Source of the DNA: Actinocorallia sp. API 0066
GTDB lineage: Bacteria > Actinomycetota > Actinomycetes > Streptosporangiales > Streptosporangiaceae
Length of the DNA stretch: 64,000 bases
NCBI RefSeq assembly: GCF_020991275.1
Contig: NZ_JAJLQY010000010.1
Location: 124,001-188,000 of the forward strand
Reading direction: 5' to 3'
How positions within the stretch are numbered: position 1 is the stretch's first letter; the number at the start of each line of letters is the position of its first letter. The notes below the pieces were generated by a model. That model saw nothing but the letters and a program-made list of their open reading frames with translations, made no database searches and was not told where the DNA came from. The position numbers and the translations under genes are program-made. Positions 1-64,000 of this stretch are shown here, in pieces.

Positions 1-661
1 CGAGCATCAGCCCGCCGAGGCGCATCACGAGCGCGTAGTGCCGCTTCACCCAGCCGAAGACGCCGAGCGCGCGCCGGTAAGCCAGGGCCGTCACCAGGAA
101 CGGCAGCCCGAGACCGAGGCAGTAGACGAACGAGAGCAGGCCGCCGCGCACCGGGGTCGCCTCGGTGAACGCCAGCGCCTGGATCGCAGTGAGGGTCGGG
201 CCTATGCAGGGCGTCCAGCCGAGCCCGAACAGCACACCGAGCAGCGGCGCGCCCGCGACGCCCGCGGCGGGCAGCCGGTCGGACTTGAACGTGCGCTGGA
301 ACCGGGTGAACAGGCCCATGAAGAGCAGGCCCATGACGATCGTGACGGCGCCGAGCACCCGTGTCAGGACGTCCTCGTACAGGTTGAGCCAGCGGCCGAG
401 CCCGCCGAAGAAGAAGCCGTACGCCATGAAGACGAACGTGAAGCCGAGCACGAACAGCGCGACCCCGGCGACGAGCCTGCCCTTGCGCTGCTCGGCCAGG
501 TCCGCGCCGGTCATGCCCGTCACGTACGACAGGTAGCCGGGGACGAGCGGCAGCACACACGGGCTGAGGAACGACACCGTCCCGGCGAGCGCGGCGAGCG
601 GCAGGGCCAGCACCAGCGTGCCGCTGGTGATGGTCTGCTCGATGCCGGACGCGAGGATCAC
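1..661 (-). CDS. ccdA: Cytochrome c biogenesis protein CcdA (3' end beyond window)
   Basis: Polytopic membrane thiol-disulfide reductant transporter that passes electrons from cytoplasmic thioredoxin to outward-facing thioredoxin-like proteins for cytochrome c maturation. 220 codons are visible from a GTG start at 661; the frame stays open to the window edge. Two family Cys motifs are present: SFLSPCVLPLVPGYLSY (Cys35) and FGLGWTPCIGPTL (Cys152), each in a hydrophobic segment. It starts 4 bp after the TlpA-like gene, so the two are surely co-transcribed and TlpA is its likely partner. ResB and CcsA-type genes would be expected further left (inference). Confidence 0.93.
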   Translation of the reverse strand, partial: MILASGIEQTITSGTLVLALPLAALAGTVSFLSPCVLPLVPGYLSYVTGMTGADLAEQRKGRLVAGVALFVLGFTFVFMAYGFFFGGLGRWLNLYEDVLTRVLGAVTIVMGLLFMGLFTRFQRTFKSDRLPAAGVAGAPLLGVLFGLGWTPCIGPTLTAIQALAFTEATPVRGGLLSFVYCLGLGLPFLVTALAYRRALGVFGWVKRHYALVMRLGGLML

Positions 662-665
662 GGGG

Positions 666-1202
666 TCACTGCTCGGCGACGATCGCGGCGAGCGCGGGGT
701 TGAGCTTCGTCGTCGTCACCAGGCCGGGGAACTGGACGGCGACGCGGCCCTGGCGGTCCAGGATCAGCGTGGTCGGCAGCGCGCTGGGGTTGACGGTCGA
801 GAACGACTGGGTGATCTTGCCCTGCGGGTCGAAGAAACTCGGGTAGGTCGTGCCGAACGTCCGGGTGAACGCCTTGGCCCCGTCGCGGGTGTCCTCGATG
901 TCCACGCCGACGAACTCGACGCCCTTGTCCTTGTTCTCCTTGTAGGTGTGCTCCAACGTCTCGGCCTCACCCCGGCAGGGGCCACACCACGACGCCCAGA
1001 AGTTCACCACGGTGACCTTGCCCTTGAAGGACGCCAGGTCGAGCGGCTTTCCTTCGAGGTCCTCGCCCTTCACCTCGCCGACGGGCGCCTTGCGCTCCTC
1101 GGCCGGGATCGGCTTACCCGGCTCGACCCCCGTCCCGCCCCCGCCGCAGGCCGCGACGGACAACAGCAGCGCGGACGCGGCGACGGCACGGGGGATCATC
1201 AA
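666..1202 (-). CDS. TlpA/ResA-like thioredoxin-fold lipoprotein
   Basis: Membrane-anchored extracytoplasmic thiol-disulfide oxidoreductase, probably keeping apocytochrome c cysteines reduced. 178 aa. The signal peptide ends in a lipobox V-A-A-C with the lipidated Cys at residue 19, followed by a Gly-rich linker. The thioredoxin-like domain spans about residues 42-178 and carries the active site WCGPC at 72-76 in the context VVNFWASWCGPC. It lies between a histidine phosphatase and ccdA on the same strand, the usual actinobacterial order hemL - phosphatase - resA - ccdA. A catch-all redoxin role cannot be excluded. Confidence 0.93.
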   Translation of the reverse strand: MMIPRAVAASALLLSVAACGGGGTGVEPGKPIPAEERKAPVGEVKGEDLEGKPLDLASFKGKVTVVNFWASWCGPCRGEAETLEHTYKENKDKGVEFVGVDIEDTRDGAKAFTRTFGTTYPSFFDPQGKITQSFSTVNPSALPTTLILDRQGRVAVQFPGLVTTTKLNPALAAIVAEQ

Positions 1203-1265
1203 AACTCTCCAAGAAGTACTCCGCCTGATGTACTACGGCGGGTAGTACCCGACTGTACCGGCGCC

Positions 1266-1898
1266 TCAGGCGCCCGGGATGGTGGGGCCCTTGATCAGGT
1301 GCGCGGCGGGCTCGTGGTACTCCACCCGGGCCAGCTCGCCGTCCTCGTAGACGAGGCTGGTGACGCTAGCCAGGCCGCACTCACGGCGGCGCGGGTCGTG
1401 CCACAGCCGGACGCCCTCGGCCCGCCGCCGCGCCGTGTAGATCGGCAACTGATGGCTCACCAGAACGGCCTCGCCGCCCCGCGCGGCGGTGCGCGCCTCG
1501 GCCGTCACCGCGTCCATCCGGCGCGCGACGACCTCGAACGGCTCGCCCCACGACGGGCTGAACGGGTTCCGGAAACGCGGCCAGACACGCGGGTCGACCA
1601 GGCGCGACATCTTGAAGACCTCGCCCTCGAAGACGTTCGCGGCCTCGATGAGGCGCTCGTCGACGACCGGTTTGATCCCGGTGGCCTCGGCGAGCGGCGC
1701 CACCGTCTCCTGGGCGCGTTCCAAGGGCGAGGTGTACAGCGCGAGGACGTCACGGCCGCGGAACCATCCGGCGGCGGCCTTGGCCATCAGATGCCCGTCC
1801 TCGCTCAGGTGGAAGTCGGGCAGCCTGCCGTACAGCACACCGCGCGGGTTGTGAACCTCGCCGTGGCGCAGCAGGTGGACGATCGTGGTCTCAGTCAT
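1266..1898 (-). CDS. Histidine phosphatase (phosphoglycerate mutase-like) family protein
   Basis: 210 aa with the family signature LLRHGEVH near the N-terminus (RHG at 11-13, His12 being the phospho-acceptor) and a second catalytic-type His in VLVSHQLPI. Substrate is not readable from sequence; the family includes mutases, phosphatases and broad-specificity enzymes. The ATG at 1898 is chosen because the frame upstream is low-complexity Arg/Ala and would run into hemL. It lies between hemL and the TlpA-like gene, a conserved actinobacterial position, but no role in haem metabolism is established. Confidence 0.88.
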   Translation of the reverse strand: MTETTIVHLLRHGEVHNPRGVLYGRLPDFHLSEDGHLMAKAAAGWFRGRDVLALYTSPLERAQETVAPLAEATGIKPVVDERLIEAANVFEGEVFKMSRLVDPRVWPRFRNPFSPSWGEPFEVVARRMDAVTAEARTAARGGEAVLVSHQLPIYTARRRAEGVRLWHDPRRRECGLASVTSLVYEDGELARVEYHEPAAHLIKGPTIPGA

Positions 1899-1930
1899 GG
1901 CGGCCCCAGGGTACCCGTGTCCGGCAGCGG

Positions 1931-3223
1931 TCAGACGGCGCGCGCGGCGGCGCGTGCGGCGTGCGGCAGCGCGTCGGCGATCCGGTCCAGCGCGGCGTCG
2001 TCGTGCGCGGCGCTGAGGAACCACGCCTCGTACGACGACGGCGGCAGGTAGACGCCACGCGCGAGCGCCTCGTGGAAGAACGCCGCGTAGGCCGCGGAGT
2101 TCTGCTTGCGCGCCGCCTCGAAGTCGAGGACGCGCGCGTCGGTGAAGAAGACGGAGAAGAGGTTCCCCGCGGTCTGGAGGCGGTGCGGGACGCCCTCGCG
2201 GCTCAGCGCGTCCGACGCCCACTCCGCGACGAGCCGGGCGGCCCGGTCGACCGTCGCGTACACCTCGTCGGTGCAGCCGCGCAGGGTGGCCAGGCCCGCC
2301 GCCGTCGCGAGCGGGTTCCCCGACAGGGTGCCCGCCTGGTAGACGGGCCCGGCGGGGGCCAGGTGGTCCATCACGTCGGCGCGGCCGCCGAACGCGGCGG
2401 CGGGCAGCCCGCCGCCCATCACCTTGCCGAAGGTGAACAGGTCGGCCTTGACGCCCTCACGCCCGAACCAGCCGGACTTCGTCACCCGGAAGCCGGTGAG
2501 CACCTCGTCGATGATCAGCAGCGCGCCGTGTTTGGCGCACAGGCGCCTCAGCAGCTCGTTGAAGCCGTCGATCGGCGGGACGACGCCCATGTTCGACGGG
2601 CACGCCTCGGTGATCACACAGGCGATCTCGTGGCCGAACTCGGCGAACACCTTCTCGACCGCGAGCGCGTCGTTGTAGGGCAACACGATCGTGTCGGCGG
2701 TGGCGGCGCCCGTCACACCAGGGGTGTCGGGCAGGCCCAGGGTGACGACGCCGGACCCGGCCGACGCCAGCAGCGCGTCCACGTGGCCGTGGTAGCACCC
2801 GGCGAACTTCACCACCTTGGACCGCTCGGTGAAGCCGCGCGCCAGCCGGATCGCCGACATGGTGGCCTCGGTGCCGGAGTTGACCAGCCGGACCTTCTCC
2901 ACCGGCGTCCGCGCGACGATCTCCTCCGCGAGCGCGACCTCGCCCTCGGTGGGCGCGCCGTAGGACGTGCCGTTGGCTGCGGCCGCCGTGACGGCCTCCA
3001 CCACGGCCGGGTGGGCGTGACCGAGGATCATCGGGCCCCACGAGCAGATCAGGTCCACGTAGGTCGCGCCGTCGGCGTCCGTCAGGTACGCGCCCTTGGC
3101 CGAGGCCATGAACCTGGGCGTCCCGCCGACGGCACGGAACGCCCTGACCGGGGAGTTCACGCCGCCGGGGACGACGGCTCCGGCCCGGTCGAACAGCGCT
3201 TGAGATCGCTCGGTGGAAGTCAC
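1931..3223 (-). CDS. hemL: Glutamate-1-semialdehyde 2,1-aminomutase
   Basis: PLP enzyme converting glutamate-1-semialdehyde to 5-aminolevulinate, the last step of the C5 route begun by glutamyl-tRNA reductase (hemA at 17395-18702). 430 aa, the usual length. The N-terminus [19 protein letters not shown] is typical; the PLP-binding lysine is Lys267 in [14 protein letters not shown], and [12 protein letters not shown] supplies the cofactor-contacting Asp. Start taken as GTG 3223 (peptide VTSTERSQ), because the longer frame adds Arg/Trp-rich residues with no family resemblance. It is separated from hemB by the roughly 10-kb accessory segment. Confidence 0.96.
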
Positions 3224-3469
3224 GGCCTCAGTCTGCCAGCACGCCCGCCGTGGCCGTGCCCAGTGCCGCCAAAGCGTCCGCACAAGAAGATCACGGGCCG
3301 TGCCGGAGATCACAGAAGGTCACCGACGGATGCGCGCGGTGTGGCGTTCCGGACGCGCATATGCGCCGACCCCGACACAATCCGGTAACTCCCTTGACCA
3401 CGTACCGCAACTGCCGATATCCACCCATGAGGGCAGAGGAACTGCGCGTGCGTTAAGGGGCGGACTGAA

Positions 3470-5134
3470 GTGACAGACGGCTGGGCGGTACCTGGATTCT
3501 CGCTCGTCCGCGAGCTGGGTGCCGACGCGTCCGGACGGCAGGTGCTGGCGACGGACGAGCTGACCGGGACCAAGGTCACCATCCGCTACCTGCCCCCCGG
3601 CCTCCCGCGCGACGAGGCGTTCACCCGCAGGATGGACACGCTCGCGCAGTTGGAGGACGACAACCTCGTCCAGGTGTACCAACTGGTCAACGAGGACGGA
3701 CCGGGCGGCGGCGCTGCCGTCGTCTCGGAGTACTTCGACGGGGTGGCGCTGCGCCGCCTCCTCACCGACCCGCTCGACCCCGAGTCGGCCGTTGTTGTGC
3801 TGAGCGACATCCTGCTGGGCCTGGCCGCCGCGCACGCCAAGGGCGTCCACCACGGCGACGTCACGCCCGACCGGGTCCTCATCGCGCCGGACGGCCGCGC
3901 CAAGCTGGCCGACCTCGGCCTCGCCGTCGTGCAGGGCAGGGGGGCGCCTGCGGGCAACCCCGCCTACCAGGCGCCGGAGCGGTGGCACGGCTCCCCGCAG
4001 AGCGAGCGGGCCGACCTGTACGCGGCGACCGCCGTGTTCGTGGAGTGCCTGACCGGGCGGCGGCTGTTCCCGGCGACGTCCACGAGCGGGCTCGGCAAGG
4101 CGCACAACAACAGCCCGGTGCCCGTCAGCGACGTGCCAGGACCGCTGCGTCCGCTGGTGCTGCACGGCCTCGCCAAGTCGCCCGACGACAGGCCCGGCTC
4201 GGCCGCCGACTTCCTCGCCGAGCTGGACGACGCCGTCAGCCCCGTGTTCGGCCCCGACTGGGAGAAGCGCGGCCGGGCCCGCGTCCGCGAGCTCGCCAAG
4301 CGCGCCGCCGACGCCCCGCTCCCGCCGCCTCCGGCCCGCTCGTCGTTCCTGGCGCCCAAGAAGGACGCCGCAGGCGTCGCCCAGGGCCGTGGCCGCAAGG
4401 GGCCCCTGGTGCTCTTGGGCGGCGGCGTGGCGGCCGTCCTGGTGATCGGCGGCGTCGCCTACGCGACCAAGGGCGACGACACGGCTCCGGCCGTCTCGAC
4501 GCCGTCACCGGTGGCCGTCACCACGCCGCCGCCGCTGTCGAGCACCACCCCGCCCGCCGTCGAGCCGCTCGACGGCCCCGGCCTCGCGGGCAAGATCACC
4601 ACCGCCGTGGACGGCAAGGAGACCTTCGCGATCGCCTTCCGCCGCACCTCCGCCAAGGAGGTCACGTCCGCCTCCGGCTGGGTCAAGGGCAGCGACCTCA
4701 AGATCGCCGTAGCGGGCCCCAAACCCCTCACCAGGCGCCAGGTCATCGTGGTCTCGGGCACCGCCCACGTCCAGAACGGCACAAACTGGCAGAAGATCGC
4801 CCTAGGCAAGCCCAAGACCTACGGCGCCCTGGCCGCCCAGGCCCGCTGGGCCGGATCCCTCTCCGCCCTGACCGACCTCCTGGACGAAACCGAGACCCTC
4901 ACCCGCAGGGGCGGCACCCGCTGGCTGGGCACCGTCCCCGACGCCTCCGCCCTGAGCGACATAGCCCCCGGCTACAAAAAGCCCAAGGTCACCTACGACC
5001 TCACCATCGCCACCGGCTGGCTCCCCCACCGCCTCCGCGCCACCATCACCGCCGAGAACAAGCCCAAAATCACCGTGGTCATCACCTACAGCAAATGGGG
5101 CACCAAAGTCTCCATCAAACCCCCCAAGCGCTGA
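3470..5134 (+). CDS. Membrane-anchored Ser/Thr protein kinase-like protein, probable pseudokinase
   Basis: 554 aa. Residues 1-265 have the fold motifs of a Pkn-type kinase, but key residues are changed: the VAIK lysine is Arg (VTIRYL), the catalytic loop reads HGDVTPDRV instead of HRDLKPxN (Asp kept; Lys and Asn lost), and DFG is DLG. APERW of the activation segment is kept. One transmembrane helix at about 311-331 is followed by a Ser/Thr/Pro linker and a 190-residue extracytoplasmic domain whose beta-rich pattern resembles LppX/LprG-like domains (weak inference). It probably senses or scaffolds rather than phosphorylates. Start is a GTG at 3470. It opens the accessory segment next to hemL. 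Confidence 0.85.
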   Translation: MTDGWAVPGFSLVRELGADASGRQVLATDELTGTKVTIRYLPPGLPRDEAFTRRMDTLAQLEDDNLVQVYQLVNEDGPGGGAAVVSEYFDGVALRRLLTDPLDPESAVVVLSDILLGLAAAHAKGVHHGDVTPDRVLIAPDGRAKLADLGLAVVQGRGAPAGNPAYQAPERWHGSPQSERADLYAATAVFVECLTGRRLFPATSTSGLGKAHNNSPVPVSDVPGPLRPLVLHGLAKSPDDRPGSAADFLAELDDAVSPVFGPDWEKRGRARVRELAKRAADAPLPPPPARSSFLAPKKDAAGVAQGRGRKGPLVLLGGGVAAVLVIGGVAYATKGDDTAPAVSTPSPVAVTTPPPLSSTTPPAVEPLDGPGLAGKITTAVDGKETFAIAFRRTSAKEVTSASGWVKGSDLKIAVAGPKPLTRRQVIVVSGTAHVQNGTNWQKIALGKPKTYGALAAQARWAGSLSALTDLLDETETLTRRGGTRWLGTVPDASALSDIAPGYKKPKVTYDLTIATGWLPHRLRATITAENKPKITVVITYSKWGTKVSIKPPKR

Positions 5135-5158
5135 CCCCACCACGACCAGCCCACTCCC

Positions 5159-5709
5159 TCAACCGGTGACGATCATGCCGCCGAGCTCCACGACGTCGTA
5201 GTCCTCCAACGTCACGTGGAGCTGCGCCGCGCGCAGCCAGCGCGTGCGGAGGTCGGTGTGCGCGATGGTGGTGGCGCTGGGCACCAGCCCGGCCCGGGTG
5301 GGCCGGTAGAGCACGCCGGAGATCCCGGACACACCGGCGGATGCGCCGTCATCACAGGCGCGGGCCACGGGCCTTCCGCGCTCTCGTACTCCTCCCGCGA
5401 AAGCATCCACAACCCACTCTTCCCACAGGGCGTCCCGCACACCTGGCACAGCGACCCACGCATCGCCTCGCGCTGCCGCAGAACGTGCACGGACTTGAAC
5501 TGCGGAACCCCCACCCCGGGACTGAACCCCACCCGAGTCCACAACACCCCCGCACGGTCACGGTCCTCCGCCCTCTCATCCGCATAGGCGATCCGCCCAC
5601 CCCGCACCACCACCGCGACCTGCAAGGTGTCCTCCGACGACCACGCCGTGATGTACGGCACGACCCCCCACCGCGCCAGATTCACCGCAAAACAACCACG
5701 CCCAGACAT
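5159..5709 (-). pseudogene. Frameshifted copy of the zinc-ribbon-like gene at 9385-10020
   Basis: Aligns with the intact gene at 9385-10020 over its length, sharing start context (MSGRGCFAVNLARWGVVPY), the CQVCGTPCGKSGLWMLSREEYES core and the C-terminal LEDYDV-MIVTG end. Relative to that gene, 85 bp are missing at 5324-5328, where both deletion ends carry CCCGG. The loss shifts the frame after HPPVCPG and removes the second Cys cluster. The remaining 3' half stays readable in another frame, so the deletion is recent. It is divergent from the HTH gene at 5898 just as the intact copy is from the HTH gene at 10288. Confidence 0.85.
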
Positions 5710-5812
5710 ATGCCTCCACCTTTCTCGTATCAGGAGATGAACTCCCACACGCCGTCACATGTGCGGACCGCAGGACTCCGAATCCGTTGTCCGTTCCGCG
5801 GTTCCAGCGTGA

Positions 5813-5830
5813 CAAGCGGGGATACGCTTG
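5813..5830. promoter_or_regulatory. 18-bp inverted repeat, candidate operator
   Basis: CAAGCG - GGGATA - CGCTTG is a perfect 6-bp inverted repeat in the 188-bp gap between the divergent pseudogene (start 5709) and HTH regulator (start 5898). Position fits an autoregulatory operator of the HTH protein. It differs from the GTAC-type repeats at the paralogous locus near 10060. Confidence 0.35.
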
Positions 5831-5897
5831 GGGAGGTCAAAGACAAGCAAAGGCACGATGTGCGGCCCGGCGGAGACGAATTACAGAGGAGTACAGC

Positions 5898-6707
5898 GTG
5901 ACTTCCAGCATTCGCATGACGGCCCGCGTCTTCCTTGGTAAGGAACTCCGCCTGGCCCGCGACGCACACGGAGTGACCAGGGCCGCACTAGCCAAGAAGC
6001 TGTTCTGTTCCGACTCACTCATCGCCGCCTGGGAGTCCGGCCGACAAGTCCCAAGGTCAGATCAACTCGCCGCACTCCTCACCGCACTGTCCACCGAATC
6101 ACCGATCCTGCTACGACTACTGGAAGACCTAGTCGAGACAGAGGTCGCCCCGGAGTGGACCGGCCGCTGGCTCGCAGTCGAGAAGGACGCCGTCAGCCTC
6201 CTGTCCTACGAGCACTCCATCATTCCGGGCTTGCTCCAGACGGAACAGTACGCGCACATCCTCATCCGAAAGGGACAACCCTTCGGTGACATCGGCGGGA
6301 AGCTCCAAAGCCGGATGGACCGTCAGGGAATCTTCGCCAAGGACGAGCCACCCACCTGCGTGTTCATCATGGACGAACGCGTACTACACAACCAGGTCGG
6401 CGACGCGAACCTCATGCACGACCAACTCACAAAGGTCATCGAGGTGGCAAAGTCACCCAACGTATTCGTGCACGTCATCCCAGAGAACGCGGGGTATCAT
6501 GTCGCCCATAACGGCGCTTTCATGATCGCCAGGTTCGAGGGCCAGGACGTCGTCTACCAGGACGGAGTCTGGCGCGGCCAAGTGTTCGGCGACCAGCGCG
6601 ACGTACAAGAGTTCCCACGCATCTGGGCAAACGCCCAAAGCATGGCACTGCCCAAGAACACATCCCTTCAAATAATAGAGAAGGCAGCCCAACAGTGGAT
6701 CAGTTGA
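5898..6707 (+). CDS. XRE-type HTH, DUF5753 (Scr1 family) transcriptional regulator
   Basis: 269 aa. An N-terminal helix-turn-helix (about residues 12-65: GKELRLARDAHGVTRAALAKKL, IAAWESGRQVP) is followed by the DUF5753 domain (about 80-265), recognised by the IIPGLLQTEQYA motif and the FVHVIPENAGY segment. Members pair with DUF397 proteins in Streptomyces (Scr1/Scr2, WhiJ/BldB-like sets), with reported toxin-antitoxin-like or developmental roles. GTG 5898 is chosen for its AGAGGAG ribosome site and because the HTH begins right after it. It overlaps the DUF397 gene by 13 bp. Its DNA looks less GC-rich than the haem genes nearby. Confidence 0.9.
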   Translation: MTSSIRMTARVFLGKELRLARDAHGVTRAALAKKLFCSDSLIAAWESGRQVPRSDQLAALLTALSTESPILLRLLEDLVETEVAPEWTGRWLAVEKDAVSLLSYEHSIIPGLLQTEQYAHILIRKGQPFGDIGGKLQSRMDRQGIFAKDEPPTCVFIMDERVLHNQVGDANLMHDQLTKVIEVAKSPNVFVHVIPENAGYHVAHNGAFMIARFEGQDVVYQDGVWRGQVFGDQRDVQEFPRIWANAQSMALPKNTSLQIIEKAAQQWIS

Positions 6708-6886
6708 ACTGGCGCAAGAGCACAAGGTCCGGCTCCAACGCCGAAAACTGCGTGGAAGTCGCCAAGGCCAGCACCGAAATCGCCATCCGAGACTCCAAAA
6801 ACCCCCACGGCCCCCGCCACTCCTTCAACCACTCAACCTTCCAGTCCCTCACCAAGGCCATAAAGTCCGGCCAGTACGACCTGTAA
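6695..6886 (+). CDS. DUF397 domain protein
   Basis: 63 aa. Carries the DUF397 signature LNWRKSTRSGSNAENCVEVA followed by IAIRDSKNPHGP and a C-terminal FQSLTKAIKSGQ helix. It is translationally coupled to the HTH-DUF5753 gene (starts 13 bp before that gene ends). DUF397 proteins are small cytoplasmic partners of Scr1/WhiJ-type regulators; the BldB/AbaA-C group belongs here. Biochemical activity is unknown. A perfect hairpin 29 bp downstream probably ends the operon. Confidence 0.9.
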   Translation: MDQLNWRKSTRSGSNAENCVEVAKASTEIAIRDSKNPHGPRHSFNHSTFQSLTKAIKSGQYDL

Positions 6887-6914
6887 CAACCACCTACGGC
6901 CGGAAGCCCACGCC

Positions 6915-6936
6915 GCGGCAGCCAACCGGCTGCCGC
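6915..6936. terminator. Hairpin terminator between convergent genes
   Basis: Perfect 9-bp stem GCGGCAGCC/GGCTGCCGC with a 4-nt AACC loop, between the ends of the DUF397 gene (6886) and the minus-strand secreted-protein gene (6977). No U-tract, as is usual in high-GC actinobacteria; it could serve both directions. Confidence 0.65.
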
Positions 6937-6976
6937 AGAGCAGAAGAAGGGTGTCGAGGGACGGCCGGGGCGGGGG

Positions 6977-7831
6977 TCAGGTGCAGTTGACGATGAGGCC
7001 GGTCAGAACGGTGCAGGTGTAGGTGATGGTGTTGTTGCTCGGGTTGGATTCGCCGGTGGTGTCGAAGGCCAGGGTGACGGTGTAGGTCCCCAGCGCCAGG
7101 AGGTTGACAGCCCGGGAGATGCCGGGCTGGGCCACGCCGCCGGCCGGGATGTCGCTCAGGGCGCAGACCTCGTTGTTGGCGCCGCCGGTGCAGCCGACAC
7201 CGATGGCGGAGGTGAGGAGCCCCGACGGGCTGACGGTCTTGGTGAGGGTGACGTTGGTGGCCGCGCCGTTGCCGTCGTTGAACAGCCGCGCCCCGAAGGT
7301 GATCGTCTGGGTGAGCGGGACGTAGCCCGCGAAGCCCTTGACGGCGCGCAGGTCGGGAGCGGCGGCGGTGACGGTGATGACGGGCCCGTTGACGGCTCCG
7401 GTGGTGGAGCCGCCGGAGGTGTAGAACTGGGCTCGGCTGGTGAACGTCCCGGCGGCCGTGCCGGAGTCGACGGCGACGGTCAGGGTGTAGCTGAACGCCT
7501 GCCCGTTGGTCAGGTTCGGCAGCATCAGCCGGTCGACCGATCCGACCTCGGTGGCGGAGAGGACGCCGCCGCCGTAGGAGGAGATGGACGTGAACGACGG
7601 CAGCGTCCCGGTGGTCCCGCCGGTCCCGCCGGTGGCCGACACGTCGATACGGGCGCCGGAGTAGTTGCCGTTGGACGTCCCGCTGACCGTGATCGTGGTC
7701 GTCGTCCCCGCAGGGACGGTGGTCGGGCTGGCGGTCACCGTCAAAGTCGGGTGTGCGGAGGCCGGGGAGGCGACTCCCACGACCAGACCACCCGTGACGA
7801 CCAGAGCACCCAGCAGGGCACACAAACGCAT
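6977..7831 (-). CDS. Secreted protein with Ig-like/DUF11-type repeats
   Basis: 284 aa. The signal peptide is clear (MRLCALLG, hydrophobic core, cleavage near ASPASA-HP at about 27). The mature part is Thr/Gly/Val-rich with two beta-sandwich-like regions: about 28-150 (TLTVTASPTTVPAGTTTTIT) and 155-284 (VPLTQTITFGARLFNDGNG...NNEVCALSDIPAGG, then ESNPSNNTITY). The second resembles CARDB/DUF11 modules of surface proteins and holds four Cys that could form disulfides. There is no LPXTG motif or C-terminal membrane helix, so it is probably released. ATG 7831 has a GGTGGGAG site. Function is unknown. Confidence 0.8.
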   Translation of the reverse strand: MRLCALLGALVVTGGLVVGVASPASAHPTLTVTASPTTVPAGTTTTITVSGTSNGNYSGARIDVSATGGTGGTTGTLPSFTSISSYGGGVLSATEVGSVDRLMLPNLTNGQAFSYTLTVAVDSGTAAGTFTSRAQFYTSGGSTTGAVNGPVITVTAAAPDLRAVKGFAGYVPLTQTITFGARLFNDGNGAATNVTLTKTVSPSGLLTSAIGVGCTGGANNEVCALSDIPAGGVAQPGISRAVNLLALGTYTVTLAFDTTGESNPSNNTITYTCTVLTGLIVNCT

Positions 7832-8177
7832 CGGTTCTCCCACCTTCAGACGCGAGCGAACCCGAACATCGGATTCGAGGCATTGAAAACGACACCCCCC
7901 ACCCCCCGCAAGAGAATCCCAGACCACAACCCCCCGACCCGAAGCCCCGAAACCACCCCACCACCCTGAGGCATCACCGCAGGTCACCAACCCCCACCAA
8001 CCAGAAACACAATCCATCCTGGTAGCAACAAGCGCCACCACCCACCACACCCAACACTCCGAAGCCTCCCCAACACGAACAGTGCACGATTTCGCCCCGC
8101 GCGGCCCTGCTGCGCACCGGCCACTAGCTTCCCCGCGCAACCCCGTCGATGGCGCATGCCCTTAGACCGCCGCCCCC
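7832..8177. other. Intergenic stretch without recognised gene
   Basis: About 345 bp upstream of the secreted-protein gene, rich in C-runs (several CCCCCC tracts on the plus strand) and relatively A-rich. It should hold that gene's promoter on the minus strand, but no convincing -35/-10 pair was found. It ends where hydrolase homology begins at 8178. Confidence 0.5.
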
Positions 8178-8421
8178 GGCGTCTCCCTGACTCACGGGAT
8201 CACGGTCGACCGCGACAAGGGCGGCATGCTCGTGCGGCTCACCGAACGGGTGCGGGTTTTGGGGTGCTGAGGTTCTCCTACCGGGGGCACGGCGAAAGCG
8301 GCGGAACCCAGGAGGGCGTGACCATCGCAGGCGAGATGCTCGACCTCCAGGCCGCGGTCGCCGTCGCGCGGACGGAGTTCGCGGGGCCTCTGTCTCTGGT
8401 CGCCGCGAGCTTCGGCGCCGT
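8178..8421 (+). pseudogene. Truncated, frameshifted duplicate of the adjacent hydrolase gene
   Basis: Matches 8611-8861 of the intact hydrolase gene (codons about 43-126). The first part is diverged, but 8258-8421 differs from 8698-8861 at only five positions by eye. A 7-bp deletion near 8250 breaks the frame, and homology stops abruptly after TTCGGCGCCGTC. No N-terminal or C-terminal parts remain. It looks like the remnant of a tandem duplication with recent sequence exchange over the nucleophile-elbow region. Confidence 0.8.
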
Positions 8422-8484
8422 CATAATCCCGTCGTCCCGCCAGCGTTCCTCTTCCTGAGGTGACGGGGAGATGGAAGTCTTGCC

Positions 8485-9300
8485 GTGTATCCGGTCAACG
8501 CTCTGGAGGGGCTTGTGGGCGGTTTCCAGGCGAGGTCGTTGGGGTTCGCCTCGGTTGACGGCGTCTTGATCGACGCGGTCGTCAACCTTCCGGATGGAGG
8601 GATTCGTGGGGGCGTCGTCCTGGCTCACGGGATCACGGTCGACCGGGACGAGGGCGGGATGTTCGTGCGGCTCGCCGAGCGGTTGGCGGGTGCGGGTTTT
8701 GGGGTGCTGAGGTTCTCCTACCGGGGGCACGGCGAAAGCGGCGGAACCCAGGAGGGCGTGACCATCGCAGGCGAGATGCTCGACCTCCAGACTGCGGTCG
8801 CCGTCGCGCGGACGGAGTTCGCGGGGCCGTTGTCCCTGGTCGCCGCGAGCTTCGGCGCCGTCTCCAGTTGTGTTTCGCTGCCCTACCTGGAGGGCCGGCT
8901 TTCGCGCTTGGTCCTGTGGAATCCGGTACTCGATCTCGTCCGGACCTTCGTCGAACCGGAGCTCCCCTGGGGAGTGGAGAATTTCGGACCGGAGGCGCAG
9001 GCGGCGCTGAACGATCGCGGCCACCTACTCGTGGACGACGAGTTCAAACTCGGCAGAGTCCTCTTCGAGGAGTTCACCCGGTACCGTCCGGCCGAGGCGT
9101 TCGCCGCCAGTGGCGTGCCCGCCTTGGTGGTGCACGGGGACCGCGATTCGTATGTGTCGTACGAGATCGCCGCACGCGCCGCCAAGGAACGTCCCGCGAC
9201 AGCCCTCCACACGATCGAGGGGTCCGATCACGGCTTCGACTCACGGGAACGGGAGGACGACGCGATCACGGTGACGGTCGACTGGCTGTCGGGCGCATAA
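8485..9300 (+). CDS. Alpha/beta hydrolase
   Basis: 271 aa, single alpha/beta-hydrolase domain. Oxyanion-hole motif VVLAHGITVDRDEGG, then LRFSYRGHGESGG; the nucleophile elbow is AASFGA, acid Asp in VVHGDRDSYVS, and His in EGSDHGFDSRE. This pattern fits cytoplasmic serine esterases or acyl-peptide-hydrolase-like enzymes; the substrate is unknown. GTG 8485 has a GGAAG site about 9 bp upstream. It follows a decayed partial copy of itself. Confidence 0.87.
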   Translation: MYPVNALEGLVGGFQARSLGFASVDGVLIDAVVNLPDGGIRGGVVLAHGITVDRDEGGMFVRLAERLAGAGFGVLRFSYRGHGESGGTQEGVTIAGEMLDLQTAVAVARTEFAGPLSLVAASFGAVSSCVSLPYLEGRLSRLVLWNPVLDLVRTFVEPELPWGVENFGPEAQAALNDRGHLLVDDEFKLGRVLFEEFTRYRPAEAFAASGVPALVVHGDRDSYVSYEIAARAAKERPATALHTIEGSDHGFDSREREDDAITVTVDWLSGA

Positions 9301-9302
9301 CC

Positions 9303-9395
9303 GTGGAGATGCCATTCGGCCCGCTCCAAGTCGGTGAGGACACCTTCCCGGGAGCCGACAACGTCGTGATCGAGGATCAGGTGCTCAACCGGTGA
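9303..9395 (+). pseudogene. Possible remnant of a lost gene 3' end
   Basis: A short plus-strand frame from GTG 9303 to TGA 9395 encodes about 30 residues (VEMPFGPLQVGEDTFPGADN, then VVIEDQVLNR) that read like genuine protein rather than random GC-rich sequence. It directly follows the hydrolase and overlaps the 3' end of the minus-strand gene at 9385. Too short to classify; it may be the C-terminal end of a deleted gene or chance. Confidence 0.25.
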
Positions 9396-10020
9396 TGATC
9401 ATGTTGCCGAGGCCGATGACGTCGTAGTCCTCCAGTTGGACGTGGAGTTGGGTCGCGCGTAGCCAGCGGGTGCGGGGGTCGTTGTGGGCGATGGTGGCGT
9501 CGCTGGGTGCCAGACCGGCCCGGGTGGGCCGGTAGAGCATGCCCGAGAACCCGGCCGGGGCGACGCGCCGGGGACGCAGCACCACGTACCCCCGACGCAG
9601 GTGCGGGCACAGCCGCGCCGACCGCTCCACACACCCCGGACACACCGGAGGATGCGCCGTCATGACGGGCGCGGGCCACGGCCCGTCCGCGCTCTCGTAC
9701 TCCTCCCGCGAGAGCATCCACAACCCGCTCTTTCCGCAGGGCGTGCCGCACACCTGGCACAGCAGGCGGCGCATCGCCTCCCGCTGCCGGAAGAAATGGA
9801 CGGACTTGAACTCCGGAACCCCGACACCGGGGCTGAACCCGATCCGCGTCCACAACACCCCCGAACCGTCACGGTCCTCCGCCCTCTCGTCGGCATACGC
9901 GATCCGCCCACCACGAACCACCACCACGACCGGCGACGTCTCCTCCGACGACCACGCCGTGATGTACGGCACAACACCCCAACGCGCCAGATTCACCGCA
10001 AAACAGTCACGCCCAGACAT
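9385..10020 (-). CDS. Uncharacterised protein with zinc-ribbon-like Cys clusters, partner of DUF397 module
   Basis: 211 aa, intact copy of the family broken at 5159-5709. The N-terminal beta-rich part (residues 1-80) contains WGVVPYITAWSSEE, VVRGGRIAYADERAEDRDG and VLWTRIGFSPG. The middle has two Cys clusters, LCQVCGTPCG and PPVCPGCVERSARLCPHLRRG, consistent with one structural zinc site. The C-terminal part ends MLYRPTRAG...LEDYDVIGLGNMIITG. No catalytic motif is recognised. Similar proteins sit beside HTH-DUF397 loci in other actinomycetes (recollection, not searched). It is divergent from the HTH gene at 10288; ATG 10020 is preceded by GAAAGGTG. Confidence 0.75.
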   Translation of the reverse strand: MSGRDCFAVNLARWGVVPYITAWSSEETSPVVVVVRGGRIAYADERAEDRDGSGVLWTRIGFSPGVGVPEFKSVHFFRQREAMRRLLCQVCGTPCGKSGLWMLSREEYESADGPWPAPVMTAHPPVCPGCVERSARLCPHLRRGYVVLRPRRVAPAGFSGMLYRPTRAGLAPSDATIAHNDPRTRWLRATQLHVQLEDYDVIGLGNMIITG

Positions 10021-10057
10021 ACGTGCACACCTTTCTGGCACCAAGAACAGCACCGAT

Positions 10058-10104
10058 TCTGTACTGTACGACTTTCGTACTGTACGAAGTTCATACAGTA
10101 CGAA
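10058..10104. promoter_or_regulatory. Three tandem palindromic GTAC operators
   Basis: Three 15-bp near-palindromes centred at 10065, 10081 and 10097, exactly 16 bp apart. The middle one, TTCGTACTGTACGAA, is a perfect 7-bp inverted repeat around one base; the third, TTCATACAGTACGAA, has one mismatch; the first, TCTGTACTGTACGAC, is weaker. They lie 38-84 bp from the minus-strand start at 10020 and upstream of the HTH-DUF5753 gene, so they probably control one or both divergent transcripts. Confidence 0.7.
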
Positions 10105-10179
10105 GTATCTAGCGATCGGGGACGGAAGGGCAAGGGCTCAGGGAGGACCAATCACCACCGAGCGACGAGAACTCGCCGC

Positions 10180-10230
10180 TGTACCGAGTGCTGGAATGTA
10201 CGGACTGCTCGGATGTACGAGTGCGCCGTA
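10180..10230. repeat. 17-bp tandem direct repeats beginning TGTAC
   Basis: Units at 10180 (TGTACCGAGTGCTGGAA), 10197 (TGTACGGACTGCTCGGA) and 10214 (TGTACGAGTGCGCCGTA): the first two agree at 14 of 17 positions and the third keeps TGTAC and a shifted GAGTGC. They lie 57-108 bp upstream of the HTH gene start at 10288, separate from the palindromes at 10058-10104, and may be a second binding array for the same protein. Confidence 0.6.
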
Positions 10231-10287
10231 CAGGTAAACTTCCGCCTGCGGCTCTCCCACGCCCCCTCCGCCGCTCAGGAGGCCCGA

Positions 10288-11157
10288 ATGATCAGTCCCT
10301 ACGTGCGTCGGCACCGCCTGGCCGCCGAACTCCGCGAGCTGCGCGCGTCCAGCGGCATCAGCACGGTCGACTTGGCCAAGGCGATCGGGGTCCACCGTCC
10401 GGTGCTGTCGAATCTTGAGAACGGCAAGGGCACGCCGAACCTCAATGTCGTCTTCAAGATCCTTGAACACCTCGACGTGAAGAACCCCAAGTGGGACGAG
10501 GTCATCAAGATCGCTCGTGAGGCGTCGGAGCGGGGGTGGTGGGTTCCACTGACGAAGAAGATGGGACCCCGCCAGGCCCTCTATGCCGACCTCGAAGGGG
10601 GAGCCACCCAGATCCGGGACGTCCAGCAAGCGCTCATCCCGGGCCTCCTCCAGACCCCGGAGTACACACGAGCACGGCTGGCGGAATCCGAGCAGTGGTT
10701 CCCCCGAACCCCCGGAACCACCGTCGAAGGAATCCTCGAAGGCCGCGCGGGGCGGCGACGGAACCTGCATCGTCCCGATGGGCCGCGCTTCGAGACGATC
10801 CTGGACGAGATCGCGATCACCCGTCCAACCGCGGCCCCGCACATACTCAGAGAGCAGTACCGCCACATCGTGGACGTGGTCGAGCGGGAAGCACCCAGGA
10901 TCAGCGTGCTGATCCTGCCCCTGACCGCGAAGATCAGCTCCTATGCCGTACCACTCACCAGGTTCTCCATCTACGACTACGTGAACGATCCCCCGGTCGT
11001 GTCGATCGAGGGTGCTAGTAACGACACGGTTCTCCACGGCCCGGAGGCCGTGCAAAGCCACGTGAACCTGTACGACATGCTTCGCGAAGCGAGTCTCTCG
11101 CCCGAAGCCAGCATCGAAGCCCTCTTCCGGGCAGCCGAGCGGCTGCCGCACATATAG
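10288..11157 (+). CDS. XRE-type HTH, DUF5753 (Scr1 family) transcriptional regulator
   Basis: 289 aa. HTH at about residues 13-66 (LRELRASSGISTVDLAKAIGV, LSNLENGKGTPN), DUF5753 domain about 95-285 (ALIPGLLQTPEYTRARL; ISVLILPLTAKISSY; FSIYDYVNDPPVVSIEGAS). ATG 10288 has a strong AGGAGG site 5 bp upstream; the much longer open frame before it is only the shadow of the opposite-strand gene. DUF397 follows after 10 bp. It is paralogous in arrangement to 5898-6886 but clearly diverged in sequence. Its operators are probably the GTAC repeats upstream. Confidence 0.92.
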   Translation: MISPYVRRHRLAAELRELRASSGISTVDLAKAIGVHRPVLSNLENGKGTPNLNVVFKILEHLDVKNPKWDEVIKIAREASERGWWVPLTKKMGPRQALYADLEGGATQIRDVQQALIPGLLQTPEYTRARLAESEQWFPRTPGTTVEGILEGRAGRRRNLHRPDGPRFETILDEIAITRPTAAPHILREQYRHIVDVVEREAPRISVLILPLTAKISSYAVPLTRFSIYDYVNDPPVVSIEGASNDTVLHGPEAVQSHVNLYDMLREASLSPEASIEALFRAAERLPHI

Positions 11158-11167
11158 AAGGAAGGTC

Positions 11168-11356
11168 ATGACGACCGAGCAGTTCAGCGGTTGGCGCAAG
11201 TCCCGGCGCAGCGAAGGCGACGCCCAATGCGTCGAGATCGGTCGGGGCGACGGCGGCAGCATCGGGGTCCGTGACTCCAAGAACATCGACGGGCCGCATG
11301 TGGCGTTCACCCGACAGGCGTGGTCCCTCTTCCTCTCAGGGACACGCCACCGATAG
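11168..11356 (+). CDS. DUF397 domain protein
   Basis: 62 aa. Signature FSGWRKSRRSEGDAQCVEI, then IGVRDSKNIDGPHVAFTRQAW, ending LFLSGT. It follows the HTH-DUF5753 gene by 10 bp with its own AGAAGGAAGG ribosome site, so is co-transcribed and probably the functional partner of that regulator. Small, no membrane segment or signal peptide. Confidence 0.92.
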   Translation: MTTEQFSGWRKSRRSEGDAQCVEIGRGDGGSIGVRDSKNIDGPHVAFTRQAWSLFLSGTRHR

Positions 11357-11426
11357 CCGATGTGCCGTCGCCGCCGGAAAGGCGGGCTCTCGGCCGGGGA
11401 ACACAGCATGACGACGCCCCTGATCG

Positions 11427-11454
11427 CTTTCGGCGGCCACTGATGATCCGAAAG
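11427..11454. terminator. Weak hairpin between convergent genes
   Basis: CTTTCGG/CCGAAAG arms of 7 bp with a 14-nt loop, in the 121-bp gap between the DUF397 gene end (11356) and the minus-strand HTH gene end (11478). The position suits a terminator, but the stem is short and the loop long. Confidence 0.3.
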
Positions 11455-11477
11455 TAAGGAGCGCCGGTCGGCGCGGG

Positions 11478-12341
11478 CTAGGGGTTTGCAGCGGATTGCA
11501 GCCGCCGACGCGCCTCAGCTATCAACGCCCGCGCCTCGGGTCCGTAAACCGCCTGCCGTCGAAGCATCTCGAACGCGCGGAGGAAGAGCCCGATCTCTTC
11601 AGGGTCGCTCGTCCGCTGTTCTCCGGCCCAGCCAGAGCAGCGGACGAGACGCTCGTCAAAAACGTAGAAACCGGCTCCGGGGTAGAGGTACCTGTCCTGG
11701 TCCGGAGGGATGATCCCCAACGAGACGTGCGGAAGGGTCGCCACACGGGCGAGGAAGTCGAGTTGGTCGAGCATCACGTTCGCGCCGCCGAAGCGCATCC
11801 GCAGCGCGGCGGCCTCCAGCACGAAAGAGTATCGGTTCGCCCCGGTCGGCTCAGTGACGAGCCGCTGCCTGGCCATTCGGGCGTCGGCCGCGTCCTTCGG
11901 GTCGTTCTCGGGCATGTCGTAAAGGCGGGCGGCAGCGCGGAACAGGGCTTCGACATAGCCGTGCGTCTGGAGAATCCCCGGGACGAAGCCCGGCTCGTAC
12001 GCCCGGAGAACACCGGTCGTCTCATACAGACGCGCGGCGCGTGACTGAATATGCCGCTGACCGGCACGCAGTTCCCGACGCCAAGCGATCCACATCTGGT
12101 CGACCTCGCGGTGCGCCGCGATCAGCTCGGGAATCCGCCGGGCGGCACCACACGCCGTCGCCCAAGCCCTGACGTCCTCTTCGGACGGATTCGTCTTCCC
12201 GTGCTCGATCCGCGACACCTTCGTGTTGTGCATTCCCGCCGCCCTGGCGAGTTCCACGCCGGAAAGCCCGGCGTCCAGGCGCAGATGCTTGAGCCGGGTC
12301 CCAAAGGCTTTCCGCGCCGCCGCAGCCGCTTCGCCGGACAC
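11478..12341 (-). CDS. XRE-type HTH, DUF5753 (Scr1 family) transcriptional regulator
   Basis: 287 aa; the third member of the family within 8 kb. HTH at about residues 15-68 (FGTRLKHLRLDAGLSGVELA, KVSRIEHGKTNPSEEDVRAW); DUF5753 part with PGFVPGILQTHGYVEALFRAA, VSLGIIPPDQDRYLYPGAGFYVFD and a C-terminal ALIAEARRRL helix. Start is GTG 12341, one base after the TGA of the DUF6879 gene, giving translational coupling; longer starts would read back into that gene. Unlike the other two loci it has no DUF397 partner but follows DUF6879 and an 88-residue protein. Confidence 0.9.
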   Translation of the reverse strand: MSGEAAAAARKAFGTRLKHLRLDAGLSGVELARAAGMHNTKVSRIEHGKTNPSEEDVRAWATACGAARRIPELIAAHREVDQMWIAWRRELRAGQRHIQSRAARLYETTGVLRAYEPGFVPGILQTHGYVEALFRAAARLYDMPENDPKDAADARMARQRLVTEPTGANRYSFVLEAAALRMRFGGANVMLDQLDFLARVATLPHVSLGIIPPDQDRYLYPGAGFYVFDERLVRCSGWAGEQRTSDPEEIGLFLRAFEMLRRQAVYGPEARALIAEARRRLQSAANP

Positions 12342-12342
12342 C

Positions 12343-12864
12343 TCAGGACGGCCGGTAGTCCCCGTGCGGAATGGCCACCGACCGCACCGAGGCGAACGCC
12401 GCACGGCACAGCTCGATCACCACGGGATCTGTGGACTTCTGCCGATCCACGACCGCACCGTCACCGGAGAACACAGTGAACACCGCGACGGCTTCATCGA
12501 ACAGCCAGAAGTCGTTCCCGGGCAGCGCCACTCCGGACAACAGCCGCCGCGGCGCGTACCCAACCTCTTCCCCCGCCTCGACAGCCGGACCGAGGACATG
12601 ATGAGCGAACCGCCGGTAGTCGCTGACCGGCTCCGACACCACGATGGCCCGCCGATAACTCCGGCCCGCCGCGCGAGCCCGGCGCATACGCTCGCACCAC
12701 TCGCCCATCCACCCCAGATCGTCCGGCTCCCCCGCCAGCCACGCCGCGAACCGGCTCTTCTCCAGATCGCTGCTCGCATAGAAATCACGCAGCTCAAGAT
12801 GGTCGGCTGTCTTCCTGAACGTGGCGAAGAGCTCCCCCCGCTCCTCAGCCGAGATCGACTCCAT
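12343..12864 (-). CDS. DUF6879 family protein
   Basis: 173 aa, no signal peptide or membrane helix. Typical features are ELFATFRKTADHLELRDFYA near the N-terminus, RRAIVVSEPVSDYRRFAHHV, and the WLFDE segment (NDFWLFDEAVAVFTVFSGDG). ATG 12864 is favoured over 12879 because a GGGAG site lies 7 bp before it. It overlaps the 88-residue gene upstream and abuts the HTH gene downstream. DUF6879 proteins commonly neighbour Scr1-type regulators; molecular function is unknown. Confidence 0.85.
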   Translation of the reverse strand: MESISAEERGELFATFRKTADHLELRDFYASSDLEKSRFAAWLAGEPDDLGWMGEWCERMRRARAAGRSYRRAIVVSEPVSDYRRFAHHVLGPAVEAGEEVGYAPRRLLSGVALPGNDFWLFDEAVAVFTVFSGDGAVVDRQKSTDPVVIELCRAAFASVRSVAIPHGDYRPS

Positions 12865-13111
12865 AGCGCTCCCTGGCATACATCCGCACGAACAGCTCAG
12901 CCAGCCGCTCGGGAATCTCCAACGCGACCTCGTCCGCCTTCAGCGCGAGCAACTGCCCGACCACCTCCGGCTCCGCCCGCTGCTCCCCCTGGACGACCCA
13001 GCTCTCCCGATCCGTCCGATAGAACGACGGACAATCCTCACCCGGAACCGAATCCGGATCCTTGCAGAAGAAGATAAGCCGCGGCAGCCCACCCGAGTCG
13101 TTGCTTTGCAT
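12845..13111 (-). CDS. Small conserved protein linked to DUF6879/HTH operons
   Basis: 88 aa. Core motif DCPSFYRTDRESWVVQGEQRAE, then LLALKADEVALEIPERLAELFV; the C-terminus ends RMYARERYGVDLG, inside the start region of the DUF6879 gene (20-bp overlap). Proteins with this CPTLYxTDRGTYVVQG-like core accompany DUF6879 in other actinomycetes (recollection). No known fold was assigned. It is first gene of a three-gene operon ending with the HTH regulator, suggesting that the three act together. Confidence 0.78.
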   Translation of the reverse strand: MQSNDSGGLPRLIFFCKDPDSVPGEDCPSFYRTDRESWVVQGEQRAEPEVVGQLLALKADEVALEIPERLAELFVRMYARERYGVDLG

Positions 13112-13223
13112 GGAATTGCTCCTCCCCTCTCACAGGCACCCTCGACACCCACTCTCTCCTACAGCACCTGAGGCGGCGAGGTCTCCGTTGGGTCCGGAGC
13201 TGGGGGCGGGGAGTGGCCTGGGG

Positions 13224-13841
13224 TTAGTCGGCGAGGAATTCTAGGAGGCGGAGGGGGTCGGGGAGGGGGGTGGTGGGGGTGGGGGGGCGGAGCCAGGTGA
13301 CTTCTCGGCCGGTGGGGAGGGTGGAAGGGGGGGCTACCACGTAGCTGTCTCGGCAGTGCCAGCGCATGCCCGGGTTGTCGGCGATGGTTTCGGGGGTGGA
13401 ATCCAGGTGGCAGGACCACCATTCGTCTTCGTCGGCCGGGTTGCCTCGGGTGGCTACGAAGAAGAGGAGGCGGTCTTCGCCGATCTTTGCGACTGGGCCG
13501 GTGGGGATGTTGGCGGCGGTCATGGCGGCTAGGGCGGCTTGGCCTCGGGTGGCGGGGACGTCGATGACGTCGAAGACTCGGCCCGTTGGGAGGATCACGT
13601 TGGCCGTTGGTCTGTGGGACCACCAGCGGGTCAGGGTCTCCGGGTCGGTGGTGGCCTGGATGCCCCAGGCGGCGGAGACGGGGTGGGCGGCCGGGTCGGG
13701 ACAGCCGATCCGGTCGCAGGAACAGGCGCGGTCGGCGCCCGCCGAGGCGCCCGCGACGACCGTCCAGCCGTGCCGCGCGTACGACCGCGCCGCGTCGGCC
13801 AGCCGGTTCTTCGTGCGTGAATAGCGTGCCACCGCCAACAT
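13224..13841 (-). CDS. Bifunctional DNA primase/polymerase N-terminal-domain protein
   Basis: 205 aa, shorter than replicative prim-pol proteins, with only the prim-pol-like domain. Recognised from ADAARSYARHGWTVVAGA, a Cys cluster CSCDRIGCPDPAAHPV, WWSHRPTANVILPTG, FDVIDVPA and a C-terminal WLRPPTP region. The acid motif of active prim-pols (DxD) appears as DVID, so catalysis is uncertain. It stands alone next to the haem operon in the same direction; similar single-domain proteins occur beside hemB in related actinomycetes (recollection). ATG 13841 is preceded by a G-rich ribosome site. Any role in DNA synthesis or repair is unproven. Confidence 0.8.
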   Translation of the reverse strand: MLAVARYSRTKNRLADAARSYARHGWTVVAGASAGADRACSCDRIGCPDPAAHPVSAAWGIQATTDPETLTRWWSHRPTANVILPTGRVFDVIDVPATRGQAALAAMTAANIPTGPVAKIGEDRLLFFVATRGNPADEDEWWSCHLDSTPETIADNPGMRWHCRDSYVVAPPSTLPTGREVTWLRPPTPTTPLPDPLRLLEFLAD

Positions 13842-13977
13842 GTACCGCCCCCCGAGAGAGAACCGCCCTTTCCCAGATGATGGCGAAAGCCGGTGGAGAC
13901 CCGCGCGGCGACCCCCGGGATACGGTTCCAAATGACTAGAGACTGACCACCCGGCGCGGCCGGGCGGCGAAGACCCG

Positions 13978-14946
13978 TCAACGCAGCCGGCGCGCCACCT
14001 CCGTCGCCCAGTACGTCAGGGTCAGGTCGGCGCCGGCGCGGCGGATCGAGACGAGCGACTCCATGATCGCCCTGTCCCTGTCGATCCAGCCGTTCGCGGC
14101 GGCCGCCTCGATCATCGCGTACTCGCCGCTCACCTGGTAGGCGGCGACGGGCACCTCCACCGCGTCCTTCACCTGACGGACGACGTCCAGGTAGAGGCTC
14201 GCGGGCTTCACCATGACGATGTCGGCGCCTTCGGCGAGGTCCAGCGCCGTCTCCCGCAGCGACTCGCGGGCGTTGGCCGGGTCCTGCTGGTAGGCGGCCC
14301 GGTCGCCGAACTGCGGCGCGCACTCGGCGGCGTCGCGGAACGGCCCGTACAGGGCGGAGGCGTACTTCGCGGAGTAGGCCATGATCGGGATGTTGTGGTA
14401 CCCGGCGCCGTCCAGCGCGTCCCGGATCGCGGCAACCTGGCCGTCCATCATGCCGCTCGGCGCGACGACCTGCGCGCCCGCCGCGGCCTGCGCGACGGCG
14501 ATCGACGCGTACCGCTCCAGCGTCGGGTCGTTGTCGACCTCGCCGGACGGGGTGAGCAGCCCGCAGTGCCCATGCGAGGTGTACTCGTCGAGACACAGGT
14601 CGGTCATCAGGACGACGGAGTCACCGAGGTCGGCGGACAGGTCGCGCAGCGCCACCTGCATGACGCCGTTCGGGTCGTCGGCGGCCGAGCCGCGCTCGTC
14701 CTTGTGCGCCGGGATCCCGAACAGGATGACGCCCCCGACGCCCGCCTCGACGGCCTCGTGCGCCGCCTTGCGGAGGCTCTCGCGGGTGTGCTGGTGGACG
14801 CCGGGCATGGACGAGATCTCGACGGGGTCGGAGATCCCTTCCTTGATGAACATCGGGAGGATAAAAGCGGCAGGATCGAGCCGGGTCTCGGCCACCAGCC
14901 GACGCAGGGCCGGGGTCCGGCGGAGCCGGCGGGGACGTTCGATCAT
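13978..14946 (-). CDS. hemB: Porphobilinogen synthase (delta-aminolevulinic acid dehydratase)
   Basis: Condenses two 5-aminolevulinate molecules to porphobilinogen. 322 aa, full length. Catalytic lysines Lys194 (MAYSAKYASALYGPF) and Lys247 (ADIVMVKPASLYLD) are present. The metal-site loop reads DLCLDEYTSHGHCG: Cys118 and Cys128 remain, but the middle Cys of zinc enzymes is Asp120, a form I associate with actinobacterial enzymes. ATG 14946 shares its A with the hemD stop (TGATG), so translation is coupled. Last gene of rex-hemA-hemC-cobA/hemD-hemB. Confidence 0.97.
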   Translation of the reverse strand: MIERPRRLRRTPALRRLVAETRLDPAAFILPMFIKEGISDPVEISSMPGVHQHTRESLRKAAHEAVEAGVGGVILFGIPAHKDERGSAADDPNGVMQVALRDLSADLGDSVVLMTDLCLDEYTSHGHCGLLTPSGEVDNDPTLERYASIAVAQAAAGAQVVAPSGMMDGQVAAIRDALDGAGYHNIPIMAYSAKYASALYGPFRDAAECAPQFGDRAAYQQDPANARESLRETALDLAEGADIVMVKPASLYLDVVRQVKDAVEVPVAAYQVSGEYAMIEAAAANGWIDRDRAIMESLVSIRRAGADLTLTYWATEVARRLR

Positions 14947-16490
14947 CACGTGAACCTCTTCTTCCGGGCGCCGCGCCGCATCTGGCTCGGCCTGCGCAGC
15001 GGCTCGCCCGCCTCGACCTGGCCGGCCCTGCGCTTCGAACCGTACTCCGCGAGCGCCTCGGCCAGCGCCGACACCGAGGGCTTCTCCGCCATAACGTCGA
15101 CGCGCAGGCCGTATTCCTCGGCGGTCTTGGCCGTTTGCGGCCCGATCACCGCGATCACCGTCACGTTGTGCGGTTTGCCCGCGATGCCGATCAGGTTCTT
15201 CACGGTGGACGACGAGGTGAACAGGACGGCGTCGAACCCGCCGCCCTTGATCGCCTCGCGGATCGGCTGGGGCGGCGGCGCGGCCCTGACGGTCCGGTAG
15301 GCGGTGACGTCGTCGCACTCCCACCCCAGGTCCGTCAGCCCGGAGATGAGGCGGTCTGTGGCGATGTCAGCGCGCGGCAGGAGCACCCGGTTGATCGGGT
15401 CGAGGTCCTCGTCGTAGGGCGGCCAGACCTCGAGGAGGCCGTCGCTGGACTGCTCGCCGGACGGCACGAGGTCGGGCACCACGCCGAACTCGACGAGCGC
15501 GGCGGACGTCTGCTCGCCCACGGCGGCCACCTTCAGCCCCGCGTAGGCGCGCGCGTCCAGCCCGTACTCGACGAACTTCTCACGCACCGCCTTCACCGCG
15601 TTCACGGACGTGAAGACGACCCACTCGTAGCGGCCCGTCACCAGGCCCTTGATAGCGCGGTCCATCTGCTGCGGGGTGCGGGGCGGCTCGACCGAGATCG
15701 TCGGCACCTCGTCGGGCACCGCGCCGTAGGAGCGCAGCTGTTCCGACAGGTCGGCGGCCTGCTCCTTGGTGCGCGGCACCAGCACCCGCCAGCCGAACAG
15801 CGGCTTGGTCTCGAACCACGACAGCCTGTCCCGCCAGCGCACGACGTCCCCGACGACGATCATCGCGGGGGTGTCCATGCCCTTGGTCTCGGCGTACAGC
15901 CGGTTCAGGGTGGTGACGACCGTCTCCTGCTCGGTCGTGCTGCCCATCGCGGTGTAGGCGACCGGCGTCGAGTCGGCGCGGCCCGCCGCCATGATGCCCT
16001 TGGCCGTCTCGCTGATGATGCCCTCGGCGCCCAGCACCACGAGCGTCGCGTCGCCGCCCGCCACGGTGTCCCAGTCGACGCCGCCGCCGGCGGCGTCGAT
16101 GATCCTGACCTCGCGGGTGGCGTCGTCGCGCAGCGGGATGCCCGCGTACTGCGGCACCGCCGTCACCGCCGACACGCCCGGCACGACCTCGAACGGGACG
16201 CCCTCGGCGGCGCACACCTCGGCCTCGCGGGCGGTCGCCCCGCCGAGCCCGGAGTCGCCCGCGACGAGCCGTGCGACGCTGCCGGTGCGGGCCGCCGCGA
16301 GCACGAGCTTGGCGGCGTCCCTGTCGTCGGCGTCGACGATCTCCGCCCCCGGCGCGCACAGCGCGAGCACCTGTTTGGGGCAGGTCGAACGGTTCACCAC
16401 GACCGTGTCGGCCCGCCCGAGCACCTCGGCCGCGCGCAGGGTGAGCAGGCCCGGATCGCCCGGCCCCAGGCCCACGAATGTGACGGTCAT
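14946..16490 (-). CDS. Uroporphyrinogen-III C-methyltransferase / uroporphyrinogen-III synthase fusion
   Basis: 514 aa bifunctional protein. The N-terminal half (1-245) is an SAM-dependent SUMT/CobA-type methylase (VTFVGLGPGDPGLLTLRAAE; VVPGVSAVTAVPQYAGIPL; TPAMIVVGDVV) making precorrin-2. The C-terminal half (about 255-490) is HemD (FGWRVLVPRTKEQAADLSEQ; VVFTSVNAVKAV; DAVLFTSSSTVKNL), cyclising hydroxymethylbilane. The fusion lets uroporphyrinogen III be drawn to sirohaem/cobalamin as well as haem. The basic tail RRGARKKRFT is unusual. ATG 16490 overlaps the hemC stop by 4 bp. Confidence 0.95.
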   Translation of the reverse strand: MTVTFVGLGPGDPGLLTLRAAEVLGRADTVVVNRSTCPKQVLALCAPGAEIVDADDRDAAKLVLAAARTGSVARLVAGDSGLGGATAREAEVCAAEGVPFEVVPGVSAVTAVPQYAGIPLRDDATREVRIIDAAGGGVDWDTVAGGDATLVVLGAEGIISETAKGIMAAGRADSTPVAYTAMGSTTEQETVVTTLNRLYAETKGMDTPAMIVVGDVVRWRDRLSWFETKPLFGWRVLVPRTKEQAADLSEQLRSYGAVPDEVPTISVEPPRTPQQMDRAIKGLVTGRYEWVVFTSVNAVKAVREKFVEYGLDARAYAGLKVAAVGEQTSAALVEFGVVPDLVPSGEQSSDGLLEVWPPYDEDLDPINRVLLPRADIATDRLISGLTDLGWECDDVTAYRTVRAAPPPQPIREAIKGGGFDAVLFTSSSTVKNLIGIAGKPHNVTVIAVIGPQTAKTAEEYGLRVDVMAEKPSVSALAEALAEYGSKRRAGQVEAGEPLRRPSQMRRGARKKRFT

Positions 16491-17398
16491 GGCACCTCCA
16501 TCAGCTTGTCGGCCCCCTCGGCGAAGAGCCGGGCCGCGAGATCGCGTCCCAGCTCCTCGGCCCGTTCTGGGTGGCCGCTCGCGGTGAGCCTGATCTGGCG
16601 CGTGCCGTCGACCGAGACGACCGCCGCCGTCAGGCTCAGTTCTTGCCCGTCCTCCAGCCGCGCGTACGCACCGACCGGCGCGGAGCAGCCCGCCTCCAGC
16701 ACCGCGAGCACGGTGCGTTCGGCGGTGACGGCCGCGCGGGTCGCCGGGTCGTCGAGCACCCGGAGGATGTTGAGGAGCCGGGCGTCGTCCGCCCTGCACT
16801 CCAGGGCCAGCGCGCCCTGCCCCGGGGCGGGCAGCATCGCGTCCGGCCCGAAGACCTCGCCGATCTCGGCTGTCCTGCCGATCCGGACGAGCCCGGCGTG
16901 CGCCAGCACCACCGCGTCCAGCTCACCGGAGGCGATCTTGCCCAACCGCGTGTCGGCGTTGCCGCGGATCGCGACGACGTCGAGATCGGGCCGCAGCGCG
17001 CGCAACTGTGCGACGCGGCGGGGCGATCCGGTGCCGACCCTGGCCCCCGTGGGGAGTTCTCCCAGCTTACCCGGCGCGCACAGCGCGTCACGCGGGTCGT
17101 TCCGGGGCGGGATGGCGACGAGCGCGATGCCCTCGGCGGGCGCGGTGGGCAGGTCCTTCAGCGAGTGCACGGCGAAGTCCACCTCACCGGAGAGGATCTT
17201 CTCGCGCAGCCCGTTGACGAACACGCCGGTGCCGCCCATCTGTGCCAGCAGTGCCTTGGAGACATCACCCTCGGTCGTTACCCCGACCAGCTCCACGGCA
17301 TGCCCGGTGGCCTCGGTGAGCGCGTCGGCGACGAGGCCGGACTGGGTCATGGCCATGAGGCTCTTGCGGGTGCCGAGCCGAAGCGGGGACTGGGTCAC
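16487..17398 (-). CDS. hemC: Hydroxymethylbilane synthase (porphobilinogen deaminase)
   Basis: Polymerises four porphobilinogens into hydroxymethylbilane. 303 aa. The dipyrromethane-cofactor cysteine is Cys238 in LEAGCSAPVGAYA; the catalytic Asp lies in DFAVHSLKDLPT, and the Arg-rich substrate site in GTGSPRRVAQL and RGNADTRL. Starts at GTG 17398 with a GTGA overlap onto hemA and ends in a 4-bp overlap with cobA/hemD, so the operon is translationally coupled throughout. Confidence 0.97.
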   Translation of the reverse strand: MTQSPLRLGTRKSLMAMTQSGLVADALTEATGHAVELVGVTTEGDVSKALLAQMGGTGVFVNGLREKILSGEVDFAVHSLKDLPTAPAEGIALVAIPPRNDPRDALCAPGKLGELPTGARVGTGSPRRVAQLRALRPDLDVVAIRGNADTRLGKIASGELDAVVLAHAGLVRIGRTAEIGEVFGPDAMLPAPGQGALALECRADDARLLNILRVLDDPATRAAVTAERTVLAVLEAGCSAPVGAYARLEDGQELSLTAAVVSVDGTRQIRLTASGHPERAEELGRDLAARLFAEGADKLMEVP

Positions 17399-18702
17399 GA
17401 CGGGCTCCGTTCCTGGCGCGTGAGGTCAGCGCGCGTCACGGCCTCGGGAGCCGCGGGGTCGAGGTCGAAGAGCTCGCGCAGCGCGTCGGCGTAGGAGTCG
17501 CCGCCGGGCGCGGCGGCCAGTTCCTTCACCCTGACGGTCGGCGCGTGCATGAGCTTGTCCGCCACCCGGCGGACGGTCATGGCCAGCTCGTGTTCGGTCT
17601 TGGGGTCGAGGTCGGGGAGCTTGGCGCGCAGCCGCGCGAGCTCCAGTTCCACCACCTCGGCGGCCTTGGCGCGCAGCGCGACGACGGTCGGGGCGACGGC
17701 GGCGGCGCGTTCGGCCGACAGGAAGGCGGCGACCTCGTCGGCGACGATGCGGCGCACCGCCTCCACGGCTTCGGGGCCGATCGCGCGGGCGGCCTCCTCG
17801 GCGGTGCGGAGTTCTTCGAGCCCGGCGAGGCCGACGCCGTCGATGGCGCGGACGGCCGGGTCCACGTCGTGCGGCAGGGCCAGATCCAGGATGAACCTGC
17901 GGCCCGGCTCAAGCTGGCCGGGCCCGATGATCCGCCCCGCCCCGGTACAGGAGACGATCAGGTCGGCGCGGTTCAGCTCGGCGTCCATCCGCTCCAGCGG
18001 CAGCGGCCGGGCGGGCACACCCTCGGCGGCGGCGGACTCGGCGAGGCGGACCGCGCGCGAGTACGTCCGGTTGGCGACGGTGATCTCGCCGACGCCGCTG
18101 CGCGCGAGGGTGGCCACCGCGAGGCCGCTCATCGCGCCCGCGCCGATGACGAGGGCGCGGCGGCCCTCCAGCTCGCCCAGGTGCGCGGAGGCGAGTTGCA
18201 GCCCGACGCTGACGAGCGAGGCGCCCGCCTTGTCGATGCCGGTGTCGGAGTGCGCGCGCTTGCCGACCCGCAGCGCCCGCTGGACGACCTCGTGCAGGCC
18301 GCGCCCGATGGTGCCCTCGTCCTGGCCGAGCCGGAACGCCGACCGGATCTGGCCGAGGATCTGCCCCTCGCCGACGACCATCGACTCCAGCCCGCAGGCG
18401 ACGGCGAACGCGTGCTGGACGGCCCTGTCCTCGTAGTGCACGTACAGGTGCCGGGTCAGTTCCTCCAGCGCGACGCCGGACCGCCGGGCCAGCGCCTCGG
18501 AGATCACCTGGACGCCGCCGTGGAACTTGTCGACGGCCGCGTACACCTCGACCCGGTTGCAGGTGGAGACGATCATCGTCTCGCGCACCGAGTCGTGGAT
18601 CTCGTGCAGCAGTTTGACCAGGTCGTCGCCGGTGACGGAGGCGCGTTCGAGGAGGGTGACGGGGGCCGACCGGTGGCTGAGGCCGACGACGAGCAGGCTC
18701 AT
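17395..18702 (-). CDS. hemA: Glutamyl-tRNA reductase
   Basis: First committed enzyme of the C5 pathway: NADPH reduction of Glu-tRNA to glutamate-1-semialdehyde, the HemL substrate. 435 aa. Catalytic Cys48 lies in MIVSTCNRVEVY; the NADPH Rossmann segment is RRALVIGAGAMSGLAVATL, followed by a dimerisation helix region rich in Glu/Arg. Its start overlaps the rex stop, so it is co-transcribed with a redox-sensing repressor, implying that haem synthesis follows NADH/NAD+ status. Confidence 0.97.
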   Translation of the reverse strand: MSLLVVGLSHRSAPVTLLERASVTGDDLVKLLHEIHDSVRETMIVSTCNRVEVYAAVDKFHGGVQVISEALARRSGVALEELTRHLYVHYEDRAVQHAFAVACGLESMVVGEGQILGQIRSAFRLGQDEGTIGRGLHEVVQRALRVGKRAHSDTGIDKAGASLVSVGLQLASAHLGELEGRRALVIGAGAMSGLAVATLARSGVGEITVANRTYSRAVRLAESAAAEGVPARPLPLERMDAELNRADLIVSCTGAGRIIGPGQLEPGRRFILDLALPHDVDPAVRAIDGVGLAGLEELRTAEEAARAIGPEAVEAVRRIVADEVAAFLSAERAAAVAPTVVALRAKAAEVVELELARLRAKLPDLDPKTEHELAMTVRRVADKLMHAPTVRVKELAAAPGGDSYADALRELFDLDPAAPEAVTRADLTRQERSPS

Positions 18703-19412
18703 GGGTGTACCTCTACGTACTCCTCGTGCGGTCCGCCGGCCTTGCGCTGCTCGTGGAACGCCAGGATCTGGAGTTCGATCGACAGGTCGACCTTGCGGAC
18801 GTCCACGCCCTCGGGGACGCTGAGGACGACGGGGGCGAAGTTGAGCACGCTGGTGACCCCGGCCGCGACCACCCGGTCGCAGACCGACTGTGCCGCCGAC
18901 GCCGGTGTGGCGATGACGGCGATGGACACGCCCTGGTCCTTGATGATGGTCTCCAGCTCGTCTATGTGCTCGACGGTGAGCCCGGCGATGCGCTGGCCGA
19001 CGGTCGCCGCGTCGGCGTCCAGCAGCCCGGCCACCCGGAATCCCCTGGAAGCGAACCCGCCATAACCGGCGAGAGCGCGGCCCAGGTTACCCACTCCGAT
19101 GATGGCCACGACCCAGTCCTGGGTCAGGCCCAGCTCACGCGAGATCTGGTACACGAGGTACTCAACCTCGTATCCGACCCCGCGGGTGCCGTACGAGCCG
19201 AGGTGGGAGAGGTCTTTACGGAGCTTGGCGGAGTTCACGCCCGCGGCTCCGGCGAGCTCCTCGGACGAGACGGTCATCACGCCCCGCTCCTGGAGTCCGT
19301 GCAGGGCTCTCAGGTAGACCGGCAGTCTCGCGACGGTGGCCTCGGGAATGCCTTTGGCCGCGCCTCGCAGATCTCTGCTGGCCGCGCTGTCCTGCGGCTG
19401 CCGGGGGCTCAT
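18699..19412 (-). CDS. rex: Redox-sensing transcriptional repressor Rex
   Basis: Dimeric repressor released from DNA by NADH. 237 aa from ATG 19412. Winged-helix domain about 14-80 (IPEATVARLPVYLRALHGL, AGVNSAKLRKDLSHLGSYGT, the classical Rex recognition region); Rossmann domain from about 85 (VVAIIGVGNLGRALAGYGGF), ending with the domain-swapped C-terminal helix. The start is somewhat uncertain; a GTG further upstream is possible, but AGGAGAGG suits 19412. A Rex-type operator 75-92 bp upstream implies autoregulation and control of the hem genes behind it. Confidence 0.96.
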   Translation of the reverse strand: MSPRQPQDSAASRDLRGAAKGIPEATVARLPVYLRALHGLQERGVMTVSSEELAGAAGVNSAKLRKDLSHLGSYGTRGVGYEVEYLVYQISRELGLTQDWVVAIIGVGNLGRALAGYGGFASRGFRVAGLLDADAATVGQRIAGLTVEHIDELETIIKDQGVSIAVIATPASAAQSVCDRVVAAGVTSVLNFAPVVLSVPEGVDVRKVDLSIELQILAFHEQRKAGGPHEEYVEVHP

Positions 19413-19486
19413 CTCGGGTGGGTCGGCCTCTCCTGCGCGCGCCTCTCCCACCCCGGGAGAGGCGTATTTCGACCAGGTTAACCCTG

Positions 19487-19504
19487 TCGTGAACGAATGC
19501 ACAA
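19487..19504 (-). promoter_or_regulatory. Rex operator (ROP-like site)
   Basis: On the rex-coding strand the site reads TTGTGCATTCGTTCACGA and matches the Rex consensus TTGTGAACGCGTTCACAA at 14 of 18 positions, including both outer half-site cores TTGTG and GTTCAC. Placed 75-92 bp upstream of the rex start. Confidence 0.75.
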
Positions 19505-19605
19505 AGTGCCGAATCCGGTTCTAGACGCTTGTTCCAGGTGGGAGGGCGCACAGGAGCCGACGAATGTGACCGACGCGACATTCGCGCCGCGCCGCGACGG
19601 GGTGT

Positions 19606-19839
19606 TCACCTTGAGGCTAGCGCCCGCCTCAGACGATCTTCATCGACCCGCCAGAAGTCGACCTGGCGGCCGTCCACGAAGGTCACGGGGATGTGGTCGT
19701 GGTACTCGCGCAGCAACGCCTCGTCCCGGGTGATGTCCTTCTCCTCCCAGGGCTCACCGCAGTCGGCCGCCACCCTGACGATCACCGTGCGGGCGTCGTC
19801 GCACAGATGGCAGCCGGGCCGGGAGAGCAGCGTGATCAT
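19606..19839 (-). CDS. Glutaredoxin-like small redox protein
   Basis: 77 aa, a single glutaredoxin/thioredoxin fold with active site CHLC at residues 10-13 (SRPGCHLCDDARTVI), then EEKDITRDEALLREY and the cis-Pro segment HIPVTFVDGRQV. The downstream part DFWRVDEDRLRRAL is usual for this actinobacterial group (glutaredoxin family, DUF836-like). ATG 19839 overlaps the stop of the membrane-protein gene by 4 bp. Its position just upstream of rex suggests redox function, but the partner is unknown. Confidence 0.88.
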   Translation of the reverse strand: MITLLSRPGCHLCDDARTVIVRVAADCGEPWEEKDITRDEALLREYHDHIPVTFVDGRQVDFWRVDEDRLRRALASR

Positions 19840-21122
19840 CGGAGCACCGGCAGGCTGCCGCCGGTCAGCTTGAGGTCGATCACGTTGGTGGCGAGCACGT
19901 GGGTGCGGCTCTCGCCGTGGAACCGGTGCACGTAGGGACGGCCCTGATGCGCGTTGTAGGCGGCGCGGTCGCGGAACAGCTGGTAGGAGATGCGCTGCGT
20001 CGGCGCACCCTCGACCTCGTGGCAGGTGAAGATCAGGATGCCCTCCTCGGCGCGCACCGCCTCGCCGATGAGCTGGTTGACCTGCCTGTCGAACGCCTGC
20101 TCACGGCCGTCCAGGAGGGTGTAGACGACGATCTGGCCGTACGGGCCCGCGGGCGGCTGCTGCGGCGGCGGGGGCGGCGAGGCGAACCAGTCGTCCGGCG
20201 CGAGCGGGCCGGTGGACTGCATCGGCGGCATCGCCTGGGTCGGCGGGCCCGCCGGGGGCTGCGGCGGCAGCGGCCGCTGCCCGGTGTGCCGGCCCGGCGG
20301 CGGGGGCGGCTGCGGCGGCTCCGGCCTGCGCATGCCCTGCGTGTTCTGGCGCGGCGGCTGGTGCGGCCGGTGGGGGTGCTCGTAAGGCGGCTCGTAGGCC
20401 ATCTCGTCCTCGGCTTCCTGCTCTGCTTCGCCGGATTCGTCGTCTTCGTCGTCTTCGTCGGGCTCGGCCGTTGTGGTGTTGGACGCCGCGAAGAAGATCA
20501 GCCCCGCGGCGGCGGCCAGCCCGACGATCTTCAGCAGACCGGGCATCCAGCCGACCGCGATCACGTTGATCATCCCGGCGACCGCGGCGAGGCCGGCCGG
20601 GAGCATGAGCGCGTAGGCGCTCTTGTCGCGCTTCTGGGTGCGCACCACGGCGGTGGTCAGGCCGCCCAGGAGCGTCAGGACGGACAGGCCCGTCGCGCCG
20701 GTGAGCAGCGCCGTCGGGAGCACCCCGTAGGCGTCGCCCGGGTTGGGCACGCCCAGGTCCTGCTTGGCCGTGGACAGCGGGTCGAGGATCAGCACGACGA
20801 GCGCGACGAGCCCGTAGGAGATCCCGACGAGCCGCGCGGCGAACCTGACCTGAACCGGCCGGGCGACCAGTTCGATCAGCCCGACCGCCGCGCACAGCGG
20901 CGCCAGCAGCCCGCCCGTGAGAGCCATCACACGGAACGCGAAGGGGGTGAAGCCCGCGAACGACCCCAGGGCCATCGCGGCGAGCGACAGACCCATGAGC
21001 ACCAGCCCCGCCGACCACACGGCGAGGTGCGCTCTGCGCTCCTTGAGGGCGCTCTGGACCAGCAACCCGGCGCCCACGAGGGCTGCCGAGGTCGCCACCA
21101 GAGCCAGCATTCCTTCGACCAT
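19836..21122 (-). CDS. Seven-helix membrane protein with ABM-like C-terminal domain
   Basis: 428 aa from ATG 21122. Residues 1-210 hold about seven hydrophobic helices. A linker of about 215-335 is first acidic (PDEDDEDDESGEAEQEAEDE), then Pro/Gln/His-rich. Residues 335-428 resemble an antibiotic-biosynthesis-monooxygenase (ABM) ferredoxin-like domain: IVVYTLLDGREQAFDRQV, EGILIFTCHEVEG, ISYQLFRDRAAYNAH. ABM domains include quinone oxygenases and haem-degrading IsdG types, so a link to the nearby haem operon is conceivable but not shown. Coupled to the glutaredoxin gene by a 4-bp overlap. Confidence 0.75.
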   Translation of the reverse strand: MVEGMLALVATSAALVGAGLLVQSALKERRAHLAVWSAGLVLMGLSLAAMALGSFAGFTPFAFRVMALTGGLLAPLCAAVGLIELVARPVQVRFAARLVGISYGLVALVVLILDPLSTAKQDLGVPNPGDAYGVLPTALLTGATGLSVLTLLGGLTTAVVRTQKRDKSAYALMLPAGLAAVAGMINVIAVGWMPGLLKIVGLAAAAGLIFFAASNTTTAEPDEDDEDDESGEAEQEAEDEMAYEPPYEHPHRPHQPPRQNTQGMRRPEPPQPPPPPGRHTGQRPLPPQPPAGPPTQAMPPMQSTGPLAPDDWFASPPPPPQQPPAGPYGQIVVYTLLDGREQAFDRQVNQLIGEAVRAEEGILIFTCHEVEGAPTQRISYQLFRDRAAYNAHQGRPYVHRFHGESRTHVLATNVIDLKLTGGSLPVLR

Positions 21123-21239
21123 CGCGCCCCCATGGTGCCCGATGAACCACGGTGAGGCGTACCGGGAGGGCAACTTCTCACCGTTTTTCCATGGAGGACG
21201 CCATTGCCCGGCTACTCAACGGTATCTAGGGTGGCAGGC

Positions 21240-21809
21240 GTGCCGAAGGTCACGCGCGCGGAGCCACTCGACCCGGAAGTCCTGGTCGAGCGCGCGCGCA
21301 GGGGCTGCCGCGACGCGTTCGGCGCCCTCTACGGCCAGTACGCCGACCTGATCTACCGGTACGTCCACGCCCGCGTCGGCGCCCAGCCGCTCGCCGAGGA
21401 CCTCACCAGCGAGACGTTCGCGCGCGCGCTCCGCCGCATCGGCGACTTCACCTGGCAGGGCCGCGACTTCGGCGCCTGGCTCGTGACGATCGCCCGCAAC
21501 CTCGTCGCCGACCACTACAAGTCCGCGCGGCACCGGCTCGAACTCACCACCGACGAACCGCCCGAGACGCCCCTGGAGGGCCCCGAGCGGGCCGTCGTGG
21601 ACGCCATCGCCTACCAGGTCCTGTTCCAGGCCGTCCGGCGGCTGGGGGCCGAGCAGCGGGCCTGTGTGGCGCTGCGGTTCCTGCACGGCATGACCGTCGC
21701 CGAGACGGCCCAGGCGATGGGCAAGAACACCGGGGCCGTCAAGGCGCTCCAGCACCGCGCGGTGCGCACCCTCGCCCGCACCCTGCCCGCCGACCCGAGG
21801 GCCCTGTGA
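21240..21809 (+). CDS. ECF-type RNA polymerase sigma factor, BldN-like
   Basis: 189 aa. Sigma region 2 about 20-90 (AFGALYGQYADLIYRYVHARVG, LAEDLTSETFARALRRIGDFTW), region 4 about 125-180 (LGAEQRACVALRFLHGMTVAETAQAM, GAVKALQHRAVRTLA). GTG 21240 is preferred for its AGGGTGG site; GTG 21231 is possible. In Streptomyces coelicolor the developmental sigma factor BldN lies beside rex-hemACD, so this is a positional BldN candidate (inference). It lacks the N-terminal extension that is processed in Streptomyces BldN. No anti-sigma gene is adjacent. Confidence 0.87.
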   Translation: MPKVTRAEPLDPEVLVERARRGCRDAFGALYGQYADLIYRYVHARVGAQPLAEDLTSETFARALRRIGDFTWQGRDFGAWLVTIARNLVADHYKSARHRLELTTDEPPETPLEGPERAVVDAIAYQVLFQAVRRLGAEQRACVALRFLHGMTVAETAQAMGKNTGAVKALQHRAVRTLARTLPADPRAL

Positions 21810-21923
21810 CCGGCGGCGGGTGTTCTGTGACGACGATCCCGATTCGGCGCCGACGGCTCGGAAACCGGCCGTGCCGTGGCTAGGCTCTCAAGGAGACGAC
21901 GGGGAGCGGAGACGATCACGAGC

Positions 21924-22799
21924 ATGCGGCGCTTCTGGCACAGACACGAGCAGGACCCGGTGGACGCGGGCAAGGTCGCCGCCGAGGCGGTCCAGACCCT
22001 GCCGACCCTGGCGGACCCGGCGGCCGCCGCCTTCTTCGACGTCGACAACACGATGATGCGCGGCGCGTCGATCTACCACTTCGCGCGCGGCCTGGCCAAG
22101 CGCAAGCTGTTCACCACCCGCGACCTCGCCCTGTTCGCGTGGGGCCAGGCGGTGTTCCGCGTGCGCGGCACCGAGAACGCCGACCACATCGGCACCGCCC
22201 GCGAGACGGCGCTCGGCTTCGTCGCGGGCAAGTCCGTCGACGAGCTCGTCGCCCTGTGCGAGGAGATCTACGACGACGTCATGGAGGACCGGATCTGGCA
22301 GGGCACCCGCAGCCTCGCCCTGTCCCACCTCGACGCCGGACAGCAGGTCTGGCTCGTCACCGCGACGCCGGTGGAGATCGCCCGGGTGATGGCCCGGCGG
22401 CTCGGCCTGACCGGGGCGCTCGGCACCGTCGCGGAGACCGTGGACGGCGTCTACACCGGCCGTCTCGTCGGCAACCTCCTGCACGGCCCGGCCAAGGCCG
22501 AAGCCGTGCGCGCGCTCGCCGACAAGGAGGGCCTCGACCTCACACGCTGCTCCGCCTACAGCGACTCGGCCAACGACCTGCCCATGCTCACCACCGTGGG
22601 CGACCCGCACGCGGTCAACCCGGACGGCGAGCTGCGCGACCGTGCCAAGGCCGACGACTGGCCGATCCACGACTTCCGCACCGGCCGCAAGGTAGCGCTC
22701 GTCACGCTGCCCGCCGCCGCCGGCGCGGGCGCGCTGGCCGGGGGCGTCGCCGCGGGCATCGCGCTGCGCCGCCACTACCGCGCGCCCGTCCGCTTCTGA
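21924..22799 (+). CDS. HAD-IB family phosphatase (SerB1-like)
   Basis: 291 aa. HAD motif I AAFFDVDNTMMRG (nucleophile in DVDNT), motif II VTATP, motif III/IV SAYSDSANDLPML. Between them a helical cap. The C-terminus has one probable membrane helix (VTLPAAAGAGALAGGVAAGIAL) with a short basic tail, so the enzyme may be membrane-bound. Equivalent position to M. tuberculosis serB1 (Rv0505c) near the haem block; phosphoserine specificity is not proven. ATG 21924 is chosen; the longer frame adds only Arg-rich sequence. Confidence 0.87.
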   Translation: MRRFWHRHEQDPVDAGKVAAEAVQTLPTLADPAAAAFFDVDNTMMRGASIYHFARGLAKRKLFTTRDLALFAWGQAVFRVRGTENADHIGTARETALGFVAGKSVDELVALCEEIYDDVMEDRIWQGTRSLALSHLDAGQQVWLVTATPVEIARVMARRLGLTGALGTVAETVDGVYTGRLVGNLLHGPAKAEAVRALADKEGLDLTRCSAYSDSANDLPMLTTVGDPHAVNPDGELRDRAKADDWPIHDFRTGRKVALVTLPAAAGAGALAGGVAAGIALRRHYRAPVRF

Positions 22800-22807
22800 G
22801 CCGGTGG

Positions 22808-23734
22808 CTAGAAGGCCGGGCCGCGCCGCAACAGCAGGTCGTAGACCATCTGCTGGACGGTCTCACGCACCCTGTCGGTGAGCTCGTAGACCGCCATGGG
22901 GTCGTCGGCCTGCTCGGGGTCGTAGTCGTCCACCGGGATCGGCTCGCCGACCTGGATCATCCACTTGGACGGCAGCGGCACCACCCCGAGCGGCCCGAGC
23001 CACGGGAACGTCGGCGTCACCGGGAAGTAGGGCAGCCCGAACAGGCGGGCCAGGAGCCGGATCTCGCCGATCTTCGGGTAGATCTCCTCGGCCCCCACGA
23101 TGGCCGTCGGCACGATCGGGACCCGCGCGCGCAGCGCCGTCGCCACGAACCCGCCGCGACCGAACCGCGCGAGCCGGTAGCGCTCGCTGAACGGCTTGCC
23201 GACGCCCTTGAACCCCTCGGGGAAGACCCCGACGAGTTCGCCCTTCTCCAGCAGCCTGGCGGCGTCCGGGGGCGTCGCGAGCGTGTGCCCGGACTTGCGG
23301 GACAGGTGCCCGAGGAACGGCACCTGGTAGACGAGGTCGGCGCCCAGCAGCCGGATGTCACGGTCGAGCGCGTCGTGCAGGCCGACCTGCAACATGATGG
23401 CGTCCAGCGGCAGCACACCGGAGTGGTTGGCGGCCAGCAGCGCGGAACCGGACGCGGGCACGTTGTCGAGACCGTGCAGCTCCACCCGGAACCAGTGCCG
23501 GTACAGCAGCCGCGCGAGCGGGATCAGCACCGACTCGGTGAAGTCCGGGTCGTAGCCGAACTCGTCGACCTCGTACTCGCCCGCGACCCGGCGGCGCAGG
23601 AACGCCAGACCCGAGGCGAGCGCGTGCTCGACGGGGTTGCGTTCGGGCTCGGGGCTTCCGTAGTCGTACAGCGGGATGACCCGGGCGACCGGCTCGGCCG
23701 CGTCGTCACCGTCACGGCCCTCTTGCGCGTTCAT
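22808..23734 (-). CDS. PlsC-family acyltransferase (1-acylglycerol-3-phosphate type)
   Basis: 308 aa. The acyltransferase domain has the HxxxxD motif in ANHSGVLPLDAIML, the acceptor-phosphate motif GVFPEGFKGVGKP, and IVPTAIVGAEE. An N-terminal extension of about 70 residues is charged and lacks a signal peptide. The start ATG 23734 shares its A with the stop of the epimerase gene (TGATG), matching the galE2-like/Rv0502-type gene pair of mycobacteria. Probably acylates a phospholipid precursor at the inner membrane face; exact substrate unknown. Confidence 0.88.
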   Translation of the reverse strand: MNAQEGRDGDDAAEPVARVIPLYDYGSPEPERNPVEHALASGLAFLRRRVAGEYEVDEFGYDPDFTESVLIPLARLLYRHWFRVELHGLDNVPASGSALLAANHSGVLPLDAIMLQVGLHDALDRDIRLLGADLVYQVPFLGHLSRKSGHTLATPPDAARLLEKGELVGVFPEGFKGVGKPFSERYRLARFGRGGFVATALRARVPIVPTAIVGAEEIYPKIGEIRLLARLFGLPYFPVTPTFPWLGPLGVVPLPSKWMIQVGEPIPVDDYDPEQADDPMAVYELTDRVRETVQQMVYDLLLRRGPAF

Positions 23735-24777
23735 CACCGGGTGCCGCTCCCGTCCACGGGCAGGCCCGCCGTCAGCGTGTCGAAGAGCGCGAGCGGTATC
23801 TCGTTGCCGAGGCCGTGGGCCTGGGCGAACTCCGCGAACGCCGCCGCCGTGTCGTACTTGGGCCGCCACGACAGCGCGGACGCCAGGCGCGCGGTGTCCA
23901 CCACGCGGCCGTACGTCAGCCAGCGCTGCAACTCGGCGGAGAAGCCCGGCAGCGTGCCGATCCGGCGCCCGGTGTCGCCGACGAGCGCGTAGGCGGGCGC
24001 GGGCAGCGGCACGGACACGCGCCCCGCCCTGCGCAGGCACTGCGACAGCAGCAGCACGCCGTCACCCGCCACGTTGAAGACGCCCGGATGGTCCTCGACC
24101 GTCATCCGCCGCAGCACCTCGACGCCGTCGTCCTCGTGCAGGAACTGCAGGCGCGGGTCGAAGCCGAGCACCGTCGGCACCGCGGGCATGCGGAACACCC
24201 GCGTCAGCGGCGAGTCGACGCCCGCGCCGAGGAAGTTGACGAACCGCAGCACCGACACCACAAGATCGGACCTGCGGCGTTGCAGCCCGCGCACATAGCC
24301 CTCGACCTCCGCGGCGTCCTTGGCGTACCCGGACGCGGGCGGCTCCACCGGCTCGGTGTCCTCGGTGAAGACCGCGGGATCACGCGGCGACGAGCCGTAC
24401 ACCGCGGCCGACGAGCGCACCACGAGCTTGCGCGTGTGCGGCGAGCGCTGGCAGGCGGCGAGCAGCTGCATCGCCCCGATGACGTTGATCTCCTTCATCG
24501 CCGAGCGCTGGCCCGACGGGGACGTCACCAGGTTGAGGTGCACCACCGTGTCGACCTCGGCCGCCTCGATCACCTTCGCGATGCCGGAGGTGCGGATGTC
24601 GACCCTGACGAACTCGGTGCGGCCCAGCGGATGCGCCGGCGGCACGGTGTCCACACCGATGACCCGGTCGATGCCGGGGTCAGCTTGCAGGGTGTTGGCG
24701 ACCCGCGCGCCCAGGAACCTGGACACTCCGGTGACCAGGACGACGCGGGCCGCGGACGAGGCACGCGGAGAAGACAC
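23734..24777 (-). CDS. NAD-dependent epimerase/dehydratase (extended SDR)
   Basis: 347 aa. The Rossmann N-terminus VVLVTGVSRFLGARVA holds TGxxxFLG; VVHLNLVTSPSG follows. The catalytic position reads SSAAVYGSSP with the YxxxK pair in SGYAKDAAE. C-terminal substrate lobe about 200-347. It resembles the mycobacterial GalE2/Rv0501 position between bS22 and the acyltransferase, but sugar specificity cannot be read. GTG 24777 is favoured by GAGGGG 8 bp upstream; GTG 24786 is an alternative. Confidence 0.87.
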   Translation of the reverse strand: MSSPRASSAARVVLVTGVSRFLGARVANTLQADPGIDRVIGVDTVPPAHPLGRTEFVRVDIRTSGIAKVIEAAEVDTVVHLNLVTSPSGQRSAMKEINVIGAMQLLAACQRSPHTRKLVVRSSAAVYGSSPRDPAVFTEDTEPVEPPASGYAKDAAEVEGYVRGLQRRRSDLVVSVLRFVNFLGAGVDSPLTRVFRMPAVPTVLGFDPRLQFLHEDDGVEVLRRMTVEDHPGVFNVAGDGVLLLSQCLRRAGRVSVPLPAPAYALVGDTGRRIGTLPGFSAELQRWLTYGRVVDTARLASALSWRPKYDTAAAFAEFAQAHGLGNEIPLALFDTLTAGLPVDGSGTR

Positions 24778-24830
24778 TGTGCCCACCCCTCACGGCTGCT
24801 AGTGGCGGTGCGGCGCGGTGCGGCGCCGTG

Positions 24831-24929
24831 CTACTTCTTGTTACGGCGCTGCACGCGGGTCTTCTTCAGCAGCTTGCGGTGCTTCTTCTTGGCCATCCGC
24901 TTACGACGCTTCTTGATAACGGAACCCAC
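24831..24929 (-). CDS. Ribosomal protein bS22 (AURKAIP1/COX24-domain peptide)
   Basis: 32 aa: [20 protein letters not shown], then [12 protein letters not shown], beginning at GTG 24929 and ending TAG 24831. This lysine/arginine-rich sequence is nearly invariant in actinobacteria and was located on the small ribosomal subunit in mycobacterial structures (bS22; Rv0500B-type). An AGTGAGG ribosome site precedes the GTG. Its location between the BdtA-like HTH gene and the epimerase is the conserved one. It is too short for routine ORF calling. Confidence 0.93.
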
Positions 24930-25072
24930 GAAACCTCACTCAGACAGCATGCAGGGAAGATAGGCCGCGACGCGGCCCAGCGGCTAACACTACCGCCGCT
25001 CGTCCCTTGAGTAGTACCGGCGGCCTCTCGGCCGCCGGTGTCGGTCTCGCCCCTCGCCGTTACCGGAGCCGG

Positions 25073-25276
25073 TTAACCGGCCTCGATGTATGCCTCTTGC
25101 AGGTAGTCGTGGACAGCCTGCTCGGGAACCCGGAACGAACGTCCGACCCGGATGGCCGGAAGCTCGCCCGAGTGCACGAGCCGATAGACGGTCATCTTGG
25201 ACACCCGCATGACCGACGCCACCTCAGCGACGGTCAGGAACCTCACCTCACTGAGGGGTCGTTCGCCTGCGCCCAT
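25073..25276 (-). CDS. Excisionase-fold HTH protein (BldC/BdtA-like)
   Basis: 67 aa from ATG 25276. MerR/excisionase-type winged helix: FLTVAEVASVMRVSKMTVYRLVHSGELPAIRVGRSFRVPEQAV, the whole protein being one DNA-binding domain. Equivalent to M. tuberculosis Rv0500A by neighbourhood, and to the BldN-dependent BdtA of Streptomyces by neighbourhood (inference), so it may lie downstream of the sigma factor at 21240. Such proteins bind direct repeats cooperatively. The start leaves out an upstream Arg/Gly stretch. Confidence 0.88.
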   Translation of the reverse strand: MGAGERPLSEVRFLTVAEVASVMRVSKMTVYRLVHSGELPAIRVGRSFRVPEQAVHDYLQEAYIEAG

Positions 25277-25385
25277 GGGTCGCCCTCTCCCACACGTGCC
25301 GCGCACCTGCCCTTCGGGTGACTTCGATCACCGCACGTGTTCTTCATCCAGCGTAAATCGCGTACCGCAAGTCGCAAGGGGTTCT

Positions 25386-26165
25386 TCAGGCCGACAGGTC
25401 CGCGCGGGCCAGCAGGTACCGCGTCAGGGGGATGTAGTGCCGTGGGAGCACGAAGTCGTCCAGCGGCACACAGACCTCTATTTTCCCCAGGACATGCCCC
25501 GCGAACAGGGCGGGATCATTGCAGTCGGCGAACCCCACCGTCGAAACGCCCGCCTCTCCCGCCGCGCCCGCCCAGCCGTGGTCGGCGATGACCAGGTCCG
25601 GCCAATACCGGGATTCGCCTGCGAGGTTTGCGAGCATCGCCTCCATGGGAGCGGCGTGGTGCGTGTGACGGAACTCGCCGCCCCCGACCAGGGCCGCGAC
25701 ACCCGACGTGTACCGGATCGCGCGCGTCTCGGGGCCGTCACGACCCTCGTCGGAGTGGTAGGACCACCCTTCCGCGGGCGTCGGCACGGCGCATCCGGCG
25801 GCGCGCAGGGCGTCGGCGAGCGGCACGTACAGCACGTCGAGGAGCGCGCCCGGATGCCCGGTGGCGAGCAGGACGGTCTGCTTCTCCCGCGCCGCGACAC
25901 CGATCCGCTCGCCCATCGCGTCCAGCGCGTCCAGGGTGCGTTCGACGTCGATGGTGTCGTCGCCCCACCAGTGGTCGAGGTCCGGGCTCGTGCCGGCGTG
26001 CTCGGCCATCATCGCGACGGTCTCCTCGAACGTCCACGTGCCCAGGTCGAGGCCGAACTGGTAGTACGGGTCGCCCTCGGCCATCCGGCGGAAGTGCTTG
26101 AGGTTGTTGTGGCGCGGCGTCGCGACGTCGCCCGCGATGAAGTGGCGGAGCAGGTGCTCGCGCAG
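25386..26165 (-). CDS. Phosphatase-like protein downstream of acuC (start unclear)
   Basis: About 260 aa. Clear coding sequence from ELREHLLRHFIAGDVATPRHN to RYLLARADLSA, with VLLATGHPGALLDVLYVPLA, a His-rich EFRHTHHAAPMEAML and DLVIADHGWAGAAGEAGV, a pattern I associate with actinobacterial 'phosphatase' proteins of this locus. No ATG, GTG or TTG lies near the expected start in this frame: the codons before it are CGT-GTA-GAG-CTG, and the GTG visible there is out of frame. CTG 26165 is used here as a placeholder. It overlaps the acuC stop region, so translation may depend on coupling. Confidence 0.65.
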   Translation of the reverse strand: MREHLLRHFIAGDVATPRHNNLKHFRRMAEGDPYYQFGLDLGTWTFEETVAMMAEHAGTSPDLDHWWGDDTIDVERTLDALDAMGERIGVAAREKQTVLLATGHPGALLDVLYVPLADALRAAGCAVPTPAEGWSYHSDEGRDGPETRAIRYTSGVAALVGGGEFRHTHHAAPMEAMLANLAGESRYWPDLVIADHGWAGAAGEAGVSTVGFADCNDPALFAGHVLGKIEVCVPLDDFVLPRHYIPLTRYLLARADLSA

Positions 26166-26167
26166 CT

Positions 26168-27328
26168 CTACACGGGAAGGAGGCCGTGCTCCGGGAAGAC
26201 CGCGTTGCGTGTCGCCAGGATCGCCTGGTCGATCGGGTTGGCCGGATCGAAGCCCTCGCCCCACGTCGTTACCTCCACCTGGAATCCGTCGGTCATCACC
26301 TTGGGCGCCACCTCGCCCGTGCGCTCGAGCGCGTACGTCCGCCACTCCTGCGGGCAGACGGTGTCCGGCGCGAGCGGGCGGCCGGAAGCCTCCGCGAGCA
26401 GGTGCGTCCACGCGCGCGGCACCACCTGCACCAGCTCGTAGCCGCCGCCTCCGGTGAGCACCCAGCGGCCGCCCGCCGTCTCGTGCGCGAGGCGGTGCAG
26501 CTCCGCGTAGACCGCGCGCTGCCCGTCCACGCTGAGGGACAGGTGCGCGAGCGGGTCGTGCCGGTGGGTGTCGCACCCCTGCTGTGTCACGAGCACCTGC
26601 GGCCGGAAGGCTTCCAGCAGTTGCGGGACGACGCCCTGGAAGGCGCGCATCCAGGCGCGGTCACCCGTGCCGGGCGGAAGCGCGACGTTGACAGCGGTGC
26701 CGTCCGCTCCCGTCTCGTGCGGGAAGCCGGTGCCGGGGAAGAGCGTCCGGGGCGTCTCGTGCAGGCTGATGGTGAGCACGCGCGGGTCGTCGTAGAAGGC
26801 GGCCTGGACGCCGTCGCCGTGGTGCACGTCCACGTCCACGTAAGCGACGCGCTGGGCTCCGTGCTCCAGCAGCCAGGCGATGGCCACGGCCGGGTCGTTG
26901 TAGACGCAGAACCCGGCGGCGCCGCCCGGCATCGCGTGGTGCAGCCCGCCCGCGATGTTGGCGGCGTGCGGCACCTCGCCGCGCCACACCGCCTCGGCCG
27001 CCGCGACGGACGCGCCCACGACGAGCGCGGACGCCTCGTGCATGCCCGCGAAGATCGGCGTGTCGGCGGTGCCGAGCCCGTGCCGGTAGTCCGGCCGCAG
27101 GCCGGTTCCGGCCGCCTTGACCGCGTCCATGTAGGCGCGGTCGTGCACGAGGGAGATCAGCCCGTCGCCCGCGGAGGTGAACCCGGCGACCTCCACGTGG
27201 TCCAGGACGCCCAGGGCGCGGGCGAGCCGCATCGTGAGGTCCACCCGCACCGGGTTGAGCGGGTGGGAGGGGCCGAAGTCGTACGACAGCAGCTTCTCGT
27301 CCCAGTACACCCGCAGCTCGCCGCTCAT
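26168..27328 (-). CDS. acuC: AcuC-type class I histone deacetylase family protein
   Basis: 386 aa. Zinc deacetylase fold with the metal and charge-relay motifs AGGLHHAMPGGAAGFCVYND, VAYVDVDVHHGDGVQAAFYD, SLHETPRTLFPGTG and LTGGGGYELVQVV. AcuC enzymes deacetylate acetyl-CoA synthetase in Bacillus; the target here is unknown. ATG 27328 is the first in-frame start before MSGELRVYWDEKLLSYDFG. Divergent from the hydrolase gene at 27486; the phosphatase follows directly. Confidence 0.93.
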   Translation of the reverse strand: MSGELRVYWDEKLLSYDFGPSHPLNPVRVDLTMRLARALGVLDHVEVAGFTSAGDGLISLVHDRAYMDAVKAAGTGLRPDYRHGLGTADTPIFAGMHEASALVVGASVAAAEAVWRGEVPHAANIAGGLHHAMPGGAAGFCVYNDPAVAIAWLLEHGAQRVAYVDVDVHHGDGVQAAFYDDPRVLTISLHETPRTLFPGTGFPHETGADGTAVNVALPPGTGDRAWMRAFQGVVPQLLEAFRPQVLVTQQGCDTHRHDPLAHLSLSVDGQRAVYAELHRLAHETAGGRWVLTGGGGYELVQVVPRAWTHLLAEASGRPLAPDTVCPQEWRTYALERTGEVAPKVMTDGFQVEVTTWGEGFDPANPIDQAILATRNAVFPEHGLLPV

Positions 27329-27387
27329 GTGATCATCCCGCCGCTCCGATCCCGCACCCGACGGGATCAACCGTAGCGCGTTATACG

Positions 27388-27454
27388 GAGAGTTACGTGG
27401 AGCGTACCAATTTGACCCTTTTCGTAGGGTAACTCTGTTGTCAGAATGGGTAAC
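27388..27454. promoter_or_regulatory. Repeat-containing divergent control region
   Basis: Between acuC (start 27328, minus) and the hydrolase gene (start 27486, plus): GAGAGTTAC at 27388-27396 is inverted by GTAACTCT at 27429-27436, and GGGTAAC occurs directly repeated at 27427 and 27448, 21 bp apart (two helical turns). This is a plausible operator; the cognate protein is unknown. A TTGACC at 27412 has no well-spaced -10. Confidence 0.35.
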
Positions 27455-27485
27455 CTTTAACAAAGCGGAAACATCAGGGGTGGCC

Positions 27486-28502
27486 ATGCTTGATGACGTC
27501 GTCTCATCGGTTCCCGCGCCGCGCCCCTCCGCCCCCGACGCGGAGTGGCGTCCGAGCCTCCAGAGCAAGGTCCTCGGCGGCGCGCTCCGCCTCACCATGC
27601 GCCCGTTCATCCACCACGCGCCCAGCCGCCCCCTGCCGATCCGGGTGGCGCGCCGCGCACTGGACCGGGCCGCCGCCCTCATGCCGACCGACAGGCGCGT
27701 CCGGATCGAACGCCTACGCGACCCGCACCTACGCACCGGCCACGTGCTCAAGGCCGAGTGGATCATCCCCGACGCACCCGCCGACGGCGCCGTCCTGTAC
27801 CTGCACGGCGGGGGCTACATCCTCTGTTCGCCGCAGACACACCGGCCCCTCACCACCCGCCTCGCGCTGGACAACGGCCTGCCCGTCCTCGTCCCGCACT
27901 ACCGCCTCGCCCCCGAACACCCCTTCCCCGCCGCCCTTGAGGACGCGTTGGCCGCCTACCAGTGGCTGCTCGACCGGGGCCACTCCAAGATCATCGTCGC
28001 GGGCGACTCGGCGGGCGGCCACCTCGCGGCCAGCCTCGCCGGGGAGATCAACAGATCGGGGCTGCCCGAGCCCGCGGGCATCGTCCTGTACTCCCCCTGG
28101 GTGGACCTGTCCTGCGAGCTGTCCGTGCCCGCCGACAAGGAGGTCAAGGACGCGTTCCTCAGCCCCTTCGCGGCCCGGCGCGTCGGCCGCCTCGTCGCGG
28201 GCGCCGAGACCGACCCCCGGCTGCACCTTCTCGGCGCCGACTGGGGCGCGCTGCCGCCCGTCCTCATCCAGGTCGGCGGCGCCGAGGTGCTGCGGCCCGA
28301 GGCCGAGGAGCTGGCCCGGCTGCTCACCGCCGCCGGAGGCCGGGTCGACCTTGAGGTCTGGGCGGGCCAGATGCACGTCTTCCAGCTCCTCAACCGCATC
28401 CTCCCGGACGCCGACGCCGCCATGCGCAGGACCGCCGAGTTCGTCGCCGAGGCCCTCGCCGGGCACGACGGCGGCGGCGCGAGCCTCACCGTCGTCGCCT
28501 GA
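27486..28502 (+). CDS. Alpha/beta hydrolase, hormone-sensitive-lipase family
   Basis: 338 aa. HSL-family oxyanion motif LYLHGGGYILC, nucleophile GDSAGGHLAAS, acid region GGAEVLRPEAEEL and His in QMHVFQLL. The N-terminal cap of about 85 residues resembles mycobacterial Lip esterases. Cytosolic, no signal peptide. ATG 27486 has an AGGGGTGG site; an earlier TTG at 27438 would add 16 residues inside the control region. Convergent with the MacB-like permease gene, with only 2 bp between their stops. Confidence 0.9.
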   Translation: MLDDVVSSVPAPRPSAPDAEWRPSLQSKVLGGALRLTMRPFIHHAPSRPLPIRVARRALDRAAALMPTDRRVRIERLRDPHLRTGHVLKAEWIIPDAPADGAVLYLHGGGYILCSPQTHRPLTTRLALDNGLPVLVPHYRLAPEHPFPAALEDALAAYQWLLDRGHSKIIVAGDSAGGHLAASLAGEINRSGLPEPAGIVLYSPWVDLSCELSVPADKEVKDAFLSPFAARRVGRLVAGAETDPRLHLLGADWGALPPVLIQVGGAEVLRPEAEELARLLTAAGGRVDLEVWAGQMHVFQLLNRILPDADAAMRRTAEFVAEALAGHDGGGASLTVVA

Positions 28503-28504
28503 CC

Positions 28505-29682
28505 TCAGTCGGCGCGCAGGGCCACCACCGGGTCGAGCCGTCCCGCGCGCCGCGCCGGGGCCACCCCGAAGAACACGCCAACCCCCGCCGACACGCCGAA
28601 CGCCAGCACCGGCGACCACCACGCGATCGACGCCGGGACCGGCGACAGCGCGGCGATCGTCAGCGCGGTGCCGACGCCCAGCACGATGCCCGCGGCCCCG
28701 CCCGCCGACGTCAACAGCACGGCCTCCACGAGGAACTGGCCGAGCACGTCGCGCTGCCGCGCGCCCAGCGCCTTGCGCAACCCGATCTCGCGGGTGCGCT
28801 CCCGCACGCTCACCAGCATGATGTTGGAGACGCCGACGCCGCCGACGAGCAGCGAGATCGCCGCGATGGCCGCGAGCACGGCGGTGAGCGCGCCCAACAC
28901 CGTGCCGATCGTGCCGAGCAACTGGGTCTGCGTGACCGCCGAGAACCGCTCGCCCGGATGCGCGTCCTCCAGCGTCTCGACGATCCGGCTCTGCAGGTCC
29001 TCGATGGACTCCGCGTCGGGCGCCCTGACGGCGGCGAAATCCACCCGCGTCACCCCGAGGAGCCGGTGCGCGGTCGTGAGCGGCACCTGGACCTCGCCGT
29101 CACGGGACTGGCCGAACGTCTGGCCGACCGCCGCGAACACCCCGATGACACGGAAGCGGACGCCGCCTATCGTCACCTGCCTACCGAGCGGATCCACCTC
29201 GCCGAAGAGCCGTTCGGCCGCGACCGATCCGAGGACGGCGACCCTGCGGCGGGTCTCCACGTCGATCTCAGACAGGTACCTGCCTTTGGCGAGCGGCCTG
29301 TCGAACACGTTGCGGCCGTTCTCGTCGGCGCCGGTCAGCGTCGCGAACACCTCCGCGTGCCCGTTGCGCACCGACTCGCCCGAGGTGATCCCGGCCGTGA
29401 CGGCGCCCTCGCCCGCGAGGTCGGTGAGCCGCGCGACGTCGTCACGGGTCATCCGGCTGACGGTCGGGGCCGCGCCGAACCCCAGCTCGCCCGGCACCAC
29501 AAAGATGATGTTCGAGCCGAGCCCCTCGATCTCGCCCTCGACCATGTCGCGCGCGCCGCCGCCGATCGCGACGAGCACCACCACCGCCCACACCCCGATG
29601 ACAACACCGAGCATCGTGAGCAGGCTGCGCATACGGTTCACCCGGAGCGCCTCCAAGGCGACCGCGAACAGCTCGCGCCGCC

Positions 29683-29686
<4 letters not shown>
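28505..29686 (-). CDS. MacB/FtsX-type ABC transporter permease
   Basis: 393 aa. N-terminal helix (MRSLLTMLGVVIGVWAVVVLVAIGGGA), a large extracytoplasmic MacB-PCD domain of about 60-270, then three C-terminal helices (VLAAIAAISLLVGGVGVSNI, TSAGGAAGIVLGVGTALTIA, WSPVLAFGVSAGVGVFFGVAPARRA) with the conserved RTREIGLRKALGA loop. It forms a tripartite-like exporter with the ATPase and membrane-fusion protein encoded just upstream; substrate is unknown. The start overlaps the ATPase stop by 4 bp. Confidence 0.93.
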
Positions 29687-30380
<694 letters not shown>

Positions 30381-30384
<4 letters not shown>

Positions 30385-31700
30385 GGAAGCTCCTGCCCCG
30401 CCTTGACCGCGTCCGCCCCGGTGACGACGATCCGCTCGCCCTCCTTCAACCCGGAGACGACCTCAGCACGTCCGTCGCCTTCCGCGCCCAAGGTGACGGT
30501 GCGCCTTACGGCCTTGCCGTTCTGGACCACCCACACCGTGCTGTCCCTGCCGCTGCTGACGACCGCCGTCACGGGGACGAAGACCACGTCCTTCACCTGC
30601 CGGACGGTCAACCTGACCACGGCGCTCATCCCCGGCTTCGGTTCGGGCGCCTCCGCCCCGTCCGGGAGCGTCCCGGCGGCGAGGGTGAGGCGGACCTTGT
30701 ACGTCACGCCGCCTCCGGAGCCCTCCTGCGGGGTCACCCCCACGCTGTACACCTTCGCGCCGTAGACGGCCTCGGGCAGCGCGTCGAAGTCGGCGACGGC
30801 GGGCCCGTCACGGCGCACCTTGAGGATGTCGGACTCGTCGATGTCGGCGGACAGCCGCAACTCGGATATGTCCGTCACGGTGACCACGGCGGCCCCGGAC
30901 GTCACGGGCGCGCCGACCGCGACGGACGTCCCGTCGCTCGCCGCGCCGGGCGCGGACAGGCCGCCGCCCGCGAGGTCGGCGAGCTGCGGCGGGAGCAGCC
31001 CGCCCAGGCCCGCGTCGCCGCCCGACGGGCCGCCCAGGCTGACCACCCCGGCGAACGGGGCGCGCAGCACGAGGCCGTCAACGGTCCGCTGGGCGCCGCG
31101 CACCGCCGCCTTCGTCTGCACCCTGCTGGCCGCGCCGAGCGAGGCGAGCGCCGAGCTGAGGCCGCCGAGCCCGGCGTTCAGCCGGGCCACCGCCGCCTGC
31201 GCCGCGCCGGCCGCCTGCGCGTAGTCGCCCTCGGCCTTGGTGATCTCGGCGAGGACCTTGGCGCGTTCCTTCGGGTCCTCGATCGTCCGCGCCAGCTTCC
31301 GCGCCTCCTTGAAGCCGCGCTTGGCGATCTTGTCGAGCTCCTTCTTGAAGTCGCCGACGCTCACCCCCGTCGGCGGCGCGACCCCGCCCGCCGCCTGCCG
31401 GTCGGCCTCCTTGGCCTGTTCGAGCTGCTCGGTGGCCGTCGGCGAGGAGATCCGGGCGAGGAGCTGGCCCTCCTTGACGGTGTCGCCGTCGCGCACCTTC
31501 AGCTGGGCGATCACACCCTCGGCGGGGCTGCGCAGCGTCGCGTCCGCCTTGGCCGTCAGGGTCGCGGGCGCCTCGACGACCTCCGCGACGTCGCCGCGCC
31601 CCGCCGTGCCCAGGCCGATCCGGGGTCCGGCGTCGCCGCCGGAGCAGCCGCCCAGCACGAGGAGGGCACACACCAGAGCAGGGGGGACAAAACGCCGCAT
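30381..31700 (-). CDS. MacA/HlyD-like membrane fusion lipoprotein
   Basis: About 439 aa. The lipoprotein signal peptide MRRFVPPALVCALLVLGGC ends in a G-G-C lipobox. Biotinyl-lipoyl half-motifs RSPAEGVIAQLKVRDGDTVKEG and VLRAPFAGVVSLGG flank an Ala/Lys-rich coiled-coil hairpin (about 100-200). The beta-barrel and membrane-proximal regions follow, ending KEGERIVVTGADAVKAGQ. In a Gram-positive it probably aids the MacB-like exporter at the outer membrane face. ATG 31700 is preferred; a start at 31712 is possible. Confidence 0.9.
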
Positions 31701-31772
31701 CACACCGGGCATGCTAGGCCCGTAAGCCCCACCGGACCCTTGGGTCCCCCATATAGATCACATCGGGGGAGG

Positions 31773-32573
31773 TCAGCCCCCGGCCAGCTCCCTGCCCCGG
31801 TTCCGCGCCGCCTCGATCGCCTCCAGGACGGCGGCCCGCACCCCGTGCCGCTCCAGCTCCCGGATCGCCGCGATCGTCGTGCCGCCCGGCGAGGTGACGG
31901 CCTCGCGCAGCAGCACCGGGTGCTCGCCCGAGTCGCGCAGCATCACCGCCGCGCCGACCGCCGACTGGATGACCATGTCGAGCGCGGCCGCGCGCGGCAT
32001 GCCCAGCAGGATGCCAGCGTCCACCATCGCCTCGACCAGGTAGTAGAAGTAGGCCGGGCCCGAGCCTGACAGGGCCGTCGCCGCGTCCTGCAGCGACTCG
32101 GGGATCCGGGTCACCTTGCCGACCGGCGACAGCAGCTCCTCGGCCAGCCGCAGGTGCTCCTCGCCCGCGTGCGCGCCCGCCGAGATGACGCTCATCGCCT
32201 CGTCCACCAGCACCGGCGTGTTCGACATGACCCGCACGACCGGCGCCTCGGCCGCGATCCGCTGCTCGATGAACCCCGTGGTGATGCCGGCCGCCATCGA
32301 CACCACAAGCGTCCCGGCCGGGATGTGCGGACCGACCTCCTCCAACAGCGCACCCATGTCCTGCGGCTTCACCGCGAGCACCACCACCGCCGCCTTCGCG
32401 GCCGCCTCGGTGTTCGCGACCGCGTCCACCCCGTACCGCTCCCGCAACAGCGCCGCCCGCTCCGGCCGACGCGCCGTCACCACGACCTCCGCAGGCCGCC
32501 GCCCAGCCCGCAACAGCCCCGAGAGCAGGGCCTCCCCCATCTTGCCGGTACCAAGAATCGCAATCATCTTCAC
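31773..32573 (-). CDS. proC: Pyrroline-5-carboxylate reductase
   Basis: Last step of proline synthesis, NADPH-dependent. 266 aa. Rossmann start MIAILGTGKMGEALLSGLL; VVVLAVKPQDM; the C-terminal family signature is LREAVTSPGGTTIAAIRELE, preceded by ALSGSGPAYFYYLVEAM. It lies just downstream of proline dehydrogenase on the same strand (72-bp gap), so proline synthesis and breakdown are encoded side by side, as around M. tuberculosis Rv0500. Confidence 0.96.
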   Translation of the reverse strand: MKMIAILGTGKMGEALLSGLLRAGRRPAEVVVTARRPERAALLRERYGVDAVANTEAAAKAAVVVLAVKPQDMGALLEEVGPHIPAGTLVVSMAAGITTGFIEQRIAAEAPVVRVMSNTPVLVDEAMSVISAGAHAGEEHLRLAEELLSPVGKVTRIPESLQDAATALSGSGPAYFYYLVEAMVDAGILLGMPRAAALDMVIQSAVGAAVMLRDSGEHPVLLREAVTSPGGTTIAAIRELERHGVRAAVLEAIEAARNRGRELAGG

Positions 32574-32645
32574 ACCTGTTCGAGTTGGCCTTTGCGCGTC
32601 CCCGCGCGGCTCAGCGCTCCAGCCTAGTGCGGCCCCGGGCCCTGC

Positions 32646-33545
32646 TCAGGTGGACGGGGCGCGGAGGAAGTAGCGGAGGGTCGCGGGGTGTTCGGCGACC
32701 CGGCGCATGAGGTACGGGTACCAGTCCTTGCCGTAGGGGACGTAGACGCGGACGCGGGCGCCCGTCTCAGCGAGCCGGTGCTGTTCGTCGGGGCGGACGC
32801 CGTAGAACATCTGGTACTCGAACGAGTCGTACGGGCGGTCGTGGATGATCCGCAGCGCGTCGACGATCTCCAGGAGCCGGGGGTCGTGCGTGGCGATCAT
32901 CGGGTAGCCCTCGCCCGCCATGAGCAGCCGTAGGCAGCGCACGAAGGACTTGTCGATCTCCTCCCGGTCGGTGAAGGCGACCTCCATCGGCGCGGCGAAG
33001 GCGCCCTTGCACAGGCGGACCCTGGACTCGGCGTGCGAGAGCTCCGCGCAGTACTCCTCTGACCGGCGCAGGTACGACTGGACGACGACGCCCGTCAGCG
33101 GATAGCCGAACCTCAGCCTGTTCAGGACGCGCAGCGTCGCGTCCACGGTCGTGTGGTCCTCCATGTAGAGCGTCACCGTCGTCCCGGCCGCTGCCGCGGC
33201 CTCGCAGATGCGCTCGGCGCACGCGTAGGCGAGGTCCTCGTCAAGGCGCAGGCCGAGCGCGGTGGGCCGGACCGACACCTCCGCGCCCTCGGGCAGCTCC
33301 ACCAGAAGCCGCTCGTAGGCGGAGACCGTCTCCTCGGCCTCCTCCCGCGTCCGCACCTCCTCGCCGAGCCGCTCGACGTCCACGAGCAGCCGCTCGCTGC
33401 GCAGGATCCGGGTCGCGAGGAGCACCTCACCCACGGTCTCCCCCACGATGTACCGCTCCGCGACGGCACGCGCCGCGGGAAGCCGCTCGACCGCCTTGCG
33501 CAGCGGATCATTGTGCGCGGCGGCCACCAGTGTTCGGCGAAGCAT
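32646..33545 (-). CDS. Proline dehydrogenase (monofunctional)
   Basis: FAD enzyme oxidising proline to pyrroline-5-carboxylate. 299 aa, a TIM-barrel with TVTLYMEDHTTVDATL, VVVQSYLRRSEEYC, RVRLCKGAFA, MIATHDPRLLEI, and the C-terminal helix FEYQMFYGVRPDEQHRLAETG...VPYGKDWYPYLMRRVAE that closes the active site. Lacks the P5C dehydrogenase domain of PutA; that enzyme must be encoded elsewhere. Confidence 0.94.
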   Translation of the reverse strand: MLRRTLVAAAHNDPLRKAVERLPAARAVAERYIVGETVGEVLLATRILRSERLLVDVERLGEEVRTREEAEETVSAYERLLVELPEGAEVSVRPTALGLRLDEDLAYACAERICEAAAAAGTTVTLYMEDHTTVDATLRVLNRLRFGYPLTGVVVQSYLRRSEEYCAELSHAESRVRLCKGAFAAPMEVAFTDREEIDKSFVRCLRLLMAGEGYPMIATHDPRLLEIVDALRIIHDRPYDSFEYQMFYGVRPDEQHRLAETGARVRVYVPYGKDWYPYLMRRVAEHPATLRYFLRAPST

Positions 33546-33579
33546 CGGATCCCCCCTCCGAAGCCAGCCTAAGCTCCCC

Positions 33580-34317
33580 TCACCCGGTGCGCCGGGGCAG
33601 CGTGGCCGCGCCGACCAGCAGCGCCGCCAACGCGACCCCCGCGATGACGGCGGTGTCGACGGCCTGCCCCGAGCCGAATCCGGGCTCGACGGCCAACGCG
33701 CGCAGGGCGTCCACCGCGTAGGACAGCGGCATCAGGTCCGACAGGAGGCCGAGCACCGGGCCCATCGAGTCGCGCGGCGCGAACAGCCCGCACAGCAGCA
33801 CCTGGGGCAGGATGAGCGCCGGGAACATCTGGACGGCCTGGAACTCGGTTCGGGCGAACGCGCTACCCAGCAGCCCGAGCGCCACACCCAGGACCGCGAC
33901 GAGCACCGCCACCAGCACCAGCGCCCACAGCGGCCCCTCCACCTCAAGGCCGAGCAGCAGCAGCGAGACGGGCAGCAGCACCGCGATCTGCGCGACGGCC
34001 GCCACCGAGAACGCCAGGGCGTACCCGAGCAGCAGGTCCAGCTTGGCCAGCGGCGTGGTCATCAGCCTTTCCAGGGTGCCTCCGGTGCGCTCGCGCAGGG
34101 TCGCCACGCTCGTCACCACGAACATCGTGGCCAGCGGGAAGATCCCGAGCATGAGCGGGCCGACCCGGGTGAACACCGCCTGGTCGTCGTCGAACACGTA
34201 CCGGAGGACGGCGGTGAGGGCCGTCGGCAGGACCAGCAGCAGCGCGATCGTCCTCGGGTCGCGCCTGAGCTGCTGGAGGATGCGCCGGGTCGTCGCGAGG
34301 GTCACCCTGGGGTTCAC
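33580..34317 (-). CDS. ABC-2 type transporter permease
   Basis: 245 aa with six predicted membrane helices. The conserved ABC-2 segment is TLRERTGGTLERLMTTPLAKLDLLLGYALAF, and the C-terminal part has FPALILPQVLLCGLFAPRDSM...DLMPLSYAVDALR. It pairs with the ATPase encoded just upstream (start GTG 34317 in a GTGA overlap). Family members export drugs, lipids or polysaccharides; specificity is unknown. The TetR gene upstream suggests inducible export. Confidence 0.92.
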   Translation of the reverse strand: MNPRVTLATTRRILQQLRRDPRTIALLLVLPTALTAVLRYVFDDDQAVFTRVGPLMLGIFPLATMFVVTSVATLRERTGGTLERLMTTPLAKLDLLLGYALAFSVAAVAQIAVLLPVSLLLLGLEVEGPLWALVLVAVLVAVLGVALGLLGSAFARTEFQAVQMFPALILPQVLLCGLFAPRDSMGPVLGLLSDLMPLSYAVDALRALAVEPGFGSGQAVDTAVIAGVALAALLVGAATLPRRTG

Positions 34318-35033
34318 GCCTGTGCCTCCTGCCTGACGAGGCGCAGGAACGCCTGGTCGAGATCGTCGGTGCCGGTGCCGGCGCGCAGCTCGGCCGGTGT
34401 CGCGTCCGCGAGGACGACGCCCTCGCGGAGCAGGACGAGCCGGTCGCAGCGGCCCGCCTCCTCCATGACGTGGCTGGACACGACGAGCGCCGCGCCCTCG
34501 GCCGCCAGCTCGTGGAACAGCGCCCACAGCCGCTCGCGCAGCACCGGGTCCAGCCCGACCGTCGGCTCGTCCAGCACGATCAGCTCGGGCCCGCCCAGCA
34601 GCGCCGCCGCCAGGTTGACCCGGCCGCGCTGCCCGCCGGACAGGGCGCCCACCACCCGGTCGGCGTGCGCGGCCAGATCGACCCGCTCGATCACCTCGGC
34701 GACGGCGCCGCGCGGCAGGCCCAGCACGTCGGCGAAGTAGGCCAGGTTCTCGCGGACGCTCAGATCGCCGTAGACGGCAGGACTCTGCGTCGCGTACCCG
34801 ACCCTGCCCCGGACGCTCCTGTCGCCCGCAGGGGCGCCCAGGACGTCCACCGAGCCACTCGCGACGACCTGGACCCCGACGATCGCGCGCAGCAACGTCG
34901 TCTTCCCACTCCCGCTGGGCCCGAGCAGGCCGAGCACCTGACCTCGCGGGACGTCGAAGGAGATCCCGTGCAGGACCTCCCGACCTCCCCTGACCACGTG
35001 GAGTCCCGAGACCCTCACACAAGAATTCACCAT
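34314..35033 (-). CDS. ABC transporter ATP-binding protein
   Basis: 239 aa. Walker A LLGPSGSGKTTLL, Q-loop YATQSPAVYGDLSVREN, signature LSGGQRGRVNLAAAL (Arg at the usual Q/Q position), Walker B ELIVLDEPTVGLDP, and switch VVSSHVMEEA. The C-terminal DLDQAFLRLV tail is typical of DrrA-like drug-export ATPases. Overlaps the permease gene by 4 bp; the TetR gene ends 54 bp upstream on the same strand. Confidence 0.94.
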   Translation of the reverse strand: MVNSCVRVSGLHVVRGGREVLHGISFDVPRGQVLGLLGPSGSGKTTLLRAIVGVQVVASGSVDVLGAPAGDRSVRGRVGYATQSPAVYGDLSVRENLAYFADVLGLPRGAVAEVIERVDLAAHADRVVGALSGGQRGRVNLAAALLGGPELIVLDEPTVGLDPVLRERLWALFHELAAEGAALVVSSHVMEEAGRCDRLVLLREGVVLADATPAELRAGTGTDDLDQAFLRLVRQEAQA

Positions 35034-35087
35034 GTGATGAAATTAATCGGGCGCACGAAGCCGGTCAAGAGCAGGACAGGAAAGGGT

Positions 35088-35657
35088 CTACCCCAGGTAA
35101 CGCTGGACGGTCGGCGCCAGCAACGCCACGATCTCGTCATCCGACGCGGCGACCACGGCGGGCAGCTCCAGCACCCGCTGCGCGATCACGAACCCCACCA
35201 TCTGGGACGCCACCGCCGCCACCCGCAGGCGCGGGACGTCGAGCGCGTCCGCGATCCGGTTCAACAGCGCCGCCGACACGAACTCGCGGACCAGCGCCGC
35301 GCCACCCTCCCCCGCGACCGCCGTCCGCACCACCGCCAACAGGCGCGGCCCCAACTCCGGATCGCCCCACAGCCCCAGGAACGTCCGCACCAGACGCTCC
35401 CCCAACTCCTCCCGAGGCCCCTCCAACACCAGCGGCAGCACCTCGGACGGGTCGAACGGGAACTCCATCGCCGCGACGAACAGCGCCGCCTTACCGGTGA
35501 AGTAGTGGTGCACCAGCGCCGGATCCACCTCCGCCGCCCGCGCCACCGCGCGCAGCGACGTCGCGTCGAAGCCCTTCTCCGCGAACAGCTCGCGCGCCGC
35601 CGCGACGATCCGCGCCCGCGTCGCCGACGGCCCCGGCCTGCGCCCCGGCCCGCTCAC
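35088..35657 (-). CDS. TetR family transcriptional regulator
   Basis: 189 aa. HTH about 10-55: [46 protein letters not shown]. The ligand-binding domain resembles the TetR C-terminal 17 type ([29 protein letters not shown]). Start is GTG 35657 by GTGA overlap with the isomerase stop. It precedes the ABC exporter genes in the same orientation and probably represses them; no operator was identified. Confidence 0.92.
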
Positions 35658-36526
35658 CTGCCCGGCTGGCGGGAGACCTCGCCGGAGGCCGACACCTCCC
35701 ACGTGCGGCTCGCCGCCAGATGCAGCCGCGCGAACGCCAGCGCCTCGGCGAGATCCTCGACCCGCTCCGACCGCGACGTCACCTTACGAGTGTTCACCTC
35801 AAGCACCACATGGCCCCGGTAGCCCTCCAGGGCCAGCCTCTCCAGCATCTCCCCGCACGGCTGGGCGCCCCGGCCCGGCACCAGGTGCTCGTCCTTGTTC
35901 GGGATGCCCACGCCGTCCGCCAGGTGCAGGTGCCGCAGCCGCTCGCCGAACGTGTCGGCCATCGCCAGCGGATCACTGCCCGACACCGCCGTGTGCGACA
36001 TGTCCAGGGTCAGATGCGGGTAGTCGTAGGCGCTCGGATCCCAGTGCGGCGAGTACATGCCCAGCTCCGTGCCACGCGCCTTCGCCGGGAACATGTTCTC
36101 GACGGCGAAGATCACGTCCGTCTCGTCCTGCATGCGGGCCAGGCCCACCTCGAACTCGCGCGCGTACTCGCGCTGCCACCGGAACGGCGGGTGCACCACC
36201 ACGACCTCGGCCCCGAGCTGCTCGGCGATCTCCTTGGACCGCAGCAGCTTCACCCAGGGGTCACGCCCCCACACCATCTGCGTGAACAGCAGACAGGGCG
36301 CGTGGATCGACTTGATCGGCATCTGGTGGTACTCCGACAGCCGCCGCAGCACGTTCAGATCCTGCGAGGCCGCGTCCAGCGTGACCATGACCTCAACGCC
36401 GTCGTAACCCAGCCAGGCCGCGGTCTCGAAGGCGCTCGGCACCTTCTCCGGGTAGACCGAGGCCGTCGAAAGCGTGATCGGGGCGTCCGGCACCCTGATC
36501 GACTTGGCTACGTCGTTACGGGACAA
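35654..36526 (-). CDS. Sugar phosphate isomerase/epimerase (AP-endonuclease-2 fold)
   Basis: 290 aa TIM-barrel. Motifs are [64 protein letters not shown] and [12 protein letters not shown], with metal-ligand His/Glu/Asp typical of xylose-isomerase-like enzymes; the last strand is [10 protein letters not shown]. Positional equivalent of M. tuberculosis Rv0498 next to proC. The true substrate is unknown. Confidence 0.9.
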
Positions 36527-36652
36527 GGCCGCGCCTCCCTGGAAGCCTCCCTGGCCGTCTCTAGCACAGAAAGCCTATGCGCTTTCTCGGGTGGAAGCGC
36601 GCACCACCGGCGGGAAGCACGCGCCCCGCCTCACGGCGGTTACCCTCGGTGC

Positions 36653-37351
36653 GTGACGGAGATCGCCCCCGGGGCCGTCCCCAGCCCCAACATCTGGAAC
36701 ACGCCGCAGATCTACGAACTGGAGAACCGGGCGGTCGACCCCGACGGCGTCCTCGCCGCGGCCATGGCCGGGATCCGCCCGTGGGACGGCGCGACGGTCC
36801 TCGACCTCGGCTGCGGCACCGGCTTCCACCTGCCGTTCTTCGCCGCGAAGGCGGGCCGGGTGATCGGCGTCGAACCCCACGCGGGCCTCGCCGCCGCCGC
36901 CCGCCGCCGGACCGCCCTCCTGGGCAACGTCACGGTCTTGACGGGCGCCGCGCAGGCCGTCCCGCTGCCCGACGCCTCCGTCGACGTCGTGCACGCACGG
37001 TGGGCCTATTTCTTCGGGCCCGGCTGCGAACCGGGGCTGCGCGAGGTGCGGCGGGTGCTGCGACGCGGCGGCACCGCCTTCATCATCGACAACGACGCGA
37101 CCCGCTCCACGTTCGGCCGCTGGTTCCGTGAGTGGCTGCCGAAGTACGACCCGGAGGCCGTCGAACGGTTCTGGACGCGGCAGGGATTCAGCCGCGAGCC
37201 GCTGACGATCCGGTGGTCGTTCGGCACCCGCGACGATCTGGCCGCTGTGCTCGGCATCGAGTTCCCCGCCGATCTCGCCGCCAGATTCCTCGCCGAGACA
37301 CCCGGACTCGACGTGGACTACGCCGTCAACCTCTGGCATCGGGCGTACTGA
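36653..37351 (+). CDS. Class I SAM-dependent methyltransferase
   Basis: 232 aa. Motif I VLDLGCGTGFHLPFF, motif post-I VIGVEPHAG, motif III region LREVRRVLRRGGTAFIIDND (UbiE/Methyltransf_11 type). The N-terminus IWNTPQIYELENRAVDPDG is family-typical. GTG 36653 is chosen as the first start after the minus-strand isomerase promoter region; the long frame before it is antisense to the isomerase gene. Acceptor substrate is unknown. Confidence 0.88.
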   Translation: MTEIAPGAVPSPNIWNTPQIYELENRAVDPDGVLAAAMAGIRPWDGATVLDLGCGTGFHLPFFAAKAGRVIGVEPHAGLAAAARRRTALLGNVTVLTGAAQAVPLPDASVDVVHARWAYFFGPGCEPGLREVRRVLRRGGTAFIIDNDATRSTFGRWFREWLPKYDPEAVERFWTRQGFSREPLTIRWSFGTRDDLAAVLGIEFPADLAARFLAETPGLDVDYAVNLWHRAY

Positions 37352-37408
37352 CCGCTTCCCATTGCTGGACAATATGTATAACAATGCCGGGAACAGGAGG
37401 TCACACCC

Positions 37409-38449
37409 ATGAGCCGTCGTCGCACCCTGATGTGGGCAGCCACCGCCCTCGGAACCGCAACCGCCGCCGGGGGCGTCGCGGGCGCACTCGCCCAGCGGCA
37501 CGCCGCCCGCCGGCTCGCGCTGCGCCCCGACCCGTACGCCGGCGAGGTCCTCGGCGCCCGGCGCGGCACCCCCGTCTCGGTCGTCGCCGACGACGGCACC
37601 CGGCTGCACGCCGAGATCGACAACCCCGACCGGGACGACCTCGCGATCGTCTTCAGCCACGGCTGGACCCTCACCCGCGACTCCTGGCACTTCCAGCGCG
37701 AGGCGTTCCAGGACCTCGGCCGGCTCGTCTTCTGGGACCAGCGCGGACACGGCCTCTCCGACTCCGCCGCCCACGACACCTACCGGCTCTGGCAGCTCCC
37801 ACACGACCTGCGCGCCGTCATCGACGCCACCGTGCCACGGCACACACCCGTCGTCCTCGTCGGCCACTCCATGGGCGGCATGACCATCATGCGGTTCGCC
37901 GACGAGTACCCCCGGCTGATGGGCACCAAGATCAAGGGCGCCGGGCTCGTGTGCACGTCCAGCGGCGGCCTCGGCGAGGTCACCCTCGGCCTGCCCGCCG
38001 CGCTCGCCCGCGTCACACAGACCGTCCTGCCGCGCGCCACCCGCGCCGCCACCCCCCGCGCCCTCGCCTTCGAACGCTCCCGCCGCTTCAGCCGCACCGC
38101 CTCACTGCTCATCGAGGACTTCATCGCCTTCGGCCCGGACGCCAGCCCCACCGCCGTCCGCTTCGCCGAGGAACTCATGTCGCACACCCGGCTCGACGCC
38201 CTCACCGGCTTCCTCCACTCAATGATCGCCACCCCCGAGATCTCCCCCTGCTCCCCCCTCTCCACCATCGACACCCTCATCATCGCCGCCGAGAACGACC
38301 GCCTCACCCCCGTCGAACACAGCCTCACCCTCGCCACCAAATGCCCCAAAGCCCGCCTCGAAGTCATCCCCACCTCCGGCCACATGGCCATGCTGGAACG
38401 CCCCACGCATGTAAGCGAGCACCTTCAGACCCTGATCAAGGGAATCTAA
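37409..38449 (+). CDS. Alpha/beta hydrolase with N-terminal membrane segment
   Basis: 346 aa. The N-terminus RRRTLMWAATALGTATAAGG is a signal-anchor or Tat-like (Arg-rich) segment, then VFSHGWTLTRDSWHFQREAF, FWDQRGHGLSD, the nucleophile elbow VLVGHSMGGMTIM, acid Asp in IIAAENDRLTPVEH and His in TSGHMAMLERP. Common in actinomycetes as an 'alpha/beta fold hydrolase' near methyltransferases; the substrate is unknown. Ends ahead of the long palindrome at 38507. Confidence 0.9.
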   Translation: MSRRRTLMWAATALGTATAAGGVAGALAQRHAARRLALRPDPYAGEVLGARRGTPVSVVADDGTRLHAEIDNPDRDDLAIVFSHGWTLTRDSWHFQREAFQDLGRLVFWDQRGHGLSDSAAHDTYRLWQLPHDLRAVIDATVPRHTPVVLVGHSMGGMTIMRFADEYPRLMGTKIKGAGLVCTSSGGLGEVTLGLPAALARVTQTVLPRATRAATPRALAFERSRRFSRTASLLIEDFIAFGPDASPTAVRFAEELMSHTRLDALTGFLHSMIATPEISPCSPLSTIDTLIIAAENDRLTPVEHSLTLATKCPKARLEVIPTSGHMAMLERPTHVSEHLQTLIKGI

Positions 38450-38506
38450 CCGGGTCGGTATTACTCCGGTCCTTGCTGTGTTTGTTTGGCGCTCCTCCGT
38501 CGCGCG

Positions 38507-38598
38507 GCGATTCGGGCTGGGATCCGCCGTCTTCCCTCAGATCTTGATCGCCCTGGGGGCGATCAAGATCCTCAGTCCAGACGGCGGGCCCGAATCGC
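38507..38598. repeat. 92-bp imperfect palindrome between convergent genes
   Basis: The inner perfect 14-bp stem GATCTTGATCGCCC (38540-38553) pairs with GGGCGATCAAGATC (38557-38570) over a 3-nt loop. An outer 20-bp stem pairs GCGATTCGGGC (38507-38517) plus CCGCCGTCT (38524-38532) with the continuous right arm 38579-38598; the left arm has a 6-nt bulge. It sits between the hydrolase (ends 38449) and disA (ends 38737), where it could terminate both transcripts, but it is much larger than the other terminators here and may be a mobile or REP-like palindrome. Confidence 0.75.
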
Positions 38599-38736
38599 GG
38601 TGGCTGATGTCAGCGCGGAGTGCCGTGGAAAGCCGCTGACCACCGGGTCGCGCTTACACCTCCCGGGCGCTGTGGAAAGCGGCCGGGTGGGGTGGGGGTC
38701 CGTGTTGGCTTCGGGGGGCGTTTGAGGGGCTGGGGA

Positions 38737-39807
38737 TCAGACGTAGCGTTCCAGGATGCTGGATTCGGCTAGGCGGGAGAGGCCCTCGCGGACGGAGCGG
38801 GCTCGGGACTCGCCTACGCCGCCTACGGCCTGGAGGTCGTCGGTGGTGGCGGCCAGGAGCTTCTGGAGGCCGCCGAAGTGTTCGACGAGGCGCTCCACGA
38901 CGCTGCCGGGCAGGCGGGGGACCTTCGCCAGCAGGCGGTAGCCCTTGGGGCTGACGGGCAGGTCCAAGGAGTCGGTGCCGGTGAAATCGAGGGTGCGGGC
39001 GACGTCGCCGAGATCGATGAGGTCGGCGGCGGTGAGCGCGTCCAGGGCGTTGAGCACCTGGGCGACGGGGCGCTCGCTCGGGCGGTAGTCGCGCACGATC
39101 AGCTCGCGCTCCTCCTCGACGCCGGACACCAGCTCGTCCAGTTGGAGCGACAGCAGCCGCCCGTCCGTGCCGAGCTCCACCACGTAGCCGTCGATCTCGT
39201 CGGCGATGCGGCGCACCATCTCCAGCCGCTGCACGACAGCGGTGACGTCACGCACGGTGACGAGATCCTCGATCTCCAGCGCCGACAGTGTGCCGGACAC
39301 CTCGTCCAGCCGCAGCTTGTAGCGCTCCAGCGTGGCCAGCGCCTGGTTCGCCTTGGACAGGATCGCCGCGGAGTCCTCAAGGACATAGCGTCCGTCGAGG
39401 TACAGCGCGATGATCCGCATCGACTGGCTCACCGTGATCACCGGATGCCCGGTCTGTTTGGCGACGCGCTCGGCGGTGCGGTGCCGGGTGCCGGACTCCT
39501 CGGTCGGGATCACCGGGTCGGGCACCAGGTGGACCGCGGCCCGCACGATCCGGGTACACGAGGCGTCCACGACGATCGCGCCGTCCATCTTGGCGAGCTC
39601 GCGCAGCCGGGTCGCGGAGAACTCGACGTCGAGCTCAAAACCCCCGGTGCACAACTCCTGCACCGCCTTGTCGTAGCCCAGAACGATCAGGCCGCCGGTA
39701 TGGCCGCGCAGGATGCGTTCCAGACCGTCGCGCAGCTGCGTCCCCGGGGCCACCGCGGCAAGCGTCGCGCGGCGTCTGTCGTCGACGGTCTTCTCTGGTG
39801 CTGGCAC
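38737..39807 (-). CDS. disA: DNA integrity scanning diadenylate cyclase DisA
   Basis: Makes c-di-AMP from two ATP and scans DNA for branched structures. 356 aa. The DAC domain (about 10-140) has DGA at 75-77 ([13 protein letters not shown]) and RHR at 108-110 ([12 protein letters not shown]). A helical linker follows, then a C-terminal helix-hairpin-helix ([19 protein letters not shown]). It sits just downstream of radA on the same strand (229-bp gap); RadA modulates DisA in other bacteria, so pairing is functional. Confidence 0.97.
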
Positions 39808-40036
39808 TGGACCCCCGCAGGTCGCCGGTCGTCAGAGGGGACGCGGCCGTACCGGAAGATCTCTTCCGTCATGCGCCCCTGGAGTGAGATTCGGGCGCGG
39901 TCAGTTTACCGAGAACCCCTTCTCCGTTGGGTCGGACGTGCGGCTCGTCCCGCTGGTTCCCCTTCCTCCTGACAGTGATGCTTTCGAAATGTCCATTTCG
40001 GTCGGACCGGACCGTGGGCCGGGCGCACACGGAAGG

Positions 40037-41431
40037 TCATGGCGCGGTGAACGCCACGCGGGTGGCTTCGGCGAGGGTGTCCACTTCGATCACCTTCATC
40101 CCTTCGAACTCAACAGCGCCCAGCTCGCGCAGCGGCCCGCGCTTGCCGAGTTCCAGGGCGCCGCGCGGCACGAGCGCGCTGCGGAACCCGAGCCGGGCCG
40201 CCTCGCTCAGCCGCCGCTGCGCGCCCGGGACCGCCCGCACCTCGCCTGCCAGGCCGACCTCCCCGACGGCGATGAGCGTCGGCGACAGCGGCTGCTCCGA
40301 ACTCGACCCGGCGACGGCCAGCGCCACCGCGAGGTCCACCGACGTCTCGGCGAGCCGGACTCCGCCGACGGTCGACACGTACACGTCCTTCTCGTGCATC
40401 TTCATCCGCGCCCGCTGCTGCAGGACCGCCAGCACCATGGCCACCCGGGTGGAATCCAGCCCCGAGGTGGCCCTGCGTGGGGAGGGCAGGAAGCTCTGCC
40501 CGACCAGTGCCTGTACCTCGGCCACGAGTGGCCGCCTGCCCTCCAGCGTGACGGTGACGCAGGTGCCCGGCACCGGCTCCTCGCGCCGGGTGAGGAACAG
40601 CCCGCTCGGATCGGCCAGCCCGACGATCCCGACCTCCGACAGGTCGAAGCAGCCGAGCTCGTCCGTTGGGCCGTACCGGTTCTTCACCGCCCTGATCATC
40701 CGGAGCCTGCTGTGCCGATCGCCCTCGAAGTACAGGACGACGTCCACCAGGTGCTCCAGCAGGCGCGGCCCCGCGATCGACCCCTCCTTGGTGACGTGCC
40801 CGACCAGCACCGTGGTGATCGCCCGCTCCTTGGCGACCCGGATCAGGTTGGCCGTCACCTCGCGGATCTGGGTGACGCCGCCCGGCGCGCCGTCCGCCTC
40901 CGCCGAGCCGATGGTCTGGATCGAATCCACGATGAGCAGGCGCGGCCCGACCGCCTCCACATGGCCGAGCAGCGCGCCCAGATCCGTTTCCGCCGCCAGG
41001 TACAGCCGCTCGGTGATCGCGCCCACCCGATCGGCCCGCAACCGCACCTGCTCGACCGACTCCTCGCCCGTCACGTACAGGACCGGGCCCTGGCCCGCCG
41101 CCAGCGCCGCGACCTCCAGCAACAGCGTGGACTTGCCGATGCCCGGCTCGCCCGCCATCAGCACCACCGCGCCCGGCACCAGACCGCCGCCGAGCACCCT
41201 GTCCAGCTCGTCCATCCCCGTCGGCCGGGTGGCCGACGACCGCACGTCCACCTCGCCGATCGGCCGGGCGGGTGTGGTGACGGGGCCCGCCGACACCACC
41301 CGCGGCGGCGCCGCCGCGCCCGCCTCGCCGACCGTTCCCCACGCCTGGCACTCGCCGCACCGGCCGACCCACTTGGCCGTCCGCCACCCGCACTCGCCGC
41401 ACCTGTACGCGGTCTTCACTGCCTTCGCCAT
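40037..41431 (-). CDS. radA: DNA repair protein RadA (Sms)
   Basis: Branch-migration ATPase in recombination. 464 aa. Zinc finger C11-x2-C14...C25-x2-C28 (YRCGECGWRTAKWVGRCGEC); RecA-like core with Walker A GEPGIGKST at about 94-102; the RadA-specific KNRYGPTDE motif; a LonB-like C-terminal domain (DVYVSTVGGVRLAETSVDLAVALA). Its TAGGGT -10 lies 6 bp from the start codon, so the mRNA is probably leaderless; a DnaA box is centred 48 bp upstream of the start. Confidence 0.97.
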   Translation of the reverse strand: MAKAVKTAYRCGECGWRTAKWVGRCGECQAWGTVGEAGAAAPPRVVSAGPVTTPARPIGEVDVRSSATRPTGMDELDRVLGGGLVPGAVVLMAGEPGIGKSTLLLEVAALAAGQGPVLYVTGEESVEQVRLRADRVGAITERLYLAAETDLGALLGHVEAVGPRLLIVDSIQTIGSAEADGAPGGVTQIREVTANLIRVAKERAITTVLVGHVTKEGSIAGPRLLEHLVDVVLYFEGDRHSRLRMIRAVKNRYGPTDELGCFDLSEVGIVGLADPSGLFLTRREEPVPGTCVTVTLEGRRPLVAEVQALVGQSFLPSPRRATSGLDSTRVAMVLAVLQQRARMKMHEKDVYVSTVGGVRLAETSVDLAVALAVAGSSSEQPLSPTLIAVGEVGLAGEVRAVPGAQRRLSEAARLGFRSALVPRGALELGKRGPLRELGAVEFEGMKVIEVDTLAEATRVAFTAP

Positions 41432-41437
41432 GCCACG

Positions 41438-41488
41438 ACCCTAAACAGAACCGCCGACATTTTCCGGAGCGCCTGTGGATAACTCCGC
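41438..41488 (-). promoter_or_regulatory. radA promoter: leaderless -10 with upstream DnaA-type box
   Basis: -10 hexamer TAGGGT (plus coordinates 41438-41443) leaves 6 bp before the radA ATG (41431), so transcription should begin at or next to the start codon. The DnaA-box sequence TTATCCACA (41475-41483) lies in CGGAGTTATCCACAG, centred 48 bp from the start. The same 15-bp element occurs at the same distance from lysS. Confidence 0.6.
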
Positions 41489-41508
41489 GAGGCCGTGCGG
41501 GACGGGGC

Positions 41509-42186
41509 TCAGGGCGGCGCGACCAGCGTGAACGTCTCCTTCGGCGTCTTGACGCCCGGCGCGAACCCGCGCACGGTGTACGTGCCCGGCACCGCCTTCG
41601 ACTGCGGCGTCGAGCACGACCCGGACGAGCTGCGCCGCCGGTTCCACTCGAACGTCGTGGTGTACGGGATGCCCCGGCGCAGCATCTGGATGGACGACGC
41701 GCCCCCCGACGGGCAGTGCGCCGACGACCAGATCTTGTACGGCCCCGTGGTGATCCGCGCGACGAAGTGCTCGGCGCCCACGTCGAAGGTGCAGTCCAGT
41801 TTGCCGGTGTTCACCACGGTCACCTGGAACGAGGGCCGCTCGCCGGTCCGGAACACCGCCTTGGCCGGGATGACCGTCGCCACCACGCTGTTCTTCGCGC
41901 AGGCGTCGCCGGGCTGGCGGGGCGCCGCTACGGTCGCCGTGACGGTCGCGGTGAACGTCACCGTCGGGATCACGAACGCCTCGGTGCCGGTCGCGCTGGG
42001 CTCCGGGGTCGGGGTCGGGCTCGCCGATCCGGCGGCCACCGTCTTGCGGGCCGGGGCGTCCTCGCCCACGCAGCTCCACGTGATCCCGCCGACGACGAGC
42101 AGCACCGCGCCGAGCGCCAGCGCCCTGCGCCGCCAGTAAGCGTCGCCGTAACCCTCGTCGTCATAACCTGGCGTGCCGGAATCCAT
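41509..42186 (-). CDS. Membrane-anchored secreted-domain protein of unknown function
   Basis: 225 aa. Short acidic/Tyr cytoplasmic tail (MDSGTPGYDDEGYGDAYWRRR), one transmembrane helix about 22-40 (ALALGAVLLVVGGITWSCVG), a Pro/Thr/Ser-rich spacer, then a beta-rich extracytoplasmic domain (VFRTGERPSFQVTVVNTGKL to GTYTVRGFAPGVKTPKETFTL) with four Cys. It looks like an Ig-like/DUF4232-type fold. It occupies the place of Rv3587c between radA and mutY, a conserved but uncharacterised neighbour. Divergent from mutY. Confidence 0.8.
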   Translation of the reverse strand: MDSGTPGYDDEGYGDAYWRRRALALGAVLLVVGGITWSCVGEDAPARKTVAAGSASPTPTPEPSATGTEAFVIPTVTFTATVTATVAAPRQPGDACAKNSVVATVIPAKAVFRTGERPSFQVTVVNTGKLDCTFDVGAEHFVARITTGPYKIWSSAHCPSGGASSIQMLRRGIPYTTTFEWNRRRSSSGSCSTPQSKAVPGTYTVRGFAPGVKTPKETFTLVAPP

Positions 42187-42252
42187 ACCGACAGTATGCG
42201 TTTTGGATCTTCGGCAGCGCACGCGACACGCGCACCCCCTAAGCTGGCGGCG

Positions 42253-43143
42253 ATGCCGATCCAACCCGTTCTCGACTGGTACGCCGTGCACGCCCGTGAT
42301 CTGCCGTGGCGCACGCCGTCCGCTTCGCCCTGGTCCATCCTGGTGAGCGAGTTGATGCTCCAGCAGACGCCGGTGAACCGCGTCCTGCCCGTCTGGACCG
42401 CCTGGATGGAGCGCTGGCCCACGCCCGCCGCGCTGGCCGCGGCGCCGTCCGGCGAGGCCGTGCGCGCCTGGGGGCGGCTCGGCTACCCGCGCCGCGCGCT
42501 GCGGCTGCACGCCTGCGCCGTCGCGATCACCGAGCGGCACGCCGGAAGGGTGCCGGACGACCACGCGCGGCTCCTCGCCCTGCCCGGCGTCGGCGCCTAC
42601 ACGGCGGCGGCCGTCGCGAGCTTCGCCTACCGGCAGCGGCACGCCGTCCTGGACACCAACGTGCGGCGCGTCCTGGCCAGGCTGAAGGGCGGCCAGGAAC
42701 ACCCGCCGAAGACCCAGACGACGGCCGAGGTCCGCCTCGCCGAGTCCCTCCTGCCCGACGACCCGGAGACGGCCGCCACCTGGGCCGTCGCCGTGATGGA
42801 GCTGGGCGCGCTCGTCTGCACCGCCCGCTCCCCGCGCTGCGCGGACTGCCCCGTGATCGCCCAGTGCGCCTGGTACCGGGACGGCAGGCCCGCCTACGAC
42901 GGCCCGCCCCGGCGCGGCCAGACCTACGCGGGCACCGACAGGCAGTGCAGGGGCCGTCTCCTGGCCGTCCTCCGGCAGTCCTCCCACCCCGTGGAGAAGC
43001 CCGCCCTGGACGTCGTGTGGTCCGACGCCGTCCAACGAGAGCGCGCCCTGGACGGCCTCATCGCCGACGGCCTTGTGGACCCCCTGGACGACGGCAGGTA
43101 CGCCCTTCCCGGCACCTTCGCCGAACCCGCGACGGGAGTATGA
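42253..43143 (+). CDS. mutY: A/G-specific adenine glycosylase
   Basis: Removes adenine mispaired with 8-oxoguanine. 296 aa. Catalytic Glu33 in SELMLQQTPV, HhH motif LPGVGAYTAAAVASF at 110-124, catalytic Asp134 in VLDTNVRRVL, and the 4Fe-4S ligands Cys189-x6-Cys196-x2-Cys199-x5-Cys205. The C-terminal part (about 215-296) is short, with no complete NUDIX-like 8-oxoG recognition domain, consistent with compact actinobacterial MutY. ATG 42253 gives the full N-terminus. Confidence 0.96.
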   Translation: MPIQPVLDWYAVHARDLPWRTPSASPWSILVSELMLQQTPVNRVLPVWTAWMERWPTPAALAAAPSGEAVRAWGRLGYPRRALRLHACAVAITERHAGRVPDDHARLLALPGVGAYTAAAVASFAYRQRHAVLDTNVRRVLARLKGGQEHPPKTQTTAEVRLAESLLPDDPETAATWAVAVMELGALVCTARSPRCADCPVIAQCAWYRDGRPAYDGPPRRGQTYAGTDRQCRGRLLAVLRQSSHPVEKPALDVVWSDAVQRERALDGLIADGLVDPLDDGRYALPGTFAEPATGV

Positions 43144-43226
43144 CCCGCGTCACAGAAAACCCTTGCCCCCGGTGACGGCGGGGACGTACCGTGCGGACAG
43201 TGCCATCCACCCCCTCGGAGGCCCCC

Positions 43227-43508
43227 ATGGACGTCGCTGTCGCCGGCGGCAGACTCCCGCTGGGCGTGGACGCCAACGGCGATCTGACCCGCAAGGGCAG
43301 CGTCTGCGCGTTCCTGCTCGGCACCCTCGCCCTGTTCGCCGTGCTCCCCGCCGGGCTCGTCGGCATCCTGCTCAGCGACGCGGGCATGCGGCGGGTCGCC
43401 ACCGACCGCGCGGCGGCCCGCCGCCTGGTCGGCTGGTCCTGGATCATCTTCGCCGTCACCGACGTGCTCGTGCTCGCGGGCGGCACCGCCTACCTCCTGC
43501 TCGCCTGA
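43227..43508 (+). CDS. Small membrane protein of unknown function
   Basis: 93 aa with two hydrophobic helices (VCAFLLGTLALFAVLPAGLV at about 27-50 and WSWIIFAVTDVLVLAGGTAYLLL at about 70-92) and a short Arg-rich loop (GMRRVATDRAAARRL). Resembles DUF4190-like minimal membrane proteins, weakly. GGAGG 5 bp before ATG 43227 decides the start. Between mutY and the clpC terminator. Confidence 0.65.
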   Translation: MDVAVAGGRLPLGVDANGDLTRKGSVCAFLLGTLALFAVLPAGLVGILLSDAGMRRVATDRAAARRLVGWSWIIFAVTDVLVLAGGTAYLLLA

Positions 43509-43547
43509 CCACCCCCCAGCCGCCCCTGAGACGGCCGAAGGAACGCC

Positions 43548-43582
43548 GAAGGGCCCGCACCCGATTCGGGTGCGGGCCCTTC
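43548..43582. terminator. Strong bidirectional hairpin
   Basis: 16-bp GC-rich stem GAAGGGCCCGCACCCG/CGGGTGCGGGCCCTTC closing a 3-nt ATT loop, between the ends of the small membrane-protein gene (43508, plus) and clpC (43596, minus). Suits both transcripts; no U-tract on either side. Confidence 0.85.
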
Positions 43583-43595
43583 CGCTTGAAGGCCG

Positions 43596-46112
<2,517 letters not shown>

Positions 46113-46217
46113 CTCGTCGCTCCCTCACACCGCCCCGCAGGAGGTCCTCAGGTGAAGACCTTCCCAGTGCTGGGGCTGTTCATCCTCATCCAACTACCGA
46201 CTGAGCGTGCCGTGTTC

Positions 46218-46330
46218 CCGATACGCCACAGGCGAACGACCTATTGGGGCTCTTGCTCCACGAGTACCCCTGTCGACGCACCGATTCGCGCGTGCGACCG
46301 GACTTTCCGATACGCCACAAGCGAACGGCC
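46218..46330 (-). promoter_or_regulatory. Pair of ClgR-like sites within 24-bp direct repeats upstream of clpC
   Basis: CCGATACGCCACAGGCGAACGACC-type repeats at 46218-46241 and 46307-46330 differ at two of 24 positions and lie 89 bp apart. On the clpC strand each contains GTTCGC-C/T-TGTGGCG, a CGC-N5-GCG core (46224-46234 and 46313-46323) as reported for ClgR, the Clp regulon activator. The second copy also runs into the lsr2 terminator. Confidence 0.6.
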
Positions 46331-46362
46331 CGCCCCCCGCTCGCGCGGAGGACGGGCCGTTC
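46323..46362. terminator. Hairpin downstream of lsr2
   Basis: GAACGGCCCG (46323-46332) pairs with CGGGCCGTTC (46353-46362), a perfect 10-bp stem with a 20-nt GC-rich loop that can fold further. It lies 13 bp beyond the lsr2 stop (46375, minus strand) and separates lsr2 from the clpC control region. Confidence 0.75.
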
Positions 46363-46374
46363 ACTCGAAGCCGA

Positions 46375-46710
46375 TCAGTGCGCGGCGTCGTACTGTTCCA
46401 CCACCGAGGCGGGGATGCGTCCGCGCTCGTTGACCTTGATTCCCTGACCCTTGGCCCAGGCCCGGATGTCGGCGCTGCGCTCACGGTTGGAAGCGCCCCG
46501 CTTGGCCGGGGCCCCGGTCCGGCCGCGCTTGACGGAACCGGCGCGACGGGAGTGCTCCACGAACGCGGCGAGCGAGTCGCGCAGCTTCTTGGCGTTCTCG
46601 GCGCTCAGGTCGATCTCATAGGCCGCGCCATCGAGCGAGAACGACACCGTCTCGTCCGCCGCGCCGCCGTCGAGATCGTCGACCAGACGAACAATAGTTT
46701 CGCGTGCCAT
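46375..46710 (-). CDS. lsr2: Nucleoid-associated protein Lsr2
   Basis: Xenogeneic silencer that bridges AT-rich DNA, the H-NS analogue of actinobacteria. 111 aa. N-terminal oligomerisation domain (RETIVRLVDDLDGGAADETVSFSLDG), basic linker (RRAGSVKRGRTGAPAKRGAS), C-terminal DNA-binding domain with RGR AT-hook-like core (IRAWAKGQGIKVNERGRIPASVVEQY). It may silence the lower-GC segment at 5.2-7 kb (inference). ATG 46710 has GAAAGG 8 bp upstream; monocistronic by its terminator. Confidence 0.98.
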   Translation of the reverse strand: MARETIVRLVDDLDGGAADETVSFSLDGAAYEIDLSAENAKKLRDSLAAFVEHSRRAGSVKRGRTGAPAKRGASNRERSADIRAWAKGQGIKVNERGRIPASVVEQYDAAH

Positions 46711-46817
46711 GGGGCTGGCCTTTCAGCAATCGGTAGTGCCGGGGCAGGCCAGTCGGCCACCGATAGGGCGAGTACCGATCGGACCGAGCCCGGCTTCAGT
46801 TCATTCGGTTGACAAAG

Positions 46818-46845
46818 ATATACCCGGAGACTGCGGATTGACAAT
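46818..46845 (-). promoter_or_regulatory. lsr2 promoter candidate
   Basis: On the minus strand TTGTCA (46840-46845) and TATATC (46818-46823) are separated by 16 bp, a good housekeeping-sigma match in otherwise GC-rich sequence. Transcription would begin near 46811, giving lsr2 a leader of about 100 nt. The rest of the 442-bp gap 46711-47152 shows no gene. Confidence 0.6.
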
Positions 46846-47072
46846 TCAGCGCCGGCCGGAGTTTTCGCGCGCACGATGTGACGGTCCGTAATCACCCAGG
46901 ATTCCCGGGGCAGATTCATACCGCGGCCATCTCCCCCGGCAAGTCGATCATGGATTCCCATCCGAATCCAACGCAGAAGCCACCTTTAACCCATCACCCC
47001 CGTCCCGGACGGCGCACGGAGTAGATAAACCGGAGATAAGGGTGAGAATTGCTTGATCCGCCCGGACGCGGC

Positions 47073-47106
47073 GAAGGCCGTCCGGTTGATCCTCCGGACG
47101 GCCTTC
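47073..47106. terminator. Hairpin downstream of the RDD gene
   Basis: Perfect 13-bp stem GAAGGCCGTCCGG/CCGGACGGCCTTC with an 8-nt loop, 47 bp beyond the stop of the minus-strand RDD gene (47153). Separates it from the lsr2 promoter region. Confidence 0.8.
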
Positions 47107-47152
47107 CCTGTGATGAGCGTCTCGTCTATCCCGTGGACCTTATCGGTCCGCC

Positions 47153-47911
47153 CTATGGCCACTCCGCCCTGTCGTCGACCACGACAGTCCCGGCGTATCG
47201 GTCATGTATCGCCTGGAACAGCGGCCTGTCCCAGACGGACCAGACGTAGGCCATCAGGACTCCGGCCGCCGCGACGACCATCAGGAAGAGGAAGAAGGAC
47301 CAGACCTTCACACCGAGCAGGAAGAAGAGAAAAATGCCCAGCACGTAGCCGAGATTGTTGATCGCCGCCCGGTACACCGCCGTCATGATCGGCAGCGGAT
47401 CGCCCGCCGGATCGGCGAGCACCACCCGCAGGCCGATCCGGCGCTTGCCCAGCGTCTGGCCCCAGAAGGCCAGTTGGATCACCTCGTACAGGAACGGGAT
47501 GACCGCGACGACGATGAACAGCGTCCACAGCGTCGGACCGGACCACACGCCGTCCTCTTCCCGGTTCACCCCGATGATGGCGAGAGCGATCGGAAGAATG
47601 AGAGCGAAACCGGCGGCCCACACCAGACCGGCGTCGATCAACCGGGCCATCGCGCGCGGCCGGAACGCCGCCAGCGGAAGGCTCTCGGCCGGATGCGGGC
47701 CCGCCGGACGCGGCGGTACGGGCGGCTGCTGAGGCGGCTGCTGATATGCGGGACGGGAAGGCCCGCCCTGCGCCGGACCGGGGGGCTGATATCCCTGACC
47801 CGGCCCATATCCCGGCTGCCCCTGATATCCGGGGCCTTGCGGGGGGCGGCCCTGCGGCTGCGGCGGGCCATATCCCCCACCGGGTCCGTAGGGATTGGGG
47901 GGTCCACTCAT
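47153..47911 (-). CDS. RDD family membrane protein
   Basis: 252 aa. N-terminal cytoplasmic region of about 85 residues very rich in Pro, Gly, Gln and Tyr (repeated PQGPGYQGQPGYGPGQGYQP-like units), then the RDD domain with the Arg-Asp pair in RPRAMARLIDAGLVWAAGF, and four hydrophobic segments. Such N-terminal low-complexity tails are common in actinobacterial RDD proteins. Function unknown; some family members act in transport or Na+/H+ exchange. Confidence 0.88.
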   Translation of the reverse strand: MSGPPNPYGPGGGYGPPQPQGRPPQGPGYQGQPGYGPGQGYQPPGPAQGGPSRPAYQQPPQQPPVPPRPAGPHPAESLPLAAFRPRAMARLIDAGLVWAAGFALILPIALAIIGVNREEDGVWSGPTLWTLFIVVAVIPFLYEVIQLAFWGQTLGKRRIGLRVVLADPAGDPLPIMTAVYRAAINNLGYVLGIFLFFLLGVKVWSFFLFLMVVAAAGVLMAYVWSVWDRPLFQAIHDRYAGTVVVDDRAEWP

Positions 47912-47918
47912 GATGACG

Positions 47919-48431
47919 TCATTCCTCCAAGCGAAGCAGCATCCGGGTGTTGCCCAGGGTGTTCGGCTTCACCCGGTCCAGGTCCAGGAACTCCGCGACA
48001 CCGTCGTCATAGGAGCGCAGCAGCTCTTCATAGACGTCGTGCTGCACCGGCGTGCCCTGGATCTCGGTGAAGCCGTGGCGCGCGAAGAACTCCACTTCGA
48101 AGGTGAGGCAGAAAACCCGCCGGACCCCGAGTTCCCGCGCGGTGTCCAGCAGCCGCCCGACGATCTGGTGTCCGATGCCCAGGCCACGGCATTCGGGGGC
48201 GATTGCCACCGTCCGGACCTCCGCCAGGTCCTCCCACATCACGTGGAGCGCGCCACAGCCGATGACTCCGCCGTTTCCGGGGGCGTCGGCCACCCAGAAC
48301 TCCTGCATGTCCTCATAGAGCTTGACCGTGCTCTTCTGCAGGAGGCGGCGGCCGTCGCCGCCATAGGTGTCGACCAGCCGCCGGATAGCACGGACATCGG
48401 GCGTGCGCGCCCGCCGGATCGTCAACTCCAT
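47919..48431 (-). CDS. argA: Amino-acid N-acetyltransferase (short ArgA-type GNAT)
   Basis: 170 aa GNAT protein: TIRRARTPDVRAIRRLVDTYG, acetyl-CoA loop VAIAPECRGLGIGHQIVGRLLDTARELG, FCLTFEVEFFARHGFTEIQGTPV. Matches the short glutamate N-acetyltransferase type of M. tuberculosis (Rv2747), which starts arginine synthesis, in length and motifs. ATG 48431 is used; the earlier frame reads into the divergent NlpC/P60 promoter. The stop lies 8 bp before the RDD gene start, so the two may be co-transcribed. Confidence 0.85.
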   Translation of the reverse strand: MELTIRRARTPDVRAIRRLVDTYGGDGRRLLQKSTVKLYEDMQEFWVADAPGNGGVIGCGALHVMWEDLAEVRTVAIAPECRGLGIGHQIVGRLLDTARELGVRRVFCLTFEVEFFARHGFTEIQGTPVQHDVYEELLRSYDDGVAEFLDLDRVKPNTLGNTRMLLRLEE

Positions 48432-48555
48432 AGTGGGCCCGAGACTATCCGCCTGGCAGCGCTTTCGCCGACCTGTACCGGGTTCCGGTTGGCATGGACC
48501 CGGGAGTTCGTTAGTCTCCTCGGCTGAGCCATAGGCGGCCCCTGAGAGGAAGACA

Positions 48556-49494
48556 GTGAACCTGGTAGGTAGCCGTCTGCTCGCCTTCGTCGGCGGCCTG
48601 CTCGCCTCTCTCCTCGTCCTGCCCGGCGCCGCGCACGCCGAGCCCGATCCGATGAAGAAGATCGAGGCGATCCACGAGCAGCTGGAGACGGTCAGCGAGG
48701 AGATCAACGGGCTGCGGGTGAAGCTGAAGCAGGCCGAGCGCGCCGCCAAGGTCGCCGCGCGCAACGCGGCCAAGCAGCAGAAGGCGCTGGAGGCCGTCGC
48801 CGAGCGCGTGGGCACGCTCGCCGCCACCAGCTACATGACGGGCGGCGCGGACCAGGCGATCTTCCTGGCCACCGCCGACGACCCGCAGGCGTTCCTCGAC
48901 CAGTCCGCCACGCTCAGTTACTTCGCCACCCAGGACGGCACCCGCGTCATGACGCTGCTGTCGGCGATGCAGGCGGCCAACCGCGCCAAGAAGGCAGCCG
49001 ACGACCGCGCCACCCAGGTCCGGAACCTGCGCAAGCAGCTGACGGACAAGCAGGACCAGCTGAAGAAGCAGTACACCGAGATCCGCGACAAGATCGTCCG
49101 CAAGGACCCGTCGAAGGTCGTCGACATCCCGCCGGTGCCGGGCGCGGGCAAGGCCGCCGAGGCGCTGCGGCACGCGCTGACGCAGCTCGGCAGGCCGTAC
49201 GTGTGGGGGGCGGCCGGGCCGAGCTCCTACGACTGCTCCGGCCTGGTGCTGTGGGCCTACGCGAAGGTCGGCATCAACCTGCCGCACTACACCGGCGCGC
49301 AGTGGAACGCGGGCACCCACATCGCCCGCGAGGACCTCCAGCCGGGCGACCTCGTCTTCTTCTACAACGACCTGCACCACGTCGGCCTGTACATCGGCGA
49401 CGGCCTGATGGTGCACGCCCCGCAGACCGGCGATGTGGTGAAGATCTCCCCGATCGGCAACCGGCCCTACGCGGGCGCGGTGCGCCTCGCCTGA
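48556..49494 (+). CDS. NlpC/P60 peptidoglycan hydrolase with coiled-coil N-terminus (RipA/CwlO-like)
   Basis: 312 aa, exported: signal peptide ending GAAHA at residue 28. Residues 30-185 form a coiled coil (MKKIEAIHEQLETVSEEING, later QVRNLRKQLTDKQDQLKKQY); the NlpC/P60 endopeptidase domain is about 195-312, with catalytic Cys227 in SYDCSGLVLWAY, and His274/275 in LHHVGLYIGDG. The coiled coil probably gates activity through an FtsEX-like or membrane partner, as in CwlO/RipC types. GTG 48556 has a GAGGAAG site. Confidence 0.93.
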   Translation: MNLVGSRLLAFVGGLLASLLVLPGAAHAEPDPMKKIEAIHEQLETVSEEINGLRVKLKQAERAAKVAARNAAKQQKALEAVAERVGTLAATSYMTGGADQAIFLATADDPQAFLDQSATLSYFATQDGTRVMTLLSAMQAANRAKKAADDRATQVRNLRKQLTDKQDQLKKQYTEIRDKIVRKDPSKVVDIPPVPGAGKAAEALRHALTQLGRPYVWGAAGPSSYDCSGLVLWAYAKVGINLPHYTGAQWNAGTHIAREDLQPGDLVFFYNDLHHVGLYIGDGLMVHAPQTGDVVKISPIGNRPYAGAVRLA

Positions 49495-49518
49495 CCCGGC
49501 CCGTCCGCGACGCGACGG

Positions 49519-49550
49519 CGCCCGCGGGAGCGGAGGGGCTCCCACGGGCG
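49519..49550. terminator. Bidirectional hairpin
   Basis: CGCCCGCGGGAGC (49519-49531) pairs with GCTCCCACGGGCG (49538-49550): 12 pairs with one C-A mismatch, 6-nt loop, between convergent gene ends at 49494 and 49569. Confidence 0.7.
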
Positions 49551-49568
49551 GCGCGGGACGCGAGGTCG

Positions 49569-49799
49569 TCAGATGAGCTGGCGGCGGGCCGCCCACACGA
49601 CGGCCTCAATGGGGGTGTTCACGTCGAGCCGGTCGCAGATGGTCCTGAGCCTCCGGCGCAGGGTCCGCGCGCTGAGCTCCAGCTTGCGCGCGGCGACGTC
49701 CGCCGTCACCCCGCTGGCGATCTGGGCGAGCAGTTTGAGTTCGTCCTCGCTCAGCCGAGGTTCGTCGAACGCCCTGCGTGCGAGCATGGCCTGTTCCAC
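49569..49799 (-). CDS. Small LuxR-type HTH protein
   Basis: 76 aa, essentially only a LuxR-like helix-turn-helix: LSEDELKLLAQIASGVTADVAARKLELSARTLRRRLRTICDRLDVNTPIEAVVWA. No receiver or sensor domain is attached. ATG 49799 is used; 49787 is also possible. Actinomycetes carry such free-standing GerE-fold proteins near cell-wall genes, but its targets are unknown. Confidence 0.82.
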   Translation of the reverse strand: MEQAMLARRAFDEPRLSEDELKLLAQIASGVTADVAARKLELSARTLRRRLRTICDRLDVNTPIEAVVWAARRQLI

Positions 49800-50000
49800 T
49801 CCATTCCTCCCTCGTCGTTGGTGCCGACCGCGGGGGCGCGGCCCTGGGGGGGCCGCACGGGCAATGGTTCTCGGTCTCAGTTCTGTTCGTCGGTGGCCAG
49901 ACTCGGCCGATGCGTCGTTTGCGGGCCGTTCGCGGGGAACTGTGAGTAACGTCGGCGTGAGAGAGGGGACATCGGTTGCAGCCTTCCCCTTCCCGTTCCG

Positions 50001-50056
50001 TGAATCGTTTCAAGGTCCCTACGGTCCGGAACGCTAGGCGGCCGGATCCGGACCGT
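50001..50056. promoter_or_regulatory. LacI-type operator plus 9-bp inverted repeat
   Basis: TGAATCGTTTCA (50001-50012) is a near-perfect palindrome with the CG centre of LacI-family operators, 169 bp upstream of the LacI gene. Just after it, ACGGTCCGG (50021-50029) is inverted by CCGGACCGT (50048-50056) with an 18-nt spacer. The rest of the 381-bp gap 49800-50180 shows no gene. Confidence 0.5.
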
Positions 50057-50180
50057 CAAGGTCCAAAAGGGCGCTCATTGTGATCATTCCGCCACGTCCG
50101 GTGCCGCACGGTGCGGCCTTCCACGAGCGATATGGCGTTAACCTGCGAGAACTCATCCCGGACCGGAGGGGAGTGGCCTG

Positions 50181-51158
50181 ATGCGAGCAAGCATTCGTGA
50201 GGTGGCCCGACGCGCGGGAGTCTCAGTTGGGACCGTTTCGAATGTCCTAAACCGGCCAGAACAGGTGGCCGAAGCGACCAGAGTGCGGGTCCTCGCCGCC
50301 ATCGACGAGCTCGGATTCGTCCGCAACGAGGCGGCGCGCGCCCTGCGCAAGGGCTCCGGCCGAACACTCGGAGTACTCGTCGAGGACCTCGCCAACCCCT
50401 ACTTCACCGACGTCGCGCGCGGCGCCGAGGCGGCGCTCAACGCCGGCGGCTTCGACGTGCTCTGGTGCACCAGCGACGGCTCCCCCGAGAAGGAGCGCCG
50501 CTGCCTGGACTTCCTGGAGGAACAGGGCGTCTCCGGGCTCATCGTGACGCCCGTCGGGCTCGACGCGCGCCGCGTCGCCCGGCTGCGCGCGCACGGCATC
50601 CCCGTGGTGTTCGTCGACCGCAGGATCGCCGGAGTGAACGCCTGCTCCGTCACCGTGGACCACGTGGCGGGCGGCAGGCTCGCCGCCGAGCACCTCACCG
50701 CGCTCGGCAGGCACGACCTCGCGTTCGTCACCGCCGAGCCCGAGACGCCGCCGCTGCGCCAGCGCCGGGCCGGGGCGCTGCGCGCGCTCACCCAGGCCGG
50801 GCGCACCGCGCCGCTCACCATCGCCGAACCCGCGCTCAGCCCCGCGGCCGGACGGCGGGCGGCGCAGCGGCTGCTGGACTTTGGAACGCTCCCCGACGGC
50901 ATCCTCTGCGCCAACGACCTCATCGCCATCGGTGTCGTCAACGAGCTGGTGCGGGCCGGGGTGAAGGTCCCGCAGGACGTCGCCGTGGTCGGCTACGACG
51001 ACATCGAGCTCGCCGCCAGCGCCGTGGTGCCGCTCACCACGGTGCGCCAGCCCCGGCGCGATCTCGGCCGGATCGCGACGGAGCTGGCGCTCGCCGACGC
51101 CGAGGGCAGGCACATCGTGCTGGCTCCCGAACTCGTCGTCCGGGAGTCCGCCTCCTGA
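50181..51158 (+). CDS. LacI family transcriptional regulator
   Basis: 325 aa. HTH at 4-25 (SIREVARRAGVSVGTVSNVLN) with the hinge helix NEAARALRKGSGRTLG, then a periplasmic-binding-like sensor domain (LGVLVEDLANPYFTDVARGAE; VVGYDDIELAASAVVPLTTVRQP). No sugar gene is adjacent, so the effector cannot be guessed. An imperfect TGAATCGTTTCA palindrome upstream suggests autoregulation. Confidence 0.93.
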   Translation: MRASIREVARRAGVSVGTVSNVLNRPEQVAEATRVRVLAAIDELGFVRNEAARALRKGSGRTLGVLVEDLANPYFTDVARGAEAALNAGGFDVLWCTSDGSPEKERRCLDFLEEQGVSGLIVTPVGLDARRVARLRAHGIPVVFVDRRIAGVNACSVTVDHVAGGRLAAEHLTALGRHDLAFVTAEPETPPLRQRRAGALRALTQAGRTAPLTIAEPALSPAAGRRAAQRLLDFGTLPDGILCANDLIAIGVVNELVRAGVKVPQDVAVVGYDDIELAASAVVPLTTVRQPRRDLGRIATELALADAEGRHIVLAPELVVRESAS

Positions 51159-51170
51159 GCCGCTCGCGCG

Positions 51171-52694
51171 TTACGAGCCCGGCTTGACCAGCGGGAACAG
51201 GATCGTCTCGCGGATGTTCTTGCCGGTGAACGCCATGATCATCCGGTCGATTCCGGCGCCCATGCCGCCCGTCGGCGGCATCGCGTACTCCAGGGCGCGC
51301 AGGAAGTCCTCGTCCAGCTGCATCGCCTCCGGGTCGCCCCCGGCGGCGAGCAGCGACTGCTCGGTGAGCCTGCGGCGCTGCTCGATCGGGTCGACCAGCT
51401 CCGAGTAGGCGGTGCCCAGCTCGGTGCCGAACCCGATGAGATCCCATTTCTCGGTGAGCAGCGGCTCGTCCCGGTGCTGGCGCGTCAGCGGCGACGTCTC
51501 CAGCGGGTAGTCCATCACGAACGTCGGCTGGAGCAGGGTGTGCTCCACCAGCTCCTCGAAGATCTCCTGGACCAGCTTGCCCTGCCCCCACTTGGGATCC
51601 CAGTGGATGTCGCGGGCGTCGGCGAGCTTGCGCACCGCCTCGATCGGGGTGTGCGGGGTGACCTCCTCGCCCAGCGCCGCCGACACCGAGCCGAACAGCG
51701 TGACGCGCGGCCACACCGGCTGGCCCAGGTCGTACTCCTGGCCCTCGTGCACGACGACCGAGTGGCCCAACGCGGCGACGACGGCCTTCTGGTACATCCG
51801 CTGGGTGAGGTCGGCCATGTCGTTGTAGTCGAGATACGTGCCGTACGCCTCGAGCATGGTGAACTCGGGGTTGTGCGTGGAGTCGGCGCCCTCGTTCCGG
51901 AAGTTCCGGTTGATCTCGAAGACCTTCTCCACCCCGCCGACGACGAGCCGCTTCAGGTACAACTCGATCGCGATCCGGAGGTACAGCTCCATGTCGTAGG
52001 CGTTGATGTGCGTCTTGAACGGACGCGCCGACGCGCCGCCGTGGATCGGCTGCAGCATCGGCGTCTCGACCTCGAGGTAGCCCTCCTCGTGCCAGAAGTC
52101 GCGGACCGCGCGCACCGTGTCGCTGCGCAGCCGCGCCATCCGGCGCGCCTCGTCGTTGACGATGAGATCGACGTAGCGGTAGCGGACGCGGGCCTCGGGG
52201 TCGGTGAGCCCGGCGTGCTTCTCCGGCAGCGGGCGCAGGCACTTGGACGTCAGCACCCAGCGCTCGGCCATGATGGACAGCTCGCCGCGCTTGGACGAGA
52301 TGATCTCGCCCTCGATGCCGACGTGGTCGCCCAGGTCGATGTCGCTCTTCCAGGCGGCCAGCGCCTCCTCGCCCACCCCGGCGAGCGAGATCATCACCTG
52401 GAGATCGCCGGTGCCGTCACGCAGCGTCGCGAAGCAGAGCTTGCCGCCGACGCGCGAGAGCATGACCCGCCCGGCGATCCCGACTTTCTCCCCCGTCTCG
52501 GTGCCCGGCTCCAGCTCGGGGTATTTCGCCCGCACCTCGGCGACGGTGCGGGTGCGCGGGAAGTTCACCGGATAGGGGTCGACGCCGTTCTCCCGCAGCC
52601 GCGCCACCTTCTCCAGGCGGACGCGCATCTGCTCGGGCGCGTCCGTGTAGTCGGCGGCGGGGCCGGAGGCCGGACCGTTGGTCTGCTCACTCAC
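51171..52694 (-). CDS. lysS: Lysyl-tRNA synthetase, class II
   Basis: 507 aa. N-terminal OB-fold (VGIAGRVMLSRVGGKLCFATLRDGTGDLQVM), class II motif 1 near WHEEGYLEVETPMLQP, motif 2 FEINRNFRNEGADSTHNPEFT, and motif 3 GGMGAGIDRMIMAF with the ATP-binding Arg. GTG 52694 lies 6 bp after a TAGCCT -10, so the mRNA is probably leaderless, with a DnaA box centred 48 bp upstream exactly as at radA. It is downstream of coaX on the same strand. Confidence 0.97.
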   Translation of the reverse strand: MSEQTNGPASGPAADYTDAPEQMRVRLEKVARLRENGVDPYPVNFPRTRTVAEVRAKYPELEPGTETGEKVGIAGRVMLSRVGGKLCFATLRDGTGDLQVMISLAGVGEEALAAWKSDIDLGDHVGIEGEIISSKRGELSIMAERWVLTSKCLRPLPEKHAGLTDPEARVRYRYVDLIVNDEARRMARLRSDTVRAVRDFWHEEGYLEVETPMLQPIHGGASARPFKTHINAYDMELYLRIAIELYLKRLVVGGVEKVFEINRNFRNEGADSTHNPEFTMLEAYGTYLDYNDMADLTQRMYQKAVVAALGHSVVVHEGQEYDLGQPVWPRVTLFGSVSAALGEEVTPHTPIEAVRKLADARDIHWDPKWGQGKLVQEIFEELVEHTLLQPTFVMDYPLETSPLTRQHRDEPLLTEKWDLIGFGTELGTAYSELVDPIEQRRRLTEQSLLAAGGDPEAMQLDEDFLRALEYAMPPTGGMGAGIDRMIMAFTGKNIRETILFPLVKPGS

Positions 52695-52700
52695 GGTGTC

Positions 52701-52751
52701 AGGCTACCGAGACCACAAATCCCGCGCGAACGGAAGCTGTGGATAACTCCG
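52701..52751 (-). promoter_or_regulatory. lysS promoter: leaderless -10 with upstream DnaA-type box
   Basis: -10 hexamer TAGCCT (52701-52706) leaves 6 bp before the lysS GTG (52694). The DnaA-box TTATCCACA (52738-52746), in the 15-bp element CGGAGTTATCCACAG, is centred 48 bp from the start, identical in sequence and distance to the radA promoter element. Confidence 0.6.
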
Positions 52752-52831
52752 GCCGCCAGGCCCCGACGGCGCGTACGGGGCCCGACGGCACGGGTGGGTG
52801 GCCGCCCCCCGGGCCAAATCAAACACAGGAT

Positions 52832-53620
52832 TCAGGAGCCGCCTATGTTGCGCTCGTAGATGAGGCGCAGTCCGTGCAGTGTCAGCCACGGCTCGAACGC
52901 GTCGATGCTGCGCGCCTCCTCCAGGACGAGCGGGGCGAGGCCGCCGGTCGCGATGACCTTCACCTCGTCCGGGTTCTCGTACAGCTCCTCGGCCATCCGG
53001 TCGACCAGGCCGTCGACCTGCCCGGCGAAGCCGAAGATGATGCCGGACTGGAGCGCCTCGACCGTGTTCTTCGCGATGACGTGCCGGGGCCGCACCAGCT
53101 CGATCTTGTGCAGCTGGGCGCCTCGGCTGGACAGCGCGTCGATCGAGATCTCGATGCCGGGGGCGATGGCCCCGCCTACGTACTCGCCCTTGGCCGAGAT
53201 GCAGTCGAACGTCGTCGCGGTGCCGAAGTCCACGACGATGGCGGGGCCGCCGTACAGGTGGATGGCCGCCAGGGAGTTGACGATGCGGTCGGAGCCGACC
53301 TCCTTGGGGTTGTCCATCCGCACCGGCACGCCCGTCTTCACGCCAGGCTCGACGATGACGGCGGGCACGTCGCCGTAGTAGCGGCGGCACATCTCGCGCA
53401 TCTCGTGCAAAACCGACGGGACGGTCGAGCACAGGGCGATTCCGCTGATGTCGGTGTCCACGAGGAGGGGGCTCTGGGTGACCAGCCCCTGGAGCACCAC
53501 GGCGATCTCGTCGGCGGTGCGCCGCGGATCGGTGTTGATGCGCCAGTGCTCGATCACCTCGTCGCCCTCGAAGAGGCCGAGCACGGTGTGGGTGTTGCCG
53601 ACGTCGATCGTGAGAAGCAT
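52832..53620 (-). CDS. coaX: Type III pantothenate kinase
   Basis: First enzyme of CoA synthesis from pantothenate; the K+-dependent, feedback-insensitive type. 262 aa. ASKHA phosphate-1 motif LTIDVGNTHTVLGLF (Asp6), YGGPAIVVDFGTATTFDCI and APGIEISIDALSSRGAQLH. ATG 53620 overlaps the nadC stop by one base, so it is coupled to NAD synthesis genes; panC and panD are in the same run. Confidence 0.97.
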   Translation of the reverse strand: MLLTIDVGNTHTVLGLFEGDEVIEHWRINTDPRRTADEIAVVLQGLVTQSPLLVDTDISGIALCSTVPSVLHEMREMCRRYYGDVPAVIVEPGVKTGVPVRMDNPKEVGSDRIVNSLAAIHLYGGPAIVVDFGTATTFDCISAKGEYVGGAIAPGIEISIDALSSRGAQLHKIELVRPRHVIAKNTVEALQSGIIFGFAGQVDGLVDRMAEELYENPDEVKVIATGGLAPLVLEEARSIDAFEPWLTLHGLRLIYERNIGGS

Positions 53621-54498
53621 CAGGTCCCCGCTGAACGGAAGTCAAGGCCGATGTCGAGGGCCGAAGCGGAATGCGTCAGGCCACCGACGGCAAGGTAGTC
53701 CACACCGGTCACGGCGGCGTCTCGGGCCCTGTCGAGGGACAGGCCGCCGGACGCCTCCAGGGTGGCGCGACCCTCCGTCAGGCGTACCGCTTCGGCCATC
53801 GTGGAGTCCGTCATATTGTCCAGCAGAATGTCCGTCGCTCCTGCCGTCAATGCCTCACGAAGCTGGTCAAGTGTGTCCACCTCGACCTGGATGTGCAGCT
53901 CCGGGTAACGCTTCCGGACCGCCTGGAAGGCAGCGGTGACCCCTCCGGCCGCCGCGACGTGGTTGTCCTTGATGAGGGCGGCGTCCTGGAGCGACATCCG
54001 GTGGTTGACGCCGCCGCCGCAGCGCACCGCCCACTTCTGCAGGTCGCGCAGGCCCGGCAGAGTCTTGCGGCTGTCCCGCACGCGTGCCTTCGTGCCCTCC
54101 AGCGCGGCCACCCACTGCGCCGTCCGGGTGGCGATCCCTGAAAGGTGCGTGAGGAAGTTCAGGGCTACCCGCTCGGCGCGCAGCAGCCCGACCGTGGGGG
54201 CGGTGACCGTCAGGAGGACCTCGCCAGCCCCTACCCGCTCGCCGTCCTTCACGCGCGGCTCCAGGACGGCGCTCTCGCCGAGCAGGAGCGCGAAGACGGC
54301 CTCGGCGACGAGCAGCCCGGACACGACGCCCTGCGCGCGCGCGGTGAAGTCCGCGGTGGAGACCTGCGCCGGGTCGAAGATCGGCTCGCTCGTCACGTCC
54401 ACGTCGCCGTCCTCGGCCAGCGCGGCGCGCACGAGCGCGGCCACCCCGTCCGGATCGAGTCCCGCGGCGCGTAGCCGCTCCTGAAGCTCCGGTGTCAT
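53620..54498 (-). CDS. nadC: Nicotinate-nucleotide pyrophosphorylase (quinolinate phosphoribosyltransferase)
   Basis: Converts quinolinate and PRPP to nicotinate mononucleotide. 292 aa. VALNFLTHLSGIATRT, RDSRKTLPGLRDLQKWAVRCGGGVNHR, ALIKDNHVAAAGG and EVEVDTL-like HIQVEVDTLDQLRE are the substrate-site motifs; ILLDNM and LEASGGLSLDRAR complete the barrel. ATG 54498 shares one base with the nadB stop. Confidence 0.97.
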   Translation of the reverse strand: MTPELQERLRAAGLDPDGVAALVRAALAEDGDVDVTSEPIFDPAQVSTADFTARAQGVVSGLLVAEAVFALLLGESAVLEPRVKDGERVGAGEVLLTVTAPTVGLLRAERVALNFLTHLSGIATRTAQWVAALEGTKARVRDSRKTLPGLRDLQKWAVRCGGGVNHRMSLQDAALIKDNHVAAAGGVTAAFQAVRKRYPELHIQVEVDTLDQLREALTAGATDILLDNMTDSTMAEAVRLTEGRATLEASGGLSLDRARDAAVTGVDYLAVGGLTHSASALDIGLDFRSAGT

Positions 54499-56153
54499 CA
54501 CTCGCCCTTCACTGGTGTGGTCGTCGTCTCCGCGGCTCTCGCGGGGAGCGTGCGCAGCGTGTAGCCGTCGGGCCCGAGCCGGCCGGCGAGCCTGCCGAGC
54601 CACGCGGCGTCGTCGCGGCCGGGGAAGTCCTCGCGCCAGTGGCTGCCGCGTGTCTCGGCGCGTGTCCTGGCGGCCGCCACGACGGCCGTGGCGACCTGGT
54701 GGAGGTTGGTGGCCTCCCAGGCGGCCACGCCGGGCCGCGCGGACGTACGGGTGGCGAGCTCGGCAAGGCGGCGTTCGGCCTTCGCCAGCCCTTCCGCGCC
54801 GCGTAGGACGCCGCAGTAGGCGCTCATCACGTGCTGGACCTCCGCGCGGACTGAGGGGTCGAGCAGCCCTGTGGCGCGTTCCGACGGGCGTGCCTGCGGA
54901 CGTGGCCCTGCGAGGTCGTCCCTGATCGCCTCGCCTATCCGTTCGGCGAAGACGAGTCCTTCGAGCAGCGAGTTGGAAGCCAGCCTGTTGGCTCCGTGCA
55001 CACCCGTGCAGGCGACCTCCCCGCACGCGTACAGGCCGGGGATGGTGGTACGGCCGCGCAGGTCCGTCCTGACCCCTCCGCTGGCGTAGTGGGCCGCCGG
55101 GACGACGGGGACGGGCTCCGTCACGGGATCCACGCCGTGCAGGCGGCAGCTCGCGAGGATGTTGGGGAAGCGCGACTCCCAGAACGCGGCGCCCAGGTGG
55201 CGTCCGTCCAGCCACATGCAGGGCTCGCCCGTCTCGCGCATCCGGCTCATGATGCCCTTGGCGACGACGTCACGCGGCGCGAGTTCGGCGAGCTCGTGGC
55301 GGCCCGCCATGAAGCGCTCCCCGGAGGCGTCCACGAGGTGGGCGCCCTCGCCGCGCACCGCCTCGGAGATGAGCGGCTGCTGGCCCTCGGCGTCCGGGCC
55401 GAGCCACATGACGGTCGGGTGGAACTGGACGAACTCCAGGTCGGCGACCTCGGCCCCGGCCCGCAGCGCCAGCGCCACGCCGTCCCCGGTGGAGACCTCC
55501 GGGTTGGTGGTCGCCGCGAACACCTGCCCGAGCCCGCCCGTAGCCAGGATGACGGCCCGCGCGCGCACGGCGCCGACGCCGTCATGCGAGCCCTCCCCCA
55601 TGACGTGCAGGGTGACGCCCGCAGCGCGACCGCCGTCCATGAGGAGGTCGAGGACGAGCGCGTGCTCGATCACCTCGACTCCGTCCGTCTCCTTGAGCAC
55701 CGCCAGGAGGGCCCGGCTTATCTCCGCCCCGGTGGCGTCGCCTCCGGCGTGCGCTATCCGGCGCCGGTGGTGGCCGCCTTCGCGCGTCAGGGAGACGCTG
55801 CCGTCGGGGGCGAGGTCGAAGTGGGCGCCCGCCTCGATGAGCCGCCGGACCGCGCCGGGGCCTTCGGTGACGAGCGCCGCGACGGCGTCCTCGTCGCAGA
55901 GGCCGACCCCGGCGGTGAGCGTGTCGGCGAGGTGCTCGGCGGGGCTGTCCTCGGGCGCGAGGGCGGCGGCGATGCCGCCCTGGGCCCAGCGGGTCGAGCC
56001 GGCGTCGAGCAGCGCTTTGGTGACGAGCAGGACCCTGCCGTGCGCGGCCGCGCGGATCGCCGCGACGAGCCCGGCGATGCCGGACCCGATCACCACCACG
56101 TCGGTGTCCACGTGCCAGCCCGGTGCGCCGGCGGTCAGCCGCTCGATCATCAC
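54498..56153 (-). CDS. nadB: L-aspartate oxidase
   Basis: FAD enzyme oxidising L-aspartate to iminoaspartate for quinolinate. 551 aa. Dinucleotide-binding VVVIGSGIAGLVAAIRAA, TRWAQGGIAAAL, HPTVMWLGPDAEGQ, catalytic-type Arg in ELAPRDVVAKGI, ASGGVRTDLRG, GVHGANRLASNSLLEGLVF and a helical C-terminal domain. nadA is not in this run, so quinolinate synthase must be encoded elsewhere. GAGGAGGG precedes ATG 56153. Confidence 0.97.
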   Translation of the reverse strand: MMIERLTAGAPGWHVDTDVVVIGSGIAGLVAAIRAAAHGRVLLVTKALLDAGSTRWAQGGIAAALAPEDSPAEHLADTLTAGVGLCDEDAVAALVTEGPGAVRRLIEAGAHFDLAPDGSVSLTREGGHHRRRIAHAGGDATGAEISRALLAVLKETDGVEVIEHALVLDLLMDGGRAAGVTLHVMGEGSHDGVGAVRARAVILATGGLGQVFAATTNPEVSTGDGVALALRAGAEVADLEFVQFHPTVMWLGPDAEGQQPLISEAVRGEGAHLVDASGERFMAGRHELAELAPRDVVAKGIMSRMRETGEPCMWLDGRHLGAAFWESRFPNILASCRLHGVDPVTEPVPVVPAAHYASGGVRTDLRGRTTIPGLYACGEVACTGVHGANRLASNSLLEGLVFAERIGEAIRDDLAGPRPQARPSERATGLLDPSVRAEVQHVMSAYCGVLRGAEGLAKAERRLAELATRTSARPGVAAWEATNLHQVATAVVAAARTRAETRGSHWREDFPGRDDAAWLGRLAGRLGPDGYTLRTLPARAAETTTTPVKGE

Positions 56154-56312
56154 GCCCTCCTCGGGGGGTTTTCGTCAGTATGACACTAAACCCTTTCGAG
56201 GCATTCCTCAGGGTTCGCGAAGAAGGTCCGCAATGCCGGGACTATCCGGTCTGGGGCGCCGTCCCCGCAGGTCAGCGGCCCGTCCGCCCTGCGCGAACCC
56301 GCGCCCCGCCCG

Positions 56313-56735
56313 CTAGACGTCCTGGGCCACGAGGTCGGGACGGCGGGTGTCCGTCCCCGGCACCGGCTCGGCCGGATCGTCGCCCAGCAGCACGATCTTG
56401 TTCGCGCCGTCCACGTGCACGACCGACGGGCTGAACGCCCGCGCGTCCGCGTCGCTCATCGCCGCGTAGCTGATGACGATCACCAGGTCGCCGGGGTGGA
56501 CCAGGTGCGCCGCCGCGCCGTTGATCCCGATCACCCCGGTGCCGCGCGGCCCCTCGATGACGTACGTCTCCAGCCGCGCCCCGTTGGTGATGTCGACGAT
56601 CTGGACCTGCTCGCCCGGCAGCAGGTCGGCGGCGTCCATCAGATCGGCGTCGATCGTGACGGACCCGACATAGTGCAGGTCGGCCTGGGTGACCGTCGCC
56701 CGGTGGATCTTGGACTTGAACATGGTGCGGAACAT
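56313..56735 (-). CDS. panD: Aspartate 1-decarboxylase (pyruvoyl-dependent)
   Basis: Makes beta-alanine. 140 aa proenzyme that self-cleaves between Gly24 and Ser25 ([19 protein letters not shown]) to form the pyruvoyl group. Conserved [16 protein letters not shown], and [30 protein letters not shown] 56735 overlaps the panC stop by one base, so beta-alanine and pantoate use are coupled. Confidence 0.97.
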
Positions 56736-57574
56736 CAGAACTCCAGGGGGAGGTTGTCGATCAGCCGGGTGGCGCCGACGCGGCCCGCGACGGCGAGGAC
56801 AGCCGGACCGCGATGTCCGGGCGCGACGGGGGTGAACGTCGCCGGATCGGCGAGCACGAGGTAGTCCAGGCGTAGCGCGGGCTCCGCCTTCGCCGCCTCG
56901 TCCAGGACGGGCTGAGCGGCCGCCAGGACGGCCTCCGGCCCTTCCGAGACCGCCTCCCGTCCGGCGAAGAGGGCACGCGACAGCGCGAGCCCCGTCTTGC
57001 GCTCCTCCGGCGAGAGAAACCTGTTGCGGCTCGACAGCGCGAACCCGTCCGGCTCCCGGACCGTCGGCACCGCGACGATCTCGATGCCGAAGTCGAGATC
57101 CGCGACGAGCCGCCGCACGATCGCGAGCTGCTGCGCGTCCTTCTGCCCGAAGAACGCCAGATCGGGACGGACCATGCCGAACAGCTTGGCCACGACCGTC
57201 GCCATCCCGTCGAAGTGGCCCGGCCGCGCCGCGCCCTCGACGATCTCGCCCATCCGGCCGGTGCTCACCGACACCTCAAGCGGCCTCGGATACACCTCGT
57301 CGACCGAAGGCGCGAAGACAAGTGCCACCCCTTCGGCGGCGCAGACGGCGGCGTCCGCCTCCAGCGTCCTGGGGTAGCGGTCCAGGTCGGCCTGCTCGCC
57401 GAACTGGAGCGGGTTCACAAAGACGCTGACCACCACGTGGTCGGCGGCCTCGCGCGCCGTCCTGATCAGCTCGCGGTGCCCATCGTGCAGCGCCCCCATC
57501 GTGGGGACAAAAGCGACCGAACCCGGCAGCGCGCGGCGGCGCGCGCGCAGCTCGGCGACGGTGTGGACGATCAT
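56735..57574 (-). CDS. panC: Pantothenate synthetase
   Basis: ATP-dependent joining of pantoate and beta-alanine. 279 aa. HIGH-like [60 protein letters not shown], and the KMSKS-like [15 protein letters not shown]. Overlaps both neighbours (DUF2520 gene by 4 bp, panD by 1 bp). With panD and coaX the cluster covers beta-alanine to phosphopantothenate; panB and panE are not here. Confidence 0.97.
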
Positions 57575-58467
57575 GGTGATCCCTCCGGGGAGTCGGACAG
57601 GACGCCGAGCAGCCGTTCGGCGGCCTCCGGCTTGAGCAGCCCTGCGTCGAGCGCGAGATCGGCGGTACGCCTGGCCAGCGCCAGGTAGGCGGCGACGGAG
57701 TCGGGCTCCGCCGCCTTGAGCGCGGCGACGTGGTCGGCGACGGTGCCCGCGTCGCCCCGCGCGACGGGCCCGGTCAGCCCCTGGCCGCCCAGCCTGAGGC
57801 CGTTGTCCAGCGCTGCCCCCAGCAGCGGCCCGAGCATCCTGCCCGGCTCCGCCACGCCCGCCTTACGCAGCAGTTCGGCGGCCTCCACCACGAGCGTCAC
57901 CAGGTGATTGGAGCCGCTCGCCAGAGCAGCGTGATACAGGGTGCGGCTCTCCTCCTCGATCCAGACGGGCTCCGCGCCCATCTCCACGACGAGCGCCTCG
58001 GCGATCGGGCGCAGCGGCCCCGGCGCGGTGACGCCGAACGAGATCCCCGCCAGCCGCGCCAGATCGTCGGGACGGCCCGTGAACGTCATCACCGGGTGGA
58101 GCGCCAGCGGCAGCCCCCCGGCCCGCGTCAGGGGCTCCAGGACGCCGGAGCCGTGCCGTCCGCTGGCGTGTGCGAAGAGCTTGCCCTGCACCGCCACACC
58201 CGCCGCGACGATGCCCGCGGCCAACCCCGCGAGCTCGTCGTCGGGGACGGTCAGCAGCACCAGATCGGCGGATTCCACCACTTCCTGGGGCGGCACGAAG
58301 GGCACACCGGGCAGGAGCGCCTCGGCGCGCTGCCGCGCGGAGACGGCGGACGCGGCCACCACGGAGTGCCCGGCGCGCGCCAGGGCGGCGGCCAGGACCG
58401 CGCCCACACGGCCCGCGCCGACCACCCCGATCCGGAGCCTGCCGGGTCGCTGAGAAGGCGTTTTCAT
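57571..58467 (-). CDS. DUF2520/Rossmann-fold protein, ketopantoate-reductase-like
   Basis: 298 aa. N-terminal NAD(P) fold RIGVVGAGRVGAVLAAALARAGH, then ADLVLLTVPDDELAGLA; C-terminal helical DUF2520 domain (ALHPVMTFTG, FGVTAPG, YHAALASGSNHLVTLV). It lies in the first position of the pan/nad operon as does Rv3603c in mycobacteria, so reduction of ketopantoate is an attractive guess (no separate panE is seen), but not demonstrated. ATG 58467 is used. Confidence 0.87.
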   Translation of the reverse strand: MKTPSQRPGRLRIGVVGAGRVGAVLAAALARAGHSVVAASAVSARQRAEALLPGVPFVPPQEVVESADLVLLTVPDDELAGLAAGIVAAGVAVQGKLFAHASGRHGSGVLEPLTRAGGLPLALHPVMTFTGRPDDLARLAGISFGVTAPGPLRPIAEALVVEMGAEPVWIEEESRTLYHAALASGSNHLVTLVVEAAELLRKAGVAEPGRMLGPLLGAALDNGLRLGGQGLTGPVARGDAGTVADHVAALKAAEPDSVAAYLALARRTADLALDAGLLKPEAAERLLGVLSDSPEGSP

Positions 58468-58752
58468 GAACGTTCCAGTCCTCGCAAGGGGTACCGGACG
58501 GTTGCGACAGCCAAGGGTACCCAAACCCCGGAGCGGCTCTCCTGACACCCGCCCTGACCCGTGGTCAGCAAAAGGTCGCCTCGGCGCCATAGCGGCCCGT
58601 GGGTCCCACGGGCCAAGGTTGTTCCTGCGACACAACCATCACACACGGTGAAGGGAGGCGCCTAACGCGGATCTTCCGGACGAAGGATTCAGGGGTCCTG
58701 GCGGCCGCCGTCCTACCGGTGCTCCCCCGCTCGCTCGGGGCGGCCCTGGTGC

Positions 58753-59952
58753 TCACCCGGTCAAGTCCGGACGGCGGTCGCCCCCGGGGCCGAACTCGGC
58801 GCCCATGTCGAGCTCGACCCCTCGGGACTGCATCAGCCAGCCGAAGCCGCCGAGCCCCGCGGGGTCGGTCAGCTCGGCCGCCTCCCCGGCCCGCGCCAGC
58901 ATCCGCAGGTAGTGCCGGGGATCGGCCTCCGCGAGCTCTCGCGAGGGCCGCGCGCCGCTCACCCCCAGGGCGTGCAGCGCCGCACGCTGCGTGGTGAGCA
59001 CCGTCTCCAGCGACGCCCACGGGGAGGGCGTGGCAGGGACGCCGCACGCCTCCGAGGCGTCCCGGCCAGGAGACGTCGGGGCCGTCTCGCCGGCCGGCCT
59101 GGTGGCCGCCGAGACGGCCCCCGCGCGGACCCCGCTTCCGGGCCCGTCGGCCCGCCCGGCCACGTCGCGGGCGTTCCCTTCGGGCCGGTCGGCCCGCCGG
59201 GCGTCCGCCACGGCGCGGGCGGCTTCGGCGGCGGAGTCGAGGGCCACGTGCGCGGTGATGTCGCACGTCCCGTCCGGCATGGGCGTGACGACGTGGCCGT
59301 CGCGGTACCCGGTGAGCGTCGGCCGCCGGGTCGTCGCGTCATGCGCGTAGTCCACGGCGACGGCGACCCCGGCCTCCAGCGCGGCCACCAGGCCCGCCCA
59401 GGCGAGGTCCCTGGCCCTGCCGACCTCGGCCCGGTCACCGTCCGGCCACCAGCGCTCCAGCCAGGCGAGGTCCTCCGGGCACGGCGGCGGCCCGAGCGCC
59501 TCCCGGCCCCGGCCGTCCACCAGCACGGTGCGCGGCCCGTCCGGCGTGCGCTCGACCACGTCGAGGGGCACGTTGTCGAGCCACTCGTTGGCGATCACCA
59601 GCCCGGTGATCCGCTCCGGCGGCGCCGTCGCCCACACCAGCCCGTCCACCTCGCGGCGCGCGCTCAGCTCCACCTCGACGGCCACGGCGCGCGTCCGCTC
59701 CCGCACCCCGGGCGGCACCGCGGCGAGGACGCGCTCGGCGAGGGTCCCGTCGCCCGCGCCCATGTCCACAAAGTCGAGCCGCGCGGGCCCGCCGAGCGCC
59801 GTGTCGACGGCGACGAGCAGCCGTGCCAGCGCCTCCGCGAACAGCGGCGACGCATGCACCGATGTCCGGAAATGTCGCTCCGGACTCTGCGTCCGGTAGA
59901 ACCCCTCGGGCCCGTACAGGGCCCCCTCCATCGCCTCGCGCCACCCGATCAC
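58753..59952 (-). CDS. MidA/NDUFAF7-like SAM-dependent methyltransferase with internal insertion
   Basis: 399 aa. N-terminal WREAMEGALYGPEGFYRTQSPERHFRTSVHASPLFAEALARL and SAM motif DFVDMGAGDGTLAERVLAAVPP, then GLVIANEWLDNVPLDVVERTP, AVAVDYAHDATTR. In mitochondria NDUFAF7 methylates a complex I subunit; a NuoD-type gene is 2.6 kb away here. About 55 residues rich in Ala/Gly/Pro (around 245-310) interrupt the domain. GTG 59952 gives the family-like N-terminus; a start at 60006 would add 18 residues. Confidence 0.85.
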   Translation of the reverse strand: MIGWREAMEGALYGPEGFYRTQSPERHFRTSVHASPLFAEALARLLVAVDTALGGPARLDFVDMGAGDGTLAERVLAAVPPGVRERTRAVAVEVELSARREVDGLVWATAPPERITGLVIANEWLDNVPLDVVERTPDGPRTVLVDGRGREALGPPPCPEDLAWLERWWPDGDRAEVGRARDLAWAGLVAALEAGVAVAVDYAHDATTRRPTLTGYRDGHVVTPMPDGTCDITAHVALDSAAEAARAVADARRADRPEGNARDVAGRADGPGSGVRAGAVSAATRPAGETAPTSPGRDASEACGVPATPSPWASLETVLTTQRAALHALGVSGARPSRELAEADPRHYLRMLARAGEAAELTDPAGLGGFGWLMQSRGVELDMGAEFGPGGDRRPDLTG

Positions 59953-60087
59953 GCGGCCTAGCGTGACACACCCGTGTCGCCATGGACCCACCAGATCCTG
60001 TGACATATCGACCACGGAAGGTAAAGGGATGGTGATCCTTGCCCCCCGATCGGGTAATCGTGCTCGAATTAGCGACCCACTACCGGC

Positions 60088-60107
60088 GAGTAGCTGAATA
60101 ACTACTC
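60088..60107. promoter_or_regulatory. GAGTAG/CTACTC inverted repeat upstream of the chaplin-like gene
   Basis: GAGTAG (60088-60093) and CTACTC (60102-60107) around the A/T-rich spacer CTGAATAA, 65-84 bp upstream of the ATG at 60172. Candidate operator or promoter element; no sigma-factor consensus could be fixed with confidence. Confidence 0.35.
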
Positions 60108-60171
60108 CACGTGAGAGTTCGGGGCGGCATTGCTCCGATGCTTCGTCCACGTACCAGGAGGATCTCCTTCA

Positions 60172-60432
60172 ATGTCGCTCAAGAAAATCGCCGGTACCGG
60201 CCTGCTCGCCTTCGCCGCCTTCGGTGTCCTCGGCGGCTCCGCCCAGGCGCTCGCCTCGAACGGCGGTAACGACGGCCCGGAGAACAACAACAACACCGGC
60301 CTCCTCACGGGCATCCAGCTGATCGCGCCGATCTCGATCCCGGTCAACCTCTGCGGCAACGGCATCGCGGTCCTGGGCATCGCCAGCGGCTCCTGCACCG
60401 ACAGCGGCGTCGCCGTCAAGAACGACTTCTAA
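60172..60432 (+). CDS. Chaplin-like small secreted protein
   Basis: 86 aa. Signal peptide ending SAQALA at about 28, an Asn/Gly-rich stretch (NGGNDGPENNNN), then LTGIQLIAPISIPVNLCGNGIAVLGIASGSC, which matches the chaplin pattern P(I/V)xxPVNxCGNxxxVxGxxxxxxxxxC, with two Cys for a disulfide. Chaplins self-assemble into amyloid-like hydrophobic films on aerial hyphae, and BldN controls them in Streptomyces. Only one short unit and no LPXTG here. AGGAGG 9 bp upstream fixes ATG 60172. Confidence 0.75.
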   Translation: MSLKKIAGTGLLAFAAFGVLGGSAQALASNGGNDGPENNNNTGLLTGIQLIAPISIPVNLCGNGIAVLGIASGSCTDSGVAVKNDF

Positions 60433-60443
60433 GTCGCTCGTGA

Positions 60444-60478
60444 AACGGCCGGCGGTCCCCACGGGACCGCCGGCCGTT
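60444..60478 (+). terminator. Strong hairpin after the chaplin-like gene
   Basis: Perfect 16-bp stem AACGGCCGGCGGTCCC/GGGACCGCCGGCCGTT with a 3-nt CAC loop, starting 11 bp after the stop codon at 60432. Confidence 0.88.
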
Positions 60479-60609
60479 CGCGTTCCCACCCAGGCCGCCT
60501 GACCCGCCACCAAGACTTTCGACCCACCCGGCCTCCACGCGCCAACGCACTCGCCACCCGATCTCTCACGCGCCCGCCGTCAGCGCGCCCGACGTCGGCG
60601 CGCCCGCCG

Positions 60610-61929
60610 TCAGCGGGCCCAGCGTTCGGGCGTCGCCGCGCCCGCCCGTGCCAGCGCCGCGCGCACCACCGTCTCGTCTGCGAGTTCCCGTGCCTCCACG
60701 ACATCCCGGTCGACCGCCGCGACCTGCACCGGACCCGGCGGCACGTCGACGTGCACCGTCGCCAGCCCGCGCAGCCGCTGCCACGGCGTCGCCGTCAACC
60801 GCACCGACTGCGCCCGCGCGAACGCCACGACGTCCCACGTCCGGCACGCCCACCCCCGACGCGTCACGAACACCTCGCGGGACGCCCCCGCCGCGGCGTG
60901 CTCTCGGCGCCCGGTGGTCAGCGGCACCTCGGCGGGCGAGGGGAAGAACTCCGCCACCAGCGCGAACGCCGCCCAGCGCGGCCCCACCGGCAGCAGCGTC
61001 GACGACAGCGCCTGCCTGTCACCCCCGTACCCCGCGACGGTCACCTCCACACGCGCCCATCCAAAAACACGCCAGATCAGCGGCTCCGTCACCCGCGCCG
61101 CCTGGATCCGCCCCGGCGGGATCGTCTGCACCCGCGTCTCGAACAGCCCGTACCGCAGCCTGATGCCGTCCGGCGCGACCGCGATCGCGAACTCGGTGAA
61201 CCGCACGAGCGGCGCCACCACCCCCTGAAGCAGCCCGAGCAGCAGCGGCACCGCGACGGCGAGCACCCCCAGCTCACCGAACACGATCCCGAAGACGACG
61301 AACGCGAAGAACGCGGCGACCGCGAGCAGCACCGGGATCCGCAGCAGCAGCGACGCCACGAGCATCCCCAGCGTCACCCTGCCGAACGGCCGCTCCGGCG
61401 CCTCCGGCGTGTGCGCGGGCAGCCCGGCCGCCAGCGCCAGCAGCTCCGCGCGCAGCGCCCGCGCCTCCCGCTCCCCCAGATACCGCAGCACGATCTCCGC
61501 CGACGCACCGCCCGCCAGCTCCACCCGCACCTCGGCGAGGCCCAGCACCCTGCCTACGAGCGGCTGTACCACGTCGACACCCTGCGTCCGCGACAGCGGG
61601 ATCCGCCGGATCCGGCTGCGCACGATGCCCGTGTCCACCACGAGGTCGTCGCCCTCGATCCAGTACCGCAGCGCCCACCAGTGCCACAGCCCGACACCGC
61701 CCGCCACCAGCGCGACCGGCACCGACAGCGCGACGAACAGGACGATCCTGACAACCGGGATGGTGACCGTGCCGTCCCCGGAAGGCACCACGAGCACCCA
61801 CATCCCAAACAACACGAAGTAGACGACAAAGATGGTGAGCGCGCGCAGCGGCGCCGTCGCCCAGTGCAGGCGGCGCGCCCCGACGGCGGGCCAGGCCGCG
61901 CGCGGCGCCATCGTGAAGTACGGCGTCAC
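60610..61929 (-). CDS. Bacterial PH-domain membrane protein (YdbT-like)
   Basis: 439 aa. Alternating pairs of membrane helices ([39 protein letters not shown]; later [19 protein letters not shown] and [16 protein letters not shown]) and three bPH_2-type domains, e.g. [57 protein letters not shown] 61929 overlaps the stop of the smaller PH protein by 4 bp. The YdbS/YdbT pair of Bacillus protects against some antimicrobials; function here is unknown. Confidence 0.9.
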
Positions 61930-62465
61930 AGGCCCGACCCCTGGTCTCCGCGGCGCGCGAGCCTGTCGCGCAGCTGGTCGGCCACCGCCGTCGGCAGGCC
62001 GGGGACGCGCGCGTCCGTCGTCGCGGCGGCGGTGTGCAGCCGGACCGTCGCCAGCCCGAGCAGTTGCTCCAGCGGCCCCGACGTCACGTCGACGAACTGC
62101 ATCCGCCCGTACGGCACGATCACGACACGCCTGCCGAACACCCCCGAGGTGACGACGAGGTCGTCCGCGCGCTCCAGGAACCCCCACGCCTGGTACTCCT
62201 GCTCGGCCGCCACCCACGCCAGCACCAGCCCGATGACAACGGCGAGCACCCACAGCAGCACCCCGACGTCGCCCGCCGACCGCGCCACCACAAACGCGCC
62301 GACCGGGCCGACGGCGGCCGCCACCAGCGCCGCCACCAGCCGCCGGTACCACCGGTAGCGCGGCGACAGCGGCCACCAGCGCGTGCCGTCCGGCGGCCCG
62401 AACGCCTCCTCGCGGCTGCGCTGGCGGTACGGCTCCGGCGGCATCATCTGCGGCTGCTCGTTCAT
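61926..62465 (-). CDS. Bacterial PH-domain membrane protein (YdbS-like)
   Basis: 179 aa: Pro/Glu-rich N-terminus ([20 protein letters not shown]), two membrane helices about 45-85 ([39 protein letters not shown]), and one bPH_2 domain ([51 protein letters not shown]). Coupled to the YdbT-like gene downstream by GTGA overlap; they are expected to form one membrane complex. Divergent from the NuoD-type gene. Confidence 0.9.
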
Positions 62466-62540
62466 CGCGCCCCAGTCAACCCGAAACGCCCCGGCTTGGA
62501 CACCGCCGCGCCCGCGCACCGCGCGCGGCCGTCTGTCACC

Positions 62541-63695
62541 ATGGCCTCCATGGAGACGCGCACTGTCGGGATCGGAGCCGGCGCCAAGGAGCTCGCGACC
62601 GAGGACATGGTCCTCAACATCGGACCGCAGCACCCGTCCACCCACGGTGTGCTCAGGCTGCGGCTCACCGTGGACGGCGAGCGCATCGAGGCGTGCGAGC
62701 CGATCATCGGATACATGCACCGCGGCGCCGAGAAGCTCTTTGAGGTGCGCGACCTGCGCCAGGTCGTCGTGCTGGCCAACCGGCACGACTGGCTTTCGGC
62801 GTTCGCGAACGAGCTGGGCGTCGTGCTCGCGGCCGAGCGGATGCTGGGCATGGAGGTGCCGGAGCGGGCCGTGTGGGCGCGCACGCTCCTCGCCGAGCTG
62901 AACCGGGTCCTCAACCACCTCATGTTCCTCGGCTCCTACCCGCTTGAGGTCGGCGCCATCACTCCGGTGTTCTACGCGTTCCGCGAGCGCGAGGAAATTC
63001 AGCGGGTGCTGGAGGAGGTCTCCGGCGGACGCCTGCATTACATGTTCAACCGGGTGGGCGGCCTCAAAGAGGACCTTCCGTACGGCTGGCTGGAGCGGAC
63101 ACGCCAGGCCGTCGCCCTCGTCCGGTCCCGGCTGAGCGACATTTCCGACCTGATCCTCGGCAACGAGATCTTCCGGGCGCGGACGCGCGGCGTGGGCGTG
63201 CTCACCCGCGAGCAGATCCTCCAGTACGGGGTCAGCGGGCCCATCGCGCGGGCGTCCGGCGTCGACTTCGACCTGCGCCGCGACGAGCCGTACCTCGCCT
63301 ACGGGGAACTCGACGTGCCCGTCGTCACCCGGACCGAGGGCGACTGCCTCGCCCGCTTCGAGATCCTCCTCGACCAGACCCGCGTCTCCCTCGACCTCGC
63401 CGACGCCTGCCTCGACCGGCTCGCCGACCTGCCGCCGGGCCCGATCAACCAGCGGCTGCCGAAGATCCTCAAGATCCCCGTCGGCCACACCTACGCCTGG
63501 ACCGAGAACCCCCTCGGCCTCAACGGCTACTTCCTCGTCTCCCGCGGCGAGAAGACCCCGTGGCGCCTCAAACTCCGCAGCGCCAGCTTCAACAACATCC
63601 AGGTACTCCCCGAAATGCTCAGGGGCCTCCTCATCTCCGACATGATCGCCATCCTCGGCAGCATGTTTTTTGTGGTCGGAGATGTCGACAAATAG
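62541..63695 (+). CDS. NADH-quinone oxidoreductase subunit D (stand-alone NuoD-type)
   Basis: 384 aa homologue of the 49-kDa quinone-site subunit of complex [84 protein letters not shown], and the C-terminal [40 protein letters not shown]. It is not in a nuo operon; actinomycetes often carry such a second NuoD copy. Whether it assembles into complex I or a reduced dehydrogenase is open. ATG 62541 or 62550. Confidence 0.92.
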
Positions 63696-63697
63696 CG

Positions 63698-64000
63698 CTA
63701 TCTGGGGTTTTTGTCGTCTTTGCCCTTGGGGATGCGGCAGCACCATTCCAGGAAGAAGCCGGCGCCCGTCAGGACGAGGGCGGAAAGCGCCGTCGCGGCA
63801 CTGACGAAGAAGTCGTGCCGCAGCGTCGGCTTGTCCAGATCCCCGGCGACAAAGAGGACGAAGCCCAGGAAAACACCGGCGAGCGCGGCGGCGGCGTGCG
63901 CGCTCGCCTTGCCCAGCACCGCCATCCGGGCGACGCTCAGCGGATCGACCGGCCGCGCCGACTCCGCCGCCGACCTGTGCAGGATCTTGTTCCGGGTGCT
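63698..64000 (-). CDS. DUF3180 family membrane protein (5' end beyond window)
   Basis: The last 100 codons are visible; the frame is open to the right edge (STRNKILHRSAAESARPVDP, then LSVARMAVLGKASAHAAAAL). Two hydrophobic helices (AGVFLGFVLFVAGDLDK and LSALVLTGAGFFLEWCC), ending RIPKGKDDKNPR, a characteristic DUF3180 C-terminus. In mycobacteria the equivalent (Rv3605c) lies next to folK, so folate genes probably follow to the right. ATG 63925 is an internal Met, not the start. Confidence 0.85.
   Translation of the reverse strand, partial: STRNKILHRSAAESARPVDPLSVARMAVLGKASAHAAAALAGVFLGFVLFVAGDLDKPTLRHDFFVSAATALSALVLTGAGFFLEWCCRIPKGKDDKNPR

Follow-up and report, generated by a model that had tools for sequence, protein, structure and literature searches.

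The window considered here is a stretch of 64,000 nucleotides from a contig of Actinocorallia sp. API 0066. It includes a 267-bp gap (positions 10021..10287) between two oppositely facing genes: (i) a cysteine-rich (Cys-rich) gene on the minus strand, which the first-pass annotation called a zinc-ribbon gene, and (ii) an HTH-DUF5753 gene on the plus strand, which is followed by a DUF397 gene (Table 1). The limits first given for this spacer coincide exactly with the gap between the ATG codons at 10020 (-) and 10288 (+), and the divergent regulator of 289 residues is likewise confirmed. The spacer holds two clusters of repeats, termed array 1 and array 2, that are built around the tetranucleotide GTAC. 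GTAC occurs nine times in the spacer, compared to a mean of 1.69 in shuffled spacers, and none of 5000 shuffles reaches nine. An Rfam scan of positions 9000-11500 returns no match, while PADLOC finds weak HTH matches for the regulator and no match for the other two proteins of the locus.

Table 1. Features of the Cys-rich/HTH-DUF5753 locus (positions are those of the window).
Feature	Position	Strand	Remarks
Cys-rich gene	9385..10020	-	211 aa, ATG 10020; presumed target
TACAGT, candidate -10 hexamer (TANNNT) of Cys-rich gene	10063..10068	-	inside array 1; pattern only
Alternative -10 candidates for Cys-rich gene	10079-10084, 10095-10100	-	inside array 1; pattern only
Array 1, 16-bp repeats	10061..10103		oriented half-sites and two 15-bp palindromes
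Array 2, TGTAC direct repeats and inverted GTACA	10180..10232		repeats 17 bp apart
TAAACT, candidate -10 of HTH gene	10235..10240	+	directly after array 2; pattern only
XRE HTH + DUF5753 regulator, WhiJ/Scr1 type	10288..11157	+	289 aa, ATG 10288; presumed binder
DUF397 protein	11168..11356	+	62 aa, starts 10 bp downstream of regulator; presumed regulator partner

The regulator has an XRE-type HTH at its N-terminus (HTH_3 at residues 15-64 and HTH_31 at 10-66, both above their cut-offs) and a DUF5753 domain at residues 97-279 (137.5 bits against a cut-off of 23.4). WhiJ/Scr1-type proteins with a C-terminal DUF5753 are reported to have 258-303 residues (PMC10364602), a size range into which the regulator falls. 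WhiJ (SCO4543) and Scr1 (SCO4441) combine an HTH with DUF5753 and have DUF397 neighbours (PMC10364602). At this locus, the DUF397 gene product (65.9 bits against a cut-off of 24) adjoins the regulator, as the WhiJ/Scr1 family requires. Thus, with the same two domains and a DUF397 neighbour, the regulator is placed in the broad WhiJ/Scr1 family. A narrower assignment as the SCO1979 equivalog (NF058600) is rejected, the score being 120.8 bits against a curated cut-off of 350. The genome holds 47 matches to the regulator, one of which is on the opposite strand, about 320 bp past the regulator gene. Positions 11478-12404 and 12343-12879 (-) of the window carry another HTH-DUF5753 gene and an overlapping DUF6879 gene, a pairing that is also seen near three other Cys-rich copies of the collection (L084, L086 and L087).

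Array 1 can be read in two ways, both of which are present in its letters. The first-pass annotation described three GTAC-W-GTAC palindromes centred on 10065, 10081 and 10097. The positions hold, with GTACTGTAC centred on 10065 and 10081, and TTCGTACTGTACGAA at 10074-10088 forming a perfect palindrome about T10081; the third palindrome (ATACAGTAC, centre 10097) is imperfect. As GTAC is its own reverse complement, the orientation of a half-site must be taken from flanking letters. When these are included, oriented half-sites of the form GTACGA/TCGTAC are found at 10066 (forward), 10075 (reverse), 10082 (forward), 10091 (reverse, as TCATAC) and 10098 (forward). These half-sites yield two 15-bp palindromes of the type GTACGANNNTCGTAC, at 10066-10080 (perfect, GTACGA-CTT-TCGTAC) and at 10082-10096 (one mismatch, GTACGA-AGT-TCATAC), which are separated by 1 bp and followed by the last half-site. 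GTAC starts are 11 bp apart inside the GTACGANNNTCGTAC palindrome and 5 bp apart in GTAC-W-GTAC. A distance of 11 bp is about one helical turn and is the half-site distance used by XRE dimers; by contrast, the 5 bp of GTAC-W-GTAC is half a turn and, thus, hard for one dimer to read. On this structural reasoning, GTACGA-N3-TCGTAC every 16 bp is probably the better reading of array 1, such that GTAC-W-GTAC, while present in the sequence, is probably not the palindromic unit.

The regular phasing of array 1 is more distinctive than its symmetry. A period of 16 gives the best phased triple in the spacer (26 of 32 positions match), and none of 2000 dinucleotide shuffles is as good. Across the window one other triple outscores it (start 60569, period 15, 26/30); thus, array 1 is among the strongest phased triples in the 64 kb and not the strongest. 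Another strong triple in the same scan starts at 4489 (period 24, 34/48). Two 6+3+6 palindromes 15-18 bp apart arise in 135 of 5000 shuffled spacers and at 33 other places in the window (35 with the two found here). The palindrome pair alone is, therefore, not rare, and it is the phasing and the shared letters that stand out.

Array 2 consists of TGTAC direct repeats, for which the 17-bp spacing and the starts at 10180, 10197 and 10214 reported earlier are correct, and is closed by an inverted GTACA at 10228-10232 that extends the earlier account. When positions 10111-10287 are taken alone, a period-17 triple is recovered (22 of 34 positions match), and 4 of 2000 dinucleotide shuffles are as good. 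The arrays lie about 80 bp apart and have the core GTACG[AG] in common; however, they differ in spacing and symmetry (16 bp and partly palindromic in array 1, 17 bp in array 2), and, thus, a single protein for both is not forced. Chance is a very unlikely source of the repeats.

Candidate promoter elements overlap or adjoin the arrays. The pattern TANNNT occurs four times on the minus strand of the spacer, three times inside array 1 and once in array 2 (10195-10200). On the plus strand it also occurs four times, and TAAACT at 10235 is the only one of these outside array 1. Since GTACWGTAC holds TACWGT by construction, the -10 candidates in array 1 are weak. A sigma-70 consensus scan of the locus detects no promoter; given this result and the built-in TACWGT, the promoter positions are putative. 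The -10 candidates would place transcription starts near 10056 (-) and 10247 (+).

The letters of both arrays appear private to this spacer. In the 7.0-Mb genome, GTACGANNNTCGTAC with at most one mismatch is found only at the two sites of array 1, while a reversed control of the motif is found at three sites; the result is thus one of confinement and not of excess. When two mismatches are allowed, the GTACGANNNTCGTAC-type motif occurs twice in the window compared to 1.4 expected. A two-mismatch site elsewhere (C2:93195) is set aside as it looks coding by eye. Similarly, a two-copy form of the 17-bp repeat with at most three mismatches is found in the genome only in array 2. The confinement of both motifs to the spacer fits a dedicated local operator. 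Of 341 genomes of the family, this locus alone has GTACNGTAC-N7-GTACNGTAC without mismatch; with one mismatch the layout is matched in 8 other genomes and its reversed control in 19 (counted from the table of matches). The stricter form of the layout has no occurrence in the genome_contigs set. The looser form is detected in 14 viral contigs and is provisionally attributed to chance there; in one of these contigs an HTH match is seen, to an XRE-like ORF that lies some 7 kb away from the layout.

The searches recover no close orthologue of the regulator. The search for an orthologue reaches a best relative of 54% identity in the 341 genomes of the family, gives no match at E<=1e-72 outside the source genome among 394 genomes of the class, and has none confirmed in genome_contigs, a set that may omit very near records. 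Upstream of 31 relatives of the regulator (43-54% identity), GTAC is found 24 times compared to 24.5 expected, without excess, and a GTAC array as a trait of the HTH subfamily is thus unsupported. The relatives match the recognition-helix stretch VHRPVLSNLENGK at no more than 8 of 13 positions; other operator letters are therefore expected ahead of them, and the absence of GTAC counts for little.

Spacing gives a different signal. Repeats at a lag of 17 bp are found in 12 of 27 upstreams of the closest relatives, compared to 2.18 expected, and none of 300 shuffles reaches 12 (110-bp upstreams, a 7-base repeat with one mismatch allowed, 27 of the 31 kept after redundancy removal); this lag is one of 23 tried, with a next smallest p of 0.07. 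Examples include GGTGACATTC, present twice in L140, and TTCCCG, TTCCCG and TGCCCG in L131. A second set of 80 further, mostly more distant relatives (79 usable, 43 after a slightly stricter redundancy cut) has the lag in 7 of 43 upstreams versus 4.45 expected, a count reached by 66 of 500 shuffles. The enrichment is thus not replicated, and a 17-bp spacing as a general rule is not borne out. A best repeat of at least 6.6 at lag 16-17 is present ahead of 6 of 25 close relatives versus 1 of 40 distant ones (Fisher p 0.011), with the 65 non-redundant upstreams (of 110) split at 44% identity and both grouping and threshold chosen post hoc. These counts are suggestive of a 17-bp spacing, and only where the nearest relatives are concerned. 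Across HTH-DUF5753 genes at large, upstream phased triples are in weak excess (p<=0.05 in 13 of 90, this locus included, compared to 4.5 expected). Elsewhere in the genus, the region about 200 bp ahead of one HTH-DUF5753 gene (L034) carries the 15-bp unit GTGCGCACGGAGCGG three times in tandem without mismatch, and every unit includes a GTGCGCAC palindrome. Two different HTH-DUF5753 genes of a single genome of the genus (L039 and L041) are preceded by ACAAGTCA as direct repeats with a 20-bp spacing.

Neither Pfam nor NCBIfam gives a match for the Cys-rich protein, which matches PHROG 30088, a group of unknown function, at 5e-34. Full-length copies number eight in the genome (78-100% identical, the copy at 9385-10020 included), and a broken ninth copy lies at about 5162-5709 (-) of the window. 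Matches to this protein family are found in 62 of 297 genomes of the taxonomic family searched and are absent from two other genomes of the genus searched. Relatives also occur in 6 phage records, representing three phages (Gilgamesh, TurkishDelight and VWB), and in 53 plasmid records; Streptomyces plasmids are among their locations. Of the 9 copies in the genome, 4 stand divergent to an HTH-DUF5753/DUF397 pair. Among 12 copies examined in other genomes, drawn from the best matches, 3 have this arrangement at a distance of up to about 700 bp and 2 more at 1-1.6 kb. In Streptomyces, abaA paralogues and iosA stand beside WhiJ paralogues (PMC10294661), and the Cys-rich gene seems, by analogy, to hold the place that these genes have there.

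The array does not travel with the Cys-rich family. Among the 21 Cys-rich copies examined, only that at 9385-10020 has GTACNGTAC within 300 bp upstream; thus, the array belongs with the locus, and a GTAC array as a trait of the Cys-rich family is rejected. Eight other divergent Cys-rich/HTH spacers examined have no comparable array: their palindromes do not reach p 0.05, and their direct repeats (p 0.005 in L095 and L096, 0.05 in L098) are all GC-rich runs. The leaders of three Cys-rich copies (L086, L087 and L088) are alike from -80 to -22 (z 4.0 to 9.6), while the best matches of the 9385-10020 copy over this interval are L090 and L084 (z 2.8 to 4.3). A replacement of the region upstream of this copy is only suggested by these comparisons. 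A truncated alpha/beta hydrolase duplicate is noted by eye directly before an intact gene (8156-8458 and 8485-9297, +). The hydrolase duplicate, the two Cys-rich copies and the two HTH-DUF397 pairs may together represent an old segmental duplication.

XRE/Cro-CI repressors use tandem palindromic operators, several in series between divergent promoters. Array 1 resembles these operators in its serial sites and in the distance of about one helical turn between the two half-sites of a dimer; it differs in that the dimer sites are just 1 bp apart and that the protein has DUF5753. Among HTH-DUF5753/DUF397-type pairs, the only operator defined in the literature covered, as far as the excerpts go, is that of WhiJ9. 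In Streptomyces venezuelae, WhiJ9 binds to a set of three direct repeats in the spacer between the divergent whiJ9 and iosA genes; in a bldB mutant the activation of iosA depends on WhiJ9, and loss of whiJ9 raises its own transcription 2-fold (PMC10294661). The earlier suggestion that no operator of this layout had been published thus gives way, as the arrangement has a precedent in WhiJ9, from which the sequence and spacing differ (PMC10294661). In the text available for WhiJ9, the likeness extends to a WhiJ-family XRE regulator, a DUF397 (BldB-type) gene beside it, a divergent target and three direct repeats; direct repeats in a divergent spacer beside the regulator, the mark of a WhiJ9-type operator, are found here too. 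By contrast, the WhiJ9 repeats read CGxxCTCAAC and all three fit within a 34-bp oligonucleotide, and hence are more tightly spaced than those of arrays 1 and 2, which read GTACGA, are 16/17 bp apart, partly palindromic and form two arrays. CGxxCTCAAC with at most one mismatch is absent from 10021-10287; on sequence, therefore, the arrays fall outside the WhiJ9 operator type. DUF5753 is present in the regulator here, whereas the excerpted text of PMC10294661 makes no statement of it for WhiJ9, and binding is demonstrated for WhiJ9, whereas at the arrays it is predicted.

The Scr1/Scr2 (SCO4441/SCO4442) and Cpb1 systems of Streptomyces have an HTH-DUF5753 and DUF397 pair as found here (PMC6262351, PMC6097792). 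Cpb1, the Scr1 orthologue, binds the chiA promoter (PMC6262351, PMC6097792), and its specific binding to chitinase direct repeats could not be shown (PMC6097792); the portions of these two papers that were available give no operator sequence for Scr1, Scr2 or Cpb1. The DUF5753, DUF397 and WhiJ literature searched, which lies mostly outside subscription journals and is in part excerpted, has no operator with the array sequence, and among the matches listed for the string GTACTGTAC, none is in this field by title. By analogy, the arrays are most likely a new sequence variant of the control arrangement published for Streptomyces WhiJ9-iosA.

Position, confinement, half-site geometry and the WhiJ9 precedent make the adjacent regulator the best candidate for the binder. 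Both arrays are probably local operators dedicated to this HTH-DUF5753 regulator, with array 1 at the likely promoter of the Cys-rich gene and array 2 at that of the regulator and DUF397. The regulator is predicted to bind array 1 as dimers, placed end to end on the GTACGA-N3-TCGTAC palindromes every 16 bp, and to bind array 2 through GTACGR-like half-sites with a 17-bp spacing. With the putative Cys-rich promoter covered by array 1, and that of the regulator's own operon with DUF397 by array 2, one protein would set both Cys-rich transcription and its own level, and the DUF397 protein would probably modulate the regulator. By analogy to WhiJ9, the regulator may repress itself and either activate or repress the divergent gene. 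We infer the identity of the binder, the promoter positions, cooperativity and the direction of control.

The differences in spacing and symmetry could instead mean that array 2 alone belongs to the regulator, while control of the Cys-rich gene through array 1 falls to some other protein, be it a second XRE protein, a repressor of the TetR type or the Cys-rich protein itself. The 17-bp spacing of array 2 resembles that upstream of the regulator's closest relatives, and candidate binders are at hand among the 47 matches in the genome, including the one about 320 bp beyond the regulator. Such a division is nonetheless unlikely, as unrelated binders would hardly share the core GTACG[AG] in one 267-bp spacer, and the palindrome of array 1, absent ahead of the 20 other Cys-rich copies examined, occurs nowhere else in the genome, which argues against both a trans-acting regulator with other targets and self-binding by the Cys-rich family.

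The three adjacent copies in array 1, its lack of demonstrable conservation and the restriction of the exact layout to one of 341 genomes of the family (with no stricter form in the genome_contigs records) would also be consistent with a recent local tandem duplication of the 16-bp unit by replication slippage, of weak or no function. This origin is improbable in view of the second array with the same core about 80 bp away, the location ahead of both genes, and the GTACGA half, which is identical in all three copies while the differences fall mostly elsewhere (by eye). A role of the arrays in a mobile element, as iterons or as sites for partition or recombination, is very improbable: 20 of the 21 Cys-rich copies examined lack the array, and among nine proteins scanned between 5.8 and 13.9 kb, an interval with some further ORFs, the one replication, partition or integrase domain is that of a 235-residue ORF at 13224-13931 (-), a Prim-Pol domain (bifunctional DNA primase/polymerase, N-terminal). 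That domain speaks for a mobile element, as do the phage and plasmid relatives of the Cys-rich protein, its dispersed copies in the genome and the looser layout in the 14 viral contigs.

A wider pattern, less likely than not, may also be considered. Close WhiJ-type regulators may share a fixed repeat geometry of about 17 bp (1.6 turns), while the letters vary with the recognition helix and would give dozens of paralogues private operators; this locus would then be an extreme case, in which the added dimer-palindrome array places the partner gene under this regulator as well. HTH-DUF5753/DUF397 pairs are numerous in the genomes of Actinobacteria, as the 47 regulator matches illustrate. With its clear private repeats, this spacer is well suited to reveal which DNA letters a WhiJ-type protein recognizes, and the locus could teach whether binding is cooperative, what effect DUF397 has on binding and how a cell with many similar regulators avoids cross-talk.
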